A stretch of 64,000 nt of DNA, taken from assembly GCF_006874645.1 (NCBI RefSeq), contig NZ_CP030082.1:3844001-3908000 (forward strand). Reading direction: 5' to 3'. Made by a program: the position numbers and the translations under genes. Shown here piece by piece: positions 1 through 64,000 of this stretch. The notes under the pieces are model-generated. The model ran no database searches. It was given only the letters and a program-made list of their open reading frames with translations, and was not told the origin of the DNA. Numbering within the stretch: position 1 is the first letter of the stretch; the number at the start of each line of letters is the position of its first letter. This stretch comes from Bdellovibrio sp. ZAP7. GTDB taxonomy: Bacteria > Bdellovibrionota > Bdellovibrionia > Bdellovibrionales > Bdellovibrionaceae.

Positions 1-1
1 G

Positions 2-91
2 ACCTTTATCAAAGGACGCGCCGGCATGACTCAAGGCTGGACGGGATCATTTGATAAGCTTGAAGACTACATCGCTAGCAACAGAAATTAG
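2..91 (+). CDS. C-terminal end of an AHSA1/SRPBCC-family protein (partial)
   Basis: The frame starting at base 2 is open to a TAG at 89-91 and encodes 29 residues containing GMTQGWTGSFDKLEDYIA. The pattern GW..S.DKL..Y(I/L)A is the usual last helix of AHSA1/START-like (SRPBCC) proteins. The rest of the gene lies outside the window. Its last 45 bases overlap the 3' end of the convergent membrane-protein gene. The family binds hydrophobic ligands or Hsp90-type partners, but no role can be assigned from this fragment. Confidence 0.6.
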   Translation, partial: TFIKGRAGMTQGWTGSFDKLEDYIASNRN

Positions 92-409
92 TGTTCCTAA
101 AACTCCCCCGTGCACCAGAATACGGAGCGCGATGGGGAAATTTTGAACCCTCCCGTAAGCTAGGATCATCGTGGGTAGCATACCAAAAAAGCCCACGATG
201 AATCCCTTCAGCCAAGGCTGTACATCCCAATTAACAAAGGGAATCAGCAGTCCCAGCAAAACCCACTGAAAGAAAACCGAAACAATTGAATAGCGATATA
301 TCGGAGGCTTAGACTTCATATCCTTTAGCATCGGTATGATGTCCAGGCCACCCGCAACAATTCCAATAAGCAGTGCAATTATGATTTGAACTAACATATC
401 GCTTATCAT
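47..409 (-). CDS. small integral membrane protein, function unknown
   Basis: This 120-aa protein is almost entirely hydrophobic, with about four predicted membrane helices near residues 5-25, 43-60, 67-85 and 93-117, separated by short polar loops. No family was recognised. No good Shine-Dalgarno sequence precedes the ATG at 409 or the alternative ATG at 397, so the start is uncertain. It is convergent with, and overlaps by 45 bases, the partial SRPBCC gene at the window edge, and is divergent from exonuclease III. Confidence 0.6.
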   Translation of the reverse strand: MISDMLVQIIIALLIGIVAGGLDIIPMLKDMKSKPPIYRYSIVSVFFQWVLLGLLIPFVNWDVQPWLKGFIVGFFGMLPTMILAYGRVQNFPIALRILVHGGVLGTLISVASDVVFKLIK

Positions 410-438
410 AGGAAGTCTTTATTTCCGTGTCATCGGAA

Positions 439-458
439 GTTTGCTATAATAAGCAAAC
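439..458. promoter_or_regulatory. inverted repeat over the -10 region of xth
   Basis: GTTTGCT-N6-AGCAAAC is a perfect 7+7 inverted repeat whose centre contains a consensus -10 hexamer TATAAT at 445-450, about 37 bases before the exonuclease III start codon. The placement suits an operator that would block a promoter. No good -35 box is visible 17 bases upstream (TTTCCG). It does not match TTAC-N3-GTAA, the LexA motif reported for Bdellovibrio. Confidence 0.4.
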
Positions 459-486
459 ATTGTTATCAGGCTAATGAGGTCTAAAA

Positions 487-1260
487 ATGAAATTGATTTC
501 CTGGAACGTGAACGGTCTTCGTTCCGTTCATAAAAAGAACTTCCGTGAATGGTTTGAAAAAGAAAAGGCAGATGTTGTCTGCCTTCAGGAAATCAAAATT
601 ACTGACGAGGCGATTAAAAAGGATGAAACATTTTATCATCCGGCAAAGTATCACTCTTCATGGGCGTTTGCGGAAAAGCCGGGATACTCGGGTCTCGCGA
701 TCTATTCTAAGAATGAACCCGATGATGTCCGGGTCGGTTTGGGAATCCCCAAATTTGATTCTGAAGGTCGCTGGATCGAGGCGGACTTCGGCCCGATTAC
801 CGTGGTGAACAGCTATTTCCCAAATAGCCAAAGAGAACACACTCGATTACCTTTTAAACTGGAGTTCTGTGCGGCTGCAGAAAAGCGCCTGCAAGCTTTG
901 AGAAAAAAAGGGCGCGAAGTGATGATCTGTGGTGATTTTAATATCGCTCACAAAGAAATTGATCTTCGTAATCCCAAAACCAATATGAAAAATGCGGGCT
1001 TTCTGCCGGAAGAACGTGCGTGGATGACAAAGTTCCTGGATAAGCTTGAATGGGTTGATGCTTTCAGAAAATTCGAGCAAGGCCCAGATCACTACACGTG
1101 GTGGAGCTATCGACCTGGAGTGCGGGAAAAGAACATTGGTTGGCGCTTGGATTACTTCCTGGTGAACAAAGAAGCGTCGGATAGATTAAAGGCTGCAGCC
1201 CATTGCCCAGATGTTATGGGTTCTGACCACTGCCCTGTTCGTCTTACTCTGAAAAAGTAA
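487..1260 (+). CDS. xth: exodeoxyribonuclease III / AP endonuclease
   Basis: This 257-aa protein is of normal length for the ExoIII family (endonuclease/exonuclease/phosphatase fold). Visible motifs are WNVNGLRS at the N terminus, LQEIK carrying the metal-binding Glu, GDFNIAH carrying the catalytic Asp/Asn, and the C-terminal GSDHCPV with the catalytic Asp-His. It should incise DNA 5' to abasic sites and remove 3' blocking groups in base-excision repair. It is a single-gene unit: the upstream gene is divergent, and the next gene is convergent and only 10 bases away, without an obvious terminator. Confidence 0.95.
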   Translation: MKLISWNVNGLRSVHKKNFREWFEKEKADVVCLQEIKITDEAIKKDETFYHPAKYHSSWAFAEKPGYSGLAIYSKNEPDDVRVGLGIPKFDSEGRWIEADFGPITVVNSYFPNSQREHTRLPFKLEFCAAAEKRLQALRKKGREVMICGDFNIAHKEIDLRNPKTNMKNAGFLPEERAWMTKFLDKLEWVDAFRKFEQGPDHYTWWSYRPGVREKNIGWRLDYFLVNKEASDRLKAAAHCPDVMGSDHCPVRLTLKK

Positions 1261-1269
1261 TCTCTCGTT

Positions 1270-2121
1270 TTATTGCAAAGCTTTCTTCACGGTATCTTCT
1301 AGTGAAGAAGGCTTGCGACCCAAAAGCTTTTTAAGATCATCGCGATCCGTATAAAGATCTCCTCTGACAATCCCAGCATCTGAATCGGCAAGAATTTCGG
1401 CAAATCCCTGTGGAACTCCGAAGCTCATCAATAGTTTCGCGTATTCGCCGGTAGGCATATCTTTATATTCAATAGTCTTACCACTGAGTCGCGAAGTTAC
1501 TGCCGCCAGTTCAGATAAAGTAAATGAATCACCGGCAAGTTCATAGATAGCATTTTTAGAAGTATCTCCCAGAACAACTGCTGCGGCAGCTGCTGCATAG
1601 TCCGCTCGGGTAGCAGCACTCACTTTTCCATTTTGAGCGGCACCAGCGATCACACCACTTTTTAAAACGTTGCCGAATTGCTCTGTGTAGTTTTCGATGT
1701 ACCAGCTATTTCTTAAAAACGCATGAGGGATACCCGATTGAGAAATCATTTTTTCAGTCGCCAAATGTTCCTGAGCTAAAAGCATTTTGCTGGTGTCAGC
1801 CTTTAAGATGCTTGTGTAAGCAATGAATTTTACCTTTGCGTTTTTTGCGGCATTAATAACATTCGTGTGTTGAGGAACGCGTTGACCTGCTTCACTTCCT
1901 GAAATGAAAAGAAGCTTATCCACACCTTCCAACGCCTTTTGCAAACGATCTACATTACCATAGTCTGCCTCACGAACCGTGATTCCTTTTGAGACAAGGT
2001 CTTTAGCTTTTTCTTTGTTTCTAACAATAGCCACCAACTCTTGAGGTTTCGCGCCTTTGTTTAAAAGAGCCTCCACTGCCAATTTACCCAAATGTCCTGT
2101 TGCCCCTGTGATTGCGATCAT
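1270..2121 (-). CDS. SDR/NmrA-like NAD(P)H:quinone oxidoreductase (QorB/YtfG type)
   Basis: This 283-aa atypical short-chain dehydrogenase begins MIAITGATGHLG, a GxxGxxG dinucleotide-binding motif. It then carries LVAIVRNKEKA and the KFIAYTSI and FLRNSWYIENYT segments typical of E. coli YtfG (quinone oxidoreductase 2). The ATG at 2121 was chosen because AGGAG lies 7 bases upstream and the motif begins at once; an ATG 30 bases earlier would only add a non-homologous tail. It is divergent from an HxlR regulator, the same pairing as ytfG/ytfH, so redox- or quinone-responsive control is likely. Confidence 0.85.
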   Translation of the reverse strand: MIAITGATGHLGKLAVEALLNKGAKPQELVAIVRNKEKAKDLVSKGITVREADYGNVDRLQKALEGVDKLLFISGSEAGQRVPQHTNVINAAKNAKVKFIAYTSILKADTSKMLLAQEHLATEKMISQSGIPHAFLRNSWYIENYTEQFGNVLKSGVIAGAAQNGKVSAATRADYAAAAAAVVLGDTSKNAIYELAGDSFTLSELAAVTSRLSGKTIEYKDMPTGEYAKLLMSFGVPQGFAEILADSDAGIVRGDLYTDRDDLKKLLGRKPSSLEDTVKKALQ

Positions 2122-2164
2122 AAAATCTCCTATCCGATATAGATCCAACAAGTGAACTTATGCT

Positions 2165-2193
2165 ATACTAATCCCGACACTAACATAATGTAA
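2165..2193 (-). promoter_or_regulatory. predicted promoter of the QorB-like gene
   Basis: Read on the minus strand, TTACAT (2188-2193) and TAGTAT (2165-2170) are spaced by 17 bases, about 45 bases upstream of the oxidoreductase ATG. It lies in the 124-base divergent region shared with the HxlR regulator, where regulator binding would be expected. The hexamers are only partial matches to the sigma-70 consensus. Confidence 0.35.
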
Positions 2194-2245
2194 GTACGCA
2201 CTATTTTGTTACTGTACTGATTTTTAAAAAGATATGGAGTTTCAA

Positions 2246-2572
2246 ATGGTTACAAAATCCGACAAAAAGACAAAACAGTCACCTTGCCCGGTTACCAAGA
2301 CCATGCAAGTGATTGGCGGAAAATGGAAACCCATGATTCTTTTTAATCTGCTGTCAGGCCGAAAGCGCTTTAACGAATTACAAAGACTTGCGGGAAATCC
2401 TTCGGCACGTGTGCTTACTCTACAGCTGCGCGAACTTGAAGACGACAAAATCATCAAACGCGATGTCTTTGATCAAATTCCTCCGCGCGTGGAGTACTCA
2501 CTGACCACGAAGGGAAAAAGCCTAAGTTCTGTGTTAGAAATGATGGCAAATTGGGGCCAAACCCACGGTTAG
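2246..2572 (+). CDS. HxlR-family winged-helix transcriptional regulator
   Basis: This 108-aa protein carries the HxlR signature: a Cys-Pro near the N terminus (SPCPVTKTMQVIGGKWKPMI), RFNELQR as the recognition-helix region, SARVLTLQLRELEDDKII, and PRVEYSLTTKG as the wing. These proteins usually sense quinones, diamide or aldehydes through that N-terminal Cys. ATG 2246 was chosen because GGAG sits 6 bases before it; an in-frame ATG at 2234 lacks a ribosome-binding site. It most likely controls the divergent QorB-like gene. Its stop overlaps the end of the convergent FBP-family gene by 4 bases. Confidence 0.9.
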   Translation: MVTKSDKKTKQSPCPVTKTMQVIGGKWKPMILFNLLSGRKRFNELQRLAGNPSARVLTLQLRELEDDKIIKRDVFDQIPPRVEYSLTTKGKSLSSVLEMMANWGQTHG

Positions 2573-3066
2573 TCTTTCTTGGATCCGCTTAAGTTTTCAA
2601 AAAGCTTAGACATCTTACTAAAAAGATCCGCGATGTTTTTGTCGGGGTTTTTGCCTGCTAGCATGGCGCTTTCTTCGATCTTTTCAATACAGCGAAGATC
2701 CTGACAAATCAGATAGGAATTACTGACGTTAGCATTCATCGCAACTGACAAGAGCCCAATGTCTTCCGAAGAACCATAGGCATTACACCAATTGCACAAG
2801 CCACCTGTGGGTTCTCCACCAGTGTGAGTTCTTTTAAACGCCACCCCACGAGGCATATCCCAATTCGGCATTTTAAATAAAAGATAAGTGTAAACCCCGG
2901 AAGGTTCTTTCCAAGTAAAGTAAGAACGAACATTGAATGGATATTTTAGGTTATCAGGCAAAAGTAGCTTCTTCTGATCACGCTCACGAAAACAGGAAAT
3001 CAATTCTTCCTCGGAAGAGATCGAGAATACATGTTCGGTTTGATAACTTGTCTCAGATGTTTGCAT
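2569..3066 (-). CDS. FBP (FusB/FusC-type) treble-clef zinc-finger protein, putative EF-G-binding
   Basis: This 165-aa protein has a C-terminal zinc-finger pattern, LCNWCNAYGSS followed by ICQDLRCIEKI. That Cys-x2-Cys ... Cys-x4-Cys arrangement matches the FBP C-terminal treble clef seen in fusidic-acid-resistance FusB-like proteins, which bind elongation factor G and help release it from the ribosome. The Arg-Ser-Tyr-Phe region and the AFKRTHTGG segment before the finger also fit. Inference: a chromosomal translation-factor-binding protein rather than an acquired resistance gene, since the neighbours are ordinary chromosomal genes. Confidence 0.75.
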   Translation of the reverse strand: MQTSETSYQTEHVFSISSEEELISCFRERDQKKLLLPDNLKYPFNVRSYFTWKEPSGVYTYLLFKMPNWDMPRGVAFKRTHTGGEPTGGLCNWCNAYGSSEDIGLLSVAMNANVSNSYLICQDLRCIEKIEESAMLAGKNPDKNIADLFSKMSKLFENLSGSKKD

Positions 3067-3150
3067 AGTTAGCCCTCATTCATCATGATACACCACAAAC
3101 TGTCAGAAGTCATGCAGACGGTCTAAGGTGCATACGACTAAACTGGATCG

Positions 3151-4452
3151 ATGAAATTTCTCGTCCTCCTTATTTCTATCACAACGTGGCAGGCAATTGC
3201 CAATGCAGAATCCGAATGGAGCTTTGGAGCCGACCTCCAAATGTCAGAGCAATATTTCCCCGAAGAATACGGCGAGAACACTAATACCAGCTTATTCAAA
3301 ATTGAAATTGATCCCCTGGCGAAATGGAAAAAGGGCGAACACTGGCGCTTTTACTTAAAACCCGTTTTAGTTGCGAACCCCGATAACAAATCTTCCGAGG
3401 AACAAGTTTTTATCGAGCCCTCCGAAGCCTATATAAAATTTCAAAAGGATGTTTTAAATATTTCCTTGGGCTATCACCTGGTCACTTGGGGAGTCACAGA
3501 TGGATACAACCCAATCGATGTTGTGAACCGTCGACAAATTTATGATCCCACTCGCTCTAAAAAGTTGGGATCACCTTCGCTGATGATCTCTGAATCGCTG
3601 AGTTGGTTTGATTATGACTTTATTTATGTCCCAAAATCCCGCGAAGCGATTATGCCTGGGGAGAACAGCCGTTGGCTTCCTCGGGATGTCTTCATTCCCC
3701 AGGTTCCCGAAAACAATCTCGTCTTATTACTACCTCCAAATCTTCGTTATCACTGGGGGATTAATGAAACTCTGAACAATGCATTGGATAACAACATAGC
3801 CCTGCGCTTGCAAAAAACGATTTCTATTTTCGATATCTCTCTAACTGGATTTGATGGCGCGGGTGGATACCCGATCATTGAACCTCAGGTCACTGGAACC
3901 ATTGTTCAGGTCTCTCCCAAAACAGTTATTCAAGTGGATCCCGATGTGACCTTAAATCGGAAACAGCGACGAATTCGCCAAGGTGGATTTACATTAGTCA
4001 GCCACCAATGGGACTTTTTATTCAAATATGCCACCAGTTACACAGATGATTACGGCGACTATGTCAATTTGCCCGGATGGCTTCATGAAAACGTGTTGGG
4101 TATTGAAAAGACGTTTAACTTTAATGACGCCATGCTGATCGCCATACTTCAATATTCATTTTTAGACTCTGAAAAACAAAATGATTCAAATATCTCGCTT
4201 ACAGAAGTCTTTCGCAGATCCTGGATGGCAGGAGGTCGCTTAACTTGGAAAGAAGTTTGGAATGCCTCGATCCTTGGACTTTACGACACTCTTAACTACA
4301 GCACTTTTTTAGAAATGACTTTAGGCCGACGCTTTTTTGATGCGTGGAGTGTAAACTTCACAGCGGACTTCATTGCTGGAAGCAGTGAAAATCCGCTGGG
4401 TGTTTATTCGAAGAATGATTCTTACTTACTATCTGTCAGTCGTTCCTTTTAG
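3151..4452 (+). CDS. outer-membrane beta-barrel protein, DUF1302-like
   Basis: This 433-aa protein has a Sec signal (MKFLVLLISITTWQAIANA) and then alternating beta-rich stretches ending in an aromatic residue (SVSRSF), the usual C-terminal signature of outer-membrane barrels. The segments ISLGYHLVTWGVTDGYNPID and DVVNRRQIYDP resemble DUF1302/alginate-export-like porins, which often travel with RND (MMPL) exporters and LolA-like proteins. Such an exporter lies 1.8 kb downstream on the same strand, separated by an oppositely oriented gene. Inference: the three may form one lipid-export pathway. Confidence 0.65.
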   Translation: MKFLVLLISITTWQAIANAESEWSFGADLQMSEQYFPEEYGENTNTSLFKIEIDPLAKWKKGEHWRFYLKPVLVANPDNKSSEEQVFIEPSEAYIKFQKDVLNISLGYHLVTWGVTDGYNPIDVVNRRQIYDPTRSKKLGSPSLMISESLSWFDYDFIYVPKSREAIMPGENSRWLPRDVFIPQVPENNLVLLLPPNLRYHWGINETLNNALDNNIALRLQKTISIFDISLTGFDGAGGYPIIEPQVTGTIVQVSPKTVIQVDPDVTLNRKQRRIRQGGFTLVSHQWDFLFKYATSYTDDYGDYVNLPGWLHENVLGIEKTFNFNDAMLIAILQYSFLDSEKQNDSNISLTEVFRRSWMAGGRLTWKEVWNASILGLYDTLNYSTFLEMTLGRRFFDAWSVNFTADFIAGSSENPLGVYSKNDSYLLSVSRSF

Positions 4453-5963
4453 GGAGCCAACTGCAATAGCAAGTCCGAGTTAGAAAGTGATGTTGCTTTC
4501 TTAATTTTAAGCGTGACACCTTCCATCACCGGTATTGCTGGCAATGTGACATCCATTGTTTTACCCGAAATCGCGCCCAGGATTTTACCTTCAATCGTGG
4601 ACGCGGCAAAACGTGTCTTAGGTGAGTATTTTTTCACATAAGAAGGATCCCAACTGTATTTCAAATCCAAAGTAGTGTTCGTAAACTTCACACTGGCTTT
4701 GCTTTCAGAAATTCCCACGGTCACATTGCTATTAAATGGAACCACAAAGTTCATAAACGGAATATAGTTACCGCCCTTAGGCGCCTGCATCTGGCTTAGC
4801 AAATTAAGATTCACTTGATACTTCAAACCTGATCCTGTCACTTTCGGATCTTTGTTCGAGTAAACATTAAAAAGAAACTTGCTAGATTTCGGATAGTCCA
4901 TCAACTCCGGCCACACGAACCACTGCATGAAGCGAGAATTCATCACCGTTGAAAAACCAGAAATCTGTGTGGAGTAAAACTGATGCACCCACGAATCAGC
5001 CGCATAAGACTGAGTGATGATTTCTTTGGCCAATCCGCCAGGCAGACGAATCATCGCCTGAGAACTTACGGCAAGTTTTGGATCTTCTTTTGAAAGAGCC
5101 AATGTTTTTGTCGTATTCTGAGAGGATCTGGTGAAATTCATGATCACACGGCCCTTGGCAGTGACCTGATCGGGATTTGTATCATTAAAGCTATCGATCA
5201 CCATGCTCATCTTTACATCAGAGCGTGCACTTACCAATTCTCTGGGAGTGGACAGGTCAAAAGACCATTTGCCAATATAGTCATTCAGATATGAAAGCAA
5301 CAGCGCCTTCTTAGGATTTACGAACGCCGCTGAATCCATTGAAATCTGAGAAATTTGTTGGTTCACGATTTGATCAAAGCCATCAGCACCCGTACATGTG
5401 AATGCTTGCGTACTCCACGCATCTTGTTTCCATGACAGGCTCACATCTTCCACACGCCCGTTAGCCGTGCTGGAAGCCACTTCTGGCGATACAGCGATAG
5501 AAAATGAACCAGCACCCGGTTTCATATTCATAACGACATTGGAACATGAGGCTTGAAGATGAAAACGACCGGTGATGCCATTAACAGTACGTTCAATCCA
5601 TTGGTCGACAGAAATACTAGTAATAGTCATTTGTGCGGATAAATCTTTAGACTGGAGAATTAATTGAGTTTGTTCAGATCCCAGGTCCGGCTTTTGCAAT
5701 TGAGTCTTCAGCGCCAGGGAAAGACCTTTCAGCTGAACTTGTACTCCGTCCTGTGCTTCCACCATCTGATCAGGAAATTGCCAGTTTGCCTGAAATTCCT
5801 TGTTCACCAGTGATTTCCATTTTTCCTCGATAAGATTTTGCTGAAACTGCTTTGGAAGAACAAGCTCAAACTCTGATTCGACAGTGGCAGAGGAAAACGC
5901 CGACTGCGAAAACAGAAAAGCAGCAAATACGAAAAGAGACTTTGTGATTTGCGTTTTTATCAT
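4449..5963 (-). CDS. large secreted protein of unknown function
   Basis: This 504-aa protein has a clear Sec signal (MIKTQITKSLFVFAAFLFSQSAFS). The mature part is beta-rich, contains one pair of Cys (ASCSNV and TCTGA) that could form a disulphide, and has no recognised catalytic motif. The length and alternating amphipathic strands could suit a lipid-binding (TULIP- or LolA-like) periplasmic protein, but no family was identified. It is convergent with the DUF1302-like gene (overlapping stops) and divergent from the RND exporter; the lipid-related neighbours are the only functional hint. Confidence 0.7.
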   Translation of the reverse strand: MIKTQITKSLFVFAAFLFSQSAFSSATVESEFELVLPKQFQQNLIEEKWKSLVNKEFQANWQFPDQMVEAQDGVQVQLKGLSLALKTQLQKPDLGSEQTQLILQSKDLSAQMTITSISVDQWIERTVNGITGRFHLQASCSNVVMNMKPGAGSFSIAVSPEVASSTANGRVEDVSLSWKQDAWSTQAFTCTGADGFDQIVNQQISQISMDSAAFVNPKKALLLSYLNDYIGKWSFDLSTPRELVSARSDVKMSMVIDSFNDTNPDQVTAKGRVIMNFTRSSQNTTKTLALSKEDPKLAVSSQAMIRLPGGLAKEIITQSYAADSWVHQFYSTQISGFSTVMNSRFMQWFVWPELMDYPKSSKFLFNVYSNKDPKVTGSGLKYQVNLNLLSQMQAPKGGNYIPFMNFVVPFNSNVTVGISESKASVKFTNTTLDLKYSWDPSYVKKYSPKTRFAASTIEGKILGAISGKTMDVTLPAIPVMEGVTLKIKKATSLSNSDLLLQLAP

Positions 5964-6209
5964 GGGTTAACGTTACGGCTCTTCGCCCAAAATCTAAAGC
6001 AAGAATTTCCGTTCGGATGTATTCTCATTTTTCATTCAGTAAAAAGGTCCAACATCGAAGAACTTTTATACTTTTATCGCCGAAATCATAACTTCACGTG
6101 TTTAACTATCTCTCTGTTCATCATTTATTCAATTTTCTGCACATTCCAGAGAGGAAAAAATCGTCCGATATATTGTATCTGACTTCAATAAAGGAAAAGG
6201 ACTGAGCGA

Positions 6210-9200
6210 ATGTTGCGACTGCCTTTGAAAATTTCAAAAAAAGCCCTAGCGATCACCTCATTGATCGGCGTGATTATTATAACTCTGGCTAGTTTGTTTG
6301 CTTTACCGAAACTTACAACTCAGTACAGTCTTAAGCAGTTTCTTCCCAAAGATAACGCTCTTCTAAAGCTTGATGAAAAAAGTCGTCAGACGTTTCAACT
6401 ATCTGAAGTTCAACCTTTCATCATCACAGCAAAAGTTAACAAGGATAACGGAGATTGGTTCAATCAATCTAAAATTTCTGATCTTGAACAATTAACTGAA
6501 CTCGTGTCAAATTTCCCGGGAGTCCGCACTGCACTTTCTTTGGCAACAGTTCAAGGCGCCATCAGTAATGAAAATGGTTTAAGTGTCGGTCCCTTGCTAA
6601 AAAATGTTCCTGTTCAGAACTGGAGAACCGAAACTCTTGCAAATCCGATAATTGCGCCGACTCTGATTTCCAAAGACGGTAAGACCGCTTCTATTATTGT
6701 CAGCATCAACAGACTCAATACTCACGAACTGACAGCTCTTCGCCAGAACCTGCAGGTTACAGCGACGGCAGCACTTCCCTTTGCTGATGTTCAGTTGGGT
6801 GGAACTCCCGCAGTACAAACAGACGTTGGGCAACTACTGCAGACAGAGCTGCGAAATTTCGTGGTACTTGGATTCGTGGCATGTTTTATCGTCCTAGCCC
6901 TTATATTTTCCAACTTCTCCCCGCTGGTTATTTCCTTCATCGTCATCGTGTGCGCTAATATTTTAGTAGTTGCGGTGATGGCATTGGTTGGGCTGCCATT
7001 CTCTATTCTGTCGACGACAATTCCAATTCTAACAACTGTGGACGTCGTTTCTCTCTGTATTCATACACTCCTCCGATATGCCGAAGAAAAGAAAGCTTCT
7101 CCAGAAAAGTCCCATGAGGATCTGGTGATGATGACTCTTAAAGCTATTTTAAAACCCAACATGATCGCTTCTTTGACGACGATGATTGGTTTCCTGAGTC
7201 TGCTTACGACCAATGTTCCACTTATTCGTGAATACGGCGTAACGGCAGCGATATCTATTGTTACCGGATGGATTGTGACCACGATCTTACTCTTCCCACT
7301 TCTTTTATTCTTAAAAGGCCCACAGGCACGCGAGTGGGCTTGGGCTAAAGCGCGTTGGGGACTCTATTTATTCCGTCGCAGTGGCTTATGGACAACAGGG
7401 ATCATCATCGTATCTTTGGGATTGGCTTTGAAAGGTCACAGCCTGTCTTGGTCCGCTCGTCTGTTTGATGATCTTCCTCAGAATCATCAGGTTCGCTTAT
7501 CGACCGAAACTATCGACAGAGAACTAGGTGGCATGATTCCAGTGGACATCGAGATCGCTGGTGGTCAAGATTCGTGGAATGATCCAAAACTTATCGAAAG
7601 ACTGGACTCCCTTTCCGCAGATCTTCGCCAAACGAAAGGCATTGGCAGTGTCGTGAGCTTACCGGATCTGGTAGCAGCCGCCAGCTTTCAACACTCAAGA
7701 TTGCCTGCAAGTCGCAGCTCCACAGCAGAGATCTTCTTTTTGTATTCATTGTCTAATGAAAGTCCTTTAAAAAACTTTCTAAACGCCGACAGCTCAAAAA
7801 CCCGCGTTTCGGTTAGAACTCAAGATTTACCCGGAAATGAATTGCATGCTCTGGTACAAGTCGTACGCGAAAAAACTGAAAAAGCCTTTCCGGGAATGGG
7901 AGTACAAGTCACTGGAATGGGGTCTACGATCCATTCCTTAAATAATGATCTTTCCCACGAGCTGATTTTTGGATTCTGGCAATCGATGTTAGCGATTGTC
8001 GTGGTTTTAGTTTTTGTATTTAAGTCACTGCGTTGGTCGCTGGTGGCTTGTATTCCAAATCTGGTTCCTCCGGCGGCCCTGCTCGGCTTCCTGGCAATTT
8101 CAGAAACGCCAATCAAACCCAGTGTCGCAATTATTTTCTCGATCGCTCTTGGCTTGGCATTCAACAACACCGTTTATCTTTTGTCTCGTTTGCGAGTCAT
8201 GCAAAAGAACACAAAAAGTGGAAAGCTAGATATCGAAAAAGCCTTGTGGCTTGAGGGCAACCCGTGCCTGATCTCGAGTCTTACGTTGCTGGCTGGCTTC
8301 TCGGTGTTTATGGCTTCATATTTCGCCATGAACCGCATCTTTGGTTTCTATATGCTTTTGTCTATGCTGGCTGGTCTGGTAGGGGATTTGATTCTTTTAC
8401 CGACGATGCTGAAAAGTTGCCCGTGGCTTCTGGGACCTTTACGTTTTAAGAAGGAGAAAGTTATGGCAACAGCAGCATCTATCCTTCTGGCAATCATCGT
8501 GATCAGCACTCCATTCAAACTTTGGGCCCAGGGACTGCCCACGGCAGAAACTTTGGGGAAAGAAATGAGTTCTCGAATCAGCACAAAGGATGAGACCTTT
8601 ATCGCTGAAATGAAAATCATCGAAGCCGATGGCTCCAAAAAAGAACGTCAGATGCAAATCTGGCGTATGAGCCCCTCTAAAAAAGATCATTCAATGATGG
8701 TCAGAATGCTTAAACCTGCAGACCTAAAAGGCACTGCGCTTTTAGCCACGATGAAAAACGATAAGGAAGACAAATGGATTTACCTTCCCTCCTCCAAACA
8801 AGTGCGTCGTTTGACGGGCGAAAACAGCAAAGGTGGAATTCTTGGCTCTGAACTAAGTGCCGAGGATTTTGATTTCAATCGCGACTCCTCAGCCACGACG
8901 ACCGTGAAAAAAGAATTGGAAGTAAAGGGTGCCAAATTCTATTTAGTTGAAAGCGATGTTTCTGCGAACTCTCCGAATTACTCGAAAATTGTTAGTTATG
9001 TTTCAGCGAAAGAGTTTTTGCCAATCAAAGCCGAGTGTTTTGATAAACAATCGAAATTGGTAAAGACGATTGATTTTGGTGATTACAAAAAGCTTCCGGG
9101 TGGAAAATTCCGCGCTGGCAGCATTAAGATCCGTAACGTGCAAAATAAACGCGGCACAGATATCACTTTGTCTGATATCAAAATTAATCAAAACCTGAAA

Positions 9201-9239
9201 GCTTCCAAATTTAATCCCAAAGCTCTTGCAGACGACTAA
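6210..9239 (+). CDS. RND/MMPL-family exporter fused to a LolA-like outer-membrane lipoprotein-sorting domain
   Basis: This 1009-aa reading frame has two parts. Residues 1-750 form an RND permease of the MMPL type: a membrane helix at 13-32, a periplasmic loop, a helix bundle at about 215-370, a second loop at 415-590 and a second bundle at 595-740. Residues 752-1009 match the 'outer membrane lipoprotein-sorting protein' family (LolA fold), with WIYLPSSKQVRRLTGENSKG as its best-known block. In other bacteria these are two adjacent genes. The start has AAAGGA about 10 bases upstream. It probably exports a lipid or lipoprotein with the DUF1302-like porin. See the separate entry on the internal start. 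Confidence 0.85.
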   Translation: MLRLPLKISKKALAITSLIGVIIITLASLFALPKLTTQYSLKQFLPKDNALLKLDEKSRQTFQLSEVQPFIITAKVNKDNGDWFNQSKISDLEQLTELVSNFPGVRTALSLATVQGAISNENGLSVGPLLKNVPVQNWRTETLANPIIAPTLISKDGKTASIIVSINRLNTHELTALRQNLQVTATAALPFADVQLGGTPAVQTDVGQLLQTELRNFVVLGFVACFIVLALIFSNFSPLVISFIVIVCANILVVAVMALVGLPFSILSTTIPILTTVDVVSLCIHTLLRYAEEKKASPEKSHEDLVMMTLKAILKPNMIASLTTMIGFLSLLTTNVPLIREYGVTAAISIVTGWIVTTILLFPLLLFLKGPQAREWAWAKARWGLYLFRRSGLWTTGIIIVSLGLALKGHSLSWSARLFDDLPQNHQVRLSTETIDRELGGMIPVDIEIAGGQDSWNDPKLIERLDSLSADLRQTKGIGSVVSLPDLVAAASFQHSRLPASRSSTAEIFFLYSLSNESPLKNFLNADSSKTRVSVRTQDLPGNELHALVQVVREKTEKAFPGMGVQVTGMGSTIHSLNNDLSHELIFGFWQSMLAIVVVLVFVFKSLRWSLVACIPNLVPPAALLGFLAISETPIKPSVAIIFSIALGLAFNNTVYLLSRLRVMQKNTKSGKLDIEKALWLEGNPCLISSLTLLAGFSVFMASYFAMNRIFGFYMLLSMLAGLVGDLILLPTMLKSCPWLLGPLRFKKEKVMATAASILLAIIVISTPFKLWAQGLPTAETLGKEMSSRISTKDETFIAEMKIIEADGSKKERQMQIWRMSPSKKDHSMMVRMLKPADLKGTALLATMKNDKEDKWIYLPSSKQVRRLTGENSKGGILGSELSAEDFDFNRDSSATTTVKKELEVKGAKFYLVESDVSANSPNYSKIVSYVSAKEFLPIKAECFDKQSKLVKTIDFGDYKKLPGGKFRAGSIKIRNVQNKRGTDITLSDIKINQNLKASKFNPKALADD
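8451..8465 (+). promoter_or_regulatory. internal ribosome-binding site and start codon for the LolA-like half
   Basis: Inside the fused exporter frame, AAGGAG (8451-8456) is followed after 6 bases by ATG (8463), codon 752. The next 25 residues (MATAASILLAIIVISTPFKL, then WAQG) look like a Sec signal peptide with an A-Q-G cleavage site. The LolA-like protein can therefore be made on its own as a 258-aa secreted product from 8463-9239, as in two-gene relatives. Confidence 0.6.
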
Positions 9240-9340
9240 TATTATAAATTATTGAAAATATTAGAAAATTCATAGGACCTTGACAAAATTTTGCCGTAAC
9301 TCAGATTGAAAATACAGGCAATATTTTGAAAGGAGGTCTT

Positions 9341-9502
9341 ATGAAAGTCTTAAACTTGCGTTCATTAATTCAAGACATTGTTCTATTTCTAGGGATAACA
9401 GCCCTATTAACAATCATTGTGAATACCACGACTCCCCCCGAATCTATGACTACGGCGTCGATGACATCATCGGCCTCTGAAAAATATTTGGCGACACCTT
9501 GA
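9341..9502 (+). CDS. 53-aa membrane-anchored peptide upstream of hsp20
   Basis: AAAGGAGG lies 5 bases before ATG 9341, and the frame runs to TGA at 9500-9502. The peptide has one hydrophobic helix (residues 11-27, DIVLFLGITALLTIIVN) followed by a Thr/Ser/Pro/Met-rich tail, so it is probably a single-pass membrane or secreted peptide. A TTGACA element at 9280-9285 may mark the promoter. It is co-oriented with the small heat-shock gene 54 bases downstream, which has a similarly strong ribosome-binding site. No homologue is recognised. Confidence 0.5.
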   Translation: MKVLNLRSLIQDIVLFLGITALLTIIVNTTTPPESMTTASMTSSASEKYLATP

Positions 9503-9556
9503 CAGGGTAATTTCCAAAATCAGTTTTTAAAAAACAAACCATAAAGGAGGTATGAA

Positions 9557-10024
9557 ATGAGAATGTTAACAACTACACCATATTGGACAACACGCAGTCT
9601 TACTTCTGGACTCTCCAGTATGTTCGATGAAATGGAGCATATTGCAAAAATTTATGATGATCGGGATTTCACTCCCGCCTGCGATCTTACTGAAAATGAA
9701 ACGCATTACTTCATGAGCATGGATCTGCCAGGGTTAAATAAAGAAGACTTAAAAATTGATATTACCAACAACCTTTTGACGGTCTCTGGTGAGCGAAAAA
9801 GAAATTCAGCAGACGACAGTCGAAAATATCAATTGTTTGAAAGAAGACATGGCTTTTTCAAACGAAGCTTTACACTTCCCTCAAGCATTGAATCTGCGAA
9901 AGTAGAAGCTCGCTATGAAAATGGAGTATTAGAGCTGTACCTTCCTAAAACCGAAGCTGCAAGGCCAAGAAAAATTGAGATTCAAGACGGAAAAACCGGA
10001 ATTTTCGAACGTCTGATTGGCTAA
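9557..10024 (+). CDS. Hsp20/alpha-crystallin small heat-shock protein
   Basis: This 155-aa protein contains an alpha-crystallin domain at about residues 36-140: PACDLTENETHYFMSMDLPG, LKIDITNNLLTVSGER, FFKRSFTLP and the conserved ENGVLEL(Y)LPK near the end. It is an ATP-independent holdase that binds unfolding proteins in the cytoplasm. GGAGG (9546-9550) precedes the start. A two-codon ATG-AAA-TGA at 9552-9560 overlaps the start codon, a curiosity that could couple or dampen initiation. A symmetric terminator follows. Confidence 0.92.
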   Translation: MRMLTTTPYWTTRSLTSGLSSMFDEMEHIAKIYDDRDFTPACDLTENETHYFMSMDLPGLNKEDLKIDITNNLLTVSGERKRNSADDSRKYQLFERRHGFFKRSFTLPSSIESAKVEARYENGVLELYLPKTEAARPRKIEIQDGKTGIFERLIG

Positions 10025-10050
10025 ACCACCACGTTCTCTCTCCCTGTCCC

Positions 10051-10090
10051 AGTGTAGGCTTCTTCACCGAGGAGCCTACACTCTTATTGT
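10051..10090. terminator. bidirectional terminator between hsp20 and psuG
   Basis: A perfect 10-bp inverted repeat (AGTGTAGGCT / AGCCTACACT) with a 12-base loop lies between the convergent hsp20 and psuG genes. The T-tract is weak on the plus side (CTTATT). The position argues for termination rather than regulation. Confidence 0.6.
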
Positions 10091-10120
10091 GCTATCTGCG
10101 AGCCGCCCTCTCTAGAAATG

Positions 10121-11038
10121 CTATTTGGCTGCGTATGCGGCAGCGATATGAGCCGCAAGCTTCGCGTTATTTAGAACCAACTGAATATTCGTCTCAAGGC
10201 TTTTTCCGGCCGTCAGCTCTTTCACTTTTCCTAACAGGAATGGAGTGGAGTCTTTCCCTTTGATTCCCTTTTCATTCATCTCAGCTAACGCATTGTTGAT
10301 GACTTTTTCCATTTCTTTAAAATCCAGAGAGTATTCTTTAGGAGCGGGGTTTGCGATCACCACTCCGCCATTCAAGCCCAAATTCCATTTTGCTCGCAGG
10401 ATCTCAGCAATATTTTCTGCCGTCTCGACATTTGCATCTACTTTAAATCCACTTTCACGAGTATAGAACGCTGGCAGTTCGGATGTTTGATATCCCAGCA
10501 CGGGGACACCTTTTGTTTCAAGGTATTCCAGAGTTAAACCGATATCGAGAATAGATTTAGCACCCGCACAGATCACCGCAACATTCGTTTGAGCAAGCTC
10601 TTCCAAGTCTGCAGAAATATCCATCGTCTGTTCAGCACCGCGATGCACGCCACCGATACCGCCCGTTGCAAAAATCGAAATTCCTGCAAGTTCCGCAATG
10701 ATCATCGTGCTCGCAACTGTTGTTGCGCCGTCTTTTTTTGCAGCAACAATCATCGGAATATCCCGGCGACTGACTTTTGCGATCTGCATTCCCTTTTTCG
10801 CAAAGCTTTCGATTTCAGGTTTGGAAAGACCCGCACGCAAAACACCATCAATGATCGCGATCGTCGCTGGAACCGCGCCATGGGAACGCACCTGCTCTTC
10901 GACCGCCAAGGCCATTTCATAATTCTGCGGATACGGCATCCCGTGAGAGATAATCGTCGACTCCAGGGCGACAACGGGTTTACCGGCCTTTAAGGCCTCT
11001 GCAACTTCATCGGTTAGCTGAACTTTTAGGTGTTTCAT
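10121..11038 (-). CDS. psuG: pseudouridine-5'-phosphate glycosidase
   Basis: This 305-aa enzyme is close to E. coli PsuG throughout: [88 protein letters not shown] and STPFLLGKV. It cleaves pseudouridine 5'-phosphate to uracil and ribose 5-phosphate, salvaging RNA-derived pseudouridine, which is sensible in a predator that degrades prey RNA. ATG 11038 gives the family's usual start; an upstream TTG at 11074 would add 12 unrelated residues. No psuK kinase gene is adjacent. Confidence 0.93.
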
Positions 11039-11213
11039 GCGAGGCAATCTGCCAGTTTTTATAAAGCAGGGCAATTCAGATTAAGAAGCTTGAAAATTCC
11101 ACCGAAGTGCAGACTTTTTAAACATGATAGTCTTCACTAAGACAGCCAGTTTCTTCAGTATTCGGTTGCTAATAAGCACAAGCAAGGTTGCAATAAAGAC
11201 TCACGGAGGAACC

Positions 11214-11546
11214 ATGAGAATTCTAGTATTGATCATATCAGTATTTTGCTCTGCACAAGCCTTGGCGATGACTTCATCGGAAATGAGAGCAAAGGGCTGC
11301 ATCCCTTTCCGCCAAGAGGACGGAACGATCACGATGAAATGCAAAGCGCCGCCGTACCAAATTCAAGAAGCCCACGAGCTAGAATTAAAAGCTGGTGACG
11401 TGATTACTGAAATCAATGGTGAACCGGTCGACAGCCCAGCCAAAGCCATGGAACTTTATCAGTCGCAGAAGGCCTCAACGATGTCCATCGAACGTGCCCC
11501 TCAAGAAGCGCGTGGCATTAATGAAGAGACGACAGATAACAATTAA
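11214..11546 (+). CDS. small secreted protein with a C-terminal PDZ-like segment
   Basis: This 110-aa protein starts at ATG 11214 with GGAGGA just upstream. MRILVLIISVFCSAQALA is a Sec signal. After a Cys-containing region (GCIPFRQ, TMKCKAPPY), the segment ELKAGDVITEINGEPVDSPA matches the end of PDZ domains, as in GspC or HtrA-like proteins (GDxIxxINGxPV). It probably acts in the periplasm as a peptide-binding or scaffold protein. Monocistronic, with a terminator immediately after. Confidence 0.7.
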   Translation: MRILVLIISVFCSAQALAMTSSEMRAKGCIPFRQEDGTITMKCKAPPYQIQEAHELELKAGDVITEINGEPVDSPAKAMELYQSQKASTMSIERAPQEARGINEETTDNN

Positions 11547-11558
11547 GTGAGAATTTTT

Positions 11559-11586
11559 AGGCACTCCGCCGTGAGTGCCTGTTTTT
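11559..11586 (+). terminator. rho-independent terminator
   Basis: The stem AGGCACT / AGTGCCT with an 8-base loop is followed by G and five Ts. It ends the PDZ-like gene and separates it from the polysaccharide operon. Confidence 0.75.
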
Positions 11587-11657
11587 CTTTCATTAAAAAG
11601 CAGAAATTGCCGATTCAGGGTTGCGGAAACCATCAAACATAAAATAGATTTCTGAGC

Positions 11658-12818
11658 ATGAAAACTCTGCTTTTTGTATTCGGTACTCGTCCTGAAGCCA
11701 TCAAATGTGCGCCTGTTATTTTAAAAGCCCAAAAAGATCCGCGCTTTAAAGTTCTTGTCTGTTCGACAGGTCAGCATCGCGAAATGATTCGTCCATTATT
11801 CGATTTTTTTGGCATCAAACCTGATTTCGACTTGGATCTTATGCGCCCAGGACAAACTTTGATTGATATTTCCATGGGAGTGATGGCGGGTTTAAATAAA
11901 ATCCTGAATGAAAACAAAATCGACGCCGTCGTCGTTCAAGGTGATACGACAAGTGGGTTTATCGGAAGCCTGGTTGCTTTCTATAACAAAGTTTCTGTCG
12001 TTCATATCGAGGCCGGCCTTCGCTCGGGAGACATCTACTCCCCCTTCCCTGAAGAGTTTAATCGCAAAGGCACAGCTTTGGTTTCTAAAGTGCACTTGGC
12101 ACCCACTGAGACGGCGAAAGAAAATCTTTTACGCGAACACTATCCGGCTGAAGATATCTTCGTAACCGGCAACACCGGTATCGATGCATTGTTTGAAGTG
12201 AAAAGAAAAATCGCAGCCACTCCGCAGCTTCAAACTGAAGTGGCTGGAAAATACTCTTTCCTGAATCCAAAACGCAAAATGATTTTGGTAACAGTTCATC
12301 GTCGTGAATCCTTCGGTGAACCTATGGAAGAAGTGATGAAAGGATTGCTGGAGCTTTCCCGTCGCGAAGACCTGGAATTGATGATTCCACTTCATATGAA
12401 TCCCCAAGTTCGTGCCTCTGCTAAAAAGATTTTTGGGGACAACGCCCAGTGGATCGATAAGGGTGAAACTTTAAATCCAGCTAACAAAATCTGGCTGTGT
12501 GAGCCCGTCGACTATGTTCCGTTTATCTATCTGATGGATAAAGCCCACATGATCATTACTGATTCTGGTGGTGTTCAAGAGGAAGCTCCGTCTTTGGGTA
12601 AGCCTATATTGGTTGCCAGAGAAAAAACTGAGCGCCCCGAAGCCATTGCTGCCGGGACGTCTAAATTAATCCCACTTGAGCAGGCCAAATTCTTCAAAAT
12701 GGCTAGCGAAGTATTGGACACTCCTGAAATTTTTAACCGTATGTCACAGGCTAAAAACCCTTTTGGCGACGGTAAAGCATCTGAGAAAATCTTAGATATT
12801 CTGGACACCAAACTTTAA
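11658..12818 (+). CDS. wecB: UDP-N-acetylglucosamine 2-epimerase (non-hydrolysing)
   Basis: This 386-aa enzyme, of standard family length, interconverts UDP-GlcNAc and UDP-ManNAc in the cytoplasm. Motifs include GTRPEAIKCAPVI at the N terminus, VQGDTTSGF, HIEAGLRSGD, VTVHRRESFGEP and TDSGGVQEEAPSLGKP, matching substrate-binding and catalytic segments of WecB. As first gene of the polysaccharide operon it probably supplies UDP-ManNAc to the NfrB-like transferase downstream. In E. coli, WecB is likewise needed with NfrA/NfrB to make the phage N4 receptor glycan. Confidence 0.95.
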   Translation: MKTLLFVFGTRPEAIKCAPVILKAQKDPRFKVLVCSTGQHREMIRPLFDFFGIKPDFDLDLMRPGQTLIDISMGVMAGLNKILNENKIDAVVVQGDTTSGFIGSLVAFYNKVSVVHIEAGLRSGDIYSPFPEEFNRKGTALVSKVHLAPTETAKENLLREHYPAEDIFVTGNTGIDALFEVKRKIAATPQLQTEVAGKYSFLNPKRKMILVTVHRRESFGEPMEEVMKGLLELSRREDLELMIPLHMNPQVRASAKKIFGDNAQWIDKGETLNPANKIWLCEPVDYVPFIYLMDKAHMIITDSGGVQEEAPSLGKPILVAREKTERPEAIAAGTSKLIPLEQAKFFKMASEVLDTPEIFNRMSQAKNPFGDGKASEKILDILDTKL

Positions 12819-12859
12819 CATTAGAGAATACGTTCCAGAAACTTCCATGAAAATTCTGC

Positions 12860-12885
12860 ACCGGCATTGTAATACAAATGCCGGT
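12860..12885 (+). promoter_or_regulatory. hairpin between wecB and the beta-barrel gene
   Basis: A perfect 9-bp inverted repeat (ACCGGCATT / AATGCCGGT) with an 8-base loop sits in the 125-base gap after wecB. No T-run follows, so it is not a standard terminator; it may stabilise the upstream mRNA or partly attenuate transcription. It also buries an alternative in-frame ATG at 12878, supporting the later start at 12944. Confidence 0.5.
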
Positions 12886-12943
12886 CGTATATACCACCGA
12901 TGTAATCAAGAATTTGTCAATTCGGCGGTGGTTTATCGAACTC

Positions 12944-13651
12944 ATGGTACGTGTTCTGCGATATTCTGCTCTGAGCTTAATTTTATCTACAACATTAGTC
13001 ACGACCACTGCTCAAGCATCCTTCACTTCAAGTGGAGAAATCTATTCGGAAACGAATTACGTTCCTCAGTATGGTTTACTGACGGACACGCAGCTTCGTT
13101 ATGTCTTTTACAAAGACGAATTGGCCGCGGTCTATTTAGGTGCGGTCGTTCAACGTCAGGATAAGACATCCACCGATCAAGACACCCTCTACAACAAAGA
13201 ATATCTGATGGCCGAGGTGGGCTTCCGATTCAAAATCTGGAAGAACTTGCACCTGCTTGCCGAAGCTCGCACTGAAGACCGCAGCCGCTGGGGCGTGTTC
13301 TTGGGTGATATGTGGATCTATCCGGTGAGCTCCGTAAATATGTTCACTGAGTTTTACGCTGAAGGCGTGTTGATGCCTTCTTATCATCACAACCCGGTAT
13401 CCACAGGTTGGATCAAACAAGGTCTGCGTTTTCAAATGGATCCGAATTTCATGATCGATCCTTACATTGAACTTTACGGTCGCCGCAGCCCTACTCCTGA
13501 TTTGGGTCGTGACACTGATCAAGCGCGCGCGGGCGTTCGCTTCTTGGGTGCCTGGGAAAAATGGAGCGTAGGTCTTTTGGTTTATGAAGCCTTCGTGAAA
13601 GACGAACGCAGCCATAACGAAGCCCTTTTGTACTTTGGAGGATCATTCTAA
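12944..13651 (+). CDS. small outer-membrane beta-barrel, resembling the NfrA C-terminal domain
   Basis: From ATG 12944 the 235-aa product has a clean Sec signal (MVRVLRYSALSLILS, then TTLVTTTAQA) and beta-hairpin repeats (YNKEYLMAEVGFRF, WKNLHLLAEARTEDRS, YALLYFGGSF-type end). The terminal Phe and repeated aromatic strands mark an outer-membrane barrel. Its overall pattern resembles the C-terminal domain of NfrA (phage N4 adsorption protein A); this is judged by eye. The stop overlaps the next start by one base (TAATG). An ATG at 12878 is possible but lies in a hairpin. Inference: export pore for the locus polysaccharide. Confidence 0.65.
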   Translation: MVRVLRYSALSLILSTTLVTTTAQASFTSSGEIYSETNYVPQYGLLTDTQLRYVFYKDELAAVYLGAVVQRQDKTSTDQDTLYNKEYLMAEVGFRFKIWKNLHLLAEARTEDRSRWGVFLGDMWIYPVSSVNMFTEFYAEGVLMPSYHHNPVSTGWIKQGLRFQMDPNFMIDPYIELYGRRSPTPDLGRDTDQARAGVRFLGAWEKWSVGLLVYEAFVKDERSHNEALLYFGGSF

Positions 13652-15030
13652 TGTTGTTTGATGCTCTATTTATCTTATTGGCATTCGCGGTTGTGATTGG
13701 CGCTCTGGTATTCACGTTAGATGACCTTTTCATCGATCTTTACGCGCTGATCTTTAGAATGAAACCGAAAGTTGTGACTTCTGATTTCATCACTAAGATC
13801 AAACAAGCTCCGGAAAAACATTTCGCAATTTTGATCGCAAACTGGAAAGAAGCAGAAGTCATCGCTCCGATGATTCGCGGAAACCTGCGCGGTCTTCAGT
13901 ACAATAACTACACTTTCTTTCTAGGTGTTTACCCGAATGACACGGCGACTTGGGAAGCTGCTAAAAAGCTTGAAGATCTATTTCCACACAAAGTCGTTGT
14001 GATCGTGAACACGCAACCTGGTCCGACTTCTAAAGGCCAGATGCTAAACGAGATGGCTCGTCAGATTATTGATTCGGAAATCGCTACCGGGCGCAAAATT
14101 GATTTGTTCTTGATGCAGGACTCTGAAGACGTGCTTCATCCACATTCACTCAGCTTGATGAATCACTATTCGTCTCAAGCAGACTTCGTGCAAATCCCGG
14201 TATTTTCTTTTGACGTTCCTGCCGCATCCCTGGTGGGTGGCGTTTACATCGATGAATTTTCGGAATCACACACCAAAGATCTGTTGGTTCGCGAGCGCAT
14301 GGGCGCAGCGATTCCGTCTGCGGGCGTGGGCACATGCATCGGTAAAAATCTGATGTTGAAACTTCAAGATGCGCAAGAAGGTCAGTTCTTAAAAGAAGAT
14401 ACTCTGACTGAGGACTATCACTTGGGCATGATGACGAAGCAATTGGGCTTTAAATCCAAGTTCGCTTGCGTTCAGTACGAAAAAGAAAATGGCAAAAAGG
14501 AATTCATCGCGACTCGCGAATACTTCCCGCATTTGATGCAGGCATCGATGCGCCAAAAATCCCGTTGGACTTTGGGAATTGCTTTCCAAGGTATGGATAA
14601 CCTTTCTTGGAATGGAACTTTCGTCGACAAATACTTCATGTGGAGAGATCGCCGCGGTCCTTTGAACAGCGTCTTGATCGTATTCTCTGCTTTGTTACTG
14701 GTTATGTTCGCTTCCGCACGCGCCACAGGACACCTGCCGGAAATTCTGCAAACGAATTTATTCCAAGCATTGTTGCTCCTGAATCTTCTGAATATGTCCG
14801 TGCGTGTAGTGCAACGAATGAAAGCCGTCTCTCGTACCAATGCGCGTATGCACATTGCGCTGGTACCCGTCAGATGGCTTCTTGCAAATGTTATTAATAT
14901 CGGCGCGACGGTGAAAGCTTATCGCCAATACAAAGAAAGTATCAGAACAGGAAAACGCCCGGCGTGGATTAAAACCGAGCACCGTATGCCTGAGCACTTT
15001 GGAAAAGAGATTGAGGTTCAAAGCACATGA
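13651..15030 (+). CDS. NfrB-like membrane glycosyltransferase family 2
   Basis: This 459-aa protein has N-terminal membrane segments (residues 3-35), a GT2 domain (about 55-330) and C-terminal membrane helices (about 340-395). Processive-synthase features are visible: FLMQDSED as the nucleotide-binding acidic motif, EDTLTEDYHLG for the catalytic base, and Q302-x2-R305-W306 (QKSRW). The domain order matches NfrB. It probably polymerises an amino sugar, most simply ManNAc from the upstream WecB, and passes it across the inner membrane. Translation is coupled at both ends (1-base and 4-base overlaps). No c-di-GMP-binding MshEN-like C-terminal domain is present. Confidence 0.85.
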   Translation: MLFDALFILLAFAVVIGALVFTLDDLFIDLYALIFRMKPKVVTSDFITKIKQAPEKHFAILIANWKEAEVIAPMIRGNLRGLQYNNYTFFLGVYPNDTATWEAAKKLEDLFPHKVVVIVNTQPGPTSKGQMLNEMARQIIDSEIATGRKIDLFLMQDSEDVLHPHSLSLMNHYSSQADFVQIPVFSFDVPAASLVGGVYIDEFSESHTKDLLVRERMGAAIPSAGVGTCIGKNLMLKLQDAQEGQFLKEDTLTEDYHLGMMTKQLGFKSKFACVQYEKENGKKEFIATREYFPHLMQASMRQKSRWTLGIAFQGMDNLSWNGTFVDKYFMWRDRRGPLNSVLIVFSALLLVMFASARATGHLPEILQTNLFQALLLLNLLNMSVRVVQRMKAVSRTNARMHIALVPVRWLLANVINIGATVKAYRQYKESIRTGKRPAWIKTEHRMPEHFGKEIEVQST

Positions 15031-16790
15031 GACCACTATTAGCGATTTTCAGTCTATTGCTTATCATGAGCGCCGCAACCGCAGCCAATGCGGCTTCTTG
15101 CGTGAATATCTATTATGATCGCTCACCCGATGCGACATACTGGATGGGCAAAACTTATGCGACTTTCTTGCAAAACCTTATGGGTCACTTCCCAGAGTAT
15201 CAGCAAGTCGTATCTACGGTAGAGTCCTACAAAAAAGGCGATATCGACAAGTGCGCAGCAACGATCTATATCGGATCTTATTTTGACAATGCAGTTCCTG
15301 CTGACTTCTTAAAAGATTTCACTGAAACGAAAACCAACGTGGCTTGGCTCGGTTACAACACCTGGAAACTGGGTAAAGACTTCGACAACGTCTTTGGCTA
15401 TAGCTATGAAAAGATCAGCTCCCTGGATCGCCAAAATCTTGATTTCAAAGCTCGCCCAAGTTTCTTTAAGAACATCCTCTATAAAGGTGAAAAGTTCTTT
15501 AAGTATGGCGATTTCAGCCAAACTCAAAACGGTCAATTCCTGGCGGAGTTCGAACAATCTTTGTTCAAACCGGTCGCTCCAGAAAAATCTCAAGTTTTAG
15601 CCAAAGCTCAACAAAACGTAACGGGCGAAGAAGCTCCGTACATTTTGCGTGCAGGCAATCACTTTTATGTGGCTGATGTTCCATTCAGCTTTATGCACGA
15701 AGCAGATCGATATCTGGTATTTGCTGACGTTCTATTTGATATCTTGAATGCCAAGCCTCGTCACAACGACAAGTATGCTTTCTTACGTATTGAAGACGTG
15801 CACGCCTTGGTTCCACTCAGCTGGTTGTACATCACGAACAAAGTTCTGAAAGAAGAACAAGTTCCGCTTAATATCTCGATTATCCCGATCTTTTACGATC
15901 CATTGAAACAATACACGAACAACCCTAACGAGCAGTTGTTATCCATGGACCGCGTTCCTGCATTCATGAATTACATCCAGGATTCCAAAGCACAAGGTGC
16001 AAACTTCATCTGGCACGGTGTTACTCACCAATACAAAAACCAATTCAACCCTCACTCCGGCACTTCCGGTGACGACTTTGAATTCTTTGATGTGGCTAAC
16101 AATGGCCCCATCGCTGAAGACAGCGTGGGTTATGTCATGGATAAACTTGAAGACGGATTCTCTGTTCTTCAAAAAGCCGGCATCACACCTAAAATCTGGT
16201 TAACGCCGCACTATCAAGCGAGCACTTTGGACAATATCATTTTCGCCAATGTGTTTTCCTGGAATGTGGGCCGCGTGATCTATTACAACTTTAAAGCTCA
16301 AGGTTTAACACCTTCTGCAGATCCAGCGTTGTGGCTTGAAACTAAAGCTGCCAACGGCAAGCAATTGCGCGATCAATTCTTTAAAGATTTGAAAGTGACA
16401 ACGGGTTCAAAAAACTGGAGCGGTCAGTTCTTCCCATACGAAATTTTTGGAGACGTGCACGGTCAACGTGTTATCCCTGAAAACCTGGGTAACTCGCAAC
16501 CATTCCAAAATGACCACGTAACAAATCCTCGCAGCAAAGAAGACATCGTAGCCGATGCGAAAAGAAACCTGGTATTGCGTGATGCTTGGGCTTCATTCTT
16601 CTATCACCCGTTCCTATTCACGACTTACGAAGATGGCGGACGTGGTTCCTACCCAGGCGATGCAAGTGAACTTCGTTTCATTTTGCAGGAGCTAAAAAAG
16701 ATGGGCTACAAGTTCATCGATATTAATGATTTTACGAATAAAAATACGAAATTTAAAAGACCTGAACCAATTTATAAGGATGTCCAGTAA
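15027..16790 (+). CDS. secreted DUF2334 polysaccharide deacetylase-like protein
   Basis: This 587-aa protein has a Sec signal (MRPLLAIFSLLLIMSAATAA). The N-terminal 210 residues form an unassigned domain. The second half carries DUF2334 features: YAFLRIEDVHALVP, LNISIIPIFYDP, NFIWHGVTHQ and ITPKIWLTPHYQAS, which supply the Asp, His and His residues expected for a metal-dependent carbohydrate esterase 4-like site. DUF2334 is distantly related to polysaccharide deacetylases. In this operon it would trim acetyl groups from the exported polymer in the periplasm. ATGA overlap with the transferase gene before it. Confidence 0.8.
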   Translation: MRPLLAIFSLLLIMSAATAANAASCVNIYYDRSPDATYWMGKTYATFLQNLMGHFPEYQQVVSTVESYKKGDIDKCAATIYIGSYFDNAVPADFLKDFTETKTNVAWLGYNTWKLGKDFDNVFGYSYEKISSLDRQNLDFKARPSFFKNILYKGEKFFKYGDFSQTQNGQFLAEFEQSLFKPVAPEKSQVLAKAQQNVTGEEAPYILRAGNHFYVADVPFSFMHEADRYLVFADVLFDILNAKPRHNDKYAFLRIEDVHALVPLSWLYITNKVLKEEQVPLNISIIPIFYDPLKQYTNNPNEQLLSMDRVPAFMNYIQDSKAQGANFIWHGVTHQYKNQFNPHSGTSGDDFEFFDVANNGPIAEDSVGYVMDKLEDGFSVLQKAGITPKIWLTPHYQASTLDNIIFANVFSWNVGRVIYYNFKAQGLTPSADPALWLETKAANGKQLRDQFFKDLKVTTGSKNWSGQFFPYEIFGDVHGQRVIPENLGNSQPFQNDHVTNPRSKEDIVADAKRNLVLRDAWASFFYHPFLFTTYEDGGRGSYPGDASELRFILQELKKMGYKFIDINDFTNKNTKFKRPEPIYKDVQ

Positions 16791-18508
16791 TGAAAAACCT
16801 TAAGCACCTTCTATTGCTTTGTGTAGTAGCACCAAGCCTGGCGTTAGCTGCTCTTAACTTGCCAGCTCCGCAAGACCTTTTGACGAAAGCTGCCACAAGC
16901 CGCACAGCTTTGCGCGAAGTTATCATGGATCTTGATCTCAATATCTCTGAGATGAGAGACGCGGTAACTTTCGACAAATACTTTGCATTGCTTGGCCAAC
17001 TTCAAACGCAAGCTACTAAATCAAACTTGGATCAATACTATCCAAACGCAGTCGAGCAACTTGGTTTGCACATGGTTACAAATGGTATGCGTTGGTTGGA
17101 TCTTTCAAAAGATTCCTCTGAAAAAGTGCGATACTATGTAACTTGGATGGATGCAGATGCATTGGGCCGTCTTCTTTCAGTTGTTGAGTACCAACTTGAC
17201 GTTGTTAAAGATCCAGCTGCTCTTCAAAAAATCACTGCAAACATCGATGCAATCTTGCCTCTTGTAGACAAGAAATCCAGCTCTCTTCCATACGTTACAG
17301 CTGGCTTCCGCCGTCTTCAATCTGACATTGCAGTGACAATGCTTAAGCAAAACCAAATGTCTCCAGAACAAAATCAGTTCTGGATCTCTCAGATCAAGAT
17401 CTCTTCTTCTTTGTCTGAGTACATCGACGTTTTGAACCAAGGCATCTATGCTTTGGGTACTAAAAACAAAGCAGATGGTCACTTCTATTTGTCTCAATTG
17501 CTTCTTTTGAACAAACAAACGACTAAATTGACTGACAGCTCTCCAGCTTGGTTGCTTGCAGGTCTTGGTGATTCTACGATCGAAACTTTGCTTCGCATGG
17601 TTCGTTTCGAAGAAAACATCTCTGCTGAGGAATTCACGGCGGCGGTAAATTCATTGTCTTTGCGCCACGTACAAAGCTTGGTTCAACAATGGATGGCTCA
17701 AGACACTATTCCTTCTGGCACATACTCTGCGAAATACATTGAACTTTCCAGAATGCTAGTTGATATGTCTCGCGCTAAAGGTGCGGCTAAAGACTCTGAC
17801 GATCTTGCTAAATGGTTGGGTCAAAAATCAGCTCCAGTTTTGGCTAAAGAACAAAACTTGGAAGGTGAATACGCTCTGACAGATAAAAAAGGTCGTTCTT
17901 GGAAATTCACAGTAGCAGTTGCTCGTGAAAACATGTTGATCGCGGCACTTTCTATGCAAGGTGGTGTGGTTTACAAAGCGTTCTTTAACGTTGCTTACAA
18001 TGTTAAAGGCTCTGGTTTTGTGGCTTCTCAACGTGATCAAGACGTTGACCAAGATCAAAATCCTCCAATCAAATTTGACTACAAAAACGGCGTAATGACT
18101 GTTCAAGATCCATTCGGCCGCGATGGTATGACGACTTTGACTGGCAAAAAGGTTCAAAACTTCACAAACATGTGGGGCACGGCAGTTGCTAACCCTGAGT
18201 ATGCTGAAGGTATCTACGAAGGCACTATCTACACACCACAAGGTAAACCATTCTGGGGCCGCGTGATCGTGACAGCATTCAACGGATACACTTTGGGTCG
18301 TATTGATTCAAAAGTTTTGACTGTTGATTTGAACATCGGCAGCAAAGGCACTGATGGCGTAATCATCATGACTTCTGGTCGCAACATTGGTTCTTCATGG
18401 GTGCAAGTTCGCGCTAACGTAACAGCTTACGGTCTTGACGCTTACATCGTTGTAGGTGGCCAAGGACAAGCTAAAACAATGTCCAAACTTAAACGCGTAA
18501 GCAAATAG
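16790..18508 (+). CDS. periplasmic two-part protein of the polysaccharide operon, function unknown
   Basis: This 572-aa protein has a Sec signal (MKNLKHLLLLCVVAPSLALA). Residues about 25-370 are alpha-helical with repeated helix pairs; residues about 375-572 are beta-rich with Gly/Asn turns (GEYALTDKKGRSWKF, GIYEGTIYTPQGKPF). No family was recognised. E. coli NfrA joins a periplasmic helical TPR region to its barrel; here the helical part could be supplied by this separate protein, which is inference. Codons are strongly biased toward frequent ones, suggesting high expression. One-base overlap (TAATG) with the deacetylase gene. Confidence 0.8.
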   Translation: MKNLKHLLLLCVVAPSLALAALNLPAPQDLLTKAATSRTALREVIMDLDLNISEMRDAVTFDKYFALLGQLQTQATKSNLDQYYPNAVEQLGLHMVTNGMRWLDLSKDSSEKVRYYVTWMDADALGRLLSVVEYQLDVVKDPAALQKITANIDAILPLVDKKSSSLPYVTAGFRRLQSDIAVTMLKQNQMSPEQNQFWISQIKISSSLSEYIDVLNQGIYALGTKNKADGHFYLSQLLLLNKQTTKLTDSSPAWLLAGLGDSTIETLLRMVRFEENISAEEFTAAVNSLSLRHVQSLVQQWMAQDTIPSGTYSAKYIELSRMLVDMSRAKGAAKDSDDLAKWLGQKSAPVLAKEQNLEGEYALTDKKGRSWKFTVAVARENMLIAALSMQGGVVYKAFFNVAYNVKGSGFVASQRDQDVDQDQNPPIKFDYKNGVMTVQDPFGRDGMTTLTGKKVQNFTNMWGTAVANPEYAEGIYEGTIYTPQGKPFWGRVIVTAFNGYTLGRIDSKVLTVDLNIGSKGTDGVIIMTSGRNIGSSWVQVRANVTAYGLDAYIVVGGQGQAKTMSKLKRVSK

Positions 18509-18516
18509 GACTGATT

Positions 18517-19788
18517 ATGAAACTTATTAATCTGATTTCTGCTTTCGTATTGATGTTCGCAGCGAATTCTTTCGCTGCAGACAAATACGTTGCAGGCTTT
18601 AACCTAACTGAATCTGAAGGCTTCCTTTACGATGCTGCGCCTGCTGGCCAGCCAAAAACTTTGGCACAACAAGCAGTTGATGAAGCAAAACGCCTTGGTT
18701 CTAACCACGTTATTTTGAATCTTCGTGCGATCATGAAGGGTCCCTACTCTTCTGAAATCATCCCAGTAACTGCTCCGGCAGAACGTTCTAAAGAAGCTAT
18801 GCGCATGGCGAAGCTTATTAAGTACATCCAAAGCCAAGGCATGACTGTTGGTATCCGCCCGATCTTTTTCGTAGTTGGTCCAAATGGCGAATTCCCCTAT
18901 ATGGAAAAACAATCCAATGGCACTATGAAAACTTGGTGGCATGGGAACATCCAACCTAAAGATCCAAATCGTTGGTTTGAATCTTTCCGCGTGTATCTTG
19001 ATGTTTACATCACCGTAGCTAAACTTGCGAAAGTGGACGAATTTACGATCGGTGCCGAGCTTTACTCAATGACCGTGGGTATCGAAGACCAATGGAAAGA
19101 ATATCCATATGGCTTTCCAGGTCGCTGGTTGGAACTTCTTCGTTATGTTCGTGCTAAATTGCCAAACGCTCGTTTGATGTATGACGTAAACTTTACGGAT
19201 GACAGCGTGAACAACGGTCCTTTGACTGCTTCTGGTGGTGAGTTCGAAAGATGGCGCTACCGTTTGGTGGACCTTGCAGACCGTCCAAATCCAGAAGAAC
19301 AGAAAATCTGGCAAGACCTTTCCACTTTCTGGAAAGAACTAGATGCTATCGGTTTGGATATTTATCGTTCGTTGGCTTCCAATGACCAAGTGTTACCAAA
19401 CACGTACGCCGACCTAGTGAGCTCCCTGAAACTTCGCTCTGATTCTTATGCAACTCAGTTGGATACAGGTCTTACTCAGATTGAATTGACTTTGGATCAC
19501 CACAAGAAAGCAATCATCAAAGAAATCGGTTTCCGCTCTGTGGAAAAAGGCTTCATTGATCCATTTGCTTACGCTGGTTCAGGTACAGTAAATATCCAAG
19601 ACCAAGCTGCGGCTTACCAAGCGATCTTTGAATCTTTCTGGCAGCCACAATGGCCATGGTTCCAAGGTATCAACTTCTGGGACATCGCCATCGACTCTTC
19701 TAAAAAAGGTCGTAACGACAACGGCTTCTCTCCGATCGGTAAAGAAGCGACTGAAAAAGTTGTTAAGGAAAACTTCAAGAATAAATAG
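18517..19788 (+). CDS. secreted glycoside hydrolase, GH113-like (clan GH-A fold)
   Basis: This 423-aa protein has a Sec signal (MKLINLISAFVLMFAANSFA) and a TIM-barrel pattern. FTIGAELYSMT with E181 and IIKEIGFRS with E336 match the acid/base and nucleophile glutamates of GH113-type enzymes. The family includes beta-mannanases; the true substrate here is probably the polymer made by this operon, for trimming or release, as PelA/PgaB-type hydrolases do in other exopolysaccharide systems. It lies 8 bases after the preceding gene, is the last gene of the operon, and is closed by a strong terminator. Confidence 0.8.
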   Translation: MKLINLISAFVLMFAANSFAADKYVAGFNLTESEGFLYDAAPAGQPKTLAQQAVDEAKRLGSNHVILNLRAIMKGPYSSEIIPVTAPAERSKEAMRMAKLIKYIQSQGMTVGIRPIFFVVGPNGEFPYMEKQSNGTMKTWWHGNIQPKDPNRWFESFRVYLDVYITVAKLAKVDEFTIGAELYSMTVGIEDQWKEYPYGFPGRWLELLRYVRAKLPNARLMYDVNFTDDSVNNGPLTASGGEFERWRYRLVDLADRPNPEEQKIWQDLSTFWKELDAIGLDIYRSLASNDQVLPNTYADLVSSLKLRSDSYATQLDTGLTQIELTLDHHKKAIIKEIGFRSVEKGFIDPFAYAGSGTVNIQDQAAAYQAIFESFWQPQWPWFQGINFWDIAIDSSKKGRNDNGFSPIGKEATEKVVKENFKNK

Positions 19789-19795
19789 TTTCTTT

Positions 19796-19825
19796 AAAAA
19801 TCCCCGCCCTCGAGCGGGGATTTTT
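19796..19825 (+). terminator. rho-independent terminator of the polysaccharide operon
   Basis: The stem AAAATCCCCGC / GCGGGGATTTTT with a 6-base loop and a T-run directly follows the last operon gene. Confidence 0.9.
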
Positions 19826-19876
19826 CTTTCTGTGCATCCTGGTTTATGCCATCATTTCTTATCAGCGAGGTAAGAC

Positions 19877-20503
19877 ATGCAAGTGGCATTCGAATGTGAT
19901 TGTGGAAAAGTTAAAGGCACTGTGGAATCCAAACACCTTAAAGGCTATCGTGCGGTTTGCCTTTGTGATGATTGCCAGGCTTATGCCCACTATTTGAAAC
20001 GTGCTGATACTTTAGATGCCAATGGCGGGACGGATATTATTCCGGTGATGCCTTCGCATTTAAAGATTCAAGAGGGCATGGATAAAATGAAGTCTGTGCG
20101 CCTGTATAGATCAGGAATGTTCCGCTGGTATTCCGAATGCTGCAAGACTCCCATCGGCAATGCGATGACTTCCGCAAAAATGCCTTACATCGGTATGGCC
20201 GCGCGTATCTTTGAAAAGAAAAGTTCCCCAGAAAAAGTAAATGAAATATTCGGACCGATTCGCGAAAGAATGCAAGCACAGTTTGCCAAGGGCCCTTTGC
20301 CACCGCTTGCGCAGAAGAGAGTTTCATTTCCATTCATGGCCCGAGTCGTGAAATTCATCCTGACGGCCAAGATCACAGGCGCTGGGTCACCTTCACCGTT
20401 CTTTACTTCAGAAGGCACACCTACGCTGGAACCTTATGTTCTAACGAAAGAAGAGCGCGAATCACTGCGCCCTCTGTGTGGAACTTTACGTACTGATATT
20501 TAA
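19877..20503 (+). CDS. GFA/DUF6151-like zinc-binding protein
   Basis: This 208-aa cytoplasmic protein begins MQVAFECDCGKVKGTV and continues AVCLCDDCQAYAHYL, the Cys-x-Cys and Cys-x-Cys-x2-Cys ligands of GFA (formaldehyde-activating enzyme-like) proteins. A further pair follows in SECCKTPIGN. These proteins fold around zinc and some bind glutathione, but the cellular role of the DUF6151 branch is unknown. It has its own upstream region after the operon terminator, and is convergent with the STAS-like gene. Confidence 0.75.
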   Translation: MQVAFECDCGKVKGTVESKHLKGYRAVCLCDDCQAYAHYLKRADTLDANGGTDIIPVMPSHLKIQEGMDKMKSVRLYRSGMFRWYSECCKTPIGNAMTSAKMPYIGMAARIFEKKSSPEKVNEIFGPIRERMQAQFAKGPLPPLAQKRVSFPFMARVVKFILTAKITGAGSPSPFFTSEGTPTLEPYVLTKEERESLRPLCGTLRTDI

Positions 20504-20514
20504 TAGAAACGCGT

Positions 20515-20964
20515 TTAAGTTAGACCATTCAGCCACTGGGCGGCTTGGTCTTTGTCGGTAAAGAACTGCTGACGATCGCCGCCGATTCTTTTTCGATAAT
20601 CCGCCATTTTATTTGGATCGTGGTGAACATTGGCAAAAGCTGTGCATCTTTTGCCGTCATCACAACTAATGATCATCTCGGGCTTTTCATCAAACAAGTC
20701 AATGAACGCAGGGCGAAGTCCGTGAGTCGCCAATAGCTCGGGAATAACATTTCTCATTGCTTTATGAGCACTGATGGAAACAGGGTCAAAACCATTTAGA
20801 TCTAACAATACTTTAAATTCGGTATTGGTGGGAATTGATGCCACCGCGACTGACAGAGTGTGCTTCCAAGCGAAGATATCAGCTTCATCGACATTTCCTT
20901 TTAAGCTCGTGAAAAGAATTTTGCCATTCTGATCCCAATGACTCTCTGTCACTTTGGTACTCAT
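20515..20964 (-). CDS. STAS/SpoIIAA-like protein
   Basis: This 149-aa soluble protein has a STAS-like pattern: a first strand GKILFTSLKGNVDEADIFAW, then FKVLLDLNGFDPVSISAHKAM, which has the LDLNG-F segment typical of SpoIIAA-like (DUF3478-type) domains. Such domains bind lipids or act as protein-interaction switches. It lies 10 bases downstream of the band-7 lipoprotein gene on the same strand, so the two are likely one operon and could act together at a membrane. Confidence 0.65.
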   Translation of the reverse strand: MSTKVTESHWDQNGKILFTSLKGNVDEADIFAWKHTLSVAVASIPTNTEFKVLLDLNGFDPVSISAHKAMRNVIPELLATHGLRPAFIDLFDEKPEMIISCDDGKRCTAFANVHHDPNKMADYRKRIGGDRQQFFTDKDQAAQWLNGLT

Positions 20965-20974
20965 CTAAAATCCC

Positions 20975-21778
20975 CTATTTGATGTTAACCATTCCCTTGA
21001 AGTCCGACGGAACGACGATGGTGTTTACTCTGCCATTTGCAATGGCTTCCGCGATTTTCATGTTCGCCATAGCCGCCATGTATTCGATGGCACCTTTGTT
21101 AGAGTTAAGGGCCGCAATACGCTCTGCCTCTTTCTTAGCGGTTTGAACTTCGACTTCTTTTTGCTTGTATTCATTCTTGGCACGAACCAGTTCATTCGCT
21201 GATGCAACAACAGAATCTGCAGGCAGAATCACACGCACCAGAACTTGGCTTACGGTAATTGACGTATCAAGTTTTTCTTCAGCCAACGTGTGAATGATAA
21301 GATCTTTTACTTCGGATTCAATCGCCTGGCGATTGTCATTCATATCCAGGGCATCATATTTACGTGCAGACTTATAAATCGCGTTTCTTGCTGCCTGATG
21401 AACATAGTTATACATCAAGTAAATGTCGCCATCGTGTTCGGCATGGAAAGATCTGTTCTTTTTCACATACAGCTCACTCACCGCTTGAGGATTGATGCTG
21501 TAAACGACCATTGCATCGAAATCCTTCATCGTGCTGTTATCTTTTGCAAGTGGAGTCATATCTTCAACGCGAACACTGACGTCTTTCACTGGGAAAGTCA
21601 GAACGCTGCCGACAATTGTTTGATTAAAAGAGCCGGGAAGCAATTCACCGGAGCTGATTTGTTTGTCGAATCCAATTCGAACTCCCACTTCACCAGTTTC
21701 GATACGTGTACAACTGATCAAAGACGAAATAGAACATACTAAAAGTAAAACACTGCCGGTTTTCACTGGGGCTCCCAT
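20975..21778 (-). CDS. SPFH/band 7 (prohibitin-like) lipoprotein
   Basis: This 267-aa protein begins with a signal ending LISC followed by TRIETGEVGVRIGF, so the band 7 domain starts directly after a likely lipidated Cys. Prohibitin-type blocks follow: FPVKDVSVRVEDMTPLAKDN, TMKDFDAMVVYSINP and ISVSQVLVRVILPA-like, then a coiled coil (ELVRAKNEYKQKEVEVQTAK, then KEAERIA). SPFH proteins form ring or cage oligomers that organise membranes and control proteases such as FtsH. A lipid anchor instead of a membrane helix is less usual. Probably co-transcribed with the STAS-like gene. Confidence 0.8.
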   Translation of the reverse strand: MGAPVKTGSVLLLVCSISSLISCTRIETGEVGVRIGFDKQISSGELLPGSFNQTIVGSVLTFPVKDVSVRVEDMTPLAKDNSTMKDFDAMVVYSINPQAVSELYVKKNRSFHAEHDGDIYLMYNYVHQAARNAIYKSARKYDALDMNDNRQAIESEVKDLIIHTLAEEKLDTSITVSQVLVRVILPADSVVASANELVRAKNEYKQKEVEVQTAKKEAERIAALNSNKGAIEYMAAMANMKIAEAIANGRVNTIVVPSDFKGMVNIK

Positions 21779-21867
21779 AAAGTTGATTTACTTTATTTCG
21801 CCATACGTATTAGTTATGTTTAAGGAAAATCAGAATGACTGCTCTTAAGACCAGTAACAGAAGTTAA

Positions 21868-22260
21868 CTATTTCTGAAAAGAAACGAGCTTACACTGGAA
21901 GTCTTCGGATTGATTGGTTTGCGTATCGACCTGTTCAACCCAGACGGTGGTTCCGACAGATTCAGTATATTCCAGAACAACCTGATAATTGAAATTCGCT
22001 GGATCGATCAGCCGAATGATGTCGACCAGATAGCCTTCGTTGTCTCTATCGAAATCTTTATCGCCGACAAGTTTCATAGTTCCATTCGCAGTTTTATAGA
22101 TCGCTTGCAAAGGATACTCACCAGACGAAGGAGTGATCGAAATCGTGGATTGATTTGCGCATTCGAATTTCCAGGATTTAGCAAACGCCGCCGAGTTGGC
22201 GAAAACCATCGACAACGTTAGAAATAAGTTTGATAGGATCACGGTGTAAAAATTCGACAT
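21868..22260 (-). CDS. small secreted protein, function unknown
   Basis: From ATG 22260 the 130-aa product has a Sec signal (MSNFYTVILSNLFLTLSMVF, then ANSAAFA) and a short beta-rich mature part with two Cys (FECANQ, FQCKLVS) that can form a disulphide closing the N and C termini. No family was recognised. An upstream start at 22296 would place 12 charged residues before the signal and is less likely. Confidence 0.65.
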   Translation of the reverse strand: MSNFYTVILSNLFLTLSMVFANSAAFAKSWKFECANQSTISITPSSGEYPLQAIYKTANGTMKLVGDKDFDRDNEGYLVDIIRLIDPANFNYQVVLEYTESVGTTVWVEQVDTQTNQSEDFQCKLVSFQK

Positions 22261-22483
22261 GCACCGATAATACCTTGGGCTTTTCAGGTCTTTCAAGACG
22301 TCGAAGATTATATTGCTCTCATGAAGAACGCTGAAATTACATCGCGTTTCACTTGGAGTACATTAGAAAAAGTAAAGCTATCTTGCACATTTACGGCAAA
22401 CCCACTGACTCCTGCTCCAGCAATCACTGTCGATTTGCTCCGTGTGAATTTTTCTTCAAACGGAGCGACACGCAGCGACTCCA

Positions 22484-22740
22484 TCAATCTTTTGCAAACA
22501 CTCTTGGAGTTTTCGCAGAGGACTTCATAACCTTTTCAAGCTCTGTTTCAAGCTTCAAGGCAATGTTGCCGGCTTCTGATTTTACCAGATACGCCGGCTT
22601 TTCTTTGGAGCCATTCCGGGTGATTTTCTTACCCTTAATAGTTTTCGTAATCGACTCAAAAAATACCTCTTCGACCTTTCCATAAATAGGTCTGCCAAGA
22701 TATTTCCACTGAACATTTTCATTCTTTTTAAACGCAGCCA

Positions 22741-22741
<1 letters not shown>
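22484..22741 (-). CDS. DUF2945 (hypervirulence-associated Tudor-like) protein
   Basis: This 85-aa protein matches the DUF2945/HVA1 Tudor-like domain: a first strand NVQWKYLGRPIYGKVEEVF, then the conserved GSKEKPAYLVKSEAGN, a Lys-rich turn and LKLETELEKV. The family is small and poorly characterised. Its ATG overlaps the katG stop by one base (TAATG), so the two are translationally coupled; a role in oxidative-stress protection alongside KatG is a reasonable inference. Confidence 0.8.
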
Positions 22742-24981
<2,240 letters not shown>

Positions 24982-25103
24982 TTAAATAGTACTTAACGAT
25001 ATCTTGATGAAGGGATCCGTGAAATCGGGAGCACGACTTATTGTAGTATTACAAAACTTTGTCGTTTACTAATCCCCTTAAAGCCTTCGATAATGAACTC
25101 ACT

Positions 25104-25544
25104 ATGAGTTCCACAAGAACGGCAAAAATATTATGGGTGTTATGGGCATTATTTGTGTGTCGTGTGCTAGGACAACTCATAGTAGTTTTGTATGCACCTG
25201 ACTTTTTACCACCCATGAAGGAATGGTATTCGGGACTGATGCCCTACCAGTATCTGCTACCCACGCAAATCTTGATCATTGGTTTTTTTGCTAAAATCGC
25301 TTCAGATATCTCCCGCGGAATAGGTCGCCTTTCAAAACCTCATCAAAAACTTGGTCTGTTCTTAAGAAACTTTGGCTATTTCTATTTTGGCGCGATGATC
25401 TTTCGCTATGTTTTGCGCATGTCCATGTATCCCGAGGAAAGATGGTTCGGCGGAACGATCCCGATCATCTTCCATTTTGTGCTGGCGACGTTTCTGATTG
25501 TTTGGGGTAAATATAATCTGCGCCAAAGCCCTACTTCAGCCTAG
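25104..25544 (+). CDS. four-helix membrane protein, function unknown
   Basis: This 146-aa protein has about four hydrophobic helices (near residues 10-30, 50-70, 85-105 and 115-135). The ATG at 25104 (MSSTRTAKIL) was preferred to a TTG 45 bases upstream. No family was recognised. It is divergent from katG and followed by a secreted LysM protein. Confidence 0.6.
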   Translation: MSSTRTAKILWVLWALFVCRVLGQLIVVLYAPDFLPPMKEWYSGLMPYQYLLPTQILIIGFFAKIASDISRGIGRLSKPHQKLGLFLRNFGYFYFGAMIFRYVLRMSMYPEERWFGGTIPIIFHFVLATFLIVWGKYNLRQSPTSA

Positions 25545-25610
25545 GCCCAGATCTTTAGCTATATAGTGTTTGCTCTCCACTTTCTCGAGATAATTCGTAA
25601 AAATGGAATC

Positions 25611-27011
25611 ATGAAAAACACTATATATCTTAGTACGTTGACGTTGCTTTTCTCTCTATCAACCACTAGCGCTTTTGCCGTTGAAAATCATGGCTCCCCT
25701 GCTGACGATTTCAAAGTAAAATTGAAAGCTGATGTTGCAGCACCTGCACCAAAGAAAACAGCGCAAGTCGAGCACAAGGCAGTAGAACATCCAGAGGCAT
25801 CTGCCGCGAAACCTATCACTGCGACTACTAAGAAAACTTCCTCCAAAACTCCTTCTAGCTATAAACGGGAGATTCGCACAACTGGCGATCTAACAGTTTA
25901 TACCGTTACGGGGCGCGCTCCGCACTTGTACATGGTAAGCCGTGACCTTTATGGAAATGAAAAACAATGGAAAGCTATTGCTGAGTGGAACTCTTTGAAA
26001 GAGCCTTACACTTTGAAACAAGGGCAAGAGTTGGTTATTAAAAAGGCTCCAACGATTTCCAATGCTGAAGCTGATGAAGTTCTCATTAAGAACTATACAA
26101 AACTAAACCGCATGGAAACTGTTGCTGGCATCCAAGCAGCACAAGAAAAACCAACAGCTGAAGAAGAAGCAAAAGAAGCACCAACACCAGCTCCGGCTCC
26201 AGCAGTAGCTGCAGCAGCAATCGCTCCTAAGTCTGACGTAGCCCCTCTTCCTTCTCCAACTCCGGCAGCAACTGTAGCGGCAGCTGAAGAAACTCCTTAC
26301 AACCATCCAGAGGAGGCAAAAAAAGAAGAGCCTGTTGCTCCGAAAGAAGAAGTAAAGGTTGAACCCGCTCACCATTCAAAATGGGGTTTCAAAACTTCGT
26401 TGGCTCTTTCAAAATTCACTTTGGATGGTAAGTTGAACGATGGCACTTCTGATATCTCGTTGGATTCTGATCTTGATTACGGAATCGAACTTGAACTTGC
26501 TTATCACATGAGCGAAAAAGCGGAATTGATCATCGGTGCCGCGGTTGAGAAAATGGATATTCACCCTAAAGAATCCGTTGGTGAAATCGAAGGTGAATCT
26601 CAGTATCTTGCAAAGTACACATTAGGAATGGAATACGAAGCTGTTCCTTTGGTTACCTTGGCAGGTTTGATTAACTATGAACAAACACCATTTGTTGAGC
26701 CATCTTTGACGGGTGCTGAAGTTAAAGCGATCTATATCCCTCAAGTACAGTTCGGTGCCAGATGGAATGTGGTTAACACTGGAAAATTCAAAACATCTAT
26801 CATCACAGACGGCCTGGTGTTGATGGCGACTAATCACGATGGTTTGGATCTGAAAACCGGTGGCGGCTTCCTTGCGGGAGTGCGCTTTGCAAATGAGTTT
26901 TCTAAAAGAACTCTGACTTACGGAGTTTCTTATCGCGACATTTATCAAGATACAGAAGATTCCAAAAACAACCTGCACACTTGGTATGCGAATATCGGTC
27001 TGATCTGGTAG
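25611..27011 (+). CDS. LysM-domain protein with Ala/Pro/Glu-rich linker and C-terminal beta-barrel
   Basis: This 467-aa protein has a Sec signal (MKNTIYLSTLTLLFSLSTTS, then AFA). Residues about 80-140 form a LysM domain (LYMVSRDLYGNEKQWKAIAE, then WN), which binds peptidoglycan. Residues about 145-260 are an A/P/E/K-rich flexible linker. Residues about 265-467 are a barrel-like domain ending YANIGLIW. The design suggests an outer-membrane barrel tied to the cell wall, like OmpA but with LysM at the N-terminal side. Monocistronic, with its own terminator. Confidence 0.8.
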   Translation: MKNTIYLSTLTLLFSLSTTSAFAVENHGSPADDFKVKLKADVAAPAPKKTAQVEHKAVEHPEASAAKPITATTKKTSSKTPSSYKREIRTTGDLTVYTVTGRAPHLYMVSRDLYGNEKQWKAIAEWNSLKEPYTLKQGQELVIKKAPTISNAEADEVLIKNYTKLNRMETVAGIQAAQEKPTAEEEAKEAPTPAPAPAVAAAAIAPKSDVAPLPSPTPAATVAAAEETPYNHPEEAKKEEPVAPKEEVKVEPAHHSKWGFKTSLALSKFTLDGKLNDGTSDISLDSDLDYGIELELAYHMSEKAELIIGAAVEKMDIHPKESVGEIEGESQYLAKYTLGMEYEAVPLVTLAGLINYEQTPFVEPSLTGAEVKAIYIPQVQFGARWNVVNTGKFKTSIITDGLVLMATNHDGLDLKTGGGFLAGVRFANEFSKRTLTYGVSYRDIYQDTEDSKNNLHTWYANIGLIW

Positions 27012-27019
27012 TTTCCAAG

Positions 27020-27041
27020 CGGCGAAATCTTCGCCGTTTTT
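27020..27041 (+). terminator. rho-independent terminator
   Basis: The stem CGGCGAA / TTCGCCG with a 3-base loop is followed by five Ts, just after the LysM-barrel gene. Confidence 0.85.
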
Positions 27042-27051
27042 GCTCAGGTTG

Positions 27052-27080
27052 TTGACTTGATCATATATGTAAATTATATG
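27052..27080 (+). promoter_or_regulatory. predicted promoter giving a near-leaderless rSAM transcript
   Basis: TTGACT (27052-27057), a 17-base spacer and TATATG (27075-27080) put the transcription start about at the ATG (27088). No Shine-Dalgarno sequence is present. A 9-base direct repeat TATATGTAA overlaps the -10 region. Confidence 0.45.
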
Positions 27081-27087
27081 TAAGTCT

Positions 27088-28359
27088 ATGGCAATTCAAT
27101 GGGATAATCTCAAGTCAAAGCTCTCTATTCTGGCGGATGCAGCAAAGTATGATGCATCCTGCTCAAGCAGTGGCTCCCAACGCAAACGTGAAAACGGCGG
27201 CATGGGAAATGTTGAAGGTATGGGAATTTGTCACAGCTATGCTCCCGATGGCCGCTGTATTAGCTTGCTTAAGATTCTGATGACCAATTTCTGCATCTTT
27301 GATTGCAAGTACTGCATCAATCGCGTTTCAAGTGACGTGAAACGCGCGCGCTTTATGCCTGAAGAAATCGTGCAGCTTACTTTGGAATTTTATCGCCGAA
27401 ATTATATCGAAGGTTTATTTCTAAGTTCTGGAATCATTAAAAGTTCTGACGAAACGATGGAGCAACTGATTCAAGTCGCTAAGTCTTTGCGCTTAGAACA
27501 TAAGTTTCAAGGCTACATCCATTTAAAGGTTGTTGCTGGCGCATCCGAGGAATTGATTTTAAAAGCTGGCTTATGGGCTGACCGAGTCAGCGCGAATATC
27601 GAGATGCCCGTACAAGCTGATTTGAATCTTCTGGCCCCTGCGAAAACTATTTCTGAAGCCACCACATCGATGCAACAAATCGCCACACGGGTTGAGGAAG
27701 CAAAGGAAGATCAGAAAAAGAAATTCATAAAAGCTCCCCGATTTGCTCCTGCTGGCCAAACTACACAAATGATTGTGGGCGCAACAGAAAGTACGGATTC
27801 AGTTATTCTTGATCAATCACAAAGTCTTTATAAGAAATATTCTTTACGTCGAGTGTACTACTCTGCCTATAGCCCTATTCCCCATGCGGATGCTTTTTTG
27901 CCTCGCGGAGAACCATCGTTGATTCGTGAAAACCGTCTTTACCAAGCGGATTGGCTGGTGCGTTTTTATAATTTCGATGCTTCTGAGCTTACAAATGCTG
28001 AATCACCTAACTTACCTTTAGATATTGATCCTAAAACCGCTTGGGCACTTCGCAATCGCCATGCATTTCCAGTAAACGTCAATACGGCAACTCGAGAGGA
28101 ACTTTTACGCATTCCAGGATTCGGCGTAAAGAATGTGGAACGCATTTTACAGATGCGCCCTTTTAAAAAGATTTCCCTAATGGATATTGCAAAGCTAAGA
28201 ATACCCCTTAAGCGCGCAAGATTTTTTATTGTAACGACGGATCACAATCCCGACGCATTTTTGATTGATGCCAGCGATTTAAAAGAACGCATTAAACCCG
28301 AAGAAAAACAGATGTCATTGTTTGATGTGAAGCTTTCGGCGGCTTCAGGTGATTTGTGA
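27088..28359 (+). CDS. putative DNA modification/repair radical SAM protein (UDG-linked)
   Basis: This 423-aa protein matches the radical-SAM family that is always found beside a DUF4130/UDG gene (TIGR03916). The [4Fe-4S]-SAM motif is C69-x3-C73-x2-C76 (NFCIFDCKYCIN). A helix-hairpin-helix DNA-binding motif is near residues 330-375 (NVNTATREELLRIPGFGVKN). It presumably uses radical chemistry on DNA or a nucleotide; the substrate is unknown. The last codon overlaps the next start by 4 bases, so both proteins are made together. Confidence 0.9.
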   Translation: MAIQWDNLKSKLSILADAAKYDASCSSSGSQRKRENGGMGNVEGMGICHSYAPDGRCISLLKILMTNFCIFDCKYCINRVSSDVKRARFMPEEIVQLTLEFYRRNYIEGLFLSSGIIKSSDETMEQLIQVAKSLRLEHKFQGYIHLKVVAGASEELILKAGLWADRVSANIEMPVQADLNLLAPAKTISEATTSMQQIATRVEEAKEDQKKKFIKAPRFAPAGQTTQMIVGATESTDSVILDQSQSLYKKYSLRRVYYSAYSPIPHADAFLPRGEPSLIRENRLYQADWLVRFYNFDASELTNAESPNLPLDIDPKTAWALRNRHAFPVNVNTATREELLRIPGFGVKNVERILQMRPFKKISLMDIAKLRIPLKRARFFIVTTDHNPDAFLIDASDLKERIKPEEKQMSLFDVKLSAASGDL

Positions 28360-29738
28360 ACTGGAATGAGTGGCGCGTGAAAGCACGCACTCAGCTGATC
28401 GAGGGTGTCGCACCGGCGGAAGTCATTTGGAATGACGCTCCAGAATTTCTGTTTTCCGTGCTAGAGAAAAAACCTCTGGAAAAACCCGTTATTCCCAAAG
28501 AGTTTCTGGAAATGGCTCCTCTTATTGCAGCCGCTCGTGATCCCGATCGCTGGAATTTACTCTATCGCCTGGTTTATCGCTTAAATCACGAGACTTCACA
28601 CTTACTCAATATCGTCACCGATCCCGACGTGAAAAAGGCAATGGATCTGGTCAAATCCGTTCGTAAAGACATTCACAAAATGCACGCCTTCGTTCGTTTT
28701 AAAAAAGTGGATATCGACGGACAAGAAGGCTACGTGGCTTGGCATAAACCAGAACATCTTATCATTGAACTAGGAACTCCTTTTTTTGCAAGACGCTTTG
28801 GCGACAAGCCCTGGTCGATCTTTTCACCGGATGCATCGGCGCATTGGAACATGAAGGAGCTTACGTTCGGACCTGGCATGGCCGAACATGAATTCAATGT
28901 CGCAGATGAGTTCGATGAGGTTTGGAAAACTTATTACAAATCGATTTTTAATCCCGCACGATTAAATTTAAAAATGATGAAACAGGAAATGTCCCCGAAG
29001 TACTGGTCAAGTATGCCCGAGACAGCTTTGATTCATGAACTGGTGCGCGAAGCTCCTCAACGCTTACAAAATATGGCCGCTGCTCCGCAGGTGCGTGCTG
29101 AAGTACCTAAAAATAAATCTCTTGCCGAAGTAAAGGACTTAGCAAAAAAGTGCCAGATTTGTCCTTGGGCAGGTCATTCCACGCAAACGGTATTTGGCGA
29201 AGGAAATCCTCACGCTGATCTCATGATCGTCGGCGAACAACCAGGGAACGAGGAAGACCTTTCCGGCCAAGCCTTCATTGGACCTGCTGGAAAATTGTTA
29301 TCTGAAGCCTTGGAAGAGTTGGGAATTCACCGCGAATCCATTTACATCACAAATGCCGTCAAGCATTTCAAATGGACCCCCGGCGAAGATGGCAAGGCCC
29401 GCATTCATAAGAAACCAAGCGGCACCGACATGCACGCCTGCAAGCCCTGGCTTGAGGCCGAAATTGCAGCCGTCAAACCTCGAGTCATTATCGCTTTAGG
29501 AACCACAGCGGCAACAGCGATTTTGGGAAGACTGGTAAAGATTAACGAGTACCGAGAAAAAGTAATTACGAATAATGCCTTGGCCGAGAACATTTTGGTC
29601 TCATGGCATCCTTCCGCGATATTAAGAGCTTTTGACCAAAAAGATGCGACTGAGAAGTTGGCGCAGCTAAGATCTGATTTAGCGAAAGCTTTTTCGCTAA
29701 GCTCCCCGGGTGTATCCCCTTTTTCCGTACAAATATAA
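28356..29738 (+). CDS. udgX: DUF4130-UdgX fusion, uracil-DNA glycosylase superfamily protein
   Basis: This 460-aa fusion has a DUF4130 domain (TIGR03915-like) at about residues 1-240 and UdgX at about 255-450. UdgX features: Fe-S Cys 266 and 269 (KCQICPW), motif A GEQPGNEED at 293-301, the R-loop ARIHKKPS with H351, and motif B SWHPSAILR. In Mycobacterium UdgX the equivalent His forms a covalent bond with the uracil site, so this protein likely captures uracil-containing DNA irreversibly. Partner of the upstream radical-SAM protein, with which it is translationally coupled. Confidence 0.92.
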   Translation: MNWNEWRVKARTQLIEGVAPAEVIWNDAPEFLFSVLEKKPLEKPVIPKEFLEMAPLIAAARDPDRWNLLYRLVYRLNHETSHLLNIVTDPDVKKAMDLVKSVRKDIHKMHAFVRFKKVDIDGQEGYVAWHKPEHLIIELGTPFFARRFGDKPWSIFSPDASAHWNMKELTFGPGMAEHEFNVADEFDEVWKTYYKSIFNPARLNLKMMKQEMSPKYWSSMPETALIHELVREAPQRLQNMAAAPQVRAEVPKNKSLAEVKDLAKKCQICPWAGHSTQTVFGEGNPHADLMIVGEQPGNEEDLSGQAFIGPAGKLLSEALEELGIHRESIYITNAVKHFKWTPGEDGKARIHKKPSGTDMHACKPWLEAEIAAVKPRVIIALGTTAATAILGRLVKINEYREKVITNNALAENILVSWHPSAILRAFDQKDATEKLAQLRSDLAKAFSLSSPGVSPFSVQI

Positions 29739-29835
29739 CAGTACGAATGACAAGTTTACCGACATTAGGATTGTCATCCCACGGGATAGATTTCAGAATT
29801 TATCTATTAAGATATCTCTCACGAAAGAGCTGGGC

Positions 29836-30423
29836 ATGAGCAAAAAGAATCCAAAAGTAGATGCATTTATTAAATCTGAAAAAATCTGGCCGAACGAGGC
29901 AAAACTGATGAGAGAAGTCTGTTTGGAATGTGGCCTTGACGAAGATTTCAAATGGCGTTTTCCATGCTACACAAATAATGGCAAAAACTTGATCATGATT
30001 CAGACTTTCAAAAACATGTGCGCTCTTTTATTTTTTAACGGCGTTATGGTTAAAGATCCCAAAAAACTTTTGAAAGCTCCCGGTGAAAATTCTCAGATTG
30101 GCAGAAGACTTGAATTCAAATCATTCAGCGAAGTTTCTAAAGCCAAGTCTGCGATGAAGGCGCTCATTAAAGAATCCATTAAAGTAGACAACTCTGGCGC
30201 AAAGATTGCCAAAAGCTCTCCAAAATCCCTCACGATGCCTACAGAGCTTCAGGTGCAGTTAGATAAGAATAAAAAACTTAAAGCTGCATTTGAAAAACTG
30301 ACCCCCGGGCGCCAAAGACTCTATACAATGCATATTGCTTCCGCAAAACAAGAAGCTACACGCATTTCTAGAGTTGAAAAATGCATTCCAAAAATTCTTA
30401 AGGGCTTGGGATTAAACGACTAA
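29836..30423 (+). CDS. YdeI/OmpD-associated family protein (DUF1801-like)
   Basis: The 195-aa product from ATG 29836 carries the DUF1801/YdeI pattern: DFKWRFPCYTNNGKNLIMIQ followed by CALLFFNGVMVKDP, and the C-terminal ALTPGRQRLYTMHI(A)SAKQEATRISRVEKC (shown in part), typical of YdeI-type proteins. These are iron-binding or frataxin-like folds of uncertain role, often linked to stress or acid tolerance. An open frame extends 126 bases further upstream but lacks similarity. Confidence 0.8.
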   Translation: MSKKNPKVDAFIKSEKIWPNEAKLMREVCLECGLDEDFKWRFPCYTNNGKNLIMIQTFKNMCALLFFNGVMVKDPKKLLKAPGENSQIGRRLEFKSFSEVSKAKSAMKALIKESIKVDNSGAKIAKSSPKSLTMPTELQVQLDKNKKLKAAFEKLTPGRQRLYTMHIASAKQEATRISRVEKCIPKILKGLGLND

Positions 30424-30442
30424 TCCTGAAAGCTGCACCAAC

Positions 30443-30471
30443 TAGACAGAATCGGCTCACTTCGGTATAAT
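30443..30471 (+). promoter_or_regulatory. strong promoter of an ArsR gene, leaderless transcript
   Basis: TAGACA (30443-30448), a 17-base spacer and a perfect TATAAT (30466-30471) place the transcription start at about 30478, which is the A of the ATG. No ribosome-binding site is present, so translation is probably leaderless. Confidence 0.65.
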
Positions 30472-30477
30472 GTCTCT

Positions 30478-30777
30478 ATGTCCTCGACGAAAACCGTTCG
30501 CTTAACAGACAAACAGTTCGAACAAATTGCGAAAGCACTTGCAGAGCCTCGTCGTTATCTTATTTTAAAACAGATTGGTTCCAGCAAAAACGATGGCTCA
30601 CTTGCATGCAGCGCTTTGCAAGAAGAGCACGATATTAGTGCCGCAACACTTTCCCATCATATTAAAGAACTTGAAACTGCCGGCTTGGTCGAAATCACCC
30701 GAGAAGGCAAGTTTATGCGCCTGTCTGTCCAACGCGAGGTTTTGCACGCCTATTTAGACAAGCTTGCAAAGATCTAG
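30478..30777 (+). CDS. ArsR-family HTH transcriptional regulator
   Basis: This 99-aa winged-helix repressor carries the ArsR core: [16 protein letters not shown], the recognition region [20 protein letters not shown] and the wing [11 protein letters not shown]. No metal-binding Cys cluster is seen in the expected alpha-3 position (the helix reads AATLSHH), so it is probably a non-metal sensor. It is co-oriented with an SDR gene 182 bases downstream, whose promoter is flanked by two copies of a likely operator. Confidence 0.88.
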
Positions 30778-30864
30778 TTCATAGCACTTATATTCTATAT
30801 CCCCACCGAGAAGCCTGTCGAACCATGTGTCCATCTATGCGTTGTTATTGGCTTATTTTGATAG

Positions 30865-30885
30865 TTAGATAATTATCTAAGCGTC
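30865..30885. promoter_or_regulatory. operator 1 upstream of the SDR promoter
   Basis: A perfect 16-bp palindrome TTAGATAATTATCTAA (30865-30880) followed by GCGTC. ATTATCTAAGCGTC recurs at 30915-30928 as TTTATCTAAGTGTC with two changes. It lies immediately upstream of the -35 box at 30889. Likely bound by the adjacent ArsR protein. Confidence 0.6.
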
Positions 30886-30888
30886 ACA

Positions 30889-30918
30889 TTGACAACGAAA
30901 ATTTCATTTCGATATTTA
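30889..30918 (+). promoter_or_regulatory. promoter of the FabG-like SDR gene
   Basis: TTGACA (30889-30894) is a perfect -35 box; the -10 is weaker, TATTTA at 30913-30918 with an 18-base spacer. It sits between two similar operator-like sequences, so a bound repressor at either would block it. Confidence 0.5.
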
Positions 30919-30928
30919 TCTAAGTGTC
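30914..30928. promoter_or_regulatory. operator 2 over the -10/+1 region
   Basis: TTTATCTAAGTGTC repeats the right half of operator 1 plus its flank, 43 bases further on (about four helical turns). It overlaps the predicted -10 and start point of the SDR promoter. Confidence 0.5.
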
Positions 30929-30959
30929 GAACAATAAAACCCCGGGAGACCGGCATTCA

Positions 30960-31721
30960 ATGGAGACCGAAGTGAAAAAGTTAAATGGTAAGGTCGCAGT
31001 CATTACTGGTGCATCTAAAGGCATTGGCGCAGCGATTGCCAAAGAGTACGCAGCAAATGGTGCATCTGTCGTCGTGAATTATTCTTCAAGCAAAGAAGAC
31101 GCCGACAAAGTAGTTAAAGAAATCATCGCCAATGATGGCAAAGCTATCGCCGTTCAAGGTAGTGTTGCCAACGCAGGTGATGTGAAAAGGATTTTCGAAG
31201 AAACCAAGAAGGCCTTCGGCAAGTTGGATGTTCTGGTCAATAATGCCGGCATTTACAAATTCACTTCCATCGAAGAAGTTACGGAGGAAGAATTCCACCG
31301 ACAATTCAACACCAATGTTTTGGGAATCCTATTATCCACCAAAGAAGCGGTTAAGTATTTCACCAAAGACGGTGGCAGCATTATAAACGTTAGCTCTGTC
31401 GTCAGCACCAGCCCTATGCCAGGAACAGCTATTTATGCTGCAACCAAAGGTGCCGTCGACACTATGACAATCGGACTTGCCCGCGAATTGGCAGGAAGAA
31501 AAATCCGTGTAAACAATATTGCTCCGGGCGGAGTTGAAACCGAAGGCTCCAGAACCCTGGGGATGATTGGCAGCGATATGGAAAAAAATATCGTCGCACA
31601 AACTCCACTAGGACGTATCGGTCAACCCCAAGACATCGCGAAAATCGCTTTATTCCTGGCATCTGACGACTCGGGTTGGTTAACGGGAGAACGCATTCAA
31701 GCCGCCGGTGGTTTAAGATAA
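30960..31721 (+). CDS. FabG-like short-chain dehydrogenase/reductase
   Basis: This 253-aa classical SDR has the cofactor motif TGASKGIG, NNAG in the central strand (LVNNAGIYKF), catalytic Ser in NVSSVVS, the Y-x3-K pair in YAATKGAV, and the C-terminal GWLTGERIQAAGG. It likely reduces a small ketone or quinone-type substrate with NADPH. ATG 30960 follows GGGAG; a GTG at 30924 also opens the frame. Expression is predicted to be repressed by the ArsR protein encoded upstream. Confidence 0.9.
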   Translation: METEVKKLNGKVAVITGASKGIGAAIAKEYAANGASVVVNYSSSKEDADKVVKEIIANDGKAIAVQGSVANAGDVKRIFEETKKAFGKLDVLVNNAGIYKFTSIEEVTEEEFHRQFNTNVLGILLSTKEAVKYFTKDGGSIINVSSVVSTSPMPGTAIYAATKGAVDTMTIGLARELAGRKIRVNNIAPGGVETEGSRTLGMIGSDMEKNIVAQTPLGRIGQPQDIAKIALFLASDDSGWLTGERIQAAGGLR

Positions 31722-31748
31722 TGCAAAGATTTTAGAGAGGAGGTTTAG

Positions 31749-31925
31749 GTGGAGTTAAGCGGCGAAAATTTAATTATTCTAATACTCGCAGGCTTCTCGG
31801 GCCTGAATCTTTTCCGACAAGGCTTGGCTCGTGGCGCTGAACTAGCAAAAAAGTTCAGCGTTCGATTCAGTGAGGACTATCGATATAATCGAAGTAAGCA
31901 CGGCACAACGCTGTGTCGGCCTTGA
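31749..31925 (+). CDS. 58-aa small protein with one hydrophobic helix
   Basis: A GTG at 31749 follows a near-perfect ribosome-binding site (GAGAGGAGG, 31735-31743). The peptide starts MELSGENLIILILAGFSGLN, a likely single membrane helix, then has a basic/aromatic tail ending at TGA 31923-31925. It begins 27 bases after the SDR gene and overlaps the end of the convergent membrane-protein gene by 59 bases. No homologue is recognised. Confidence 0.45.
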   Translation: MELSGENLIILILAGFSGLNLFRQGLARGAELAKKFSVRFSEDYRYNRSKHGTTLCRP

Positions 31926-32319
31926 TGCGGTTAAAGCGCAAAACTTTATCCATTCGCCGTGCCTTACAGCGATTGATGATGGGACCAATTAAAGCACCGG
32001 GGCGCTCCTTTAAAACCGGAGCCGCTTCATCTTTACAACCTTGATCGACACTATTCCACGCCGCTTCGCAGACAGAGCGATCTAAGTTATAACATTGGCC
32101 TTGTGGACTTGAAGAACCACACGGTTGTTTCGCAAGACTCTCCTCAATTTCGGCTTGAATGACATAAGTCACCATCATGTGAATAGCAAAAGCGACAACT
32201 GCAAGCGACCCTGCACCGATCTCCCAATAAATGGGAATGCCGAAAGTTTTTGCTAAGGGGCGGAAGTATATTAGCAGGGCCCCGATAATAAGAAGAACCA
32301 CATACAAAATATCTGTCAT
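31867..32319 (-). CDS. membrane protein with a Cys-containing extracytoplasmic domain
   Basis: This 150-aa protein has two membrane helices (about residues 3-18 and 32-53) followed by a soluble domain with six Cys (KQPCGSSS, GQCYNL, SVCEAAW, QGCKDE, NRCKAR, ALCRAY), a number suited to three disulphides if the domain faces the periplasm. No family was recognised. It is the last gene of a minus-strand group with the YqeY-like and SnoaL-like genes. Confidence 0.65.
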   Translation of the reverse strand: MTDILYVVLLIIGALLIYFRPLAKTFGIPIYWEIGAGSLAVVAFAIHMMVTYVIQAEIEESLAKQPCGSSSPQGQCYNLDRSVCEAAWNSVDQGCKDEAAPVLKERPGALIGPIINRCKARRMDKVLRFNRIKADTALCRAYFDYIDSPH

Positions 32320-32337
32320 AGGTTAAGAATATCCCAA

Positions 32338-32682
32338 CTAAATGACAAACTTCAACAACTCCTCAAGAGTTATCAGACTGAGGCGATACTTCTCGGCGGC
32401 CTCTGCGTGACCAAGTTGTTCGTATTCTGCTTTCGCCTGACGACGCACGTCCATCTCAGTTTTAATTATGTCTGCGATCTTTTCTTTGGTGACGGGTCTG
32501 CGCGGGATTTCCGTTTGAGCTGGATCAAGCTTTGCGATCTCTTCCTTTGGTACAGCACTGGCATTATCAACGGCCGTCATGATCGCTCTGATCGCCCCCA
32601 CAACTTCAGATTCACGAGCGGCCATAGCTGCGCGAAGCATTTCCAGACTTTGCACTCGAAAAGAGGGACTTGCATCAAGCAT
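32338..32682 (-). CDS. GatB/YqeY-like protein
   Basis: From ATG 32682 the 114-aa product resembles the YqeY domain of tRNA amidotransferase-related proteins: EVVGAIRAIMTAVDNASAV, RRPVTKEKIADIIKTEMDVR, then RQAKAEYEQLGHAEAAEKYR and LITLEELL. The family's role is unclear; the domain binds tRNA in GatB. The start codon overlaps the stop of the SnoaL-like gene by 8 bases, implying coupling. The frame also opens further upstream inside the SnoaL gene, but without support. Confidence 0.65.
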   Translation of the reverse strand: MLDASPSFRVQSLEMLRAAMAARESEVVGAIRAIMTAVDNASAVPKEEIAKLDPAQTEIPRRPVTKEKIADIIKTEMDVRRQAKAEYEQLGHAEAAEKYRLSLITLEELLKFVI

Positions 32683-33091
32683 GACTTGCCCACTTCGTTG
32701 CATCTTCATACTTTTCAAAGGAGCGAAATTCAGAGATTTTGCCATCGCGGAATGCAAAGGCATCAGCCACACGACCGTCGATCCAATCGGTTTTGTCTTT
32801 TAGTCTGACTCTGACATGGACATCCACGACGAATGCATTCCCGACAGAAGTAATTTTCTCAGGATTACAAATGCCTTCAGCCCACGTCGAGCGACCTTTG
32901 GTAAAATGATCCTTCATCTCATCCAAGCCGCGATAGGTCCCACCCATGGGAGTTCCTTCGAACTCGACTCGAACAATTTGTGGATCTAGTAAACTAAGAG
33001 CTGCGGGAATATCATTTCCATTCAAAGCCACATAGAATAGTTTCACAACTTCGATTTCATTCACATGTTTTGAGTCTACTGATCTCGACAT
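32675..33091 (-). CDS. SnoaL-like / NTF2-fold protein
   Basis: This 138-aa protein has the SnoaL-like layout: an N-terminal helix (VVKLFYVALNGNDIPAALSL), a strand with acidic residue (VEFEGTPMGGTYRG), LDEMKDHF and a C-terminal AFAFRDGKISEFRSFEKYED. NTF2-like pockets bind or isomerise small hydrophobic ligands; the substrate is unknown. It is the first gene of a three-gene minus-strand group. Confidence 0.85.
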   Translation of the reverse strand: MSRSVDSKHVNEIEVVKLFYVALNGNDIPAALSLLDPQIVRVEFEGTPMGGTYRGLDEMKDHFTKGRSTWAEGICNPEKITSVGNAFVVDVHVRVRLKDKTDWIDGRVADAFAFRDGKISEFRSFEKYEDATKWASHA

Positions 33092-33202
33092 CGATTCTCC
33101 TCAAGAAAACTCAGCTCTTTCCGTCAGTCCTAGGTCTAATTTAACAAAAATCAGTTTATTCAGTATTGGGTACTCTCGTAGGATATTCATACACGAGGTA
33201 TT

Positions 33203-33577
33203 ATGTCGCCCCAAAATAGAAATCGTCTACAGGCTTTGTTCTTTACCGCCCCCGTCATATTTACAATTTCATACCATTCGAAATTTACCAATATACAGCC
33301 AAGCAGCCTATTAATTTGGATTCAAACCCGATCCGCACTGCCGATTTGGGCGATCCTGGTGGCGATCTTAATTTTCGTTCTAATGCTTTACCGAATATTA
33401 AAGCCAAGTTTGAAAGTAAGGTTTTGGAATTGGATTTTTTCCAAAATCCTAACCTATATTAATCAATTCAAAAGCTTTCCACTTCAATGCATCTCCTACC
33501 TTATTCTCGGATACCTGGCCGGAAATATTGTATTTTCAATAATTATAAAGCTATTTCTGCTGGAAAAAGCTTCTTAA
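33203..33577 (+). CDS. small membrane protein, function unknown
   Basis: This 124-aa protein has two clear hydrophobic helices (residues about 47-66 and 95-117) and a basic N-terminal half. GAGG lies 6 bases before the ATG. No family was recognised. Base composition is AT-rich relative to its neighbours. It is convergent with the alpha/beta-hydrolase lipoprotein. Confidence 0.55.
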   Translation: MSPQNRNRLQALFFTAPVIFTISYHSKFTNIQPSSLLIWIQTRSALPIWAILVAILIFVLMLYRILKPSLKVRFWNWIFSKILTYINQFKSFPLQCISYLILGYLAGNIVFSIIIKLFLLEKAS

Positions 33578-33590
33578 ATTTTGAAGTATT

Positions 33591-34448
33591 CTATTTCAAG
33601 AATTCTAGCATGATATTAAGACTTGCCTGAGCCATTGCTGGCGAGTCTTGCGATACGCTACCAATGAAATTGTCATGCGGCCCCGGCAAAACTGCAAAGC
33701 GCCCCTGTGGAAGCAATCTTGTTACATGAACTCCATGCTCCAAGGTCGCAACATCTTGATCCGTTTGCATGATCAATACCGGAATTTTAACAGAGCGAAT
33801 CGATTTCTCGGGGATGTCCTTGAATTTCTGCATCCGAGTGGAATCATACTCAAACATCTTAATTAAATCTTGGGGGCGTGGAGATGTTTTCACATAAGCG
33901 TCTTGCAATTCTTTTGGCATCGACGCCAGAGTCGCCTTATCCATCATGTCCCAGAATTGTGGAGGAGCGCCTTTTCGACTGTAAAGCCCTGAACCCAACA
34001 CCATTTTACTCATAAGATCGGGATAAAGAATGGCAATGTACATTCCGGTCGTCGCGCCATTACTGAAGCCGATGAACTTGGCCTTTTGCACATTTAATTG
34101 TTTTAAAGCCTCGGCAATATCACGTGCCGTATTTTCAAATCCAAAAGCTCGCGATGAAGCTGGCGATTTACCGTGTCCTTGTTCATCAAAAGCAATCACT
34201 CGGTAGTGCTTTGCTAAAGTGGATATGCCTCTGCCAAAGCTCACATGAATATCGGACCCGCCACCATGAAGAAGAACCAGAGGCTCCCCTGTTCCATACG
34301 TCTCATAGTAAATCTCGGTGCCATTGACCTTTAAGGTTCCGTTTTCCAAAATTTTCGCCTCCCCCTCATCAATGTTTTCGCGCACTTTCTCGCTGTGAGC
34401 ACAAGACGCAAGGATCAATACCGACAAGACTAAGATACAATTTTTCAT
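33591..34448 (-). CDS. alpha/beta-hydrolase lipoprotein
   Basis: This 285-aa protein has a lipoprotein signal (MKNCILVLSVLILASC, cleavage before C16). The hydrolase fold follows: LVLLHGGGSD for the oxyanion hole, the nucleophile elbow GFSNGATTG (Gly-x-Ser-x-Gly) and a late GPHDNFIG His. Similar proteins are annotated as esterases or haloperoxidase-like hydrolases; the substrate is unknown. ATG 34448 has TTGGAG 5 bases upstream. The protein probably acts in the periplasm, anchored to a membrane. Confidence 0.85.
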   Translation of the reverse strand: MKNCILVLSVLILASCAHSEKVRENIDEGEAKILENGTLKVNGTEIYYETYGTGEPLVLLHGGGSDIHVSFGRGISTLAKHYRVIAFDEQGHGKSPASSRAFGFENTARDIAEALKQLNVQKAKFIGFSNGATTGMYIAILYPDLMSKMVLGSGLYSRKGAPPQFWDMMDKATLASMPKELQDAYVKTSPRPQDLIKMFEYDSTRMQKFKDIPEKSIRSVKIPVLIMQTDQDVATLEHGVHVTRLLPQGRFAVLPGPHDNFIGSVSQDSPAMAQASLNIMLEFLK

Positions 34449-34547
34449 CGTTACTCCAATTCCAGCTGCTGGATGCCAGCAAATATAGTCAGATACTAGC
34501 ACATGATTGTCCCGCAACGTACACTTACAAAACAGGAGAAAATCATC

Positions 34548-35027
34548 ATGCTAAAAGTATACGCCTGCATCTGGTCCGATGACAAAGCTACCGAAATGGC
34601 AAAATTCTATAAGTCAGTTTTCAAGGGAACAAAAATTGGAAAGACCGCCTACTGGGGCAGCAATCCCATGGGAGTCAAAGAAGGTTCTGTGCTGACGATG
34701 CATCTGACTATCCTTGGGCAAAAAATTATGTTGTTAAACGGATATACTAAGATGCCTTTCAACGAATCTATATCTTTTGTCATACCTTGCAAAACTCAGC
34801 GCGAGATCGACACCTACTGGAAAAAACTTTCCTCTGGTGGTGGCAGAGAAGTTGAATGCGGATGGGTTGTTGATAAGTACGGTGTTCGCTGGCAAGTGAC
34901 TCCGGCTGATTTTGATAAATGGAATACAAGTAAGAACAAAAAGAAAAAAGAAGCCGTCATGCACGCCATGTGGAAAATGAAGAAGCTGGATCTTAAAGTT
35001 TTGCAGAAAGCTTTTGAACAAGGCTAA
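34548..35027 (+). CDS. VOC-family protein (PhnB/YjdN-like)
   Basis: This 159-aa protein has the PhnB-like glyoxalase-fold pattern: CIWSDDKATEMAKFYKSVF, SVLTMHLTILGQKIMLLNG, ISFVIPCKTQREIDTYWKKL and VDKYGVRWQVTP. These proteins are often called 3-demethylubiquinone methyltransferase-like but are usually uncharacterised; some are transferred with ArsR/AHSA1 genes, as here. CAGGAG lies upstream of ATG 34548. Confidence 0.85.
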   Translation: MLKVYACIWSDDKATEMAKFYKSVFKGTKIGKTAYWGSNPMGVKEGSVLTMHLTILGQKIMLLNGYTKMPFNESISFVIPCKTQREIDTYWKKLSSGGGREVECGWVVDKYGVRWQVTPADFDKWNTSKNKKKKEAVMHAMWKMKKLDLKVLQKAFEQG

Positions 35028-35074
35028 ACTGAGACCTGAATACACAAGTTAAAACAGATACTTATGCAACATTA

Positions 35075-35086
35075 AACCATATGGTT
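35075..35086. promoter_or_regulatory. operator 1 of the ArsR/SRPBCC operon
   Basis: The palindrome AACCATATGGTT overlaps the first bases of the -35 box (35085). An identical copy lies 41 bases downstream. Likely binding site of the ArsR protein encoded directly after it. Confidence 0.7.
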
Positions 35087-35113
35087 GACTATTTTAAAGA
35101 CCTCCTTTAATAT
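35085..35113 (+). promoter_or_regulatory. promoter of the ArsR/SRPBCC operon
   Basis: TTGACT (35085-35090), a 17-base spacer and TAATAT (35108-35113). The expected start point is 35120-35122, at the ATG itself, and no ribosome-binding site precedes that ATG, so the transcript is probably leaderless. Confidence 0.65.
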
Positions 35114-35115
35114 TC

Positions 35116-35127
35116 AACCATATGGTT
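35116..35127. promoter_or_regulatory. operator 2, containing the ArsR start codon
   Basis: The second AACCATATGGTT copy; its central ATG (35122-35124) is the start codon of the ArsR gene. Repressor binding would cover the start point. Confidence 0.7.
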
Positions 35128-35472
35128 AACATTCTTTCTTCCGACTTAGATAATTTATTTTACGCGCTTTCAGACCCTACTCGTCGACAGATCTTGAAAA
35201 TGTTGAACGAGGGCACTCACACAATCGGTGAGCTCAGCGATCCTTTCAAAATGTCTCTTCAGGCGATTTCGAAACACATCAAAATTCTTGAAAGCGCAAA
35301 GCTATTAAACCGCAAAAAATCAGGTCGCATTCATGAATGCACTATTAATCCAGAGGCCTTAAAGATCGCGGAAGAGTGCATCCAATTCTATACACAGTTC
35401 TGGAACAATCAATTGGATGCATTCGCAGCAAATTTAGAATCAAAAAATAAATCCTCGAAAAGGAGTAAGTAA
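35122..35472 (+). CDS. ArsR-family regulator of the SRPBCC operon
   Basis: This 116-aa repressor has the ArsR core ALSDPTRRQILKMLNEGTHT, IGELSDPF, MSLQAISKHIKILESAKLLN and the wing RKKSGRIHECTINP. This subfamily regularly precedes AHSA1/SRPBCC genes and has no metal-binding Cys. It is followed after one base by the two SRPBCC genes, so it very likely represses its own operon through the two identical palindromes around its promoter. Confidence 0.92.
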   Translation: MVNILSSDLDNLFYALSDPTRRQILKMLNEGTHTIGELSDPFKMSLQAISKHIKILESAKLLNRKKSGRIHECTINPEALKIAEECIQFYTQFWNNQLDAFAANLESKNKSSKRSK

Positions 35473-35473
35473 A

Positions 35474-36274
35474 ATGACTTATGAAGTGAAGGCCGAAAAA
35501 CTAATTCGCCGATCTGCCAGCGATGTTTTTAATGCTCTAAAGGGCGGACTCCTTTTCATGAACTGCGGAGCTGATTCTGGATCGATGCAAATTGATTTTC
35601 GCGCGGGTGGAAAATACCAAATCGATTTCAGAAATAAGACTCTGGTAAATTTTGGCGAGTTTCTGGAAATCATTCCCAACAAGAAAATCGTCTTTAGCTG
35701 GTGCCAAACTTTCGGTCCCGATCAAAAGCCCGACACACAAGTTGTCATTGAACTTTTTGCAGAAGGCCCTCACACCCGCCTGACGTTAAGCCATACAGGA
35801 TTTAAAGATCAAGCGACGAAAGACGCTCATCAAACTGGCTGGTTCGGTGGACTTGCTGACTTTATCGGTCAAGTTGAGAATGGTCAGCTGCGCATGCTTC
35901 GCAGTTATCCGGTATCGGAGCAAAGAATTTTCGAAGCTTGTAAAAATCCAGAAAGTTTCTTTGGCTTGATGGGTGATGTATCACGTGGTTCTGTCGATTT
36001 CAAAGTCGGTGGCAAATTCCAACTTCCAACAGCAACTGGTGAAATCAAAGGTGAGTTTTTGGAAATCGTTCCCGGGAAAAAAATAAAACTGTCTTGGCTT
36101 GTCGGCAGCAGTGGCCCCCTAGAAGACAGTCACGTTGTACTCGCTATCAATGGCAAAGAGGATGGCAGTTCTTATCTTGAAATCATTCACAACGGCCTTA
36201 ACAGCTTTGAAGAACAAAAAGCCCACCGCCGAGGGTGGGAGACTGTTACTAAAAAAATGACGGAGGTTTTATGA
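35474..36274 (+). CDS. tandem SRPBCC (AHSA1-like) protein
   Basis: This 266-aa protein contains two AHSA1/SRPBCC modules. The first (about 1-130) carries GSMQIDFRAGGKYQIDF, GEFLEIIPNKKIVFSW and HTRLTLSHTGF; the second (about 140-266) repeats them as GSVDFKVGGKFQLP, GEFLEIVPGKKIKLSW and LEIIHNGL. The fold forms a hydrophobic ligand pocket. The ligand and the ArsR inducer are unknown. Overlaps the next gene by 4 bases (ATGA). Confidence 0.88.
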   Translation: MTYEVKAEKLIRRSASDVFNALKGGLLFMNCGADSGSMQIDFRAGGKYQIDFRNKTLVNFGEFLEIIPNKKIVFSWCQTFGPDQKPDTQVVIELFAEGPHTRLTLSHTGFKDQATKDAHQTGWFGGLADFIGQVENGQLRMLRSYPVSEQRIFEACKNPESFFGLMGDVSRGSVDFKVGGKFQLPTATGEIKGEFLEIVPGKKIKLSWLVGSSGPLEDSHVVLAINGKEDGSSYLEIIHNGLNSFEEQKAHRRGWETVTKKMTEVL

Positions 36275-36717
36275 GCACCAAGAAAAATCTTACGATAACA
36301 ATGACCTTTGATGAGTCTCCCAAAAAAGTATTCGACGCAGTCGCCAACGTTCGCGGCTGGTGGTCAGAAGATTTGAAAGGCACTTCGAACAAATTGGGTG
36401 GCAAGTTTAACTATAAGTTCAAGGACATTCACACGAGCACTCAAAGGGTGACAGAATTTATACCAAATAAAAAAATCGTCTGGAAAGTTTTAGACAGCAA
36501 CTTAAGTTTTTTAAAACAAAAGGACGAATGGACCGGCACTGAAGTTATTTTCGAGATCAGCAAGAAGGGTGACAAAACTCAACTGCGCTTTACTCACGTG
36601 GGTCTGACTCCCGATGTAGAATGCTATGACGCTTGCTTTGATGGCTGGGGATACTTCGTTAAGAAAAGCCTCAAAAGCTTGATCAAAACTGGCGAAGGCA
36701 AACCGAACCCTAAATGA
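36271..36717 (+). CDS. SRPBCC (AHSA1-like) protein
   Basis: This single-module SRPBCC protein of 148 aa has the features FDAVANVRGWWSEDL, GGKFNYKFKD, RVTEFIPNKKIVWKV and TQLRFTHVGLTP, then WGYFVKKSLKSLI as the C-terminal helix. Third gene of the ArsR operon, translationally coupled to the tandem SRPBCC gene. No terminator was seen directly after it. Confidence 0.9.
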   Translation: MSTKKNLTITMTFDESPKKVFDAVANVRGWWSEDLKGTSNKLGGKFNYKFKDIHTSTQRVTEFIPNKKIVWKVLDSNLSFLKQKDEWTGTEVIFEISKKGDKTQLRFTHVGLTPDVECYDACFDGWGYFVKKSLKSLIKTGEGKPNPK

Positions 36718-36882
36718 TCGAAAGACACTTACTAAGCGATGTTGTCGAAGGCTGATGATTTTTCTGCCCCCGCTTGGTGTTCCCGCGTCACTTTCACAAA
36801 TGTTATAAAGACTCGCTTAATTGCTTTGACGGGTGAAGTACTTCTTGAAATTATCTCCCCATCTACATTTCCGGGGGGAAGA

Positions 36883-37818
36883 ATGAAGACAGTACTTATC
36901 ACGATCGCGACTTTGCTTTGTGCACAGGCCTTTGCGCAGGATGCTTCGACATCAACAACTAAGATTTCAAATCCAGCGAGCAATTCTTCAGCTCCAGCTG
37001 CGGAATCAAGCATCACTGCAACAGCGCCAAAAATCGAAACTCCATGGCATCTGACATTGGGTTCTGAGACTTTCACTTACGAAGGTGATCACCGCAATTC
37101 AGATTCTGGTGCGATCATCTCTAACAACTTTGCCGGTGTTCGCTATGCTCCTTCAAAAACTTGGGAGTTAGAACTTCGTCAGCACGTACAAATCGCTTCC
37201 AGCCGTGTAAACCTGGGTGCTCGTGATGCAAAACTCCACCAAGACTCTTTGACTGCCATGGGCGAGACAGTTTTGCGTGCGGCTTTGAGACCGGCAAAAT
37301 GGATGGGCTCAAGCTTTGGTCTTATCGATCTTAGATATTACGCTCCGACAGATGCGGTAGCTCAGGAAAACCACGAGTTGGGTCGTCTGCGCCTTGATAA
37401 TTATTTTGAATGGGTTGCAAATCCTAAGTTCACATTCGCAGCGTTGGTATCTCCTCGCGTGCAATTCAATAGCAGCAAAAACCCAAACACTGCGGTGGGT
37501 GCTGATGCTGAATACTATCAAGTGAAAGCTGCGCCTTACTTCATCTATACGATGAACGACCACATCCAACCGTACTATGCTTACACTGTTTCAGAAAAAG
37601 CCAGCCAAGCACAACGCGGCAACTGGGAACCAGATATGGGGAACGTTGGTTCGCATGAAGTTGGTTTAAATCTTTATTATGGTGCTTTCTATATCAACCC
37701 AGCGTTGATGAGCGATACCAATTTGGAGAATGGCGGCGGGTCGCTTTTAAGTGCGGATTCGCGAGCGTTTTCTTATGAGAATCTTAGCTACAATTTGAAT
37801 GTTTACGCTGTTTTCTAG
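36883..37818 (+). CDS. outer-membrane beta-barrel protein, function unknown
   Basis: From ATG 36883 (GGGGGAAGA just upstream) the 311-aa product has a Sec signal (MKTVLITIATLLCAQAFA), a Ser/Thr/Ala-rich stretch at about 20-55, then about 12 amphipathic strands (WHLTLGSETFTYEG, YAPSKTWELELRQHVQIAS) ending LSYNLNVYAVF with a terminal Phe. No family was recognised. Frequent codons suggest good expression. Monocistronic with a strong terminator. Confidence 0.75.
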   Translation: MKTVLITIATLLCAQAFAQDASTSTTKISNPASNSSAPAAESSITATAPKIETPWHLTLGSETFTYEGDHRNSDSGAIISNNFAGVRYAPSKTWELELRQHVQIASSRVNLGARDAKLHQDSLTAMGETVLRAALRPAKWMGSSFGLIDLRYYAPTDAVAQENHELGRLRLDNYFEWVANPKFTFAALVSPRVQFNSSKNPNTAVGADAEYYQVKAAPYFIYTMNDHIQPYYAYTVSEKASQAQRGNWEPDMGNVGSHEVGLNLYYGAFYINPALMSDTNLENGGGSLLSADSRAFSYENLSYNLNVYAVF

Positions 37819-37841
37819 GTTATAAAAATAGCTAAAATTAA

Positions 37842-37871
37842 AAAGCCATCCATTGGGTGGCTTTTTTTTTA
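37842..37871 (+). terminator. rho-independent terminator
   Basis: The stem AAGCCATCC / GGGTGGCTT (with a T-G pair) and a 4-base loop is followed by a run of nine or more Ts. It ends the barrel gene. Confidence 0.85.
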
Positions 37872-37887
37872 ACTAAAATCCCCTTAT

Positions 37888-38565
37888 TTAGTCTGCCAAA
37901 GTCAAACTTCTGCCAAATAATAAAAGCGTACCGCTATCGGCATTAAAATTTAGTATCAGATAAGTCCCAAATGCTAAAATAAGAACAACCAATATGGCCG
38001 CTGCCGCCTTTTTTTGATCGGGAATAGATACAATGTTGTCTTCAAGGTCTTTTTTCCCATCCAACATACTCAAGCCAACAGAATCTCGATGCTGCCAAGA
38101 GTGAACTACAATCCCGGCAATGTGCATAACAACAACTACCAGAAAAGTGTTGGCCATCAGTTCATGCAAGTCTTCTAACTCCTCTTTATAACCTGATCCC
38201 ATCAGGTAGCCGGAAACAGCTAAACCCAATGCCAAAACCAACATGATTATCGTAGACCAACTTGAAGCCGGATTATGACCTGACCATTTTCTTTTCTTTC
38301 CTGTCACGATCCCTAAGAAATAGCGAAAAAGATCCTTAGGGTGCACTCTGAAGTCTGCGAAGCGCGCATGCTCAGATCCAAAAATGCCCCAGAAAATTCT
38401 CCACATGACAAGAAAGCCAAGTACAAAACCAGCTAACATATGGAACATGTAAACAACGGATTCATCATCTGCATTTTTCGCGGCAACAAATGAAAATAGA
38501 AATAAGGCCGCAAATGTCCAATGAAATATGCGGGTGGGTAAGTCATAAATCATTTTCGCTCTCAT
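37888..38565 (-). CDS. cytochrome b561-type membrane protein
   Basis: This 225-aa protein matches bacterial cytochrome b561/hydrogenase cytochrome b: YDLPTRIFHWTFAALFLFSF with the first haem His, FHMLAGFVLGFLVMWRIFWG with the second, then DLHELMANTFLVVVVMHIAG with two further His on late helices. It should carry electrons across the inner membrane via two b haems. It is divergent from a PepSY-domain gene, a common pairing. A final TM helix near residues 187-207 follows a cytoplasmic loop. Confidence 0.9.
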   Translation of the reverse strand: MRAKMIYDLPTRIFHWTFAALFLFSFVAAKNADDESVVYMFHMLAGFVLGFLVMWRIFWGIFGSEHARFADFRVHPKDLFRYFLGIVTGKKRKWSGHNPASSWSTIIMLVLALGLAVSGYLMGSGYKEELEDLHELMANTFLVVVVMHIAGIVVHSWQHRDSVGLSMLDGKKDLEDNIVSIPDQKKAAAAILVVLILAFGTYLILNFNADSGTLLLFGRSLTLAD

Positions 38566-38644
38566 TGCTTAAACTCCGTATGTTAGTAATAATTGATTTA
38601 TACAGCAGTGAACTAATAAGTGAAAATTAGAAAAGGAGTCTTTT

Positions 38645-38902
38645 GTGAAAAAAATCATTTTGCTTGCCGTGCTTTCCCTTTTATCTACCTCAGCATTTGC
38701 GAAAAAAAATTGTACTGATGAGCCTAAAGATAAATGGATGTCAGAGGCGGACTTCAAGAAAAAAGTGGAGAGTGAAGGCTATAAGATTTCGAAATTTAAA
38801 CAACCGGGAACCTGTTATGAAATTTATGGCACTGACAAAGACGGAAAGAAAGTTGAGATTTATTTCAACCCTGTTGATGGATCCATCACCAAACAAAAAT
38901 AA
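38645..38902 (+). CDS. small secreted PepSY-domain protein
   Basis: This 85-aa protein starts at GTG 38645 with AAGGAG upstream. The Sec signal MKKIILLAVLSLLSTSAFA is followed by a short PepSY domain (WMSEADFKKKVESEGYKISK, YEIYGTDKDGKKVEIYFNP, VDGSI). Proteins of this type often accompany cytochrome b561 and may be periplasmic partners or inhibitors. The next gene follows after 11 bases and may be co-transcribed. Confidence 0.85.
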   Translation: MKKIILLAVLSLLSTSAFAKKNCTDEPKDKWMSEADFKKKVESEGYKISKFKQPGTCYEIYGTDKDGKKVEIYFNPVDGSITKQK

Positions 38903-38913
38903 ATCTGCGTTTA

Positions 38914-39615
38914 ATGAAAGCATCCCAAATTACGGCGGAATCCCACCGCTCTGAAAATATCAGCTGGCTGCGAGCAGCGGTCTTAGGCGCCAATGATGGA
39001 ATAGTATCGACGGCCAGCCTAATCGTTGGCGTCGCAGCGGCGAACTCTTCACATCAAAGTATTCTGATCACCGGAATTGCAGGCTTAGTTGCTGGTGCAA
39101 TGTCTATGGCCGCGGGAGAATATGTCTCTGTAAGCTCTCAGGCCGATACTGAAACTGCCGATCTAAGCAGAGAAAAGGCCGAGCTCTCTTCAAACATCGA
39201 ATTTGAACGAGCCGAACTTGCTCAAATATACGTGGGACGCGGGCTTGATCAGGAACTGGCATCAAAGGTTGCGGAGCAGTTAATGGCTCATGATGCCCTA
39301 GGTGCACACGCTCGAGACGAACTCGGAATCACGGAAACATTAAGCGCCCGCCCGATTCAAGCAGCTCTAGCATCGGCGGCGGCATTTACTGTGGGTGCAG
39401 CTTTGCCCTTGTTGATGGTTTTAATTTCAACACCTGAAAATCTAATATTGATAGTTTCACTCGCCTCCCTAGCGTTTTTGATAACCCTAGGTTCAGTGGC
39501 TGCTAGCGTAGGAGGAGCGAATATTTGGAAAGGCGCGTGGAGAGTAGGATTCTGGGGAGCCGCAGCCATGGGACTTACCGCTGGTATTGGTCATCTGTTC
39601 GGGACCGTTGTGTAA
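38914..39615 (+). CDS. VIT1/CCC1-family iron/manganese transporter
   Basis: This 233-aa protein has VIT-family features: WLRAAVLGANDGIVSTASLI in the first helix, GLVAGAMSMAAGEYVSVSSQ with the conserved Met and Glu, a cytoplasmic metal-binding region rich in Glu (residues 70-130), then three helices ending at GIGHLFG. It probably exports Fe2+ or Mn2+ from the cytosol. It sits 11 bases after the PepSY gene and may share its transcript. Confidence 0.92.
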   Translation: MKASQITAESHRSENISWLRAAVLGANDGIVSTASLIVGVAAANSSHQSILITGIAGLVAGAMSMAAGEYVSVSSQADTETADLSREKAELSSNIEFERAELAQIYVGRGLDQELASKVAEQLMAHDALGAHARDELGITETLSARPIQAALASAAAFTVGAALPLLMVLISTPENLILIVSLASLAFLITLGSVAASVGGANIWKGAWRVGFWGAAAMGLTAGIGHLFGTVV

Positions 39616-39646
39616 CTATTCAGTACTTCGATAAATTTGAAATTGC

Positions 39647-40300
39647 CTACGCTTTTAGCGCAGGCAAAATAATCTGTTCTAATATTTTACCATAATCGGA
39701 TTTCGTGAACATCGTTCTTTGGAAGTTCGTTTTATAGGCGGTCATGGCTTCTATGATCTCGCAGGCAAGATCGATGTTTGCCTTTTTTGAAAGCTCACCA
39801 CGGGCAATCGCCCTTTGCATTAAGGTGCGATTCACGTTCGTCCACGGAGAGAAAATTCCTGACATGGCCTCATCGGCGATTTTTTGATGCTCAGAAAAAA
39901 AAGAACCCAGGCCTGAAAGAATGCGGATTTTTCTGTGACCGTGTTCCGATGAATACGGCTTCAACACCGCTAGCAAATCCTCTTTCAAATTTCCTGAATC
40001 AGGCAAATGGTCGATATCGACGGAACTTTTGCTCATGAAGATCAAAGCGTCACGGACAAGCTCTGGCTTTGAGGGCCAACGACGATAAAGCGTCGCCTTA
40101 CCTGACTTCGCACGGGCAGCCACCATGTCCATCGTCATACTATCGAAACCTTTTTCAGCAAGAATATCGAGTGTCGATTCCAGGATGGTCTCGTCAAGAT
40201 TGGGATCGCGTTTGCGGCCCAACACTGTCGCGCCCTTTTTTGTGGCTTTCTTGACGACAGTCTTCTTTTTTGATGTTTCTAACTTATTGTTTTTACTCAT
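39647..40300 (-). CDS. TetR-family regulator
   Basis: This 217-aa protein has a Lys-rich N terminus (residues 1-30) and then the TetR HTH: LDETILESTLDILAEKGFDS, MTMDMVAARAKSGKATLYRRWPSKPEL (shown as family-typical, recognition helix KATLYRRW). A ligand-binding C-terminal domain follows. It is divergent from an SDR gene, the likely target, across a 107-base intergenic region. Confidence 0.9.
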   Translation of the reverse strand: MSKNNKLETSKKKTVVKKATKKGATVLGRKRDPNLDETILESTLDILAEKGFDSMTMDMVAARAKSGKATLYRRWPSKPELVRDALIFMSKSSVDIDHLPDSGNLKEDLLAVLKPYSSEHGHRKIRILSGLGSFFSEHQKIADEAMSGIFSPWTNVNRTLMQRAIARGELSKKANIDLACEIIEAMTAYKTNFQRTMFTKSDYGKILEQIILPALKA

Positions 40301-40407
40301 ATTATCACCATATTCGAAACTTAATAGTTCCGGAACTTGAAAGTCTCGTAATTATGTGTTTTAATCTAAATGTGTTCAGCATTTAAATCCTACAAGGAGT
40401 ATAGCAT

Positions 40408-41160
40408 ATGAAAACAGTATTAATCACGGGTTGCTCGTCCGGTTTCGGCCTTGAAACATCAAAATATTTCCTCGAGCGCGGTTGGAAAGTTATCGCCACA
40501 ATGCGCACACCGCGTGAAGGCATTCTTCCACGCTCGGAAAATCTACGCATTCTTGCTTTGGATGTCAGCAAAGATGACAGCATTCGTAAAGCCATCGCAG
40601 AAGCGGGGCCCATTGATGCGCTCGTTAATAATGCGGGCATCGGTATGCTAAGTCCATTGGAAGGAACATCCATGGAATCTATTCGTGAAGTTTTCGAAAC
40701 CAACACCCTCGGCACTATCGCCATGACACAAGCAGTTCTTCCCCAATTTCGCGAACGTAAGGGCGGCGTGATCGTAAATGTCACTTCGACAGTGACATTG
40801 AAATCACTTCCGTTGCTTGCGGTCTATACGGCAAGTAAAGCTGCAATCAATGCCTTCACCGAATCCGTTGCGATTGAACTTGCTCCGTTTAACGTGCGTG
40901 CACGTTTGGTATTACCTGGCCTTGCACCACAAACAAGTTTTGCAGCAAATGCGAAGGAGCGCATGGCCACCGGCCCTGCTGCTTACAATGATTTGGTTCA
41001 ACAAGTTATGGCAGGCTTTACAAACTTCTCAGGTCCGATCACTCACGCAAACGACGTCGCAGAACAAATCTGGAAAGCCGTGACAGAGCCTTCCGCGCCT
41101 ATGCGTAATCCCGCTGGTGAAGACGCTGTGATGTTAGCGAAAGAGGTGAAATTTATCTAA
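40408..41160 (+). CDS. short-chain dehydrogenase/reductase
   Basis: This 250-aa SDR has TGCSSGFG as the cofactor motif, LVNNAGIGMLSP, catalytic NVTSTVT and Y-x3-K in YTASKAAI. AAGGAG precedes ATG 40408. The GCSSGFG variant is typical of SDRs of the retinol-dehydrogenase-like group. Probably controlled by the divergent TetR protein; substrate unknown. Confidence 0.9.
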   Translation: MKTVLITGCSSGFGLETSKYFLERGWKVIATMRTPREGILPRSENLRILALDVSKDDSIRKAIAEAGPIDALVNNAGIGMLSPLEGTSMESIREVFETNTLGTIAMTQAVLPQFRERKGGVIVNVTSTVTLKSLPLLAVYTASKAAINAFTESVAIELAPFNVRARLVLPGLAPQTSFAANAKERMATGPAAYNDLVQQVMAGFTNFSGPITHANDVAEQIWKAVTEPSAPMRNPAGEDAVMLAKEVKFI

Positions 41161-41246
41161 CTCCCCGGCTATTGAGTGACTACGTCGCCACTCCAGACTG
41201 GTGTGGCGCGCATGAAAACTTGAGTTATAACTCAAGCGATCCGTCA

Positions 41247-42248
41247 CTAGTCCGCTTTATGATCAATAACAACCTTTCCTACAGCTCGTCCGGATTCTAC
41301 ATAGGACATAGCTTCGGGAATCTGGCGAAACGAAAACTTTCTATCAATTATAGGTTTTATAATTCCACCCTCAATCAACTCAGCCAATTTTCCAAGTTGA
41401 TGACCATCTGCACGCATGAACAAAAATGAATACTGAATGTTCTTTAATGCTGTTGCCTTTCGAACCTTCCTACTCAAGAACCACACGACTGCAGTCAATG
41501 GAAAACCTAATTTCTTTGCGAATCGAGAATCTGGGGGACCAGAAATAGATACTAATTTGCCGCCAGAGCGAATGATGCGCACAGATTTTTCTAAATTTTG
41601 TGAATCTTGACTGTGAAGAACAAGGTCGTAGTTGCTTAGAATTTTATCGAATTCTTGTGTCTTATAATCAATGACTTCATCGGCTCCTAAAGACTTCACA
41701 AACTCAAAATTCTTTGAACTTGTTGTCGTTGCGACATATGCACCCAAATGCTTCGCAAGCTGGATAGCAATAGAACCTACACCTCCGGAGCCAGCTTGAA
41801 TAAATACTTTCTGACCTGGTCTAAGTTGCCCAATCTCTACCAAAGCTTGCCATGCGGTTAAGCCGACAAGAGGAACAGAAGCAGCTTCGTTCATACTTAT
41901 ATTCTTTGGCTTCAAGGCAAGATCATCTTCGCGAACAGCAATAGATTCAGCAAAAGTCCCTTGGTGATAGTCTCTGACTCTTGAAAAGACTTCGTCACCG
42001 ACCTTAAACTTTGTAACCTTAGAACCCACTTGCCTCACGACTCCAGCAAGATCGTGCCCCAGAATAAATGAAGGCTTATATTTTAATATGAGCTTAAACT
42101 CGCCGTCCCTAATTTTTGAGTCGAGGAGATTGATAGCGCTACTGTAAATCTCTACAAGAACTTGCTTCTCACCAACAGTCGGAGAAGGAACCTCTGAAAG
42201 AGCTAACTTTTCATTTTTTTTATACTGATTAACTGTGTAAGCCTTCAT
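41247..42248 (-). CDS. zinc-independent NADPH:quinone reductase / medium-chain dehydrogenase
   Basis: This 333-aa protein of the MDR superfamily (quinone oxidoreductase branch) has ILGHDLAGVVRQVGSKVTKF near the N terminus, FIQAGSGGVGSIAIQLAKHL (NADPH-binding) in the middle and EVIDYKTQEFDKIL after it. The Cys/His zinc ligands of classical ADHs are absent. It is third in a minus-strand set with an SDR (22 bases away) and a TetR regulator, together likely a small detoxification or redox operon. Confidence 0.9.
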   Translation of the reverse strand: MKAYTVNQYKKNEKLALSEVPSPTVGEKQVLVEIYSSAINLLDSKIRDGEFKLILKYKPSFILGHDLAGVVRQVGSKVTKFKVGDEVFSRVRDYHQGTFAESIAVREDDLALKPKNISMNEAASVPLVGLTAWQALVEIGQLRPGQKVFIQAGSGGVGSIAIQLAKHLGAYVATTTSSKNFEFVKSLGADEVIDYKTQEFDKILSNYDLVLHSQDSQNLEKSVRIIRSGGKLVSISGPPDSRFAKKLGFPLTAVVWFLSRKVRKATALKNIQYSFLFMRADGHQLGKLAELIEGGIIKPIIDRKFSFRQIPEAMSYVESGRAVGKVVIDHKAD

Positions 42249-42269
42249 AGATGGTCCTTGTGAGATAAA

Positions 42270-43076
42270 TTACTCAACCTGAAATGTTTTTCTTAGGATC
42301 GAATCGAAAACTTTCTCGGGCAAAAAGCGTCTCATGCTGGCCATTTGAAAAGCAGCCGAACCTGCAGTGTAACGAACATGGGGATTCAAATCCGTTGCGG
42401 CCTTAAGGATAACAGCAGAAACAATCTCGGCTGAGTCACCACCTGACTCCATCGCTTTTTTGCTAAAATCGATAACTTTTTTTCGTACTTCTACATAGTC
42501 TTGAATTTCCCGGTCAACTGGTAGGTTGTTTTGGTCAAAACTCGTTTTTGTAAATGCTGGCTCAATTAAAATAGAACGGATATTAAATCGTCTTAATTCA
42601 TGATCTAAGGATTCTGAATACCCTTCGATGGCATGTTTACTTGCTGAATAAAGTGCGGAAAGAGGCGCCGGAACACGGCCCAGGATGGAACTTAAATTAA
42701 TAATTCTTCCTGACTTCTGCTGACGCATGTGAGGCAAACAAGCCTGGATCATTCTGACACTTCCAAAGAAATTCGTATCAAAAATTGCTTTCGCTTGGGA
42801 GATTGATGACTCCTCAGCTCCGCCAAGAATCCCTACTCCCGCGTTATTAACAAGCAGATCAATTCGACCACTTCTTTGTATAACATCAGCAACGAGGTTT
42901 TCGACAGACAGATCATCACAAACATCTAGTTTTAATAACTCAATTTTTTTGGAAGCTTGCGAAGGTTTTCTGCTAGTCCCATAAACTTTATAACCAGCTT
43001 CCACCAGTCGATTGGCTGTTGATTCTCCAATTCCAGATGAAGCTCCAGTAACAATCGCAACTTTAGTTGTACTCAT
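42270..43076 (-). CDS. short-chain dehydrogenase/reductase
   Basis: This 268-aa SDR has VTGASSGIGESTANRLV, KLDVCDDLSVENLV, LLVNNAGVGILGG, the catalytic Ser in NLSSILG and Y-x3-K in YSASKHAI. It lies between the TetR gene and the quinone reductase gene on the same strand, with 22- and 26-base gaps, so all three are one transcript. Substrate unknown. Confidence 0.92.
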   Translation of the reverse strand: MSTTKVAIVTGASSGIGESTANRLVEAGYKVYGTSRKPSQASKKIELLKLDVCDDLSVENLVADVIQRSGRIDLLVNNAGVGILGGAEESSISQAKAIFDTNFFGSVRMIQACLPHMRQQKSGRIINLSSILGRVPAPLSALYSASKHAIEGYSESLDHELRRFNIRSILIEPAFTKTSFDQNNLPVDREIQDYVEVRKKVIDFSKKAMESGGDSAEIVSAVILKAATDLNPHVRYTAGSAAFQMASMRRFLPEKVFDSILRKTFQVE

Positions 43077-43102
43077 GATAACCTCCTAAAGGTCCATTCT
43101 AT

Positions 43103-43678
43103 TTATTTTGTACTTACAATTTTCAACGCAGACTCAATTCCACACTTGAGAATAAGATTCGAAGTCTCAACATCTGGTATCACTCGGGAAAGCTGAAGAG
43201 TTCCAACGAGCTGGGCATATAATGAAATTGCTCGCTCTTTGGAATCATAAGCGCTCGAAGGAGCTATTTTGGAAGATAAAAGCTGCACCATCGATTCAAA
43301 ATGCCTGTCAAAAACTTTCCGTGTGGCTTTAGGATGGCGAGCGATCTCAGCTGTTAAAGCAGAGGCGATGCAAGCTTCTCCACAGTTGTCCCGTCTTTTG
43401 GGTGACAGATAATCTTTGATCACATCTTCGATGGAAAAACCCTTATCGAAGGCTTCTTTAAAAGCTTCAATCTGGGTTTTGAAGGTGTCGTCTAAAACTT
43501 CACAAACTAAATCTTCCTTTGATTTAAAATGAGCGTAAAAAGCACCATTCGTTAAACCCGCACTTTCCATGAGACCAGAGAGACCCACGGACTCGATCCC
43601 CCCTTTACGAAATTCTCGAGAAGCGACGTTAAGAATATGCTGCTTCGTTTTTTCTTTATGGCCTTTTTCATATCTCAT
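43103..43678 (-). CDS. TetR/AcrR-family regulator
   Basis: This 191-aa repressor has the HTH ILNVASREFRKGGIESVGLS, GLMESAGLTNGAFYAHFKSKE (recognition helix TNGAFYAHF), then an all-helical ligand domain with two Cys (NCGEACIAS), a pattern seen in the TetR_C_47/YxaF-like group. It is the first gene of its operon, and a large near-perfect palindrome sits just upstream of its start, arguing for autoregulation of the SDR/quinone-reductase operon. Confidence 0.9.
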   Translation of the reverse strand: MRYEKGHKEKTKQHILNVASREFRKGGIESVGLSGLMESAGLTNGAFYAHFKSKEDLVCEVLDDTFKTQIEAFKEAFDKGFSIEDVIKDYLSPKRRDNCGEACIASALTAEIARHPKATRKVFDRHFESMVQLLSSKIAPSSAYDSKERAISLYAQLVGTLQLSRVIPDVETSNLILKCGIESALKIVSTK

Positions 43679-43692
43679 AAAACACCCTAGGA

Positions 43693-43724
43693 AGTTATAG
43701 TATTATGATCATAATACCATAACT
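43693..43724. promoter_or_regulatory. 32-bp palindrome, likely TetR operator
   Basis: The two 16-base halves around the centre TGA|TCA (43708/43709) are complementary at every position except 43699/43718. The core GTATTATGATCATAATAC (43700-43717) is perfect. It begins 15 bases upstream of the TetR ATG, the usual place for TetR autoregulation. Confidence 0.75.
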
Positions 43725-44153
43725 AAGCTTAATCAACTCTAGTTTTTTAGAGATGATTTATGGCAAAGATTTCAGATAGTTATGACGTCGAGCCACGAGC
43801 GGATAACATTCTTCCTCATCTGATATACGGGAGTGGCCATCTATCGCAAAAGTCGTTCAACAAGAGACTCTCGGCAGGAATACTCCAACCGAGAAAATGG
43901 AGTACTGGTGAGAAGTTGAACGAACTATTAGATTAAAGACGAAATTCGATAATTCGAATTCGAAACCGATGCTTACTGCGGGCGCGAGCTCACGACATGA
44001 ACAAATGTTCTGCAGTCTCCCCTGCAAGCTGCATCTGAGCTCAAACCTACGGTGCGAATTCGTGGCGAGGTGTTTGCAATGTCTACCCAAGTCGAGTGAT
44101 GGAGATGCGATTCGAAGTGAGACATCGCCACACAGATTATTTTGGGGGTCAGT
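43725..44153. other. 429-base stretch between TetR and the esterase gene
   Basis: It contains a possible 58-codon frame (43760-43936) without a convincing ribosome-binding site, then GC-richer sequence that looks unlike the TetR operon. No RNA gene, IS end or known repeat was recognised. This is where the base composition changes on entering the accessory region. Confidence 0.4.
43760..43936 (+). CDS. possible 58-aa peptide, doubtful
   Basis: ATG 43760 to TAA 43934-43936 encodes a hydrophilic peptide (MAKISDSYDVEPRADNILPH at the start, KWSTGEKLNELLD at the end). The composition looks protein-like, and it could be a remnant of a transposase or toxin-antitoxin gene, but there is no clear ribosome-binding site and no recognised homologue. 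Confidence 0.2.
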   Translation: MAKISDSYDVEPRADNILPHLIYGSGHLSQKSFNKRLSAGILQPRKWSTGEKLNELLD

Positions 44154-45494
44154 ATGAAGCTTTTTCTTAAACTGAGCTTGTTGATGGGCGGGTTGGTGAC
44201 ATCAGTGGCGGCGCAGGCCTACGTCGCCGAGACAGATGTCGAATACGACTATATCAATGGAACGAGCCTTAAGATGGATGTCTATCGTCCCTCTAATCCC
44301 GGGACGGCTCTGCGACCGGCGCTGCTTTTCTTTCACGGTGGTTGCTATAACAGCGGCAGCAAAGCCAGTATCAATGGCGTTGTGAAGGGCCTTGCTGATG
44401 AAGGGTTCACAGTTTTCAGTATCGGCTACCGATTGACACCCGTTGCGAAGTACCCGGCGGGCGTCACCGACGTTAAACAGGCATTGCGATTCATTCGCAA
44501 GAATTCGGCGCGCTTTCAGGTTGATCCCAACAAGATCGTCACTCACGGCGAGTCCGCGGGTTCCTACCTCGCTGCCGTCTTAGGTGTTGAAGCCTCAGAG
44601 GACAGAAAAGGTAATGTTGATAAATACTCGGGACGAGTTCAACTCGTAGTGGATTGGTTTGGTCGCACCGATTTCACCCTGACACAAACCACTGGAACCG
44701 ATTGCGCTGTGGATTGGATCGGTCAGCCGCGCAACGACAAAACTATGCCGATTTTTAAAGACGCGTCGATAAAGAATCACGTCGATGAGAATTCGGCAGC
44801 CTTCTATATCATTCACGGCACGCACGACACTCAGGTCGACCCGATTCACTCGACGAGCCTCGCCAACACTCTTTGGAATAGAAAGCGTGATGCCGAGCTT
44901 GTGCTTTACGAAGGACAAGGCCACGGCTTCTCGCGAACTATTCCGTGGGCTCTGTCACGCGCTCGCATCCTTAAACAATTCGGAATCCCTGATCGCTTAG
45001 CCATAAAGAAAGTCGACGGCGCGCCATCATACGCGATCAATTCAGGCCAACTGGATAAAACCAATACGTCTAACTTCACACCCGACAAGTACTTCGTTGG
45101 TGGGTCGGCGTATGACTACGGAAACGTGAGCACAGAAGGCACGTCGCTGCAGGCACTCTATACCGACTCCCGCTATGGCTGGAATTTCAGCTATAAATTG
45201 CCAATGGTAAACGGAGTCTACCGCGTCGGTCTTTTCTTTGCCGAAAACTCAACGGCCTTCAGCGCGAAGGGTTCGCGGGTGTTTGATGTTTCAATGAGCT
45301 TCCCGAATGGTTCATCCACCATCTCGGTGCCAGTACTTCCAAAATTCGATGCGATTGCCCTTGGAGGAAAAAACACGGTGATCCGTCGCTACGTGCATGT
45401 CATCACCGCAACTCCGAATCTCAAACTCGACTTCCAGGGACGAGTCAACAACGCCTTCATCAACGCATTCTCGGTTGATCAAATTGGGTACTGA
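44154..45494 (+). CDS. secreted alpha/beta-hydrolase esterase with C-terminal malectin domain
   Basis: This 446-aa protein has a Sec signal (MKLFLKLSLLMGGLVTSVAA, then QAYA-type cleavage). Residues about 25-285 are an esterase of the BD-FAE/acetyl-xylan type: LLFFHGGCYN (oxyanion), HGESAGSYL (nucleophile Ser), DTQVDPIH (Asp) and GQGHGF (His). Residues about 300-446 are a malectin-like sugar-binding domain (YAINSGQLDKTN, YFVGGSAYDYGN, YRVGLFFAEN, FDVSMSF). It probably removes acyl groups from a polysaccharide outside the cell. The gene is GC-richer, with different codon use from both neighbours, suggesting acquisition. GGGGGTC precedes ATG 44154. Confidence 0.85.
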   Translation: MKLFLKLSLLMGGLVTSVAAQAYVAETDVEYDYINGTSLKMDVYRPSNPGTALRPALLFFHGGCYNSGSKASINGVVKGLADEGFTVFSIGYRLTPVAKYPAGVTDVKQALRFIRKNSARFQVDPNKIVTHGESAGSYLAAVLGVEASEDRKGNVDKYSGRVQLVVDWFGRTDFTLTQTTGTDCAVDWIGQPRNDKTMPIFKDASIKNHVDENSAAFYIIHGTHDTQVDPIHSTSLANTLWNRKRDAELVLYEGQGHGFSRTIPWALSRARILKQFGIPDRLAIKKVDGAPSYAINSGQLDKTNTSNFTPDKYFVGGSAYDYGNVSTEGTSLQALYTDSRYGWNFSYKLPMVNGVYRVGLFFAENSTAFSAKGSRVFDVSMSFPNGSSTISVPVLPKFDAIALGGKNTVIRRYVHVITATPNLKLDFQGRVNNAFINAFSVDQIGY

Positions 45495-45507
45495 GGAGCA
45501 AGGCTAA

Positions 45508-45547
45508 GGTCGCGGAACCTAATTGGGTTCTGCGACCTCTTATTTTG
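45508..45547 (+). terminator. rho-independent terminator
   Basis: AGGTCGC-G-GAACC and GGTTC-T-GCGACCT pair with one G-T wobble around a 6-base loop; CTTATTTT follows. It ends the esterase gene and faces the convergent exonuclease gene. Confidence 0.75.
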
Positions 45548-45653
45548 GAGCTACCTATCTGTTCTGAATTGGGTGCTTTTAACTCCCAATTCTCGTAGAA
45601 ACGACTTTCAAGAAAAATTGATAAACACCATTCCCGACAGTCATCTAAAAAAA

Positions 45654-46541
45654 CTACGACGAATAATTCAAAATAGATTTGAAATTATGTGTGAGTGGAA
45701 TGTCCTTGATCGAAAAATTTACTGTTATTGGTAAGTTAATACTTGCTAAGAGGTCTTTCGCCAATTCCTTCGGCACTATTTTGAACCAAATTTTCTCTCT
45801 AGGATTCCATCTAAATCCCGACTTCTTAAATAAGTGCCTCTCTTCGAATGTGGCATTTTCTATGGAAATCATGGATTTGGGTTGATGGGAATTAATTAAT
45901 AATTCATTAAAATAAGTACGACCACCCAGATCCTTAAAGGTAAGCAGATGGATTAGAGAGTCTACATCCGTCCTAGCCCGATGAGACTGATTAAAAAAAC
46001 CATGATATATGCATAGCAAATTTAGCTTAGCAGAATCGTAACCTTTTTTTATCCAGTCAATATTCTGCATGGAGCATCCCCAGACAACATCTAAATCTTT
46101 ATGAGAACGCTCCAAAAATGCTCTGTCAAAACTTGCGTTATGTGAAATAATCATTTGGGAGTTTTCAATATACTTATCGAAATCATTCCAATCTATTTTA
46201 TTTCCCGCCAATACCTGATCCGAAAGACCGGTTACGATCTGAATATTCTGAGAAACAGGTACTCCTGGATCATTTAAAGAAGAAAACACCTCTTCCGAAA
46301 TGGCCATGACCTCACCAGTATGGATATCGAAAATAATATTACGAGCACAAAGCTCTATAATTCTATCTTCGACCTGATTTAAACCTGTGGTCTCAACATC
46401 TAGAACCGTAGCGATCCTCGTTGAAAGCGACGGACTCAATGTAGAGAAATTCTTGAGAGGCACAGTAAATCCAGCTAGTGCTTCCAACACTACCTTTGTC
46501 TGTGCCTCATTCATTCCAATCCATTTAAAACGACCAGTCAT
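45654..46541 (-). CDS. DEDDh 3'-5' exonuclease with a C-terminal DUF5710-like domain, RT-associated
   Basis: This 295-aa protein has the DnaQ-like motifs Exo I D48-x-E50 (DVETTGL), Exo II D139 (SHNASFDRAF) and Exo III H187/D192 (SHRARTDVDS): a complete DEDDh active site. The C-terminal part (about 225-265) has KKSGFRWNPREKIWFKI, similar to the small 'x-G-x-R-W-x-x-x-x-x-x-W' domains (DUF5710-like) seen in phage and plasmid proteins. It is divergent, across 48 bases, from the RT-nitrilase gene, so shared control is likely. AT-rich like that gene. It could degrade cDNA or phage DNA; this is inference. Confidence 0.85.
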   Translation of the reverse strand: MTGRFKWIGMNEAQTKVVLEALAGFTVPLKNFSTLSPSLSTRIATVLDVETTGLNQVEDRIIELCARNIIFDIHTGEVMAISEEVFSSLNDPGVPVSQNIQIVTGLSDQVLAGNKIDWNDFDKYIENSQMIISHNASFDRAFLERSHKDLDVVWGCSMQNIDWIKKGYDSAKLNLLCIYHGFFNQSHRARTDVDSLIHLLTFKDLGGRTYFNELLINSHQPKSMISIENATFEERHLFKKSGFRWNPREKIWFKIVPKELAKDLLASINLPITVNFSIKDIPLTHNFKSILNYSS

Positions 46542-46566
46542 GAAAAATAAACTACCTTATATTTGT

Positions 46567-46579
46567 TTACAGTTTGTAA
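46567..46579. promoter_or_regulatory. inverted repeat in the divergent exonuclease/RT promoter region
   Basis: TTACA-GTT-TGTAA is a perfect 5+5 inverted repeat in the 48-base gap between the two start codons, a place where one bound protein could control both genes. No confident promoter hexamers were found for either. Confidence 0.35.
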
Positions 46580-46589
46580 TATTTCAAAC

Positions 46590-49500
46590 ATGGATCTATT
46601 TGATAGTAGCAGCAAACGCCTAACCGAACAGCAGAAACTTTGGATTTTCTCAAAAATTCGCGAGTTCTTTAAGACAGATCTCTATCTTTCCCATATTGAA
46701 AAAGACTTTCTTCTATCGCCTCTGGCGACCGCACTATACAAGTCAAATACAGCAGCGGAACTAATTGCGTTGCTAAGCGACCATGATAATTCCACTGGAA
46801 TTTCAATAATTCGAAAGATTAAAGGAGGAGGAGCTTTAACCTATGACTACCCAGCTCTATCCTTCCAAGTCCAATGCTTAATGTACCTATGGCCAAAAGT
46901 TGATGACCTTTACAGAGAGGGTCTTTATGCTAAAACGAAGGCTCTTCGGCATAACTTCGGACATAAGCCAAATCTCTCCTACAATCCCGCTGACTTAGTC
47001 GGCGCGTCCGGAGATATTCATATTAATAGTTTTTTAAAAGAACCATTTCAAGATCAATACAATGGCTTTCAACAAGAAGTAATAACAAGTGCTACTAACA
47101 TTGTTCAGAAAGGTGCAACCGCATTACTAATTCAATCTGATATCGAATCGTTCTTTCACAAACTCAGTTTGAAAGACTTAAGATATTTTTTAAAAGACAT
47201 ATTAAAAATTGATATCTACGACCCTTATCTTAGGACACTTCAGGAAAAATTTGGATTTCAATCTCTTCCGATCGGTTGGATTTTTAGCGGCTTCATCGCA
47301 GATATGTTTCTAGAAGGATTACAAAGAGAATTTCAAATCAGGATTCAAAAAGATTTTCAGGTAGATCTGAAAAAAAACTTAAGAAAATACCTCAATCAAA
47401 ATGTTCCTTCGGGTCGCGCCACGGACGAGCTCGAAGAAAAAATTAGAAACTCTTTGCAAAATTCTAAAATTAAATTTTCAGAAAGCTTCAATTACGTCGA
47501 CGATGTGATCTTCGTTCTTAAATACATAAACTTCGATGAAGAGAAGGATGATTTCTATTTAGAAGCATTTCACTCCGTAGTTGGGTCTTCAATTTTAAGT
47601 TGTGCCAATAAAATTATTAATGACTACTACGGATTTTTAGGCAGCTTGAGATTATACACCTTAGAAGAACATAAAGCCAAAATTATGTTTTTCGATAAGT
47701 CCAACATTTCTGCGCTGAAAACAAATTTTCAAAAAATGATCGCAAGAGGTACATACTCAAAAGAAGAGCCTAATTTATGGGCCAAACTGGATGATTTCCT
47801 ATTACCCATGGACAATGACCTCTCTATTAGTGAAAGAAATCAGTTCTTTGCTCATATCAATAACATTAAAAAGCTCCTTATAGAAGGTGATCGAATCACC
47901 ACTGACGACAGAAATGACGTCTTTCAAAAAATTATTCTGAAACTAGAAAAGGATGGTGCCCGGTATATTTATTCGGTTTTCAGTTTAATTGAAGCATTTA
48001 TGACTTCAGATCCCGAGGGGCGAGATTACTACCTCGAACGCATCACCGTGATAGTTCATCTCTTCATCGGAAGAGAATATCCACTAGATATATGGTTAAA
48101 GCTATTTAAGGGTTACTTCTTCCTATATTCACGTCATGGCTATCCGACAGACATAAAATTCTTTCAACACTTCACAACGTTCTATCTAAATAGAAAATCT
48201 TTTATAGATCGCACACATATTATTGCCGATGATCTCGATCTCCTGGAGGCCGTGCACGCGACGTACCTGTTAAAAACAAGGATAGCCTTAGGATCTAAGG
48301 TTGATCGTCGCGAAGAAATTGATTCCAAGCAGGGGTACGGCAAACTATCGAGATACTTTGAATACATACAAAAGAATAAATATGATTTGAGTCGACACGA
48401 GCTTATTCATTCTTTTGACGTATATTCATTCTCTCATATTGTAAAAAAATTGGCCAAAACCAGCGAACAATGGAATCTGAAATACTACCGAATCGTTATA
48501 CGAAATATAAGAAATCGCCTAGGCCCTCAAGAGGCGGACTTTTTCTTTCGACTTACAATTTTTGAAGTCTCACCTCATTCCACTGAAAAGGAAGTTGATG
48601 AATTCGTCACCTATTTAAGAAAAGGTGAGTTTCTAAAGAAGTCACTAATTGAAGACTTCCGAAAGCTAAATCGCTATGCCGATTCAATAAATAAAAAAAT
48701 GGGCAACTCGTATATATCTCGTCTAAAATATTTTAAGTCACAGCTTGAAAACGAGAGTATTGAATTCATACCAAATCTACTCGGCAGCTCAAGTTGGGAC
48801 AATCCAAAAGCCGTCGCATTCTTATTGTCGTGCATTGACCAGAACCATTCAATTGACGTAAAACGGCGTTTTATTTTCACCTTATCTACCTATTTTTCAT
48901 CACGACTCATCGATTATATGGTGATGCCAAAAAGTAATAAAAGATCCGGCTTATTCGTAATAAAAGCACTGGCACTAATGAGCAAATGGAACGTAAGAGA
49001 TGATGGACAATACATTGACGAGGTAAAACTAAAAAGACAACTCTATCGAATTTTATCAAAGGAGCTCAACTTTTACGGAAGAGCTGGACAACTTAATCGC
49101 TTCAGGAGCGAAGGAGTTATAAATATTGATTTTGATTCGATCCTTAAAGAGTTTTCTCACGGATTGCCCGCTGAAGCCAAAAATAGCATCACTGTTACTG
49201 TCGCTCCAATAAATTACGAATGGCATTCTACCTTTGACGACGTCAATGGCATGAGATTTAAGACCGACAAATCAGTACAAGAACAACTGGACTACAAAAT
49301 TCAGGCGGCGATTTCAGAGGCGCGAAAACAAAAAGCCAACTTTATTATAATACCGGAGCTAACCTTACCGCGGAAATATTTAGATCAATATTTGAGACAA
49401 TGTGCAGATGCCGATGTCATTTTGATAGCTGGACTAGAGTATGAACATTTTCGCAATAATAGAATGATCAATTCGACTATCATTTCCTTTCCCATAGATA

Positions 49501-50117
49501 GAAAGAAAAACCCTCTTACCAAGAACTATCTTGCTTTCGAGCAAATTAAGCATTTTCCAGCAGCAAAGGAAAAGTCCAGTTTGGTTGACAACGGATTTTC
49601 GTATTACCCGGGAAAGAATCTTTTCCTATTTTCGTCTGAGACGATTAGCAACTTTGCGGTTTTAACTTGTTCTGATTTTCTATCACTTCGCCTTAGACTA
49701 AAGCTGCAGGAACGCATTCAGTTGCTATTTGTGCCTGCGCAGAATCCCGATGGCACTAGTTATGATCATATCGCTGAATCATCAATTCGAGACCTCCATT
49801 GTTACACAGTGATTTGCAACAATCAGACTCTCGGGGGGAGCTTTATTTATGGACCGATGTATGAACGAAGAGATCGTATTTCATTAAAGGTTGAAGGTAA
49901 GATTATTCCGGAATTTGCTACGGTTTCTATTTTCCCTCAAGTTCTTATCAGCTCTCAGAATAGCGACAGCCAGATTCCATTTCGAAAAAGTGATCACAAG
50001 AAGATCAAAGGTAAAAAATTTGAAAATATCCAATTGCACGATCTAAAACAAACACCGCCAGACTGGGGATATCCCAAAGAACGTCAGAAAAGATCGAAAG
50101 TTCTCCCGAAAAAATAG
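46590..50117 (+). CDS. reverse transcriptase-nitrilase fusion (class 1 defence-associated RT, UG1-like)
   Basis: This 1175-aa protein has an RT domain at about residues 90-360: motif A QSDIESFF with D184, the LPIGWIFSGFIADMF motif near 226-240, and the catalytic Y302-V-D-D305. A long helical region follows (about 370-860). Residues about 866-1115 form a nitrilase (C-N hydrolase) domain with the triad E923 (IIPELTLP), K987 (EQIKHFPA) and C1027 (LTCSDF). RT fused to nitrilase is the architecture of class 1 DRT (UG1/UG5-type) antiphage systems. ATG 46590 was chosen over an upstream TTG. AT-rich, unlike the core genes; a strong terminator follows. Confidence 0.9.
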   Translation: MDLFDSSSKRLTEQQKLWIFSKIREFFKTDLYLSHIEKDFLLSPLATALYKSNTAAELIALLSDHDNSTGISIIRKIKGGGALTYDYPALSFQVQCLMYLWPKVDDLYREGLYAKTKALRHNFGHKPNLSYNPADLVGASGDIHINSFLKEPFQDQYNGFQQEVITSATNIVQKGATALLIQSDIESFFHKLSLKDLRYFLKDILKIDIYDPYLRTLQEKFGFQSLPIGWIFSGFIADMFLEGLQREFQIRIQKDFQVDLKKNLRKYLNQNVPSGRATDELEEKIRNSLQNSKIKFSESFNYVDDVIFVLKYINFDEEKDDFYLEAFHSVVGSSILSCANKIINDYYGFLGSLRLYTLEEHKAKIMFFDKSNISALKTNFQKMIARGTYSKEEPNLWAKLDDFLLPMDNDLSISERNQFFAHINNIKKLLIEGDRITTDDRNDVFQKIILKLEKDGARYIYSVFSLIEAFMTSDPEGRDYYLERITVIVHLFIGREYPLDIWLKLFKGYFFLYSRHGYPTDIKFFQHFTTFYLNRKSFIDRTHIIADDLDLLEAVHATYLLKTRIALGSKVDRREEIDSKQGYGKLSRYFEYIQKNKYDLSRHELIHSFDVYSFSHIVKKLAKTSEQWNLKYYRIVIRNIRNRLGPQEADFFFRLTIFEVSPHSTEKEVDEFVTYLRKGEFLKKSLIEDFRKLNRYADSINKKMGNSYISRLKYFKSQLENESIEFIPNLLGSSSWDNPKAVAFLLSCIDQNHSIDVKRRFIFTLSTYFSSRLIDYMVMPKSNKRSGLFVIKALALMSKWNVRDDGQYIDEVKLKRQLYRILSKELNFYGRAGQLNRFRSEGVINIDFDSILKEFSHGLPAEAKNSITVTVAPINYEWHSTFDDVNGMRFKTDKSVQEQLDYKIQAAISEARKQKANFIIIPELTLPRKYLDQYLRQCADADVILIAGLEYEHFRNNRMINSTIISFPIDRKKNPLTKNYLAFEQIKHFPAAKEKSSLVDNGFSYYPGKNLFLFSSETISNFAVLTCSDFLSLRLRLKLQERIQLLFVPAQNPDGTSYDHIAESSIRDLHCYTVICNNQTLGGSFIYGPMYERRDRISLKVEGKIIPEFATVSIFPQVLISSQNSDSQIPFRKSDHKKIKGKKFENIQLHDLKQTPPDWGYPKERQKRSKVLPKK

Positions 50118-50136
50118 ACTGAGAAATACTCAATGA

Positions 50137-50173
50137 AAAACAAAGAATCTCCCAAGAGGAGGTTCTTTGTTTT
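50137..50173 (+). terminator. terminator of the RT-nitrilase gene
   Basis: A 16-bp stem with one wobble pair (AAAACAAAGAATCTCC / GGAGGTTCTTTGTTTT), 5-base loop and U-rich 3' arm. Because it ends with A-rich and T-rich arms it may work in both directions, also closing the convergent membrane-protein gene. Confidence 0.85.
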
Positions 50174-50174
50174 G

Positions 50175-50191
50175 TCGAAAATTGGTGGAGG
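50175..50191. repeat. direct repeat copy 1, tmRNA 3'-end-like attachment site
   Basis: TCGAAAATTGGTGGAGG is repeated exactly at 51374-51390. On the minus strand it reads CCTCCACCA followed by ATTTTCGA; CCTCCACCA is the last nine bases of the tmRNA gene 1.4 kb away. It is the typical scar of integration at an RNA gene's 3' end. Confidence 0.65.
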
Positions 50192-50284
50192 AGCTATCAA
50201 TTAGAAATAACCGCTCTCATTAAATGTACAGGAATGCTGATCAAAGACTGACTTGAATAGCTTGGTTTAAGACCAATTACGAAA

Positions 50285-51331
50285 CTAAAGATTAAATCGT
50301 AATCCATTTAATAGGTACTCTTCCTCAAATATCCTAAGCTCCCTAGTATCCCTAGAGCACTTAAAATCCACAAATCCAAGAAACAGCTGATTTCCGTTTC
50401 CTTCATAAAAATGAAGTAAGTACTTACCGCCCTCAAATTTAATTCTTAGACTACTTGAAGGCGTATTTTTCATTTCCTTAAAGATAGAGATCTCTCGTTT
50501 TTTTCGATCTAACTCTAGAATTTTATTTAGGTCTTCCCGAGTATAAGTTTCTTTTTCTAGACCCAAAAGACGCGCATTTCGCGCACTTTCATCTATTTTA
50601 ACTTCCAAATCTCTCGGCAGACTCTTTATTTTGGACTCAAGATCTTTAAAGCCCATATCATCGCCAGTAAATAATTGAGCCATAAAATCCAAATACTTTA
50701 TATAAAAAATAGCTGATTTCTCGTGGACTCTATATGTGCATATCGGCTCTGACTGTTTTCCATTCGAATTAACTTTCCGACCTTTCAATTCTCTATTCGA
50801 CAGATTTTCTGCATAGGCGTTCATAGTTCTTGTAAGACGTTGATTTACACTCAATAAAAAAGAATGATGTATCGATGAAAAGAAACCGTTAGCCAAATAG
50901 ACATAGACAAATACAAAAACGAAAAATACTAGCTTATTCGGTTTCCATAGAAAATCAGAACACCTCTCAAACCAACTCCGAAATTTACCAGGCGCCAAGA
51001 CAGCACTAACACGACTTGAAAAGGCAATCAGAGCCCATATTATAAAAATCGCAGCGACAGCGATCCAGTACTTCTGAAATACATAACGTACGTCTATAAA
51101 ACTATCTCGAAATTTAAATAACTCTTTAAAAAGCTTGGTCGGACCACTATAGTTCCAAACAATTTTTTCATATGCTTCGCCGGATTCAAATCTCAAAAAA
51201 AATGAAATCCAATATGCTAAATCATTTAGCGCTTTAGACAAAAGAAAATATACAGCAATCAGGTAGATTGGGCGTCTAAGAGGGACATATAAATAAAGGT
51301 GTTTAAAATAGTTTGTAATAGTGCCCACCAT
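50285..51331 (-). CDS. membrane protein between tmRNA-like repeats, function unknown
   Basis: This 348-aa protein has three membrane helices (about residues 18-42, 88-108 and 130-152) and a C-terminal soluble part (about 160-348) with a Lys/Glu-rich helical stretch and a final beta region (SLRIKFEGGKYLLHFYEGNG). No family was recognised. The gene fills almost all of the 1.2 kb between two exact 17-bp direct repeats, is AT-rich, and converges on the RT-nitrilase gene. A defence role (membrane effector) or a cargo gene of a mini-island is possible but unproven. Confidence 0.75.
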   Translation of the reverse strand: MVGTITNYFKHLYLYVPLRRPIYLIAVYFLLSKALNDLAYWISFFLRFESGEAYEKIVWNYSGPTKLFKELFKFRDSFIDVRYVFQKYWIAVAAIFIIWALIAFSSRVSAVLAPGKFRSWFERCSDFLWKPNKLVFFVFVFVYVYLANGFFSSIHHSFLLSVNQRLTRTMNAYAENLSNRELKGRKVNSNGKQSEPICTYRVHEKSAIFYIKYLDFMAQLFTGDDMGFKDLESKIKSLPRDLEVKIDESARNARLLGLEKETYTREDLNKILELDRKKREISIFKEMKNTPSSSLRIKFEGGKYLLHFYEGNGNQLFLGFVDFKCSRDTRELRIFEEEYLLNGLRFNL

Positions 51332-51373
51332 CTATCCTTTAAGATGATCTTTGTCAAAACCCACTCCTGGATT

Positions 51374-51400
51374 TCGAAAATTGGTGGAGGCGACAGGAAT
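51374..51400. repeat. direct repeat copy 2, displaced tmRNA/tRNA 3' end
   Basis: 51374-51390 is the second copy of the 17-bp repeat. On the minus strand, 51400-51382 reads ATTCCTGTCGCCTCCACCA, which differs from the tmRNA 3' end ATTCCCCCCGCCTCCACCA (51599-51581) at three positions only. A GC-rich fragment without a coding assignment follows at 51391-51470. It is best read as a former tmRNA 3' end displaced by an insertion. Confidence 0.65.
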
Positions 51401-51542
51401 GGGCTCGGGCGTCTTTGCCCTCGCAGCTTCGCCCTGACTTCGTCACCGCAAAAATACGATCCTGACATTCTTGCGAACCCACGTCTGCCAGAGTTCTGGC
51501 ACTTGAGAGATCAACTCCAACAGACTTCATACATTTGGAAAC

Positions 51543-51566
51543 TAAAAAACCAACCCGTGGGTTGGC
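51543..51566 (-). terminator. terminator of tmRNA
   Basis: On the minus strand CCAACCC / GGGTTGG forms a tight hairpin followed by six Ts, 15 bases after the tmRNA 3' CCA. Confidence 0.8.
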
Positions 51567-51580
51567 TTTCTAGTTTTAAA

Positions 51581-51926
51581 TGGTGGAGGCGGGGGGAATT
51601 GAACCCCCGTCCGCAAGTGATCCGCGATAAGGCGCTACATACTTAGTCAGTGTTTTAGATTGGTCCTCGGGCTTCCACAGACAAAATCCCTAAGACCTCT
51701 CCCCCAGTAAATTTAAGCGAGTCTGCTGGAGAAAACCCAACACGCCGAGGTCCCTAAATGACGATCAATCCAAGAGCGGAACCACCTCAAGGTTGATCGT
51801 GCAGATTAATTAAGCTGCAAGTGCGTAATCGTTGCCAATTACAAAATGGACGTTTTTATCGAGGTCCTCATCCGCCCCGGTATGCTCCTTATGTTTCAGC
51901 ACCCACGTCGAAGCCAGTACGCCCCC
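51581..51926 (-). ncRNA. ssrA: tmRNA
   Basis: The minus strand starts GGGGGCGTACTGGCTTCGAC (classical tmRNA 5' end) and ends with the T-arm GGGGGTTCAATTCCCCCC, then GCCTCCACCA, which pairs with the 5' GGGGGCG to form the acceptor stem. The tag reading frame (codons 51813-51836, stop TAA 51810-51812) encodes GNDYALAA, the usual ALAA-ending degradation tag. It rescues stalled ribosomes with SmpB. CCA is encoded. The length is 346 bases. Confidence 0.95.
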
Positions 51927-52313
51927 AATGTGTGATTAACATAACTCGTTCAGTGTAACACAGATTTTCGCTCTACTTCACAAGCAAAACGAAGGACCAA
52001 AGTTCCACAAAACGATCGGACATAGTGTCTGCGCGAGATATAGAAAACAACACCCAATTCACCACGTCATCGCTGTGTTTTTAAGCAATTTATGTTACAC
52101 GAGATTAACAATACGCTAACGTAAGCATGACAATTCACCTGGTAAAAGGTCCTGTTATCCACCATTTATAGGGGTCTTCCACAGACTTATCCACATAGTT
52201 GCTGAAAAAATGGTGATTTTTCGATTCGAAATTTAAGATTCTTAAATTTTCGCGAAATGGATTCGCATTTTCTGACATGCTTGGAAACTGGGCAAATCCA
52301 CGCAAAAAGGGAC
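51927..52313. other. intergenic region upstream of tmRNA, about 390 bases
   Basis: No gene is supported here. The tmRNA promoter should lie just right of 51926 (a -10-like TATGTT or TTAATC is present on the minus strand, but spacing is unclear). The right half contains the DnaA-box cluster listed separately and otherwise AT-rich sequence. Confidence 0.5.
52155..52195 (+). promoter_or_regulatory. DnaA-box cluster
   Basis: A perfect DnaA box TTATCCACA lies at 52187-52195. TTATCCACC (8 of 9) at 52155-52163 and TCTTCCACA (7 of 9) at 52175-52183 share its orientation; all three fall within 41 bases, in a non-coding AT-rich region. No dnaA, dnaN or gyrB gene is in the window, so this is not the standard origin; it could titrate DnaA or regulate a flanking gene. 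Confidence 0.5.
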
Positions 52314-52338
52314 AAAAAAGGGGGGCATAAAGCCCCCC
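52314..52338 (-). terminator. terminator of the TIGR02147 gene
   Basis: On the minus strand GGGGGGC / GCCCCCC with a 5-base loop is followed by six Ts, 27 bases after the stop codon. Confidence 0.9.
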
Positions 52339-52364
52339 GTTCGATTCAATATTTGATTCAAATT

Positions 52365-53582
52365 TTAGCGGAAAAGTTCCGCCGCTGATGCTGCCGCTGA
52401 AGCCAAAGAACTTACATTCGAAGGTGCTTTGTTCGCATCAGGTTTAGCAGGTGCTGCCGCCGCTGGAACTACAGGAGCAACAATCGGTGGAGCTTGAACC
52501 TTCGCTGTCGTTGCAGCCACCGCTGCCTCAGATGCCTGCGCAAGAACCGCTTCCGCTTTCGCCACCGCCTCTGCCGACGGAGCCGCAGCTTCCATCACAG
52601 ATTCAGCCAAGTGCACGTCCAAAGCGCTTTGAACAATGTGTGAATGCGCGTGAGTATTAACACCAACGCCATTCACCGCATTCGTGACCGGGAACAATTG
52701 AATGTTTAATTGGTACACTCTTTCGCCTTTTGATTTCATACGAGCGATCGAGTTGTCTTTGTTCAAACCTTTTCTCATCTGACGAAGTTTGAATTTGATT
52801 TCTTCAAACTCTGATTTCGTCAACGACATCGTCAGCGTTCCGAATTCGCGGTCTGTCGGTTGATCTTGATAAATAGATTCAAGACCCAAGTACATCAATT
52901 GCGATTGCAGCTTACGAACCAACGCCACTGGAATGTCTTCAGGGGACTCAGTCAGGGAGCGAGCTTTTTTGATCTCGCCCGTTTTTTCGTCGCGACGAAG
53001 TTCACCAGATGCGATCAAGGCTGCCAAAGAGTTTTCGATTTCATCTTCAGAAGCTTTGCCACGAAGAAGTGCTTTCAATGAAGCTGTGTCGAATGAAACA
53101 CCTTCTTGATCCACCATCGCGTAAACGATCCAGGCAACCCAGTTCGGAACTTTTTCGAAGGACTTACGATCGATCTCCCCTGTTTTAAGTTTCACACCTA
53201 CACGGTGCTCAGACATTTTTTTCAGGAAGATATTACGATCTGCAGGATCTGTTGCTTGAGTGAAGTTCACCAGCAAACGGAACTCTTCAGTTTGTTCCTT
53301 ATTAAAGCCCAACGCTTTACCAAATTTACCGATCATGTCTTCGGAAAGGTTGCGCTTTCCTTCGATGATCATTTTCAAATAATTTGGTGATTTGATATTC
53401 GCTGCTGCCGAGAAAACTGCGTAGTTATATTGGCGCAAAGAGCCCTTTGAAGCTTTGCGTTTGTACTGATAATAGTCCGCTAAATATTCGCGGTAGTTCA
53501 TGTAATCAGACAATACTGGCGGAACCAGCGAAGTTGTTGAAATTTCTTTGCCTTTGCCGAACTCAGGTTGATTGTGTTGCAT
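52365..53582 (-). CDS. TIGR02147-family protein with Ala/Pro-rich tail
   Basis: This 405-aa protein matches TIGR02147, a family greatly expanded in Bdellovibrio and Fibrobacter: PPVLSDYMNYREYLADYYQY near the N terminus, an HTH-like SPNYLKMIIEGKRNLSEDMI, FEKVPNWVAWIVY and a late EFEEIKFKLRQMRKGLN. It is thought to be regulatory, perhaps DNA-binding; the mechanism is unknown. Residues about 335-405 are an A/P/V/K-rich flexible tail not usual for the family. Monocistronic. Confidence 0.9.
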   Translation of the reverse strand: MQHNQPEFGKGKEISTTSLVPPVLSDYMNYREYLADYYQYKRKASKGSLRQYNYAVFSAAANIKSPNYLKMIIEGKRNLSEDMIGKFGKALGFNKEQTEEFRLLVNFTQATDPADRNIFLKKMSEHRVGVKLKTGEIDRKSFEKVPNWVAWIVYAMVDQEGVSFDTASLKALLRGKASEDEIENSLAALIASGELRRDEKTGEIKKARSLTESPEDIPVALVRKLQSQLMYLGLESIYQDQPTDREFGTLTMSLTKSEFEEIKFKLRQMRKGLNKDNSIARMKSKGERVYQLNIQLFPVTNAVNGVGVNTHAHSHIVQSALDVHLAESVMEAAAPSAEAVAKAEAVLAQASEAAVAATTAKVQAPPIVAPVVPAAAAPAKPDANKAPSNVSSLASAAASAAELFR

Positions 53583-53677
53583 AGAAATCGCTCCTTTGCG
53601 CCTAAATAGTTGAACGCAGTTGGAGCTTCAAAACAAGGGGATTCCATTTATCTCACCCGATGTTTTCGCGCGGCATA

Positions 53678-53711
53678 AAAAAGGGGCTTTCCTTTTTAGG
53701 AAAACCCCTTG
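53678..53711 (-). terminator. terminator of the proline-rich gene
   Basis: On the minus strand AAGGGGTTTTCC / GGAAAGCCCCTT with a 6-base loop and T-run, between the proline-rich gene and the TIGR02147 gene. Confidence 0.85.
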
Positions 53712-53738
53712 ATAGAGAACAAATTTTTCCGAAACCAA

Positions 53739-54785
53739 TTAACGCGGGCGCGGTCTTGGTGGAGGTGGTGGTTGTGGACCATCACATTTTTCAAGCCACA
53801 AAGTGACATTGCGAATATCCAACTGCCCCTGACTGTAGAAAACCAAACTTTCAGCGTTCTGACCAATCACCGCGTTATGTGGATTGATTGTATAGCTTTG
53901 ATTCCAAGGACCTACTTGTACACGTTGTGTTTGGAACACGCCGTTGATTGAGAAATCCAAGAAGGAAACATTCTGCAAAGAGTTCGCTTCAAATTGCACC
54001 GCTACCAAACGATAACCGCGATATTGTTGCCAGTTAAAGTATGGATTCAAATCCAAGCGATCGTTTCCGATCATGCGACGATTGATTCCCAAATTTACTG
54101 GGAAACCTTGGCCGGGCTGTTGCGGCCCCCCGTTGCCTGGGCAACTGATGTTAACAGCGATGGTTGCGATATCTGACATCCCACGAACTTCAACTTCCAT
54201 CAGACGAACACCATTTCCAATCACAGCTGGGAAACGAGGAACGAAGCTAACGAAACGTTGTGGAGAATTCACCCATTGATCAACTTGACCATTAATGATG
54301 AAACCCATTTGCGTGCGGATATCAGATCCCAAAACTTGCACATCAACCGAAGTCACTGTGCAACCTGCGTAACGTTGATTCACTCCCGCAAGAGCAAACA
54401 AATTAAAGCGTTCATTGAACACGCGACGTTGGATGTAGATTACTTTTTGCTCTGAACCGTAACCACCGTTACCTCCATTGCCTGGATATGGTTGACCAGG
54501 ATATTGCGGAGGTTGCACTGGAGTCGTCGCTGGTGGACGCTCTGGCGCAGGACGCGGAGGAAGTGGACGTGGCGCTGGTTTTGGGCGCGGGCCTTGTTGA
54601 GGAGGCTGCCCTGGGCGATTCGGCTCGCCTGGATAAGGAAGATCGTCATCTGGAAGAGGAAGTGGTTTATCGTAGCCACCATTTCTTGGGCCTTGATGTT
54701 GTCTTTGTTGCGCTTCAACGACTTGTGGTCCAACCATCATCGTCATAGAAATCGCCAAGAATAAAATCTGCTGTTGTAGAGCCAT
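53739..54785 (-). CDS. secreted protein with proline-rich N-terminal region
   Basis: This 348-aa protein has a Sec signal (MALQQQILFLAISMTMMVGP, then QVVEA). Residues about 27-110 are a Pro/Gly/Gln/Arg-rich unstructured region (repeats of PxPxP and QQGPRP-like units). Residues about 110-330 hold two similar beta-rich units: the segments FALAGVNQRYAGCTVTSVDV and FNWQQYRGYRLVAVQFEANS each introduce a 'V/L-Q-x-x-G' strand set. The tail is PPPPPRPRPR. No family was recognised. Likely an exported surface or periplasmic protein. Confidence 0.75.
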   Translation of the reverse strand: MALQQQILFLAISMTMMVGPQVVEAQQRQHQGPRNGGYDKPLPLPDDDLPYPGEPNRPGQPPQQGPRPKPAPRPLPPRPAPERPPATTPVQPPQYPGQPYPGNGGNGGYGSEQKVIYIQRRVFNERFNLFALAGVNQRYAGCTVTSVDVQVLGSDIRTQMGFIINGQVDQWVNSPQRFVSFVPRFPAVIGNGVRLMEVEVRGMSDIATIAVNISCPGNGGPQQPGQGFPVNLGINRRMIGNDRLDLNPYFNWQQYRGYRLVAVQFEANSLQNVSFLDFSINGVFQTQRVQVGPWNQSYTINPHNAVIGQNAESLVFYSQGQLDIRNVTLWLEKCDGPQPPPPPRPRPR

Positions 54786-54931
54786 TTCGTCCCCCTTTGG
54801 ATCAATTAGAATCTGCGAGAAGGCTATAAAGCAAGCGTTATACCAATTTATTCGGTGTCACTAAGCTCCCAAAATGCTCACTGGTGTTGTGTTTCACATG
54901 TCGATAAGTGTCCGGCAGGCGGATTGGGCAT

Positions 54932-54965
54932 AAAAAAAGGGCCACAGCTTGGAGTCTGTGGCCCT
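54932..54965 (-). terminator. terminator of the lipoprotein gene
   Basis: On the minus strand AGGGCCACAG / CTGTGGCCCT with an 8-base loop is followed by seven Ts. Confidence 0.9.
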
Positions 54966-55004
54966 TGGGCAAACAAAGGGGGATCCTTTATTTGTATTTT
55001 GGGT

Positions 55005-56294
55005 TTATTCAACTGATGGCAAATCGTCGCTGCCACCATCTTCGTAACCGCCACCAGGGTTTTGGTTACCGTTGTCGTTACCTTGATCTTGTTGATCTTG
55101 GTAATCGTTCAAATCGATCACGGGTTTAGATCTTCTCATGAAAGTGATCGCGAATACGTCTTGTTTGTAAGTGCCGTATTTTCTCATTTTAAATACCAAA
55201 CGGATTTGGCCTAAACCGTTGTTCGCAGTCAAACGAGCCTCACCAATCATGTTTTGGTAAGTCAAGTTAGCTTGTCTGCCGATATCGTCATCTTCATTTG
55301 GATCTTTCGCCAAACGCTTCAAAGTCACGTTTGTAGAGTTACCAGATTGCGGAGAAACCAACGGACCCGAGAATGCCAACATTTGGTTTTCAAAAGTTTT
55401 AAGTACAACTGTGAAACCTGCGCGACCGTTAACAACTTCCCATGAACTCATTTTGGAAGATTGAACGCGGTTCGTGCCTGATTTCTTTTCGAATGTGTTA
55501 ACAGCCATGTCTTTGATGAAATCGTATTCTGGATTGCCAGAACCTGGAGACATCTTAAAGAAAAGATCTGCATTCGATTGACGGAATACGATGTCAATGT
55601 GACTTGCAGAACCTGACCAACCCAATTCTACTTTTACCAAAGTAGTTTCGCATTTGCCGTCAAGGTCCAAGCACTGAAGAGTCCCGCGAATTGGCATTGA
55701 ACCCGTTGTTTTAGTTCCATTGCCAGTACGAGCAGAACGAAGTCTTACGATTTCGTTACCGTCTTCAAAAGCAGAATCGCCAACCAAGTTATATACGCGA
55801 GCGAAACCGTTTTCTTGAATATTCAAAGTAACAACCGAAAGACCAGAGATGCTTTCGAATTTCAATTTAGCTTCAGTAACAGAAGCAGAAAGACCCAATT
55901 GATCGCGTTTCAAACCACGCAATACATCCAAAGTGTCATCTGGCGAAGAAGAAGTATAAAGAAGACCTTCTTGAGAAACACCACCGGTCAAACGTTTACC
56001 ATAGGCATTGCTATCAACGTTTGCTGGGTTATTGTTTCCGTATTGCTTACCCATGATCACGCCATCTTTATTGATTTCGTAGTCAGGACCTGAAGATTGA
56101 GCATTCGTTTTGCCCACAGGTGCAGAAGGATTAACATTTGTGCCGGCGCCACCAAGATCTGGAAGATCTTCGACCTGGCCCGTAGATTCAGTTTGTGTTG
56201 GCGGTGGACCGCCCACTGTTTTGTCTTTGTTGCAGGCAGTAAGGCCTAGCGTTGCGAGCAAAGCCGCAGTAATCAGAGTATGTTTGTGCAACAT
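55005..56294 (-). CDS. lipoprotein, function unknown
   Basis: From ATG 56294 (GGAGG 6 bases upstream) the 429-aa product has a lipobox signal (MLHKHTLITAALLATLGLTA, then C21). A Pro/Gly/Thr-rich spacer follows (25-60), then a beta-rich region with one Cys pair (LQCLDLDGKCETT) and an acidic, Gly/Gln/Asp-rich tail (DYQDQQDQGNDNGNQNPGGG). No family was recognised. Monocistronic with a strong terminator; neighbouring to another secreted protein of similar design. Confidence 0.8.
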   Translation of the reverse strand: MLHKHTLITAALLATLGLTACNKDKTVGGPPPTQTESTGQVEDLPDLGGAGTNVNPSAPVGKTNAQSSGPDYEINKDGVIMGKQYGNNNPANVDSNAYGKRLTGGVSQEGLLYTSSSPDDTLDVLRGLKRDQLGLSASVTEAKLKFESISGLSVVTLNIQENGFARVYNLVGDSAFEDGNEIVRLRSARTGNGTKTTGSMPIRGTLQCLDLDGKCETTLVKVELGWSGSASHIDIVFRQSNADLFFKMSPGSGNPEYDFIKDMAVNTFEKKSGTNRVQSSKMSSWEVVNGRAGFTVVLKTFENQMLAFSGPLVSPQSGNSTNVTLKRLAKDPNEDDDIGRQANLTYQNMIGEARLTANNGLGQIRLVFKMRKYGTYKQDVFAITFMRRSKPVIDLNDYQDQQDQGNDNGNQNPGGGYEDGGSDDLPSVE

Positions 56295-56431
56295 TGAAAA
56301 CCTCCAAGTTTTTTCAGTCACGAGTTTTGATAGGACCAGCAATAGCAAGGCCCAGGCCAAGTTTTGTCACTCCTCTATGGGCTTGTATTGCAATAGACAC
56401 GTATCCTATGATGGGTTTGAGAAGGAATTAC

Positions 56432-57121
56432 ATGCCTGTTTATAATTTAAGCTCCCTGATGAATGATTCGAGGCTATTACGACACCACCTCCTAAAGGTG
56501 ACTGTGGGAGGCCTGATTTTAGCGGCAGCCGCTGCATTCTTATTCGATCAAAAGCTTGCTGTGCTGTTTGGGACTCCCTGGGCGCATCAATTCTGGAGAC
56601 CGCTTGCTCGTGAAGTTACGAATATTGGTCTTTCAGAGCACTACTTTATCATCGCTATTGGCTCGTGGATTATTTGTGCTTTTATCGCTCCAAGAATCGA
56701 AAGGCTTAAAAAGTACTCAGCCAAGATCGATTATCTGCGCCGCTGGGGTTTGAACTTGTTGGTAGCTCTTCTGGTTTCTGGTGCACTCACTCACATTATT
56801 AAATTCTGCGTGGGCCGACAACGTCCTCATAAAAGTCCGACTGGTGATCCGTTTGTATTTGATCACTTTACTACTCACTGGCACTGGCATTCATTTTCTT
56901 CTGGTCATTCGCAAGTCATGTTCACGGCAGCGGTTTTGTTCACTCTGGCATTTCCCAAGGGCAAATGGTTGTGGTTAACGATCGCAGTTCTGGCTTGCGC
57001 GACTCGCATTATGATTCAAGACCACTTCTTAAGTGACACAATCTTTGGAGCTTGTGTGGGTTACATGGGATCTTTGCTGGCCCTTAAATGGATGCGCAAA
57101 AGTAAGAACGCGATCGTTTAA
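56432..57121 (+). CDS. PAP2-family membrane phosphatase
   Basis: This 229-aa protein has the three phosphatase motifs: KFCVGRQRP (K-x6-RP), FSSGHS (PSGH-like) and TRIMIQDHFLSD (SR-x5-H-x3-D), with about five or six membrane helices. It likely dephosphorylates lipid phosphates such as undecaprenyl pyrophosphate or phosphatidic acid on the periplasmic side. ATG 56432 follows AAGGA; the frame also opens upstream at 56294. Its end overlaps the convergent metallopeptidase gene by 4 bases. Confidence 0.9.
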   Translation: MPVYNLSSLMNDSRLLRHHLLKVTVGGLILAAAAAFLFDQKLAVLFGTPWAHQFWRPLAREVTNIGLSEHYFIIAIGSWIICAFIAPRIERLKKYSAKIDYLRRWGLNLLVALLVSGALTHIIKFCVGRQRPHKSPTGDPFVFDHFTTHWHWHSFSSGHSQVMFTAAVLFTLAFPKGKWLWLTIAVLACATRIMIQDHFLSDTIFGACVGYMGSLLALKWMRKSKNAIV

Positions 57122-57876
57122 GAACGATCGGATAAAAAGTCTGTCAGGTTTTGTGAAGACTTTAGTGTCTTCACAATTCTTGGATAATCCGGAATGAACT
57201 CTTCCACTACTCCCCAGAATTTTGCGGAGTGATCCATGTGTTTTAAATGGGCAAGCTCATGCACCACCACATAGTCCATCACTTCTTCACTGAATACGAT
57301 CAAACGCCAATTTAGATTTAGGACTTTTCTGGAGGAGCAACTCCCCCAACGAGTTTTCTGCTCGCGGAATTTTAACTGCGACGGATAAAGCTTCATGATG
57401 TTCGCCCAGTGATTCACCTTCTGGGACAAAAGCTTGATCGCTTCACGCTTATAGAACGCTCGGAATTCCGCAATGGCTTTGGGATGATGCTCAAGCGAGG
57501 TGTTCGCTTCCCACTGGGCTTTCGGAATATGTAAGAACAATTGCTCATCACTGACCGAAACAAAAGACTTCTTACCCAGAGTGATCACGACTTTAAGTTC
57601 ACGCTCTACACCTAGGAACGGAAACCTTTCCCCGGCTTTGATGGTTTTCCTAGGATAAAGCTCGGCCATGGCCTCGAACTTGATAAAATTCTTTTCAATC
57701 CATTCGCGCTTTGCGGCCAGGAAATCGAGTACGGTCTTTTGCGAGGTGATTTTGTTAGTCACCACTTTGATGGGACGATTGGGATAGAGATAAATCGATA
57801 AAGACCTGCGAAAAGGCTTACGGTGAAGCTCCACCGCCCAGTTAGCAAAATCAAAAAGTTCAATCGACCCACTCAT
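57118..57876 (-). CDS. YgjP-type (SprT-like/DUF45) metallopeptidase-fold protein
   Basis: This 252-aa protein has the zinc motif VVHELAHLKHMDHSAKFW (HExxH with a third His 10 residues later), preceded by REQKTRWGSCSSRKVLNLNW, the RWGSC signature of the YgjP/DUF45 family. E. coli YgjP was reported as a UTP pyrophosphatase; most homologues are annotated as M48-like peptidases. Probably cytoplasmic. Confidence 0.9.
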   Translation of the reverse strand: MSGSIELFDFANWAVELHRKPFRRSLSIYLYPNRPIKVVTNKITSQKTVLDFLAAKREWIEKNFIKFEAMAELYPRKTIKAGERFPFLGVERELKVVITLGKKSFVSVSDEQLFLHIPKAQWEANTSLEHHPKAIAEFRAFYKREAIKLLSQKVNHWANIMKLYPSQLKFREQKTRWGSCSSRKVLNLNWRLIVFSEEVMDYVVVHELAHLKHMDHSAKFWGVVEEFIPDYPRIVKTLKSSQNLTDFLSDRS

Positions 57877-57923
57877 AGGAAAGGAGAATGACTTAAGCCA
57901 AGAAAAGTGGCAATCTAAATCCC

Positions 57924-58904
57924 ATGGATAATAACTCTTCGTTTTATAATTTGGATCCCGATAAAGTTCTGCAGGCTGCAGAGAACGCCGGATTTTATCC
58001 GACTGGCGAATTTGCGCAGCTGAACTCCTATGAAAACCGCGTGTTTGATATCAAACTCGAGGAACCGGTCGAGCCCAACTCACAAAGCAAGAATGTTATT
58101 GCCAAGTTCTATCGCCCGAATCGCTGGAGTAAAGAAGCGATCTTGGAAGAGCACGAATTTTTGTTGTCGCTAAGAAATGAAGGCATCCCTGCTGTCGCTC
58201 CACTTTTTCAAGGACATGATTCCACGGTTTCTGAAGTGGATGGAATGTATGTTGCATTTTTTCCGAAAGTTCTAGGTCGCATGCCACAAGAATTTTTGGG
58301 AGATGATTATCGCAAAGTCGGAAGACTGATGGCGCAGGTTCATAATGTAGGCGCACGCAAGAAAGCTCCACATCGCCCTGTCCTGGATACAAGTTACTAT
58401 GGTGGTTGGGAAACATTGGACAACTTGCAAGACTGGGTCACACCAGAACTGCGCGGTCGCTACAATGCCGCGGCTGAAGACATTTTGTATGCGATCGATG
58501 ATAACTTTGATCCGTCTGAATTCATTCGCATCCATGGCGACTGTCACAAAGGAAATTTACTTAACAACGGAACACAATTTTTCCTGGTCGACTTTGATGA
58601 TTTCGTAAACGGACCTGTGGTTCAGGATTTCTGGATGTTGCTATCTGGAGATCAGGAAACATTCGGCGAAGAAAAAGATTTAATTATTTCCGGCTATGAA
58701 GAACTGCGTGAGTTTCCGGATCATCAGTGGTCATGGATTCCCATGCTGCGTGGACTGCGCATTATTTCTTATGCAGGATGGATTGCGAAACGCTGGATAG
58801 ATCCAAGTTTCCCAAGAATTTTTCCGGAATTTAATACTTACAGATATTGGGCAGAAGAAGTGGAAGCGCTGGAGAAAATCGCGTGGTCCATCAATCCATC
58901 TTAA
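57924..58904 (+). CDS. srkA: stress-response Ser/Thr kinase, SrkA (YihE)-like
   Basis: This 326-aa protein has the aminoglycoside-phosphotransferase-like kinase fold of E. coli SrkA/YihE: FAQLNSYENRVFDIKLE (ATP loop), NVIAKFYRPNRWSKEAILEE, the catalytic loop IRIHGDCHKGNLL and the metal-binding FLVDFDDFVNGP. SrkA counteracts envelope- and ROS-triggered programmed death in E. coli. Divergent from the YgjP gene, with a 47-base gap. Confidence 0.93.
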   Translation: MDNNSSFYNLDPDKVLQAAENAGFYPTGEFAQLNSYENRVFDIKLEEPVEPNSQSKNVIAKFYRPNRWSKEAILEEHEFLLSLRNEGIPAVAPLFQGHDSTVSEVDGMYVAFFPKVLGRMPQEFLGDDYRKVGRLMAQVHNVGARKKAPHRPVLDTSYYGGWETLDNLQDWVTPELRGRYNAAAEDILYAIDDNFDPSEFIRIHGDCHKGNLLNNGTQFFLVDFDDFVNGPVVQDFWMLLSGDQETFGEEKDLIISGYEELREFPDHQWSWIPMLRGLRIISYAGWIAKRWIDPSFPRIFPEFNTYRYWAEEVEALEKIAWSINPS

Positions 58905-59024
58905 GTGTGAGTTCCAACATGGAACTAGTTTTCCCTCTGAAAATCAGAATTATTTCATAAATATTAGTTTACTTTGCATCGGCCTCTTGAGATATTAGAG
59001 TCACTCTATTGAAAGGAGGCCATC

Positions 59025-59108
59025 ATGCAACTGATGATTAATTCAAAAAATATTCATTCCCATTCTGGGATTACGACCGAGATGGCTTCCGATTGCTTCA
59101 TCTTTTAA
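59025..59108 (+). CDS. possible 27-aa leader peptide
   Basis: AAAGGAGG (59012-59019) precedes ATG 59025; the frame encodes MQLMINSKNIHSHSGITTEM then ASDCFIF and stops at 59106-59108. TTTACT at about 58969 and GATATT 17 bases further on may be its promoter. The strong ribosome-binding site argues for translation; a role as leader or small regulator is unknown. Confidence 0.35.
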   Translation: MQLMINSKNIHSHSGITTEMASDCFIF

Positions 59109-59275
59109 GGTAACTATCTCGATTCTCATTCTCACTAAATTTTAAAAATCTTGCGTGCGCTGACTTAGTCATCGTTCTGCAAACTTATATTTTTTCACAA
59201 CAAACTCTCGTCAGAGCTTTGGTCCGCGGCCTTTGGATCTGCGCTTTGGCGAGCATTATCCACACAGGAGGAATT

Positions 59276-59575
59276 ATGAACGCGTTATTGCGTAAACAAG
59301 CGGTATGGAAATACCGGAACCAGCGAGTCTTATTGAGGCTCGTGGATTCTTCTGCGGATGTGTATGTTGAAAGCGTAGTAAAGGCCGGTCATGTAATGAG
59401 CTTCCTCCTGTATTTGGTGTATCGAACACCTGGATTTATGCTCGCCATTTTCGAATGGATTTTACAGGGACCGGAACTAAAACGACGCGTTCAACCTTAT
59501 GCTCAAGCAGAAGTTGTTCAACCGAATCTTCAAGCACTTGAAGCACGGTTAAAATATCAAATCTATATCCGATAA
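59276..59575 (+). CDS. small protein with one hydrophobic segment, function unknown
   Basis: The 99-aa product from ATG 59276 (CAGGAGGAATT upstream) is basic, with a central hydrophobic stretch near residues 40-64 (VMSFLLYLVYRTPGFMLAIF) and a helical tail. No family was recognised. Followed directly by a terminator, so likely monocistronic or co-transcribed with the 27-aa peptide. Confidence 0.65.
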   Translation: MNALLRKQAVWKYRNQRVLLRLVDSSADVYVESVVKAGHVMSFLLYLVYRTPGFMLAIFEWILQGPELKRRVQPYAQAEVVQPNLQALEARLKYQIYIR

Positions 59576-59581
59576 TTTTAC

Positions 59582-59607
59582 AGGAGGGTTTATTGCCCTC
59601 CTTTTTT
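59582..59607 (+). terminator. rho-independent terminator
   Basis: The stem AGGAGGG / CCCTCCT with a 7-base loop runs into six Ts. Confidence 0.9.
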
Positions 59608-59672
59608 ATTGACGGACTATCCTTGGGTCGGGAAAGCTTTTAAGGAAAGCAAATTTGACCAAGGATGGATTT

Positions 59673-60158
59673 ATGAAATTACTGATTTCTGTATTGTTAC
59701 TAGGTTTGATGGTTACAGCTTGTAAGCCAGTTGAAGATCTTGATGCTGATAAAACTCCAGACAAAATCATCAACGAAACGGATTACAGCAAATGCGGTGA
59801 CAGCACAGGTGCTAAAAACATTATCGGCAACTGGTACTACCAACAAGGAATCGGTAACACTAAGTTCGTAAAATCTTATTCGATCTCTCGCGAATATATC
59901 CGCATCACTAACACTTGCACATTCGATGGCGTTCCGGTGAATGCATCTGCAACTTCAAGAATTGTTTTGAGTATGAACTCCATCAGCATGTTGGATAGCG
60001 CACTGAACGAAAATGTTTTGCAACGCGAGGGTTACAAACTGACTTGCCAAGCTCGCGTTGAGCCGGTGGATTTCCATTTCAGCTTTAAAGGAAACTGCCT
60101 GGTTATGACGTCAGTTGACGGCAAAAGCTCTCTGGCCTTGCTTCCTGCAGCAAATTAG
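59673..60158 (+). CDS. small lipoprotein, lipocalin-like pattern
   Basis: The 161-aa product has a lipobox signal (MKLLISVLLLGLMVTAC, lipidated C17). The mature part begins with a short acidic spacer and continues with IIGNWYYQQGIGNTKFVKSY, SISREYIRITNTCTF and FKGNCLVMTS, a 'GNW' start followed by alternating strands and a possible disulphide, which could be a small beta-barrel. The family assignment is uncertain. Confidence 0.75.
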   Translation: MKLLISVLLLGLMVTACKPVEDLDADKTPDKIINETDYSKCGDSTGAKNIIGNWYYQQGIGNTKFVKSYSISREYIRITNTCTFDGVPVNASATSRIVLSMNSISMLDSALNENVLQREGYKLTCQARVEPVDFHFSFKGNCLVMTSVDGKSSLALLPAAN

Positions 60159-60170
60159 TTTTCATCACAG

Positions 60171-60199
60171 AGCCCCTGAAGAGATTCCGGGGCTTTTTT
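60171..60199 (+). terminator. rho-independent terminator
   Basis: The stem AGCCCC / GGGGCT with a 12-base loop is followed by five further Ts. Confidence 0.8.
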
Positions 60200-60308
60200 G
60201 CGTCCAAATCCCCACCTGCCGCGAAGCATAACGCACTCTATCCTTTGTCATGAGGTCCGCCCCTGATCTATATTCCTAGGGCTTATTAACCTTCCACAAG
60301 GACAACTC

Positions 60309-61538
60309 ATGAAAAAAATCAAAGTTGCAAATCCCGTTGTTGAACTCGACGGCGATGAAATGACTCGTATCATCTGGAAATTCATCAAAGAAAAATTGAT
60401 CCTTCCTTACCTAGACATCGACATCAAGTATTTCGATTTGGGCATGGAACATCGTGATGCTACTAACGACCAAGTAACTGTTGATTCTGCTGAAGCGATC
60501 AAAAAGTACAACGTTGGTATCAAATGCGCGACGATCACTCCAGACGAAGCGCGCGTTAAAGAATTCAACTTGAAACAAATGTGGAAATCACCAAACGGCA
60601 CTATCCGTAACATCTTGGACGGTACTGTTTTCCGTGAACCAATCATCTGCAAAAACGTTCCTCGTTTGGTTCCTAACTGGACAGCACCAATCTGTATCGG
60701 CCGTCACGCATTCGGTGACCAATACCGCGCAACAGATTTCGTGACTAAAGGTAAAGGTAAATTGACTGTGACTTTCCAACCTGAAAACGGTGGCGAAACT
60801 ATCACTCACGAAGTTTACAACTTTAAAGGCGATGGCGTTGCATTGACTATGTACAACACTGATGAGTCTATCAAAGGTTTTGCACACTCTTGCTTCAACC
60901 AAGCTTTGTCTAAAAAATGGCCTTTGTACCTTTCAACGAAAAATACAATCTTGAAAAAGTACGATGGTCGTTTCAAAGACATCTTTGAAGAAATCTACCA
61001 AAAAGAATTCAAAGCTAAATTTGAAGCTGCTGGCATCACTTACGAACACCGTTTGATCGATGATATGGTTGCTTCTGCATTGAAATGGAATGGTAACTTC
61101 GTATGGGCTTGTAAGAACTACGATGGCGACGTTCAATCAGATACAGTTGCACAAGGTTTCGGTTCTTTGGGCTTGATGACTTCAGTTCTTGTAACTCCAG
61201 ATGGTAAAACAATGGAAGCAGAAGCTGCGCACGGAACAGTGACTCGTCACTACCGTCAACATCAACAAGGTAAACCAACGTCAACAAATCCAATCGCTTC
61301 TATCTTTGCTTGGACTCGTGGTCTTGAGCACCGTGGTAACTTGGATTCAAATCCTGAACTAGTTAAGTTCGCTCAAACTTTGGAAAAAGTTTGCGTAGAA
61401 ACTGTTGAAGCTGGTTTCATGACTAAAGACCTTGCGGTTTGCATCTACGGCGATAAAGTTCCTGCTGATAAATACATGAACACTGAGCCGTTCTTGAACA
61501 AACTTGATGAGAACTTGAAAAAAGCTCTTTCAATGTAG
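60309..61538 (+). CDS. icd: NADP-dependent isocitrate dehydrogenase, eukaryotic-type
   Basis: This 409-aa enzyme is of the homodimeric type II (eukaryote-like) NADP-IDH group rather than the E. coli type: [13 protein letters not shown] at the N terminus, [19 protein letters not shown] (substrate loop), [31 protein letters not shown] and [20 protein letters not shown] then TVTRHYRQ. It oxidises isocitrate to 2-oxoglutarate in the TCA cycle. Heavily biased codons mark it as highly expressed. AAGGA lies 7 bases before the start. Monocistronic. Confidence 0.96.
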
Positions 61539-61562
61539 TTCGAATTTTATAATTTAAAATTC

Positions 61563-61597
61563 AAAAAGCCCTGGGGAAACCCGGGGCTTTTTTTTGG
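61563..61597 (+). terminator. terminator of icd
   Basis: AAGCCCTGGG pairs with CCCGGGGCTT (one T-G wobble) and is followed by eight or nine Ts. Confidence 0.9.
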
Positions 61598-61652
61598 GTA
61601 ACAGTTCCCTTTTCGGAATGCGGCGCATACAGAAACAGGACCTGGCGTCTTT

Positions 61653-62081
61653 TTAGAAAGTGATCTTGATGGCTTCGCTCGATTTTTTTGCTGGGCCGTG
61701 GAAAACGGCCTCGATGTTGTTGCCGTCAGGATCAATCACGAAGGCGCCATAATAGCCTGGATGGTAGGGGCGCTCGCCTGGCTTGCCGTTGTCTTTTCCG
61801 CCTGACTTCATCGCCACCTCATGGAACTTATCGACCATAGCACGATCCTTAGCTTGAAACGCCAAATGAACACGGCCTGTGAGTGCACCATTCGCCGCTT
61901 TGCTTTCCTTGGATGAAATAAATAGCTCGTCTACCCAAAAAAAGTCCGGTCCCTGTCCACCAATCGGGATTTGTAAGGTTTCAAAGATCGGCAAATAGAA
62001 TTTTTTTGAGGATTCAAGATCTTTCACCACCAACTGAATGTGATCAATCAAACGTCCGCGATATAATTCATTTGTTTCCAC
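61653..62081 (-). CDS. VOC-family (glyoxalase-like) protein
   Basis: This 142-aa protein has the VOC pattern: IDHIQLVVKDLESSKKFYLP with the first metal His, a central VDELFISSKE, RVHLAFQAKDRAMVDKFHEV with the second His, and GYYGAFVIDPDGNNIEAVFH with the final Glu. It probably acts on a small thiol adduct or dioxygenase-type substrate; the specific activity is unknown. Divergent from the solute-binding-like gene. Confidence 0.9.
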   Translation of the reverse strand: METNELYRGRLIDHIQLVVKDLESSKKFYLPIFETLQIPIGGQGPDFFWVDELFISSKESKAANGALTGRVHLAFQAKDRAMVDKFHEVAMKSGGKDNGKPGERPYHPGYYGAFVIDPDGNNIEAVFHGPAKKSSEAIKITF

Positions 62082-62169
62082 AATGACTCCCTCGTGCTGT
62101 ACCTATTTTTTGTTTTACGCTCTTTACAAAATAGGACACAGTATTTTATTCGAACTCAAGGTAAAACGT

Positions 62170-63048
62170 ATGAATTTAATCAAAGTCTTAATACTTATAA
62201 GCATTTTAACACTTGGTCATAGCAGCTTTGCCGTTATGCGATTCGTTTATCATGCTCCTGAGTCTGATCATGATTTTCGCTATAAATATCATTGGGAAAT
62301 TTTGAAATCTGCGTTGGATCTGACAGAGAAAAAATTCGGACCCTATTCATTAACTCCTTCGGAAATACTCAGCGAAGATCAGCAACTAGCGGAAATGAAA
62401 AAAAAGAGTGCTAAATTAACCGTCATGATTCGAGAGACTAATAAGGTCTTTGAAACTGAACTGAACGCGGTAAAAATTCCTATCGATCGTAACCTGATTG
62501 GTTACCGTGTGTTGTTAATTGACAAGAAAAACCAAGCTCAACTATCGAAGGTGGATTCTTTAGAGAAACTTATTACCTTCAACGTGGGTCAAGGCGCAGG
62601 TTGGGGTGATATTTCAATTCTGAAGAACTCTGGCTTCAACGTTATCACCAAAGCGAAATACGACGACTTATTTAAATCTTTGATCGCTGGCGAATTTCAA
62701 ATATTCCCCCGGGGAGTTGTTGAGGTTCTGGAAGAATATCGCCACTTCAAAAAACTGTATTCAAACTTAGCGATAGATGATCATGTTTTGCTTTACTATC
62801 CGCTGCCGACTTATTTCTGGTTTCAAGATTCATCGGATGGACGATTGATGGCCCGTCGAGTGGAAGAAGGTTTAAGATTCATGATCAAGAGCGGTTCTTA
62901 TCGCAAAATATTTGATAAGCACTATGCAAAAGTAATCCGCGAATTAGACTTAAATAAAAGAGTCCTTATAAAAATCCCAAACCCGTATTTGCCCTCTTCC
63001 GTTCCATTCGATCGCAAAGAGCTGTGGTTCGATCCTAGAGATATATGA
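62170..63048 (+). CDS. periplasmic solute-binding-like protein
   Basis: From ATG 62170 the 292-aa product has a Sec signal (MNLIKVLILISILTLGHSSF, then AV). The fold suggests a type II solute-binding protein (SBP family 3-like): KYHWEILKSALDLTEKKFGP, LITFNVGQGAGWGDISILKN for the hinge-following strand, LFKSLIAGEFQIFPRGVVEV and a late PTYFWFQD. No transporter permease genes are adjacent, so it may be an orphan sensor or binding protein. Confidence 0.75.
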   Translation: MNLIKVLILISILTLGHSSFAVMRFVYHAPESDHDFRYKYHWEILKSALDLTEKKFGPYSLTPSEILSEDQQLAEMKKKSAKLTVMIRETNKVFETELNAVKIPIDRNLIGYRVLLIDKKNQAQLSKVDSLEKLITFNVGQGAGWGDISILKNSGFNVITKAKYDDLFKSLIAGEFQIFPRGVVEVLEEYRHFKKLYSNLAIDDHVLLYYPLPTYFWFQDSSDGRLMARRVEEGLRFMIKSGSYRKIFDKHYAKVIRELDLNKRVLIKIPNPYLPSSVPFDRKELWFDPRDI

Positions 63049-63063
63049 TGCAATGGCCACTGA

Positions 63064-63993
63064 TTATTGATTTGAATCTTCAGAAGTTCGGCCAAGGACA
63101 AAGATATCCTTAAGCTCTTTTAAACCATCGTGCAGCGTGTATTTACAGTTAAAGCCCGTTGCTTCGATTTTGCCGTTAGAAATCACGTAGTCCCTTTTAT
63201 CGGGATCTTTCATGTCGTGATTCGCTGTGATCTTTAAATCGGGAATAATCTTTTTAATTTCTTGGCAGAGTTCAAGCTTAGTCATATTTGCGGCGGTCAA
63301 ACCAACGTTAAATATTTCGCCTCTCAGGTGATTCCAGTTTTCCAGAGCGTGCACGTAAACGCGGGCGGCATCTGCGACGTGCAGGAAGTTTCGGCGAAAG
63401 TGGCCTTCAAACAGATGAATTTCTTTATCCGTTTGCGCCTTCCACATAAAATCATTCACCAGAAGATCATAGCGCATGCGATAGCTTGCTCCGAACAGAG
63501 TCGCGAAACGAAAGGAAACCGAATTGCCGTGATCAAGGACCGCTTTTTCCGTTTCCACTTTTAATCTCGCATAATGGGATAAGGGCTTTAAGGGGCTATT
63601 CTCGTCACAATGAGCCTCGCCTCCCACGCCGTAACCACTGTTGGTCATTGGGAAAAGAACTGCTTGGTTTTTAGAGAGGAGTTTCAATGCATCAGCAATG
63701 GCCTGATGGTTGATAGCGGTCGCAAGGTCTGTGAACTTCTCGCAAACCGGGGCACCCGTTAAACATGCAAGTGGAATAAAGGCATCGGCTTGCTTCAGCC
63801 ATTCAAGATAGGCTGAATGATTTCTGACGTCTGTCTTCTTTAGCTGAAACTTTCTGTTTTTTAGGTGGCCTTGAAAAACTTTCTGGTTATAGCGGAAATC
63901 ATCCAGCGCAAAGACTTCGTGGCCTGAAGCCAAAAGTAGATCAACGAGTTGCGTTCCTTTATAACCTGCGGCCCCTGTAACTAGGATCTTCAT
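63064..63993 (-). CDS. NAD-dependent epimerase/dehydratase (extended SDR)
   Basis: This 309-aa extended SDR begins MKILVTGAAGYKGTQLVDLL (GxxGxxG), then FALDDFRYN, PLACLTGAPVC, the active-site TNSGYG and Y-x3-K in YARLKVETEK, and FRRNFLHVADAARV for substrate binding. It likely converts a nucleotide sugar or sugar-like substrate. It is the last gene of the window, transcribed toward the centre; upstream context is outside. Confidence 0.9.
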   Translation of the reverse strand: MKILVTGAAGYKGTQLVDLLLASGHEVFALDDFRYNQKVFQGHLKNRKFQLKKTDVRNHSAYLEWLKQADAFIPLACLTGAPVCEKFTDLATAINHQAIADALKLLSKNQAVLFPMTNSGYGVGGEAHCDENSPLKPLSHYARLKVETEKAVLDHGNSVSFRFATLFGASYRMRYDLLVNDFMWKAQTDKEIHLFEGHFRRNFLHVADAARVYVHALENWNHLRGEIFNVGLTAANMTKLELCQEIKKIIPDLKITANHDMKDPDKRDYVISNGKIEATGFNCKYTLHDGLKELKDIFVLGRTSEDSNQ

Positions 63994-64000
63994 GCCATCA

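Follow-up and report, generated by a model that had tools for sequence, protein, structure and literature searches.

Bdellovibrio sp. ZAP7 encodes, beside its tmRNA gene, a reverse transcriptase (RT) fused to a nitrilase domain that directly adjoins a DEDDh 3'-5' exonuclease, and the sequences of the two suggest that they probably constitute a two-gene accessory anti-phage defence cassette. The catalytic residues of both proteins are intact, such adjacency recurs across a family of related RTs, exonucleases were recruited to these RTs on at least two separate occasions, and the pair occupies a variable slot in the chromosome.

A divergent gene pair in a variable slot beside tmRNA

The window, by which we mean the whole 64,000-nucleotide stretch of DNA analysed here (NZ_CP030082.1, positions 3,844,001 to 3,908,000), belongs to a complete 4.12-Mb chromosome. 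Its relevant features are given below in window positions; residues of the RT-nitrilase are numbered from the ATG at 46590, the start codon that also gives the 48-bp gap between the genes.

45507..45538, + strand: terminator-like hairpin 3' of a conserved esterase gene; presumed left edge of the slot
45654..46541, - strand: DEDDh 3'-5' exonuclease gene, 295 aa, ATG at 46541; PRK09182 family, long form
Exonuclease, catalytic residues: D48, E50, D139, H187, D192
Exonuclease, about residues 225-260: C-terminal DUF5710-like domain
46542..46589: intergenic spacer of 48 bp, flanked by the two divergent start codons
46590..50117, + strand: RT-nitrilase gene, 1175 aa from the ATG at 46590; reading frame open from a TTG at 46563
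RT-nitrilase, about residues 150-350: RT domain with motif-A Asp184 and YVDD at 302-305
RT-nitrilase, middle part: long, helical, between the RT and nitrilase domains
RT-nitrilase, about residues 861-1131: nitrilase domain with Glu923, Lys987 and Cys1027
RT-nitrilase, C-terminal end: conserved KQxPPDW
50180..50201: degenerate tmRNA 3'-end repeat (77% to the reference copy); putative right edge of the two-gene cassette
51379..51400: second tmRNA 3'-end-like repeat, where homology with sister genome G143 restarts
51581..51926, - strand: tmRNA (ssrA) gene; the variable slot ends on the right at the 3' end of this gene

These coordinates agree with the head-to-head layout and 48-base separation recorded in a first-pass annotation of the same DNA. 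Its remark that both genes are AT-rich also holds, with a GC content of 0.375 for each (37.5%) against 0.454-0.458 in the flanks (45-46%).

The nearest relatives that retain both flanks are the sister genomes G147 (93% identical) and G143 (85%). The DNA of G147 matches the window up to 45535, in the esterase terminator, and again from 51577, at the tmRNA 3' end, while that of G143 matches up to 45516, in the same terminator, and again from 51379. The contents of the slot differ in both, and the RT-exonuclease pair is therefore variable cargo beside tmRNA. As read from sequence, the slot of G147 holds a 915-aa DNA methyltransferase/restriction-like protein and a RES/Xre-like pair, and that of G143 two unrelated short genes, for a carboxymuconolactone-decarboxylase-like protein and an Rrf2-like regulator.

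A 22-nt repeat resembling the tmRNA 3' end is present at 50180, 51379 and 51578 and sets the exonuclease and RT genes apart from a membrane-protein ORF. The two genes thus appear to form one cassette ending at 50180; a search for its left-hand attachment repeat found none that was convincing. The membrane-protein ORF (50285-51331, - strand) lies between two of the tmRNA-3'-end-like repeats and encodes, at 35% GC, a protein of 348 aa for which two or three membrane segments are predicted. It is without a family match and without homologues at the related RT loci, and is possibly a separate inserted cassette.

Sequence and structure of the two proteins

The exonuclease matches Pfam RNase_T (6e-11) and, with 212.5 bits, exceeds the curated cut-off of 207 for NCBIfam PRK09182, the usual members of which are solitary, unlike this divergent copy adjoining an RT. 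Asp48, Glu50, Asp139, His187 and Asp192 are invariant in 30/30 aligned relatives, and the extra C-terminal domain is common to most of the aligned family; the earlier description of a complete DEDDh exonuclease carrying an additional domain is thus accurate. Its structure model is confident (pLDDT 89) and comes closest to the exonuclease domains of DinG, DnaQ, PolC and TREX1; the DnaQ/TREX/ExoI-like fold is matched at Z 16.6-19.5, with E. coli ExoI scoring Z 16.6.

In the RT-nitrilase, motif A, the YVDD and a complete nitrilase Glu-Lys-Cys triad are all present where the first-pass annotation had placed them (E923, K987, C1027). Across seven aligned family members the catalytic Asp184, Asp304 and Asp305 are invariant, with FADD replacing YVDD in one, as is the triad Glu923/Lys987/Cys1027. 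The identification as an RT-nitrilase, made from sequence, proved right when checked with PADLOC, which returned RT_UG5-nitrilase (E 4e-50) and RTasNitrilase (3e-40), the matched part being mainly the C-terminal region. Its assignment to class 1 of the defence-associated RTs was mistaken: class 1 UG/Abi RTs are of the AbiA/AbiK/AbiP2 kind, and RT-nitrilases belong to class 3 (PMC13275509, PMC12483538). In the predicted structure, residues 860-1131 adopt an amidase/nitrilase fold (Z 14-15.7, rmsd mostly 3-4 Å, about 215 residues aligned). The model of the whole protein, built from six sequences, is weak (mean pLDDT 62, pTM 0.49), and therefore only the RT and nitrilase domains were used in structure comparison; DRT1 is not among the matches listed for these two domain models.

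A small family of divergent RT-nitrilases

The ZAP7 protein belongs to a small family of divergent, long RT-nitrilases comprising six lineages from Bdellovibrionota and Leptospira. A family profile search recovered full-length members in 5/369 genomes of the phylum, with Leptospira plasmids providing the sixth lineage. When genome contigs were searched with a single RT sequence no match was obtained, and an alignment query returned three loci only, already known from the phylum search; phage records gave no match. In the RT tree the window protein joins that of G040 (support 100/99 without and 93/96 with outgroup); the two RTs are 35-36% identical and their exonucleases 34-35%. A further member is found in G191, a genome placed in the same family as the window genome.

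The best family match of the window RT is UG5 RT-nitrilase (PADLOC PDLC03780), which shares the combination of RT and nitrilase. However, the match mainly covers the C-terminal third, whereas in canonical UG5-like genes (E 1e-148 to 1e-215) it extends across most of the gene. In a tree from which UG1 and the other class 3 RTs are absent, the family is separate from three canonical UG5-like proteins, which form a clade at 100/100. By these comparisons the lineage appears to be a divergent one that adjoins UG5 and is not demonstrably inside it.

DRT1 (UG1, class 3; PDB 9YFD, PMC13275509) likewise combines an RT bearing YxDD with a C-terminal nitrilase Glu-Lys-Cys triad and is of similar length (1229 aa). 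The only PDB sequence match of the family profile is to the DRT1 nitrilase segment from the catalytic Cys1116 (E 8.5e-10). The RT half is without a sequence match, and PADLOC Drt1a reaches only 51 bits, restricted to the nitrilase segment 906-1113 and not full-length. The priming Ser402 of DRT1 is reported not to be conserved among other class 3 DRTs (PMC13275509). The known neighbour of DRT1, drt1b (about 18%), encodes a membrane protein; the window RT adjoins a DEDDh exonuclease, and the membrane-protein ORF at 50285-51331 is set off between two tmRNA-like repeats.

Recurrent adjacency of RT and exonuclease genes

A DEDDh exonuclease directly adjoins the RT in four of the six lineages. The genes lie head to head in the window and in G040, while the exonuclease is downstream of the RT on the same strand in G191, after a gap of 21 bp, and in Leptospira, after 11 bp, the Leptospira pair being present in all five plasmid records found and in two viral contigs. 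The head-to-head order, which the first-pass annotation had proposed to check for conservation, is therefore kept in one other lineage and replaced in the remaining two. At the RT loci of G003 and G021 there is no exonuclease beside the RT. Six RT-nitrilases from outside the family, three of them canonical UG5-like and three plasmid-borne in E. coli, Sinorhizobium and Bradyrhizobium, also lack one in the stretch examined (0/6, including 0/3 for the UG5-like genes), with two of these stretches beginning so close to the RT that one side is hardly visible.

A generous estimate puts adjacency by chance at about 0.34% per lineage, a rate at which four of six lineages would show it with a probability of about 2e-9; the figure is rough, being computed from about six DEDDh matches per genome and an assumed 3500 genes, with random gene order and independent lineages. 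On this sequence evidence the RT-exonuclease partnership, which had earlier been proposed from the arrangement of the two genes, exceeds chance. The first-pass annotation had named rare co-occurrence or a scattered exonuclease family as what would speak against the pairing, and half of this is seen: the two lineages lack the gene, and members of its family are common and for the most part solitary. Given these facts, and its absence from the six outside RT-nitrilases, the exonuclease is best regarded as an optional partner. Among viral contigs, queried with the two exonuclease forms, 2/160 exonuclease loci adjoin such an RT, both of the Leptospira kind; the generic RT profile used there was built from only five sequences, and other RT kinds could therefore escape the search.

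Some individual loci are of separate interest. In G021 the exonuclease-less RT is followed by a DUF2971 gene, 57 bp downstream on the same strand (locus L037, 6601-11064). A Leptospira mayottensis plasmid carries an N-terminally truncated copy of the RT-linked exonuclease, without the RT, beside IS transposases (L130, 5956-6552). In a Leptospira noguchii plasmid, the gene just 3' of the RT-exonuclease pair (L044, 10586-11602) matches pP_pnuc_1, a predicted pPIWI-associated nuclease domain (E 5e-18).

Origins of the exonucleases

PRK09182-like matches are found in 349/369 genomes at a loose threshold, and in 56 above the curated cut-off, including every searched genome of the genus. ZAP7 itself has a second close copy, 39% to the window exonuclease, at a separate RT-free site, and nearly all of about 40 further exonuclease loci have unrelated neighbours. 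The exonuclease tree splits at 100/100 into a long form (window, G040 and solitary copies) and a short form (G191, Leptospira and solitary copies), the long form occurring in the head-to-head pairs and the short form in the downstream, same-strand pairs. Each arrangement thus has an exonuclease lineage of its own, which implies two or more recruitments, to opposite flanks of the RT gene; what recurs is therefore the activity and not one gene pair. Within the long form, a group of the window, G040 and G347 copies is supported at only 84/72. A clade of the window and G040 exonucleases alone was rejected (p 0.0035), with the G347 copy grouping with that of G040; the G347 gene is located where its contig ends, and no RT is visible there.

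The G191 exonuclease is sister (100/99) to one from G254, where an AbiP2-type RT (657 bits), a short DEDDh exonuclease and an AAA ATPase lie in a row on one strand, with the exonuclease in the middle (L126, contig C17, 736-4714, - strand). This locus is a single occurrence on a 4.8-kb contig. Three AbiP2-type RTs on plasmids have no annotated exonuclease neighbour, and only 1/369 genomes has a full-length AbiP2 match; the AbiP2-exonuclease link thus stands at one case.

A candidate brake on RT-made DNA

The class 3 systems DRT1, DRT5S and DRT5L carry out template-free, protein-primed DNA synthesis (PMC13275509). Defence by DRT1 needs both the RT and the nitrilase, and its adducts, which are ssDNA, build filaments that keep the nitrilase dormant; they are shortened by ExoI in vitro and measure about 17-30 nt in natively purified or ExoI-treated DRT1 (PMC13275509). 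RecBCD restrains DRT3 (PMC13174585). In the case of DRT9, host ExoI is required for viability, and T5 gp58 triggers the system by guarding DNA 3' ends (PMC12483538). A DEDDh 3'-5' exonuclease limiting the build-up of protein-primed ssDNA is what DRT9 would have in common with the present pair, the likeness being a functional analogy only: its ExoI is supplied in trans by a host gene and belongs to another DEDDh subfamily, and DRT9 is a class 2 system that uses an RNA template and lacks a nitrilase.

From these precedents we infer a course of events in which the RT-nitrilase, by analogy with DRT1 and DRT5S/L, most likely makes template-free, protein-primed DNA attached to itself, and this self-attached DNA, as in DRT1, would control the nitrilase effector. 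The exonuclease would most likely trim the attached DNA from its free 3' end, with the consequence that adducts would neither lengthen nor accumulate without infection. Phage proteins occupying DNA 3' ends or ssDNA would then upset the balance, releasing the nitrilase and resulting in abortive infection. We see an even chance that the exonuclease is such a brake on RT-made DNA, encoded in cis and corresponding to host ExoI. The first-pass annotation had offered processing of RT products or attack on phage DNA as its role; the former is the better half of that suggestion, and the latter found no support. On a more tentative note, and with somewhat less than an even chance, we propose that this RT-nitrilase lineage encodes in cis a 3'-5' exonuclease of its own that serves as a brake or sensor for protein-linked DNA. 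Polymerase and exonuclease would form a toxin-antitoxin-like pair whose antitoxin is an enzyme directed at the DNA product; two exonuclease lineages would have supplied it, in at least two recruitments, and it may have been exchanged with AbiP2-type systems.

Several facts speak against a brake. The G003 and G021 RTs have no exonuclease beside them, and the exonuclease is therefore dispensable. Another PRK09182 exonuclease, present in the window genome and in its genus, could take over this task, and DRT1 is non-toxic in E. coli, with short adducts, without a dedicated exonuclease (PMC13275509). By sequence, moreover, the RT half is too divergent for DRT1 chemistry to be assumed.

The genomic evidence for a brake would equally fit an activator, in which the exonuclease, upon infection, removes the adducts keeping the RT-nitrilase dormant and thereby frees the nitrilase. 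DRT1 adducts do drive quiescent filaments from which release is needed at infection (PMC13275509). However, DRT1 defence and oligomers need RT activity, with RT-dead DRT1 being an inactive monomer (PMC13275509), so that complete adduct removal should turn the system off; as infection-specific action would also need an extra step, we consider an activator unlikely. If the exonuclease instead proofreads or shapes cDNA copied from a cellular or phage template, its structural proximity to the replicative proofreading domains of PolC and DnaQ, and the 94% co-occurrence of UG9 RTs with PRK14975 (PMC8934634), would find a ready explanation. Yet the characterised class 3 DRTs are template-free (PMC13275509), and Rfam models detect no RNA at the locus besides tmRNA in a search that a novel RNA would escape; a proofreading role is accordingly improbable.

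The remaining alternatives uncouple the exonuclease from the RT product. The intact DEDDh fold and residues, together with the divergent two-gene layout, would suit a second effector for the destruction of phage or host DNA, acting independently of that product. Such an effector is difficult to reconcile with relatives that are mostly solitary, present in every searched genome of the genus and seen in no defence context, and the RT already has an effector domain; we give it little credence. That two genes entered the same slot separately, as chance or defence-island neighbours, is made conceivable by the varied cargo of the slot, the commonness of the exonuclease family and the two RT lineages lacking it, but the direct adjacency in most lineages of the RT family and its rarity among viral-contig exonuclease loci render this improbable. 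A brake on RT-made DNA is the preferred reading.

General significance

Linkage of RTs and exonucleases as such is already known. The name of the PADLOC family RTasSbcB (PDLC03817), compared here by name, records an RT-associated SbcB-type exonuclease, and UG9 RTs co-occur with PRK14975, which NCBIfam names a bifunctional 3'-5' exonuclease/DNA polymerase (PMC8934634). The present pair differs from both: the window exonuclease has no match to RTasSbcB at E 0.1, and the one beside the AbiP2-type RT only E 0.005, while the partner of UG9 is a polymerase-exonuclease and a nitrilase is not reported for UG9 in that study. We found no description of an exonuclease partner for RT-nitrilases in the literature searched, which did not include the main UG/Abi survey (Mestre et al. 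2022), and the novelty of the RT-nitrilase and exonuclease pair is therefore provisional.

The known nuclease brakes on DRTs, ExoI for DRT9 and RecBCD for DRT3, are general host genes. A DRT with its own exonuclease, if this is what the pair represents, would place the balance of polymerase and nuclease inside the system, where it would be testable with two purified proteins, and could reveal whether activating the nitrilase depends on how long the adducts are. The pair further draws attention to the tmRNA-side slot in Bdellovibrio-like bacteria, which in a sister genome holds other probable defence genes. The recurrent acquisition of exonucleases by related RTs suggests that a brake on DNA synthesis is built into such systems.
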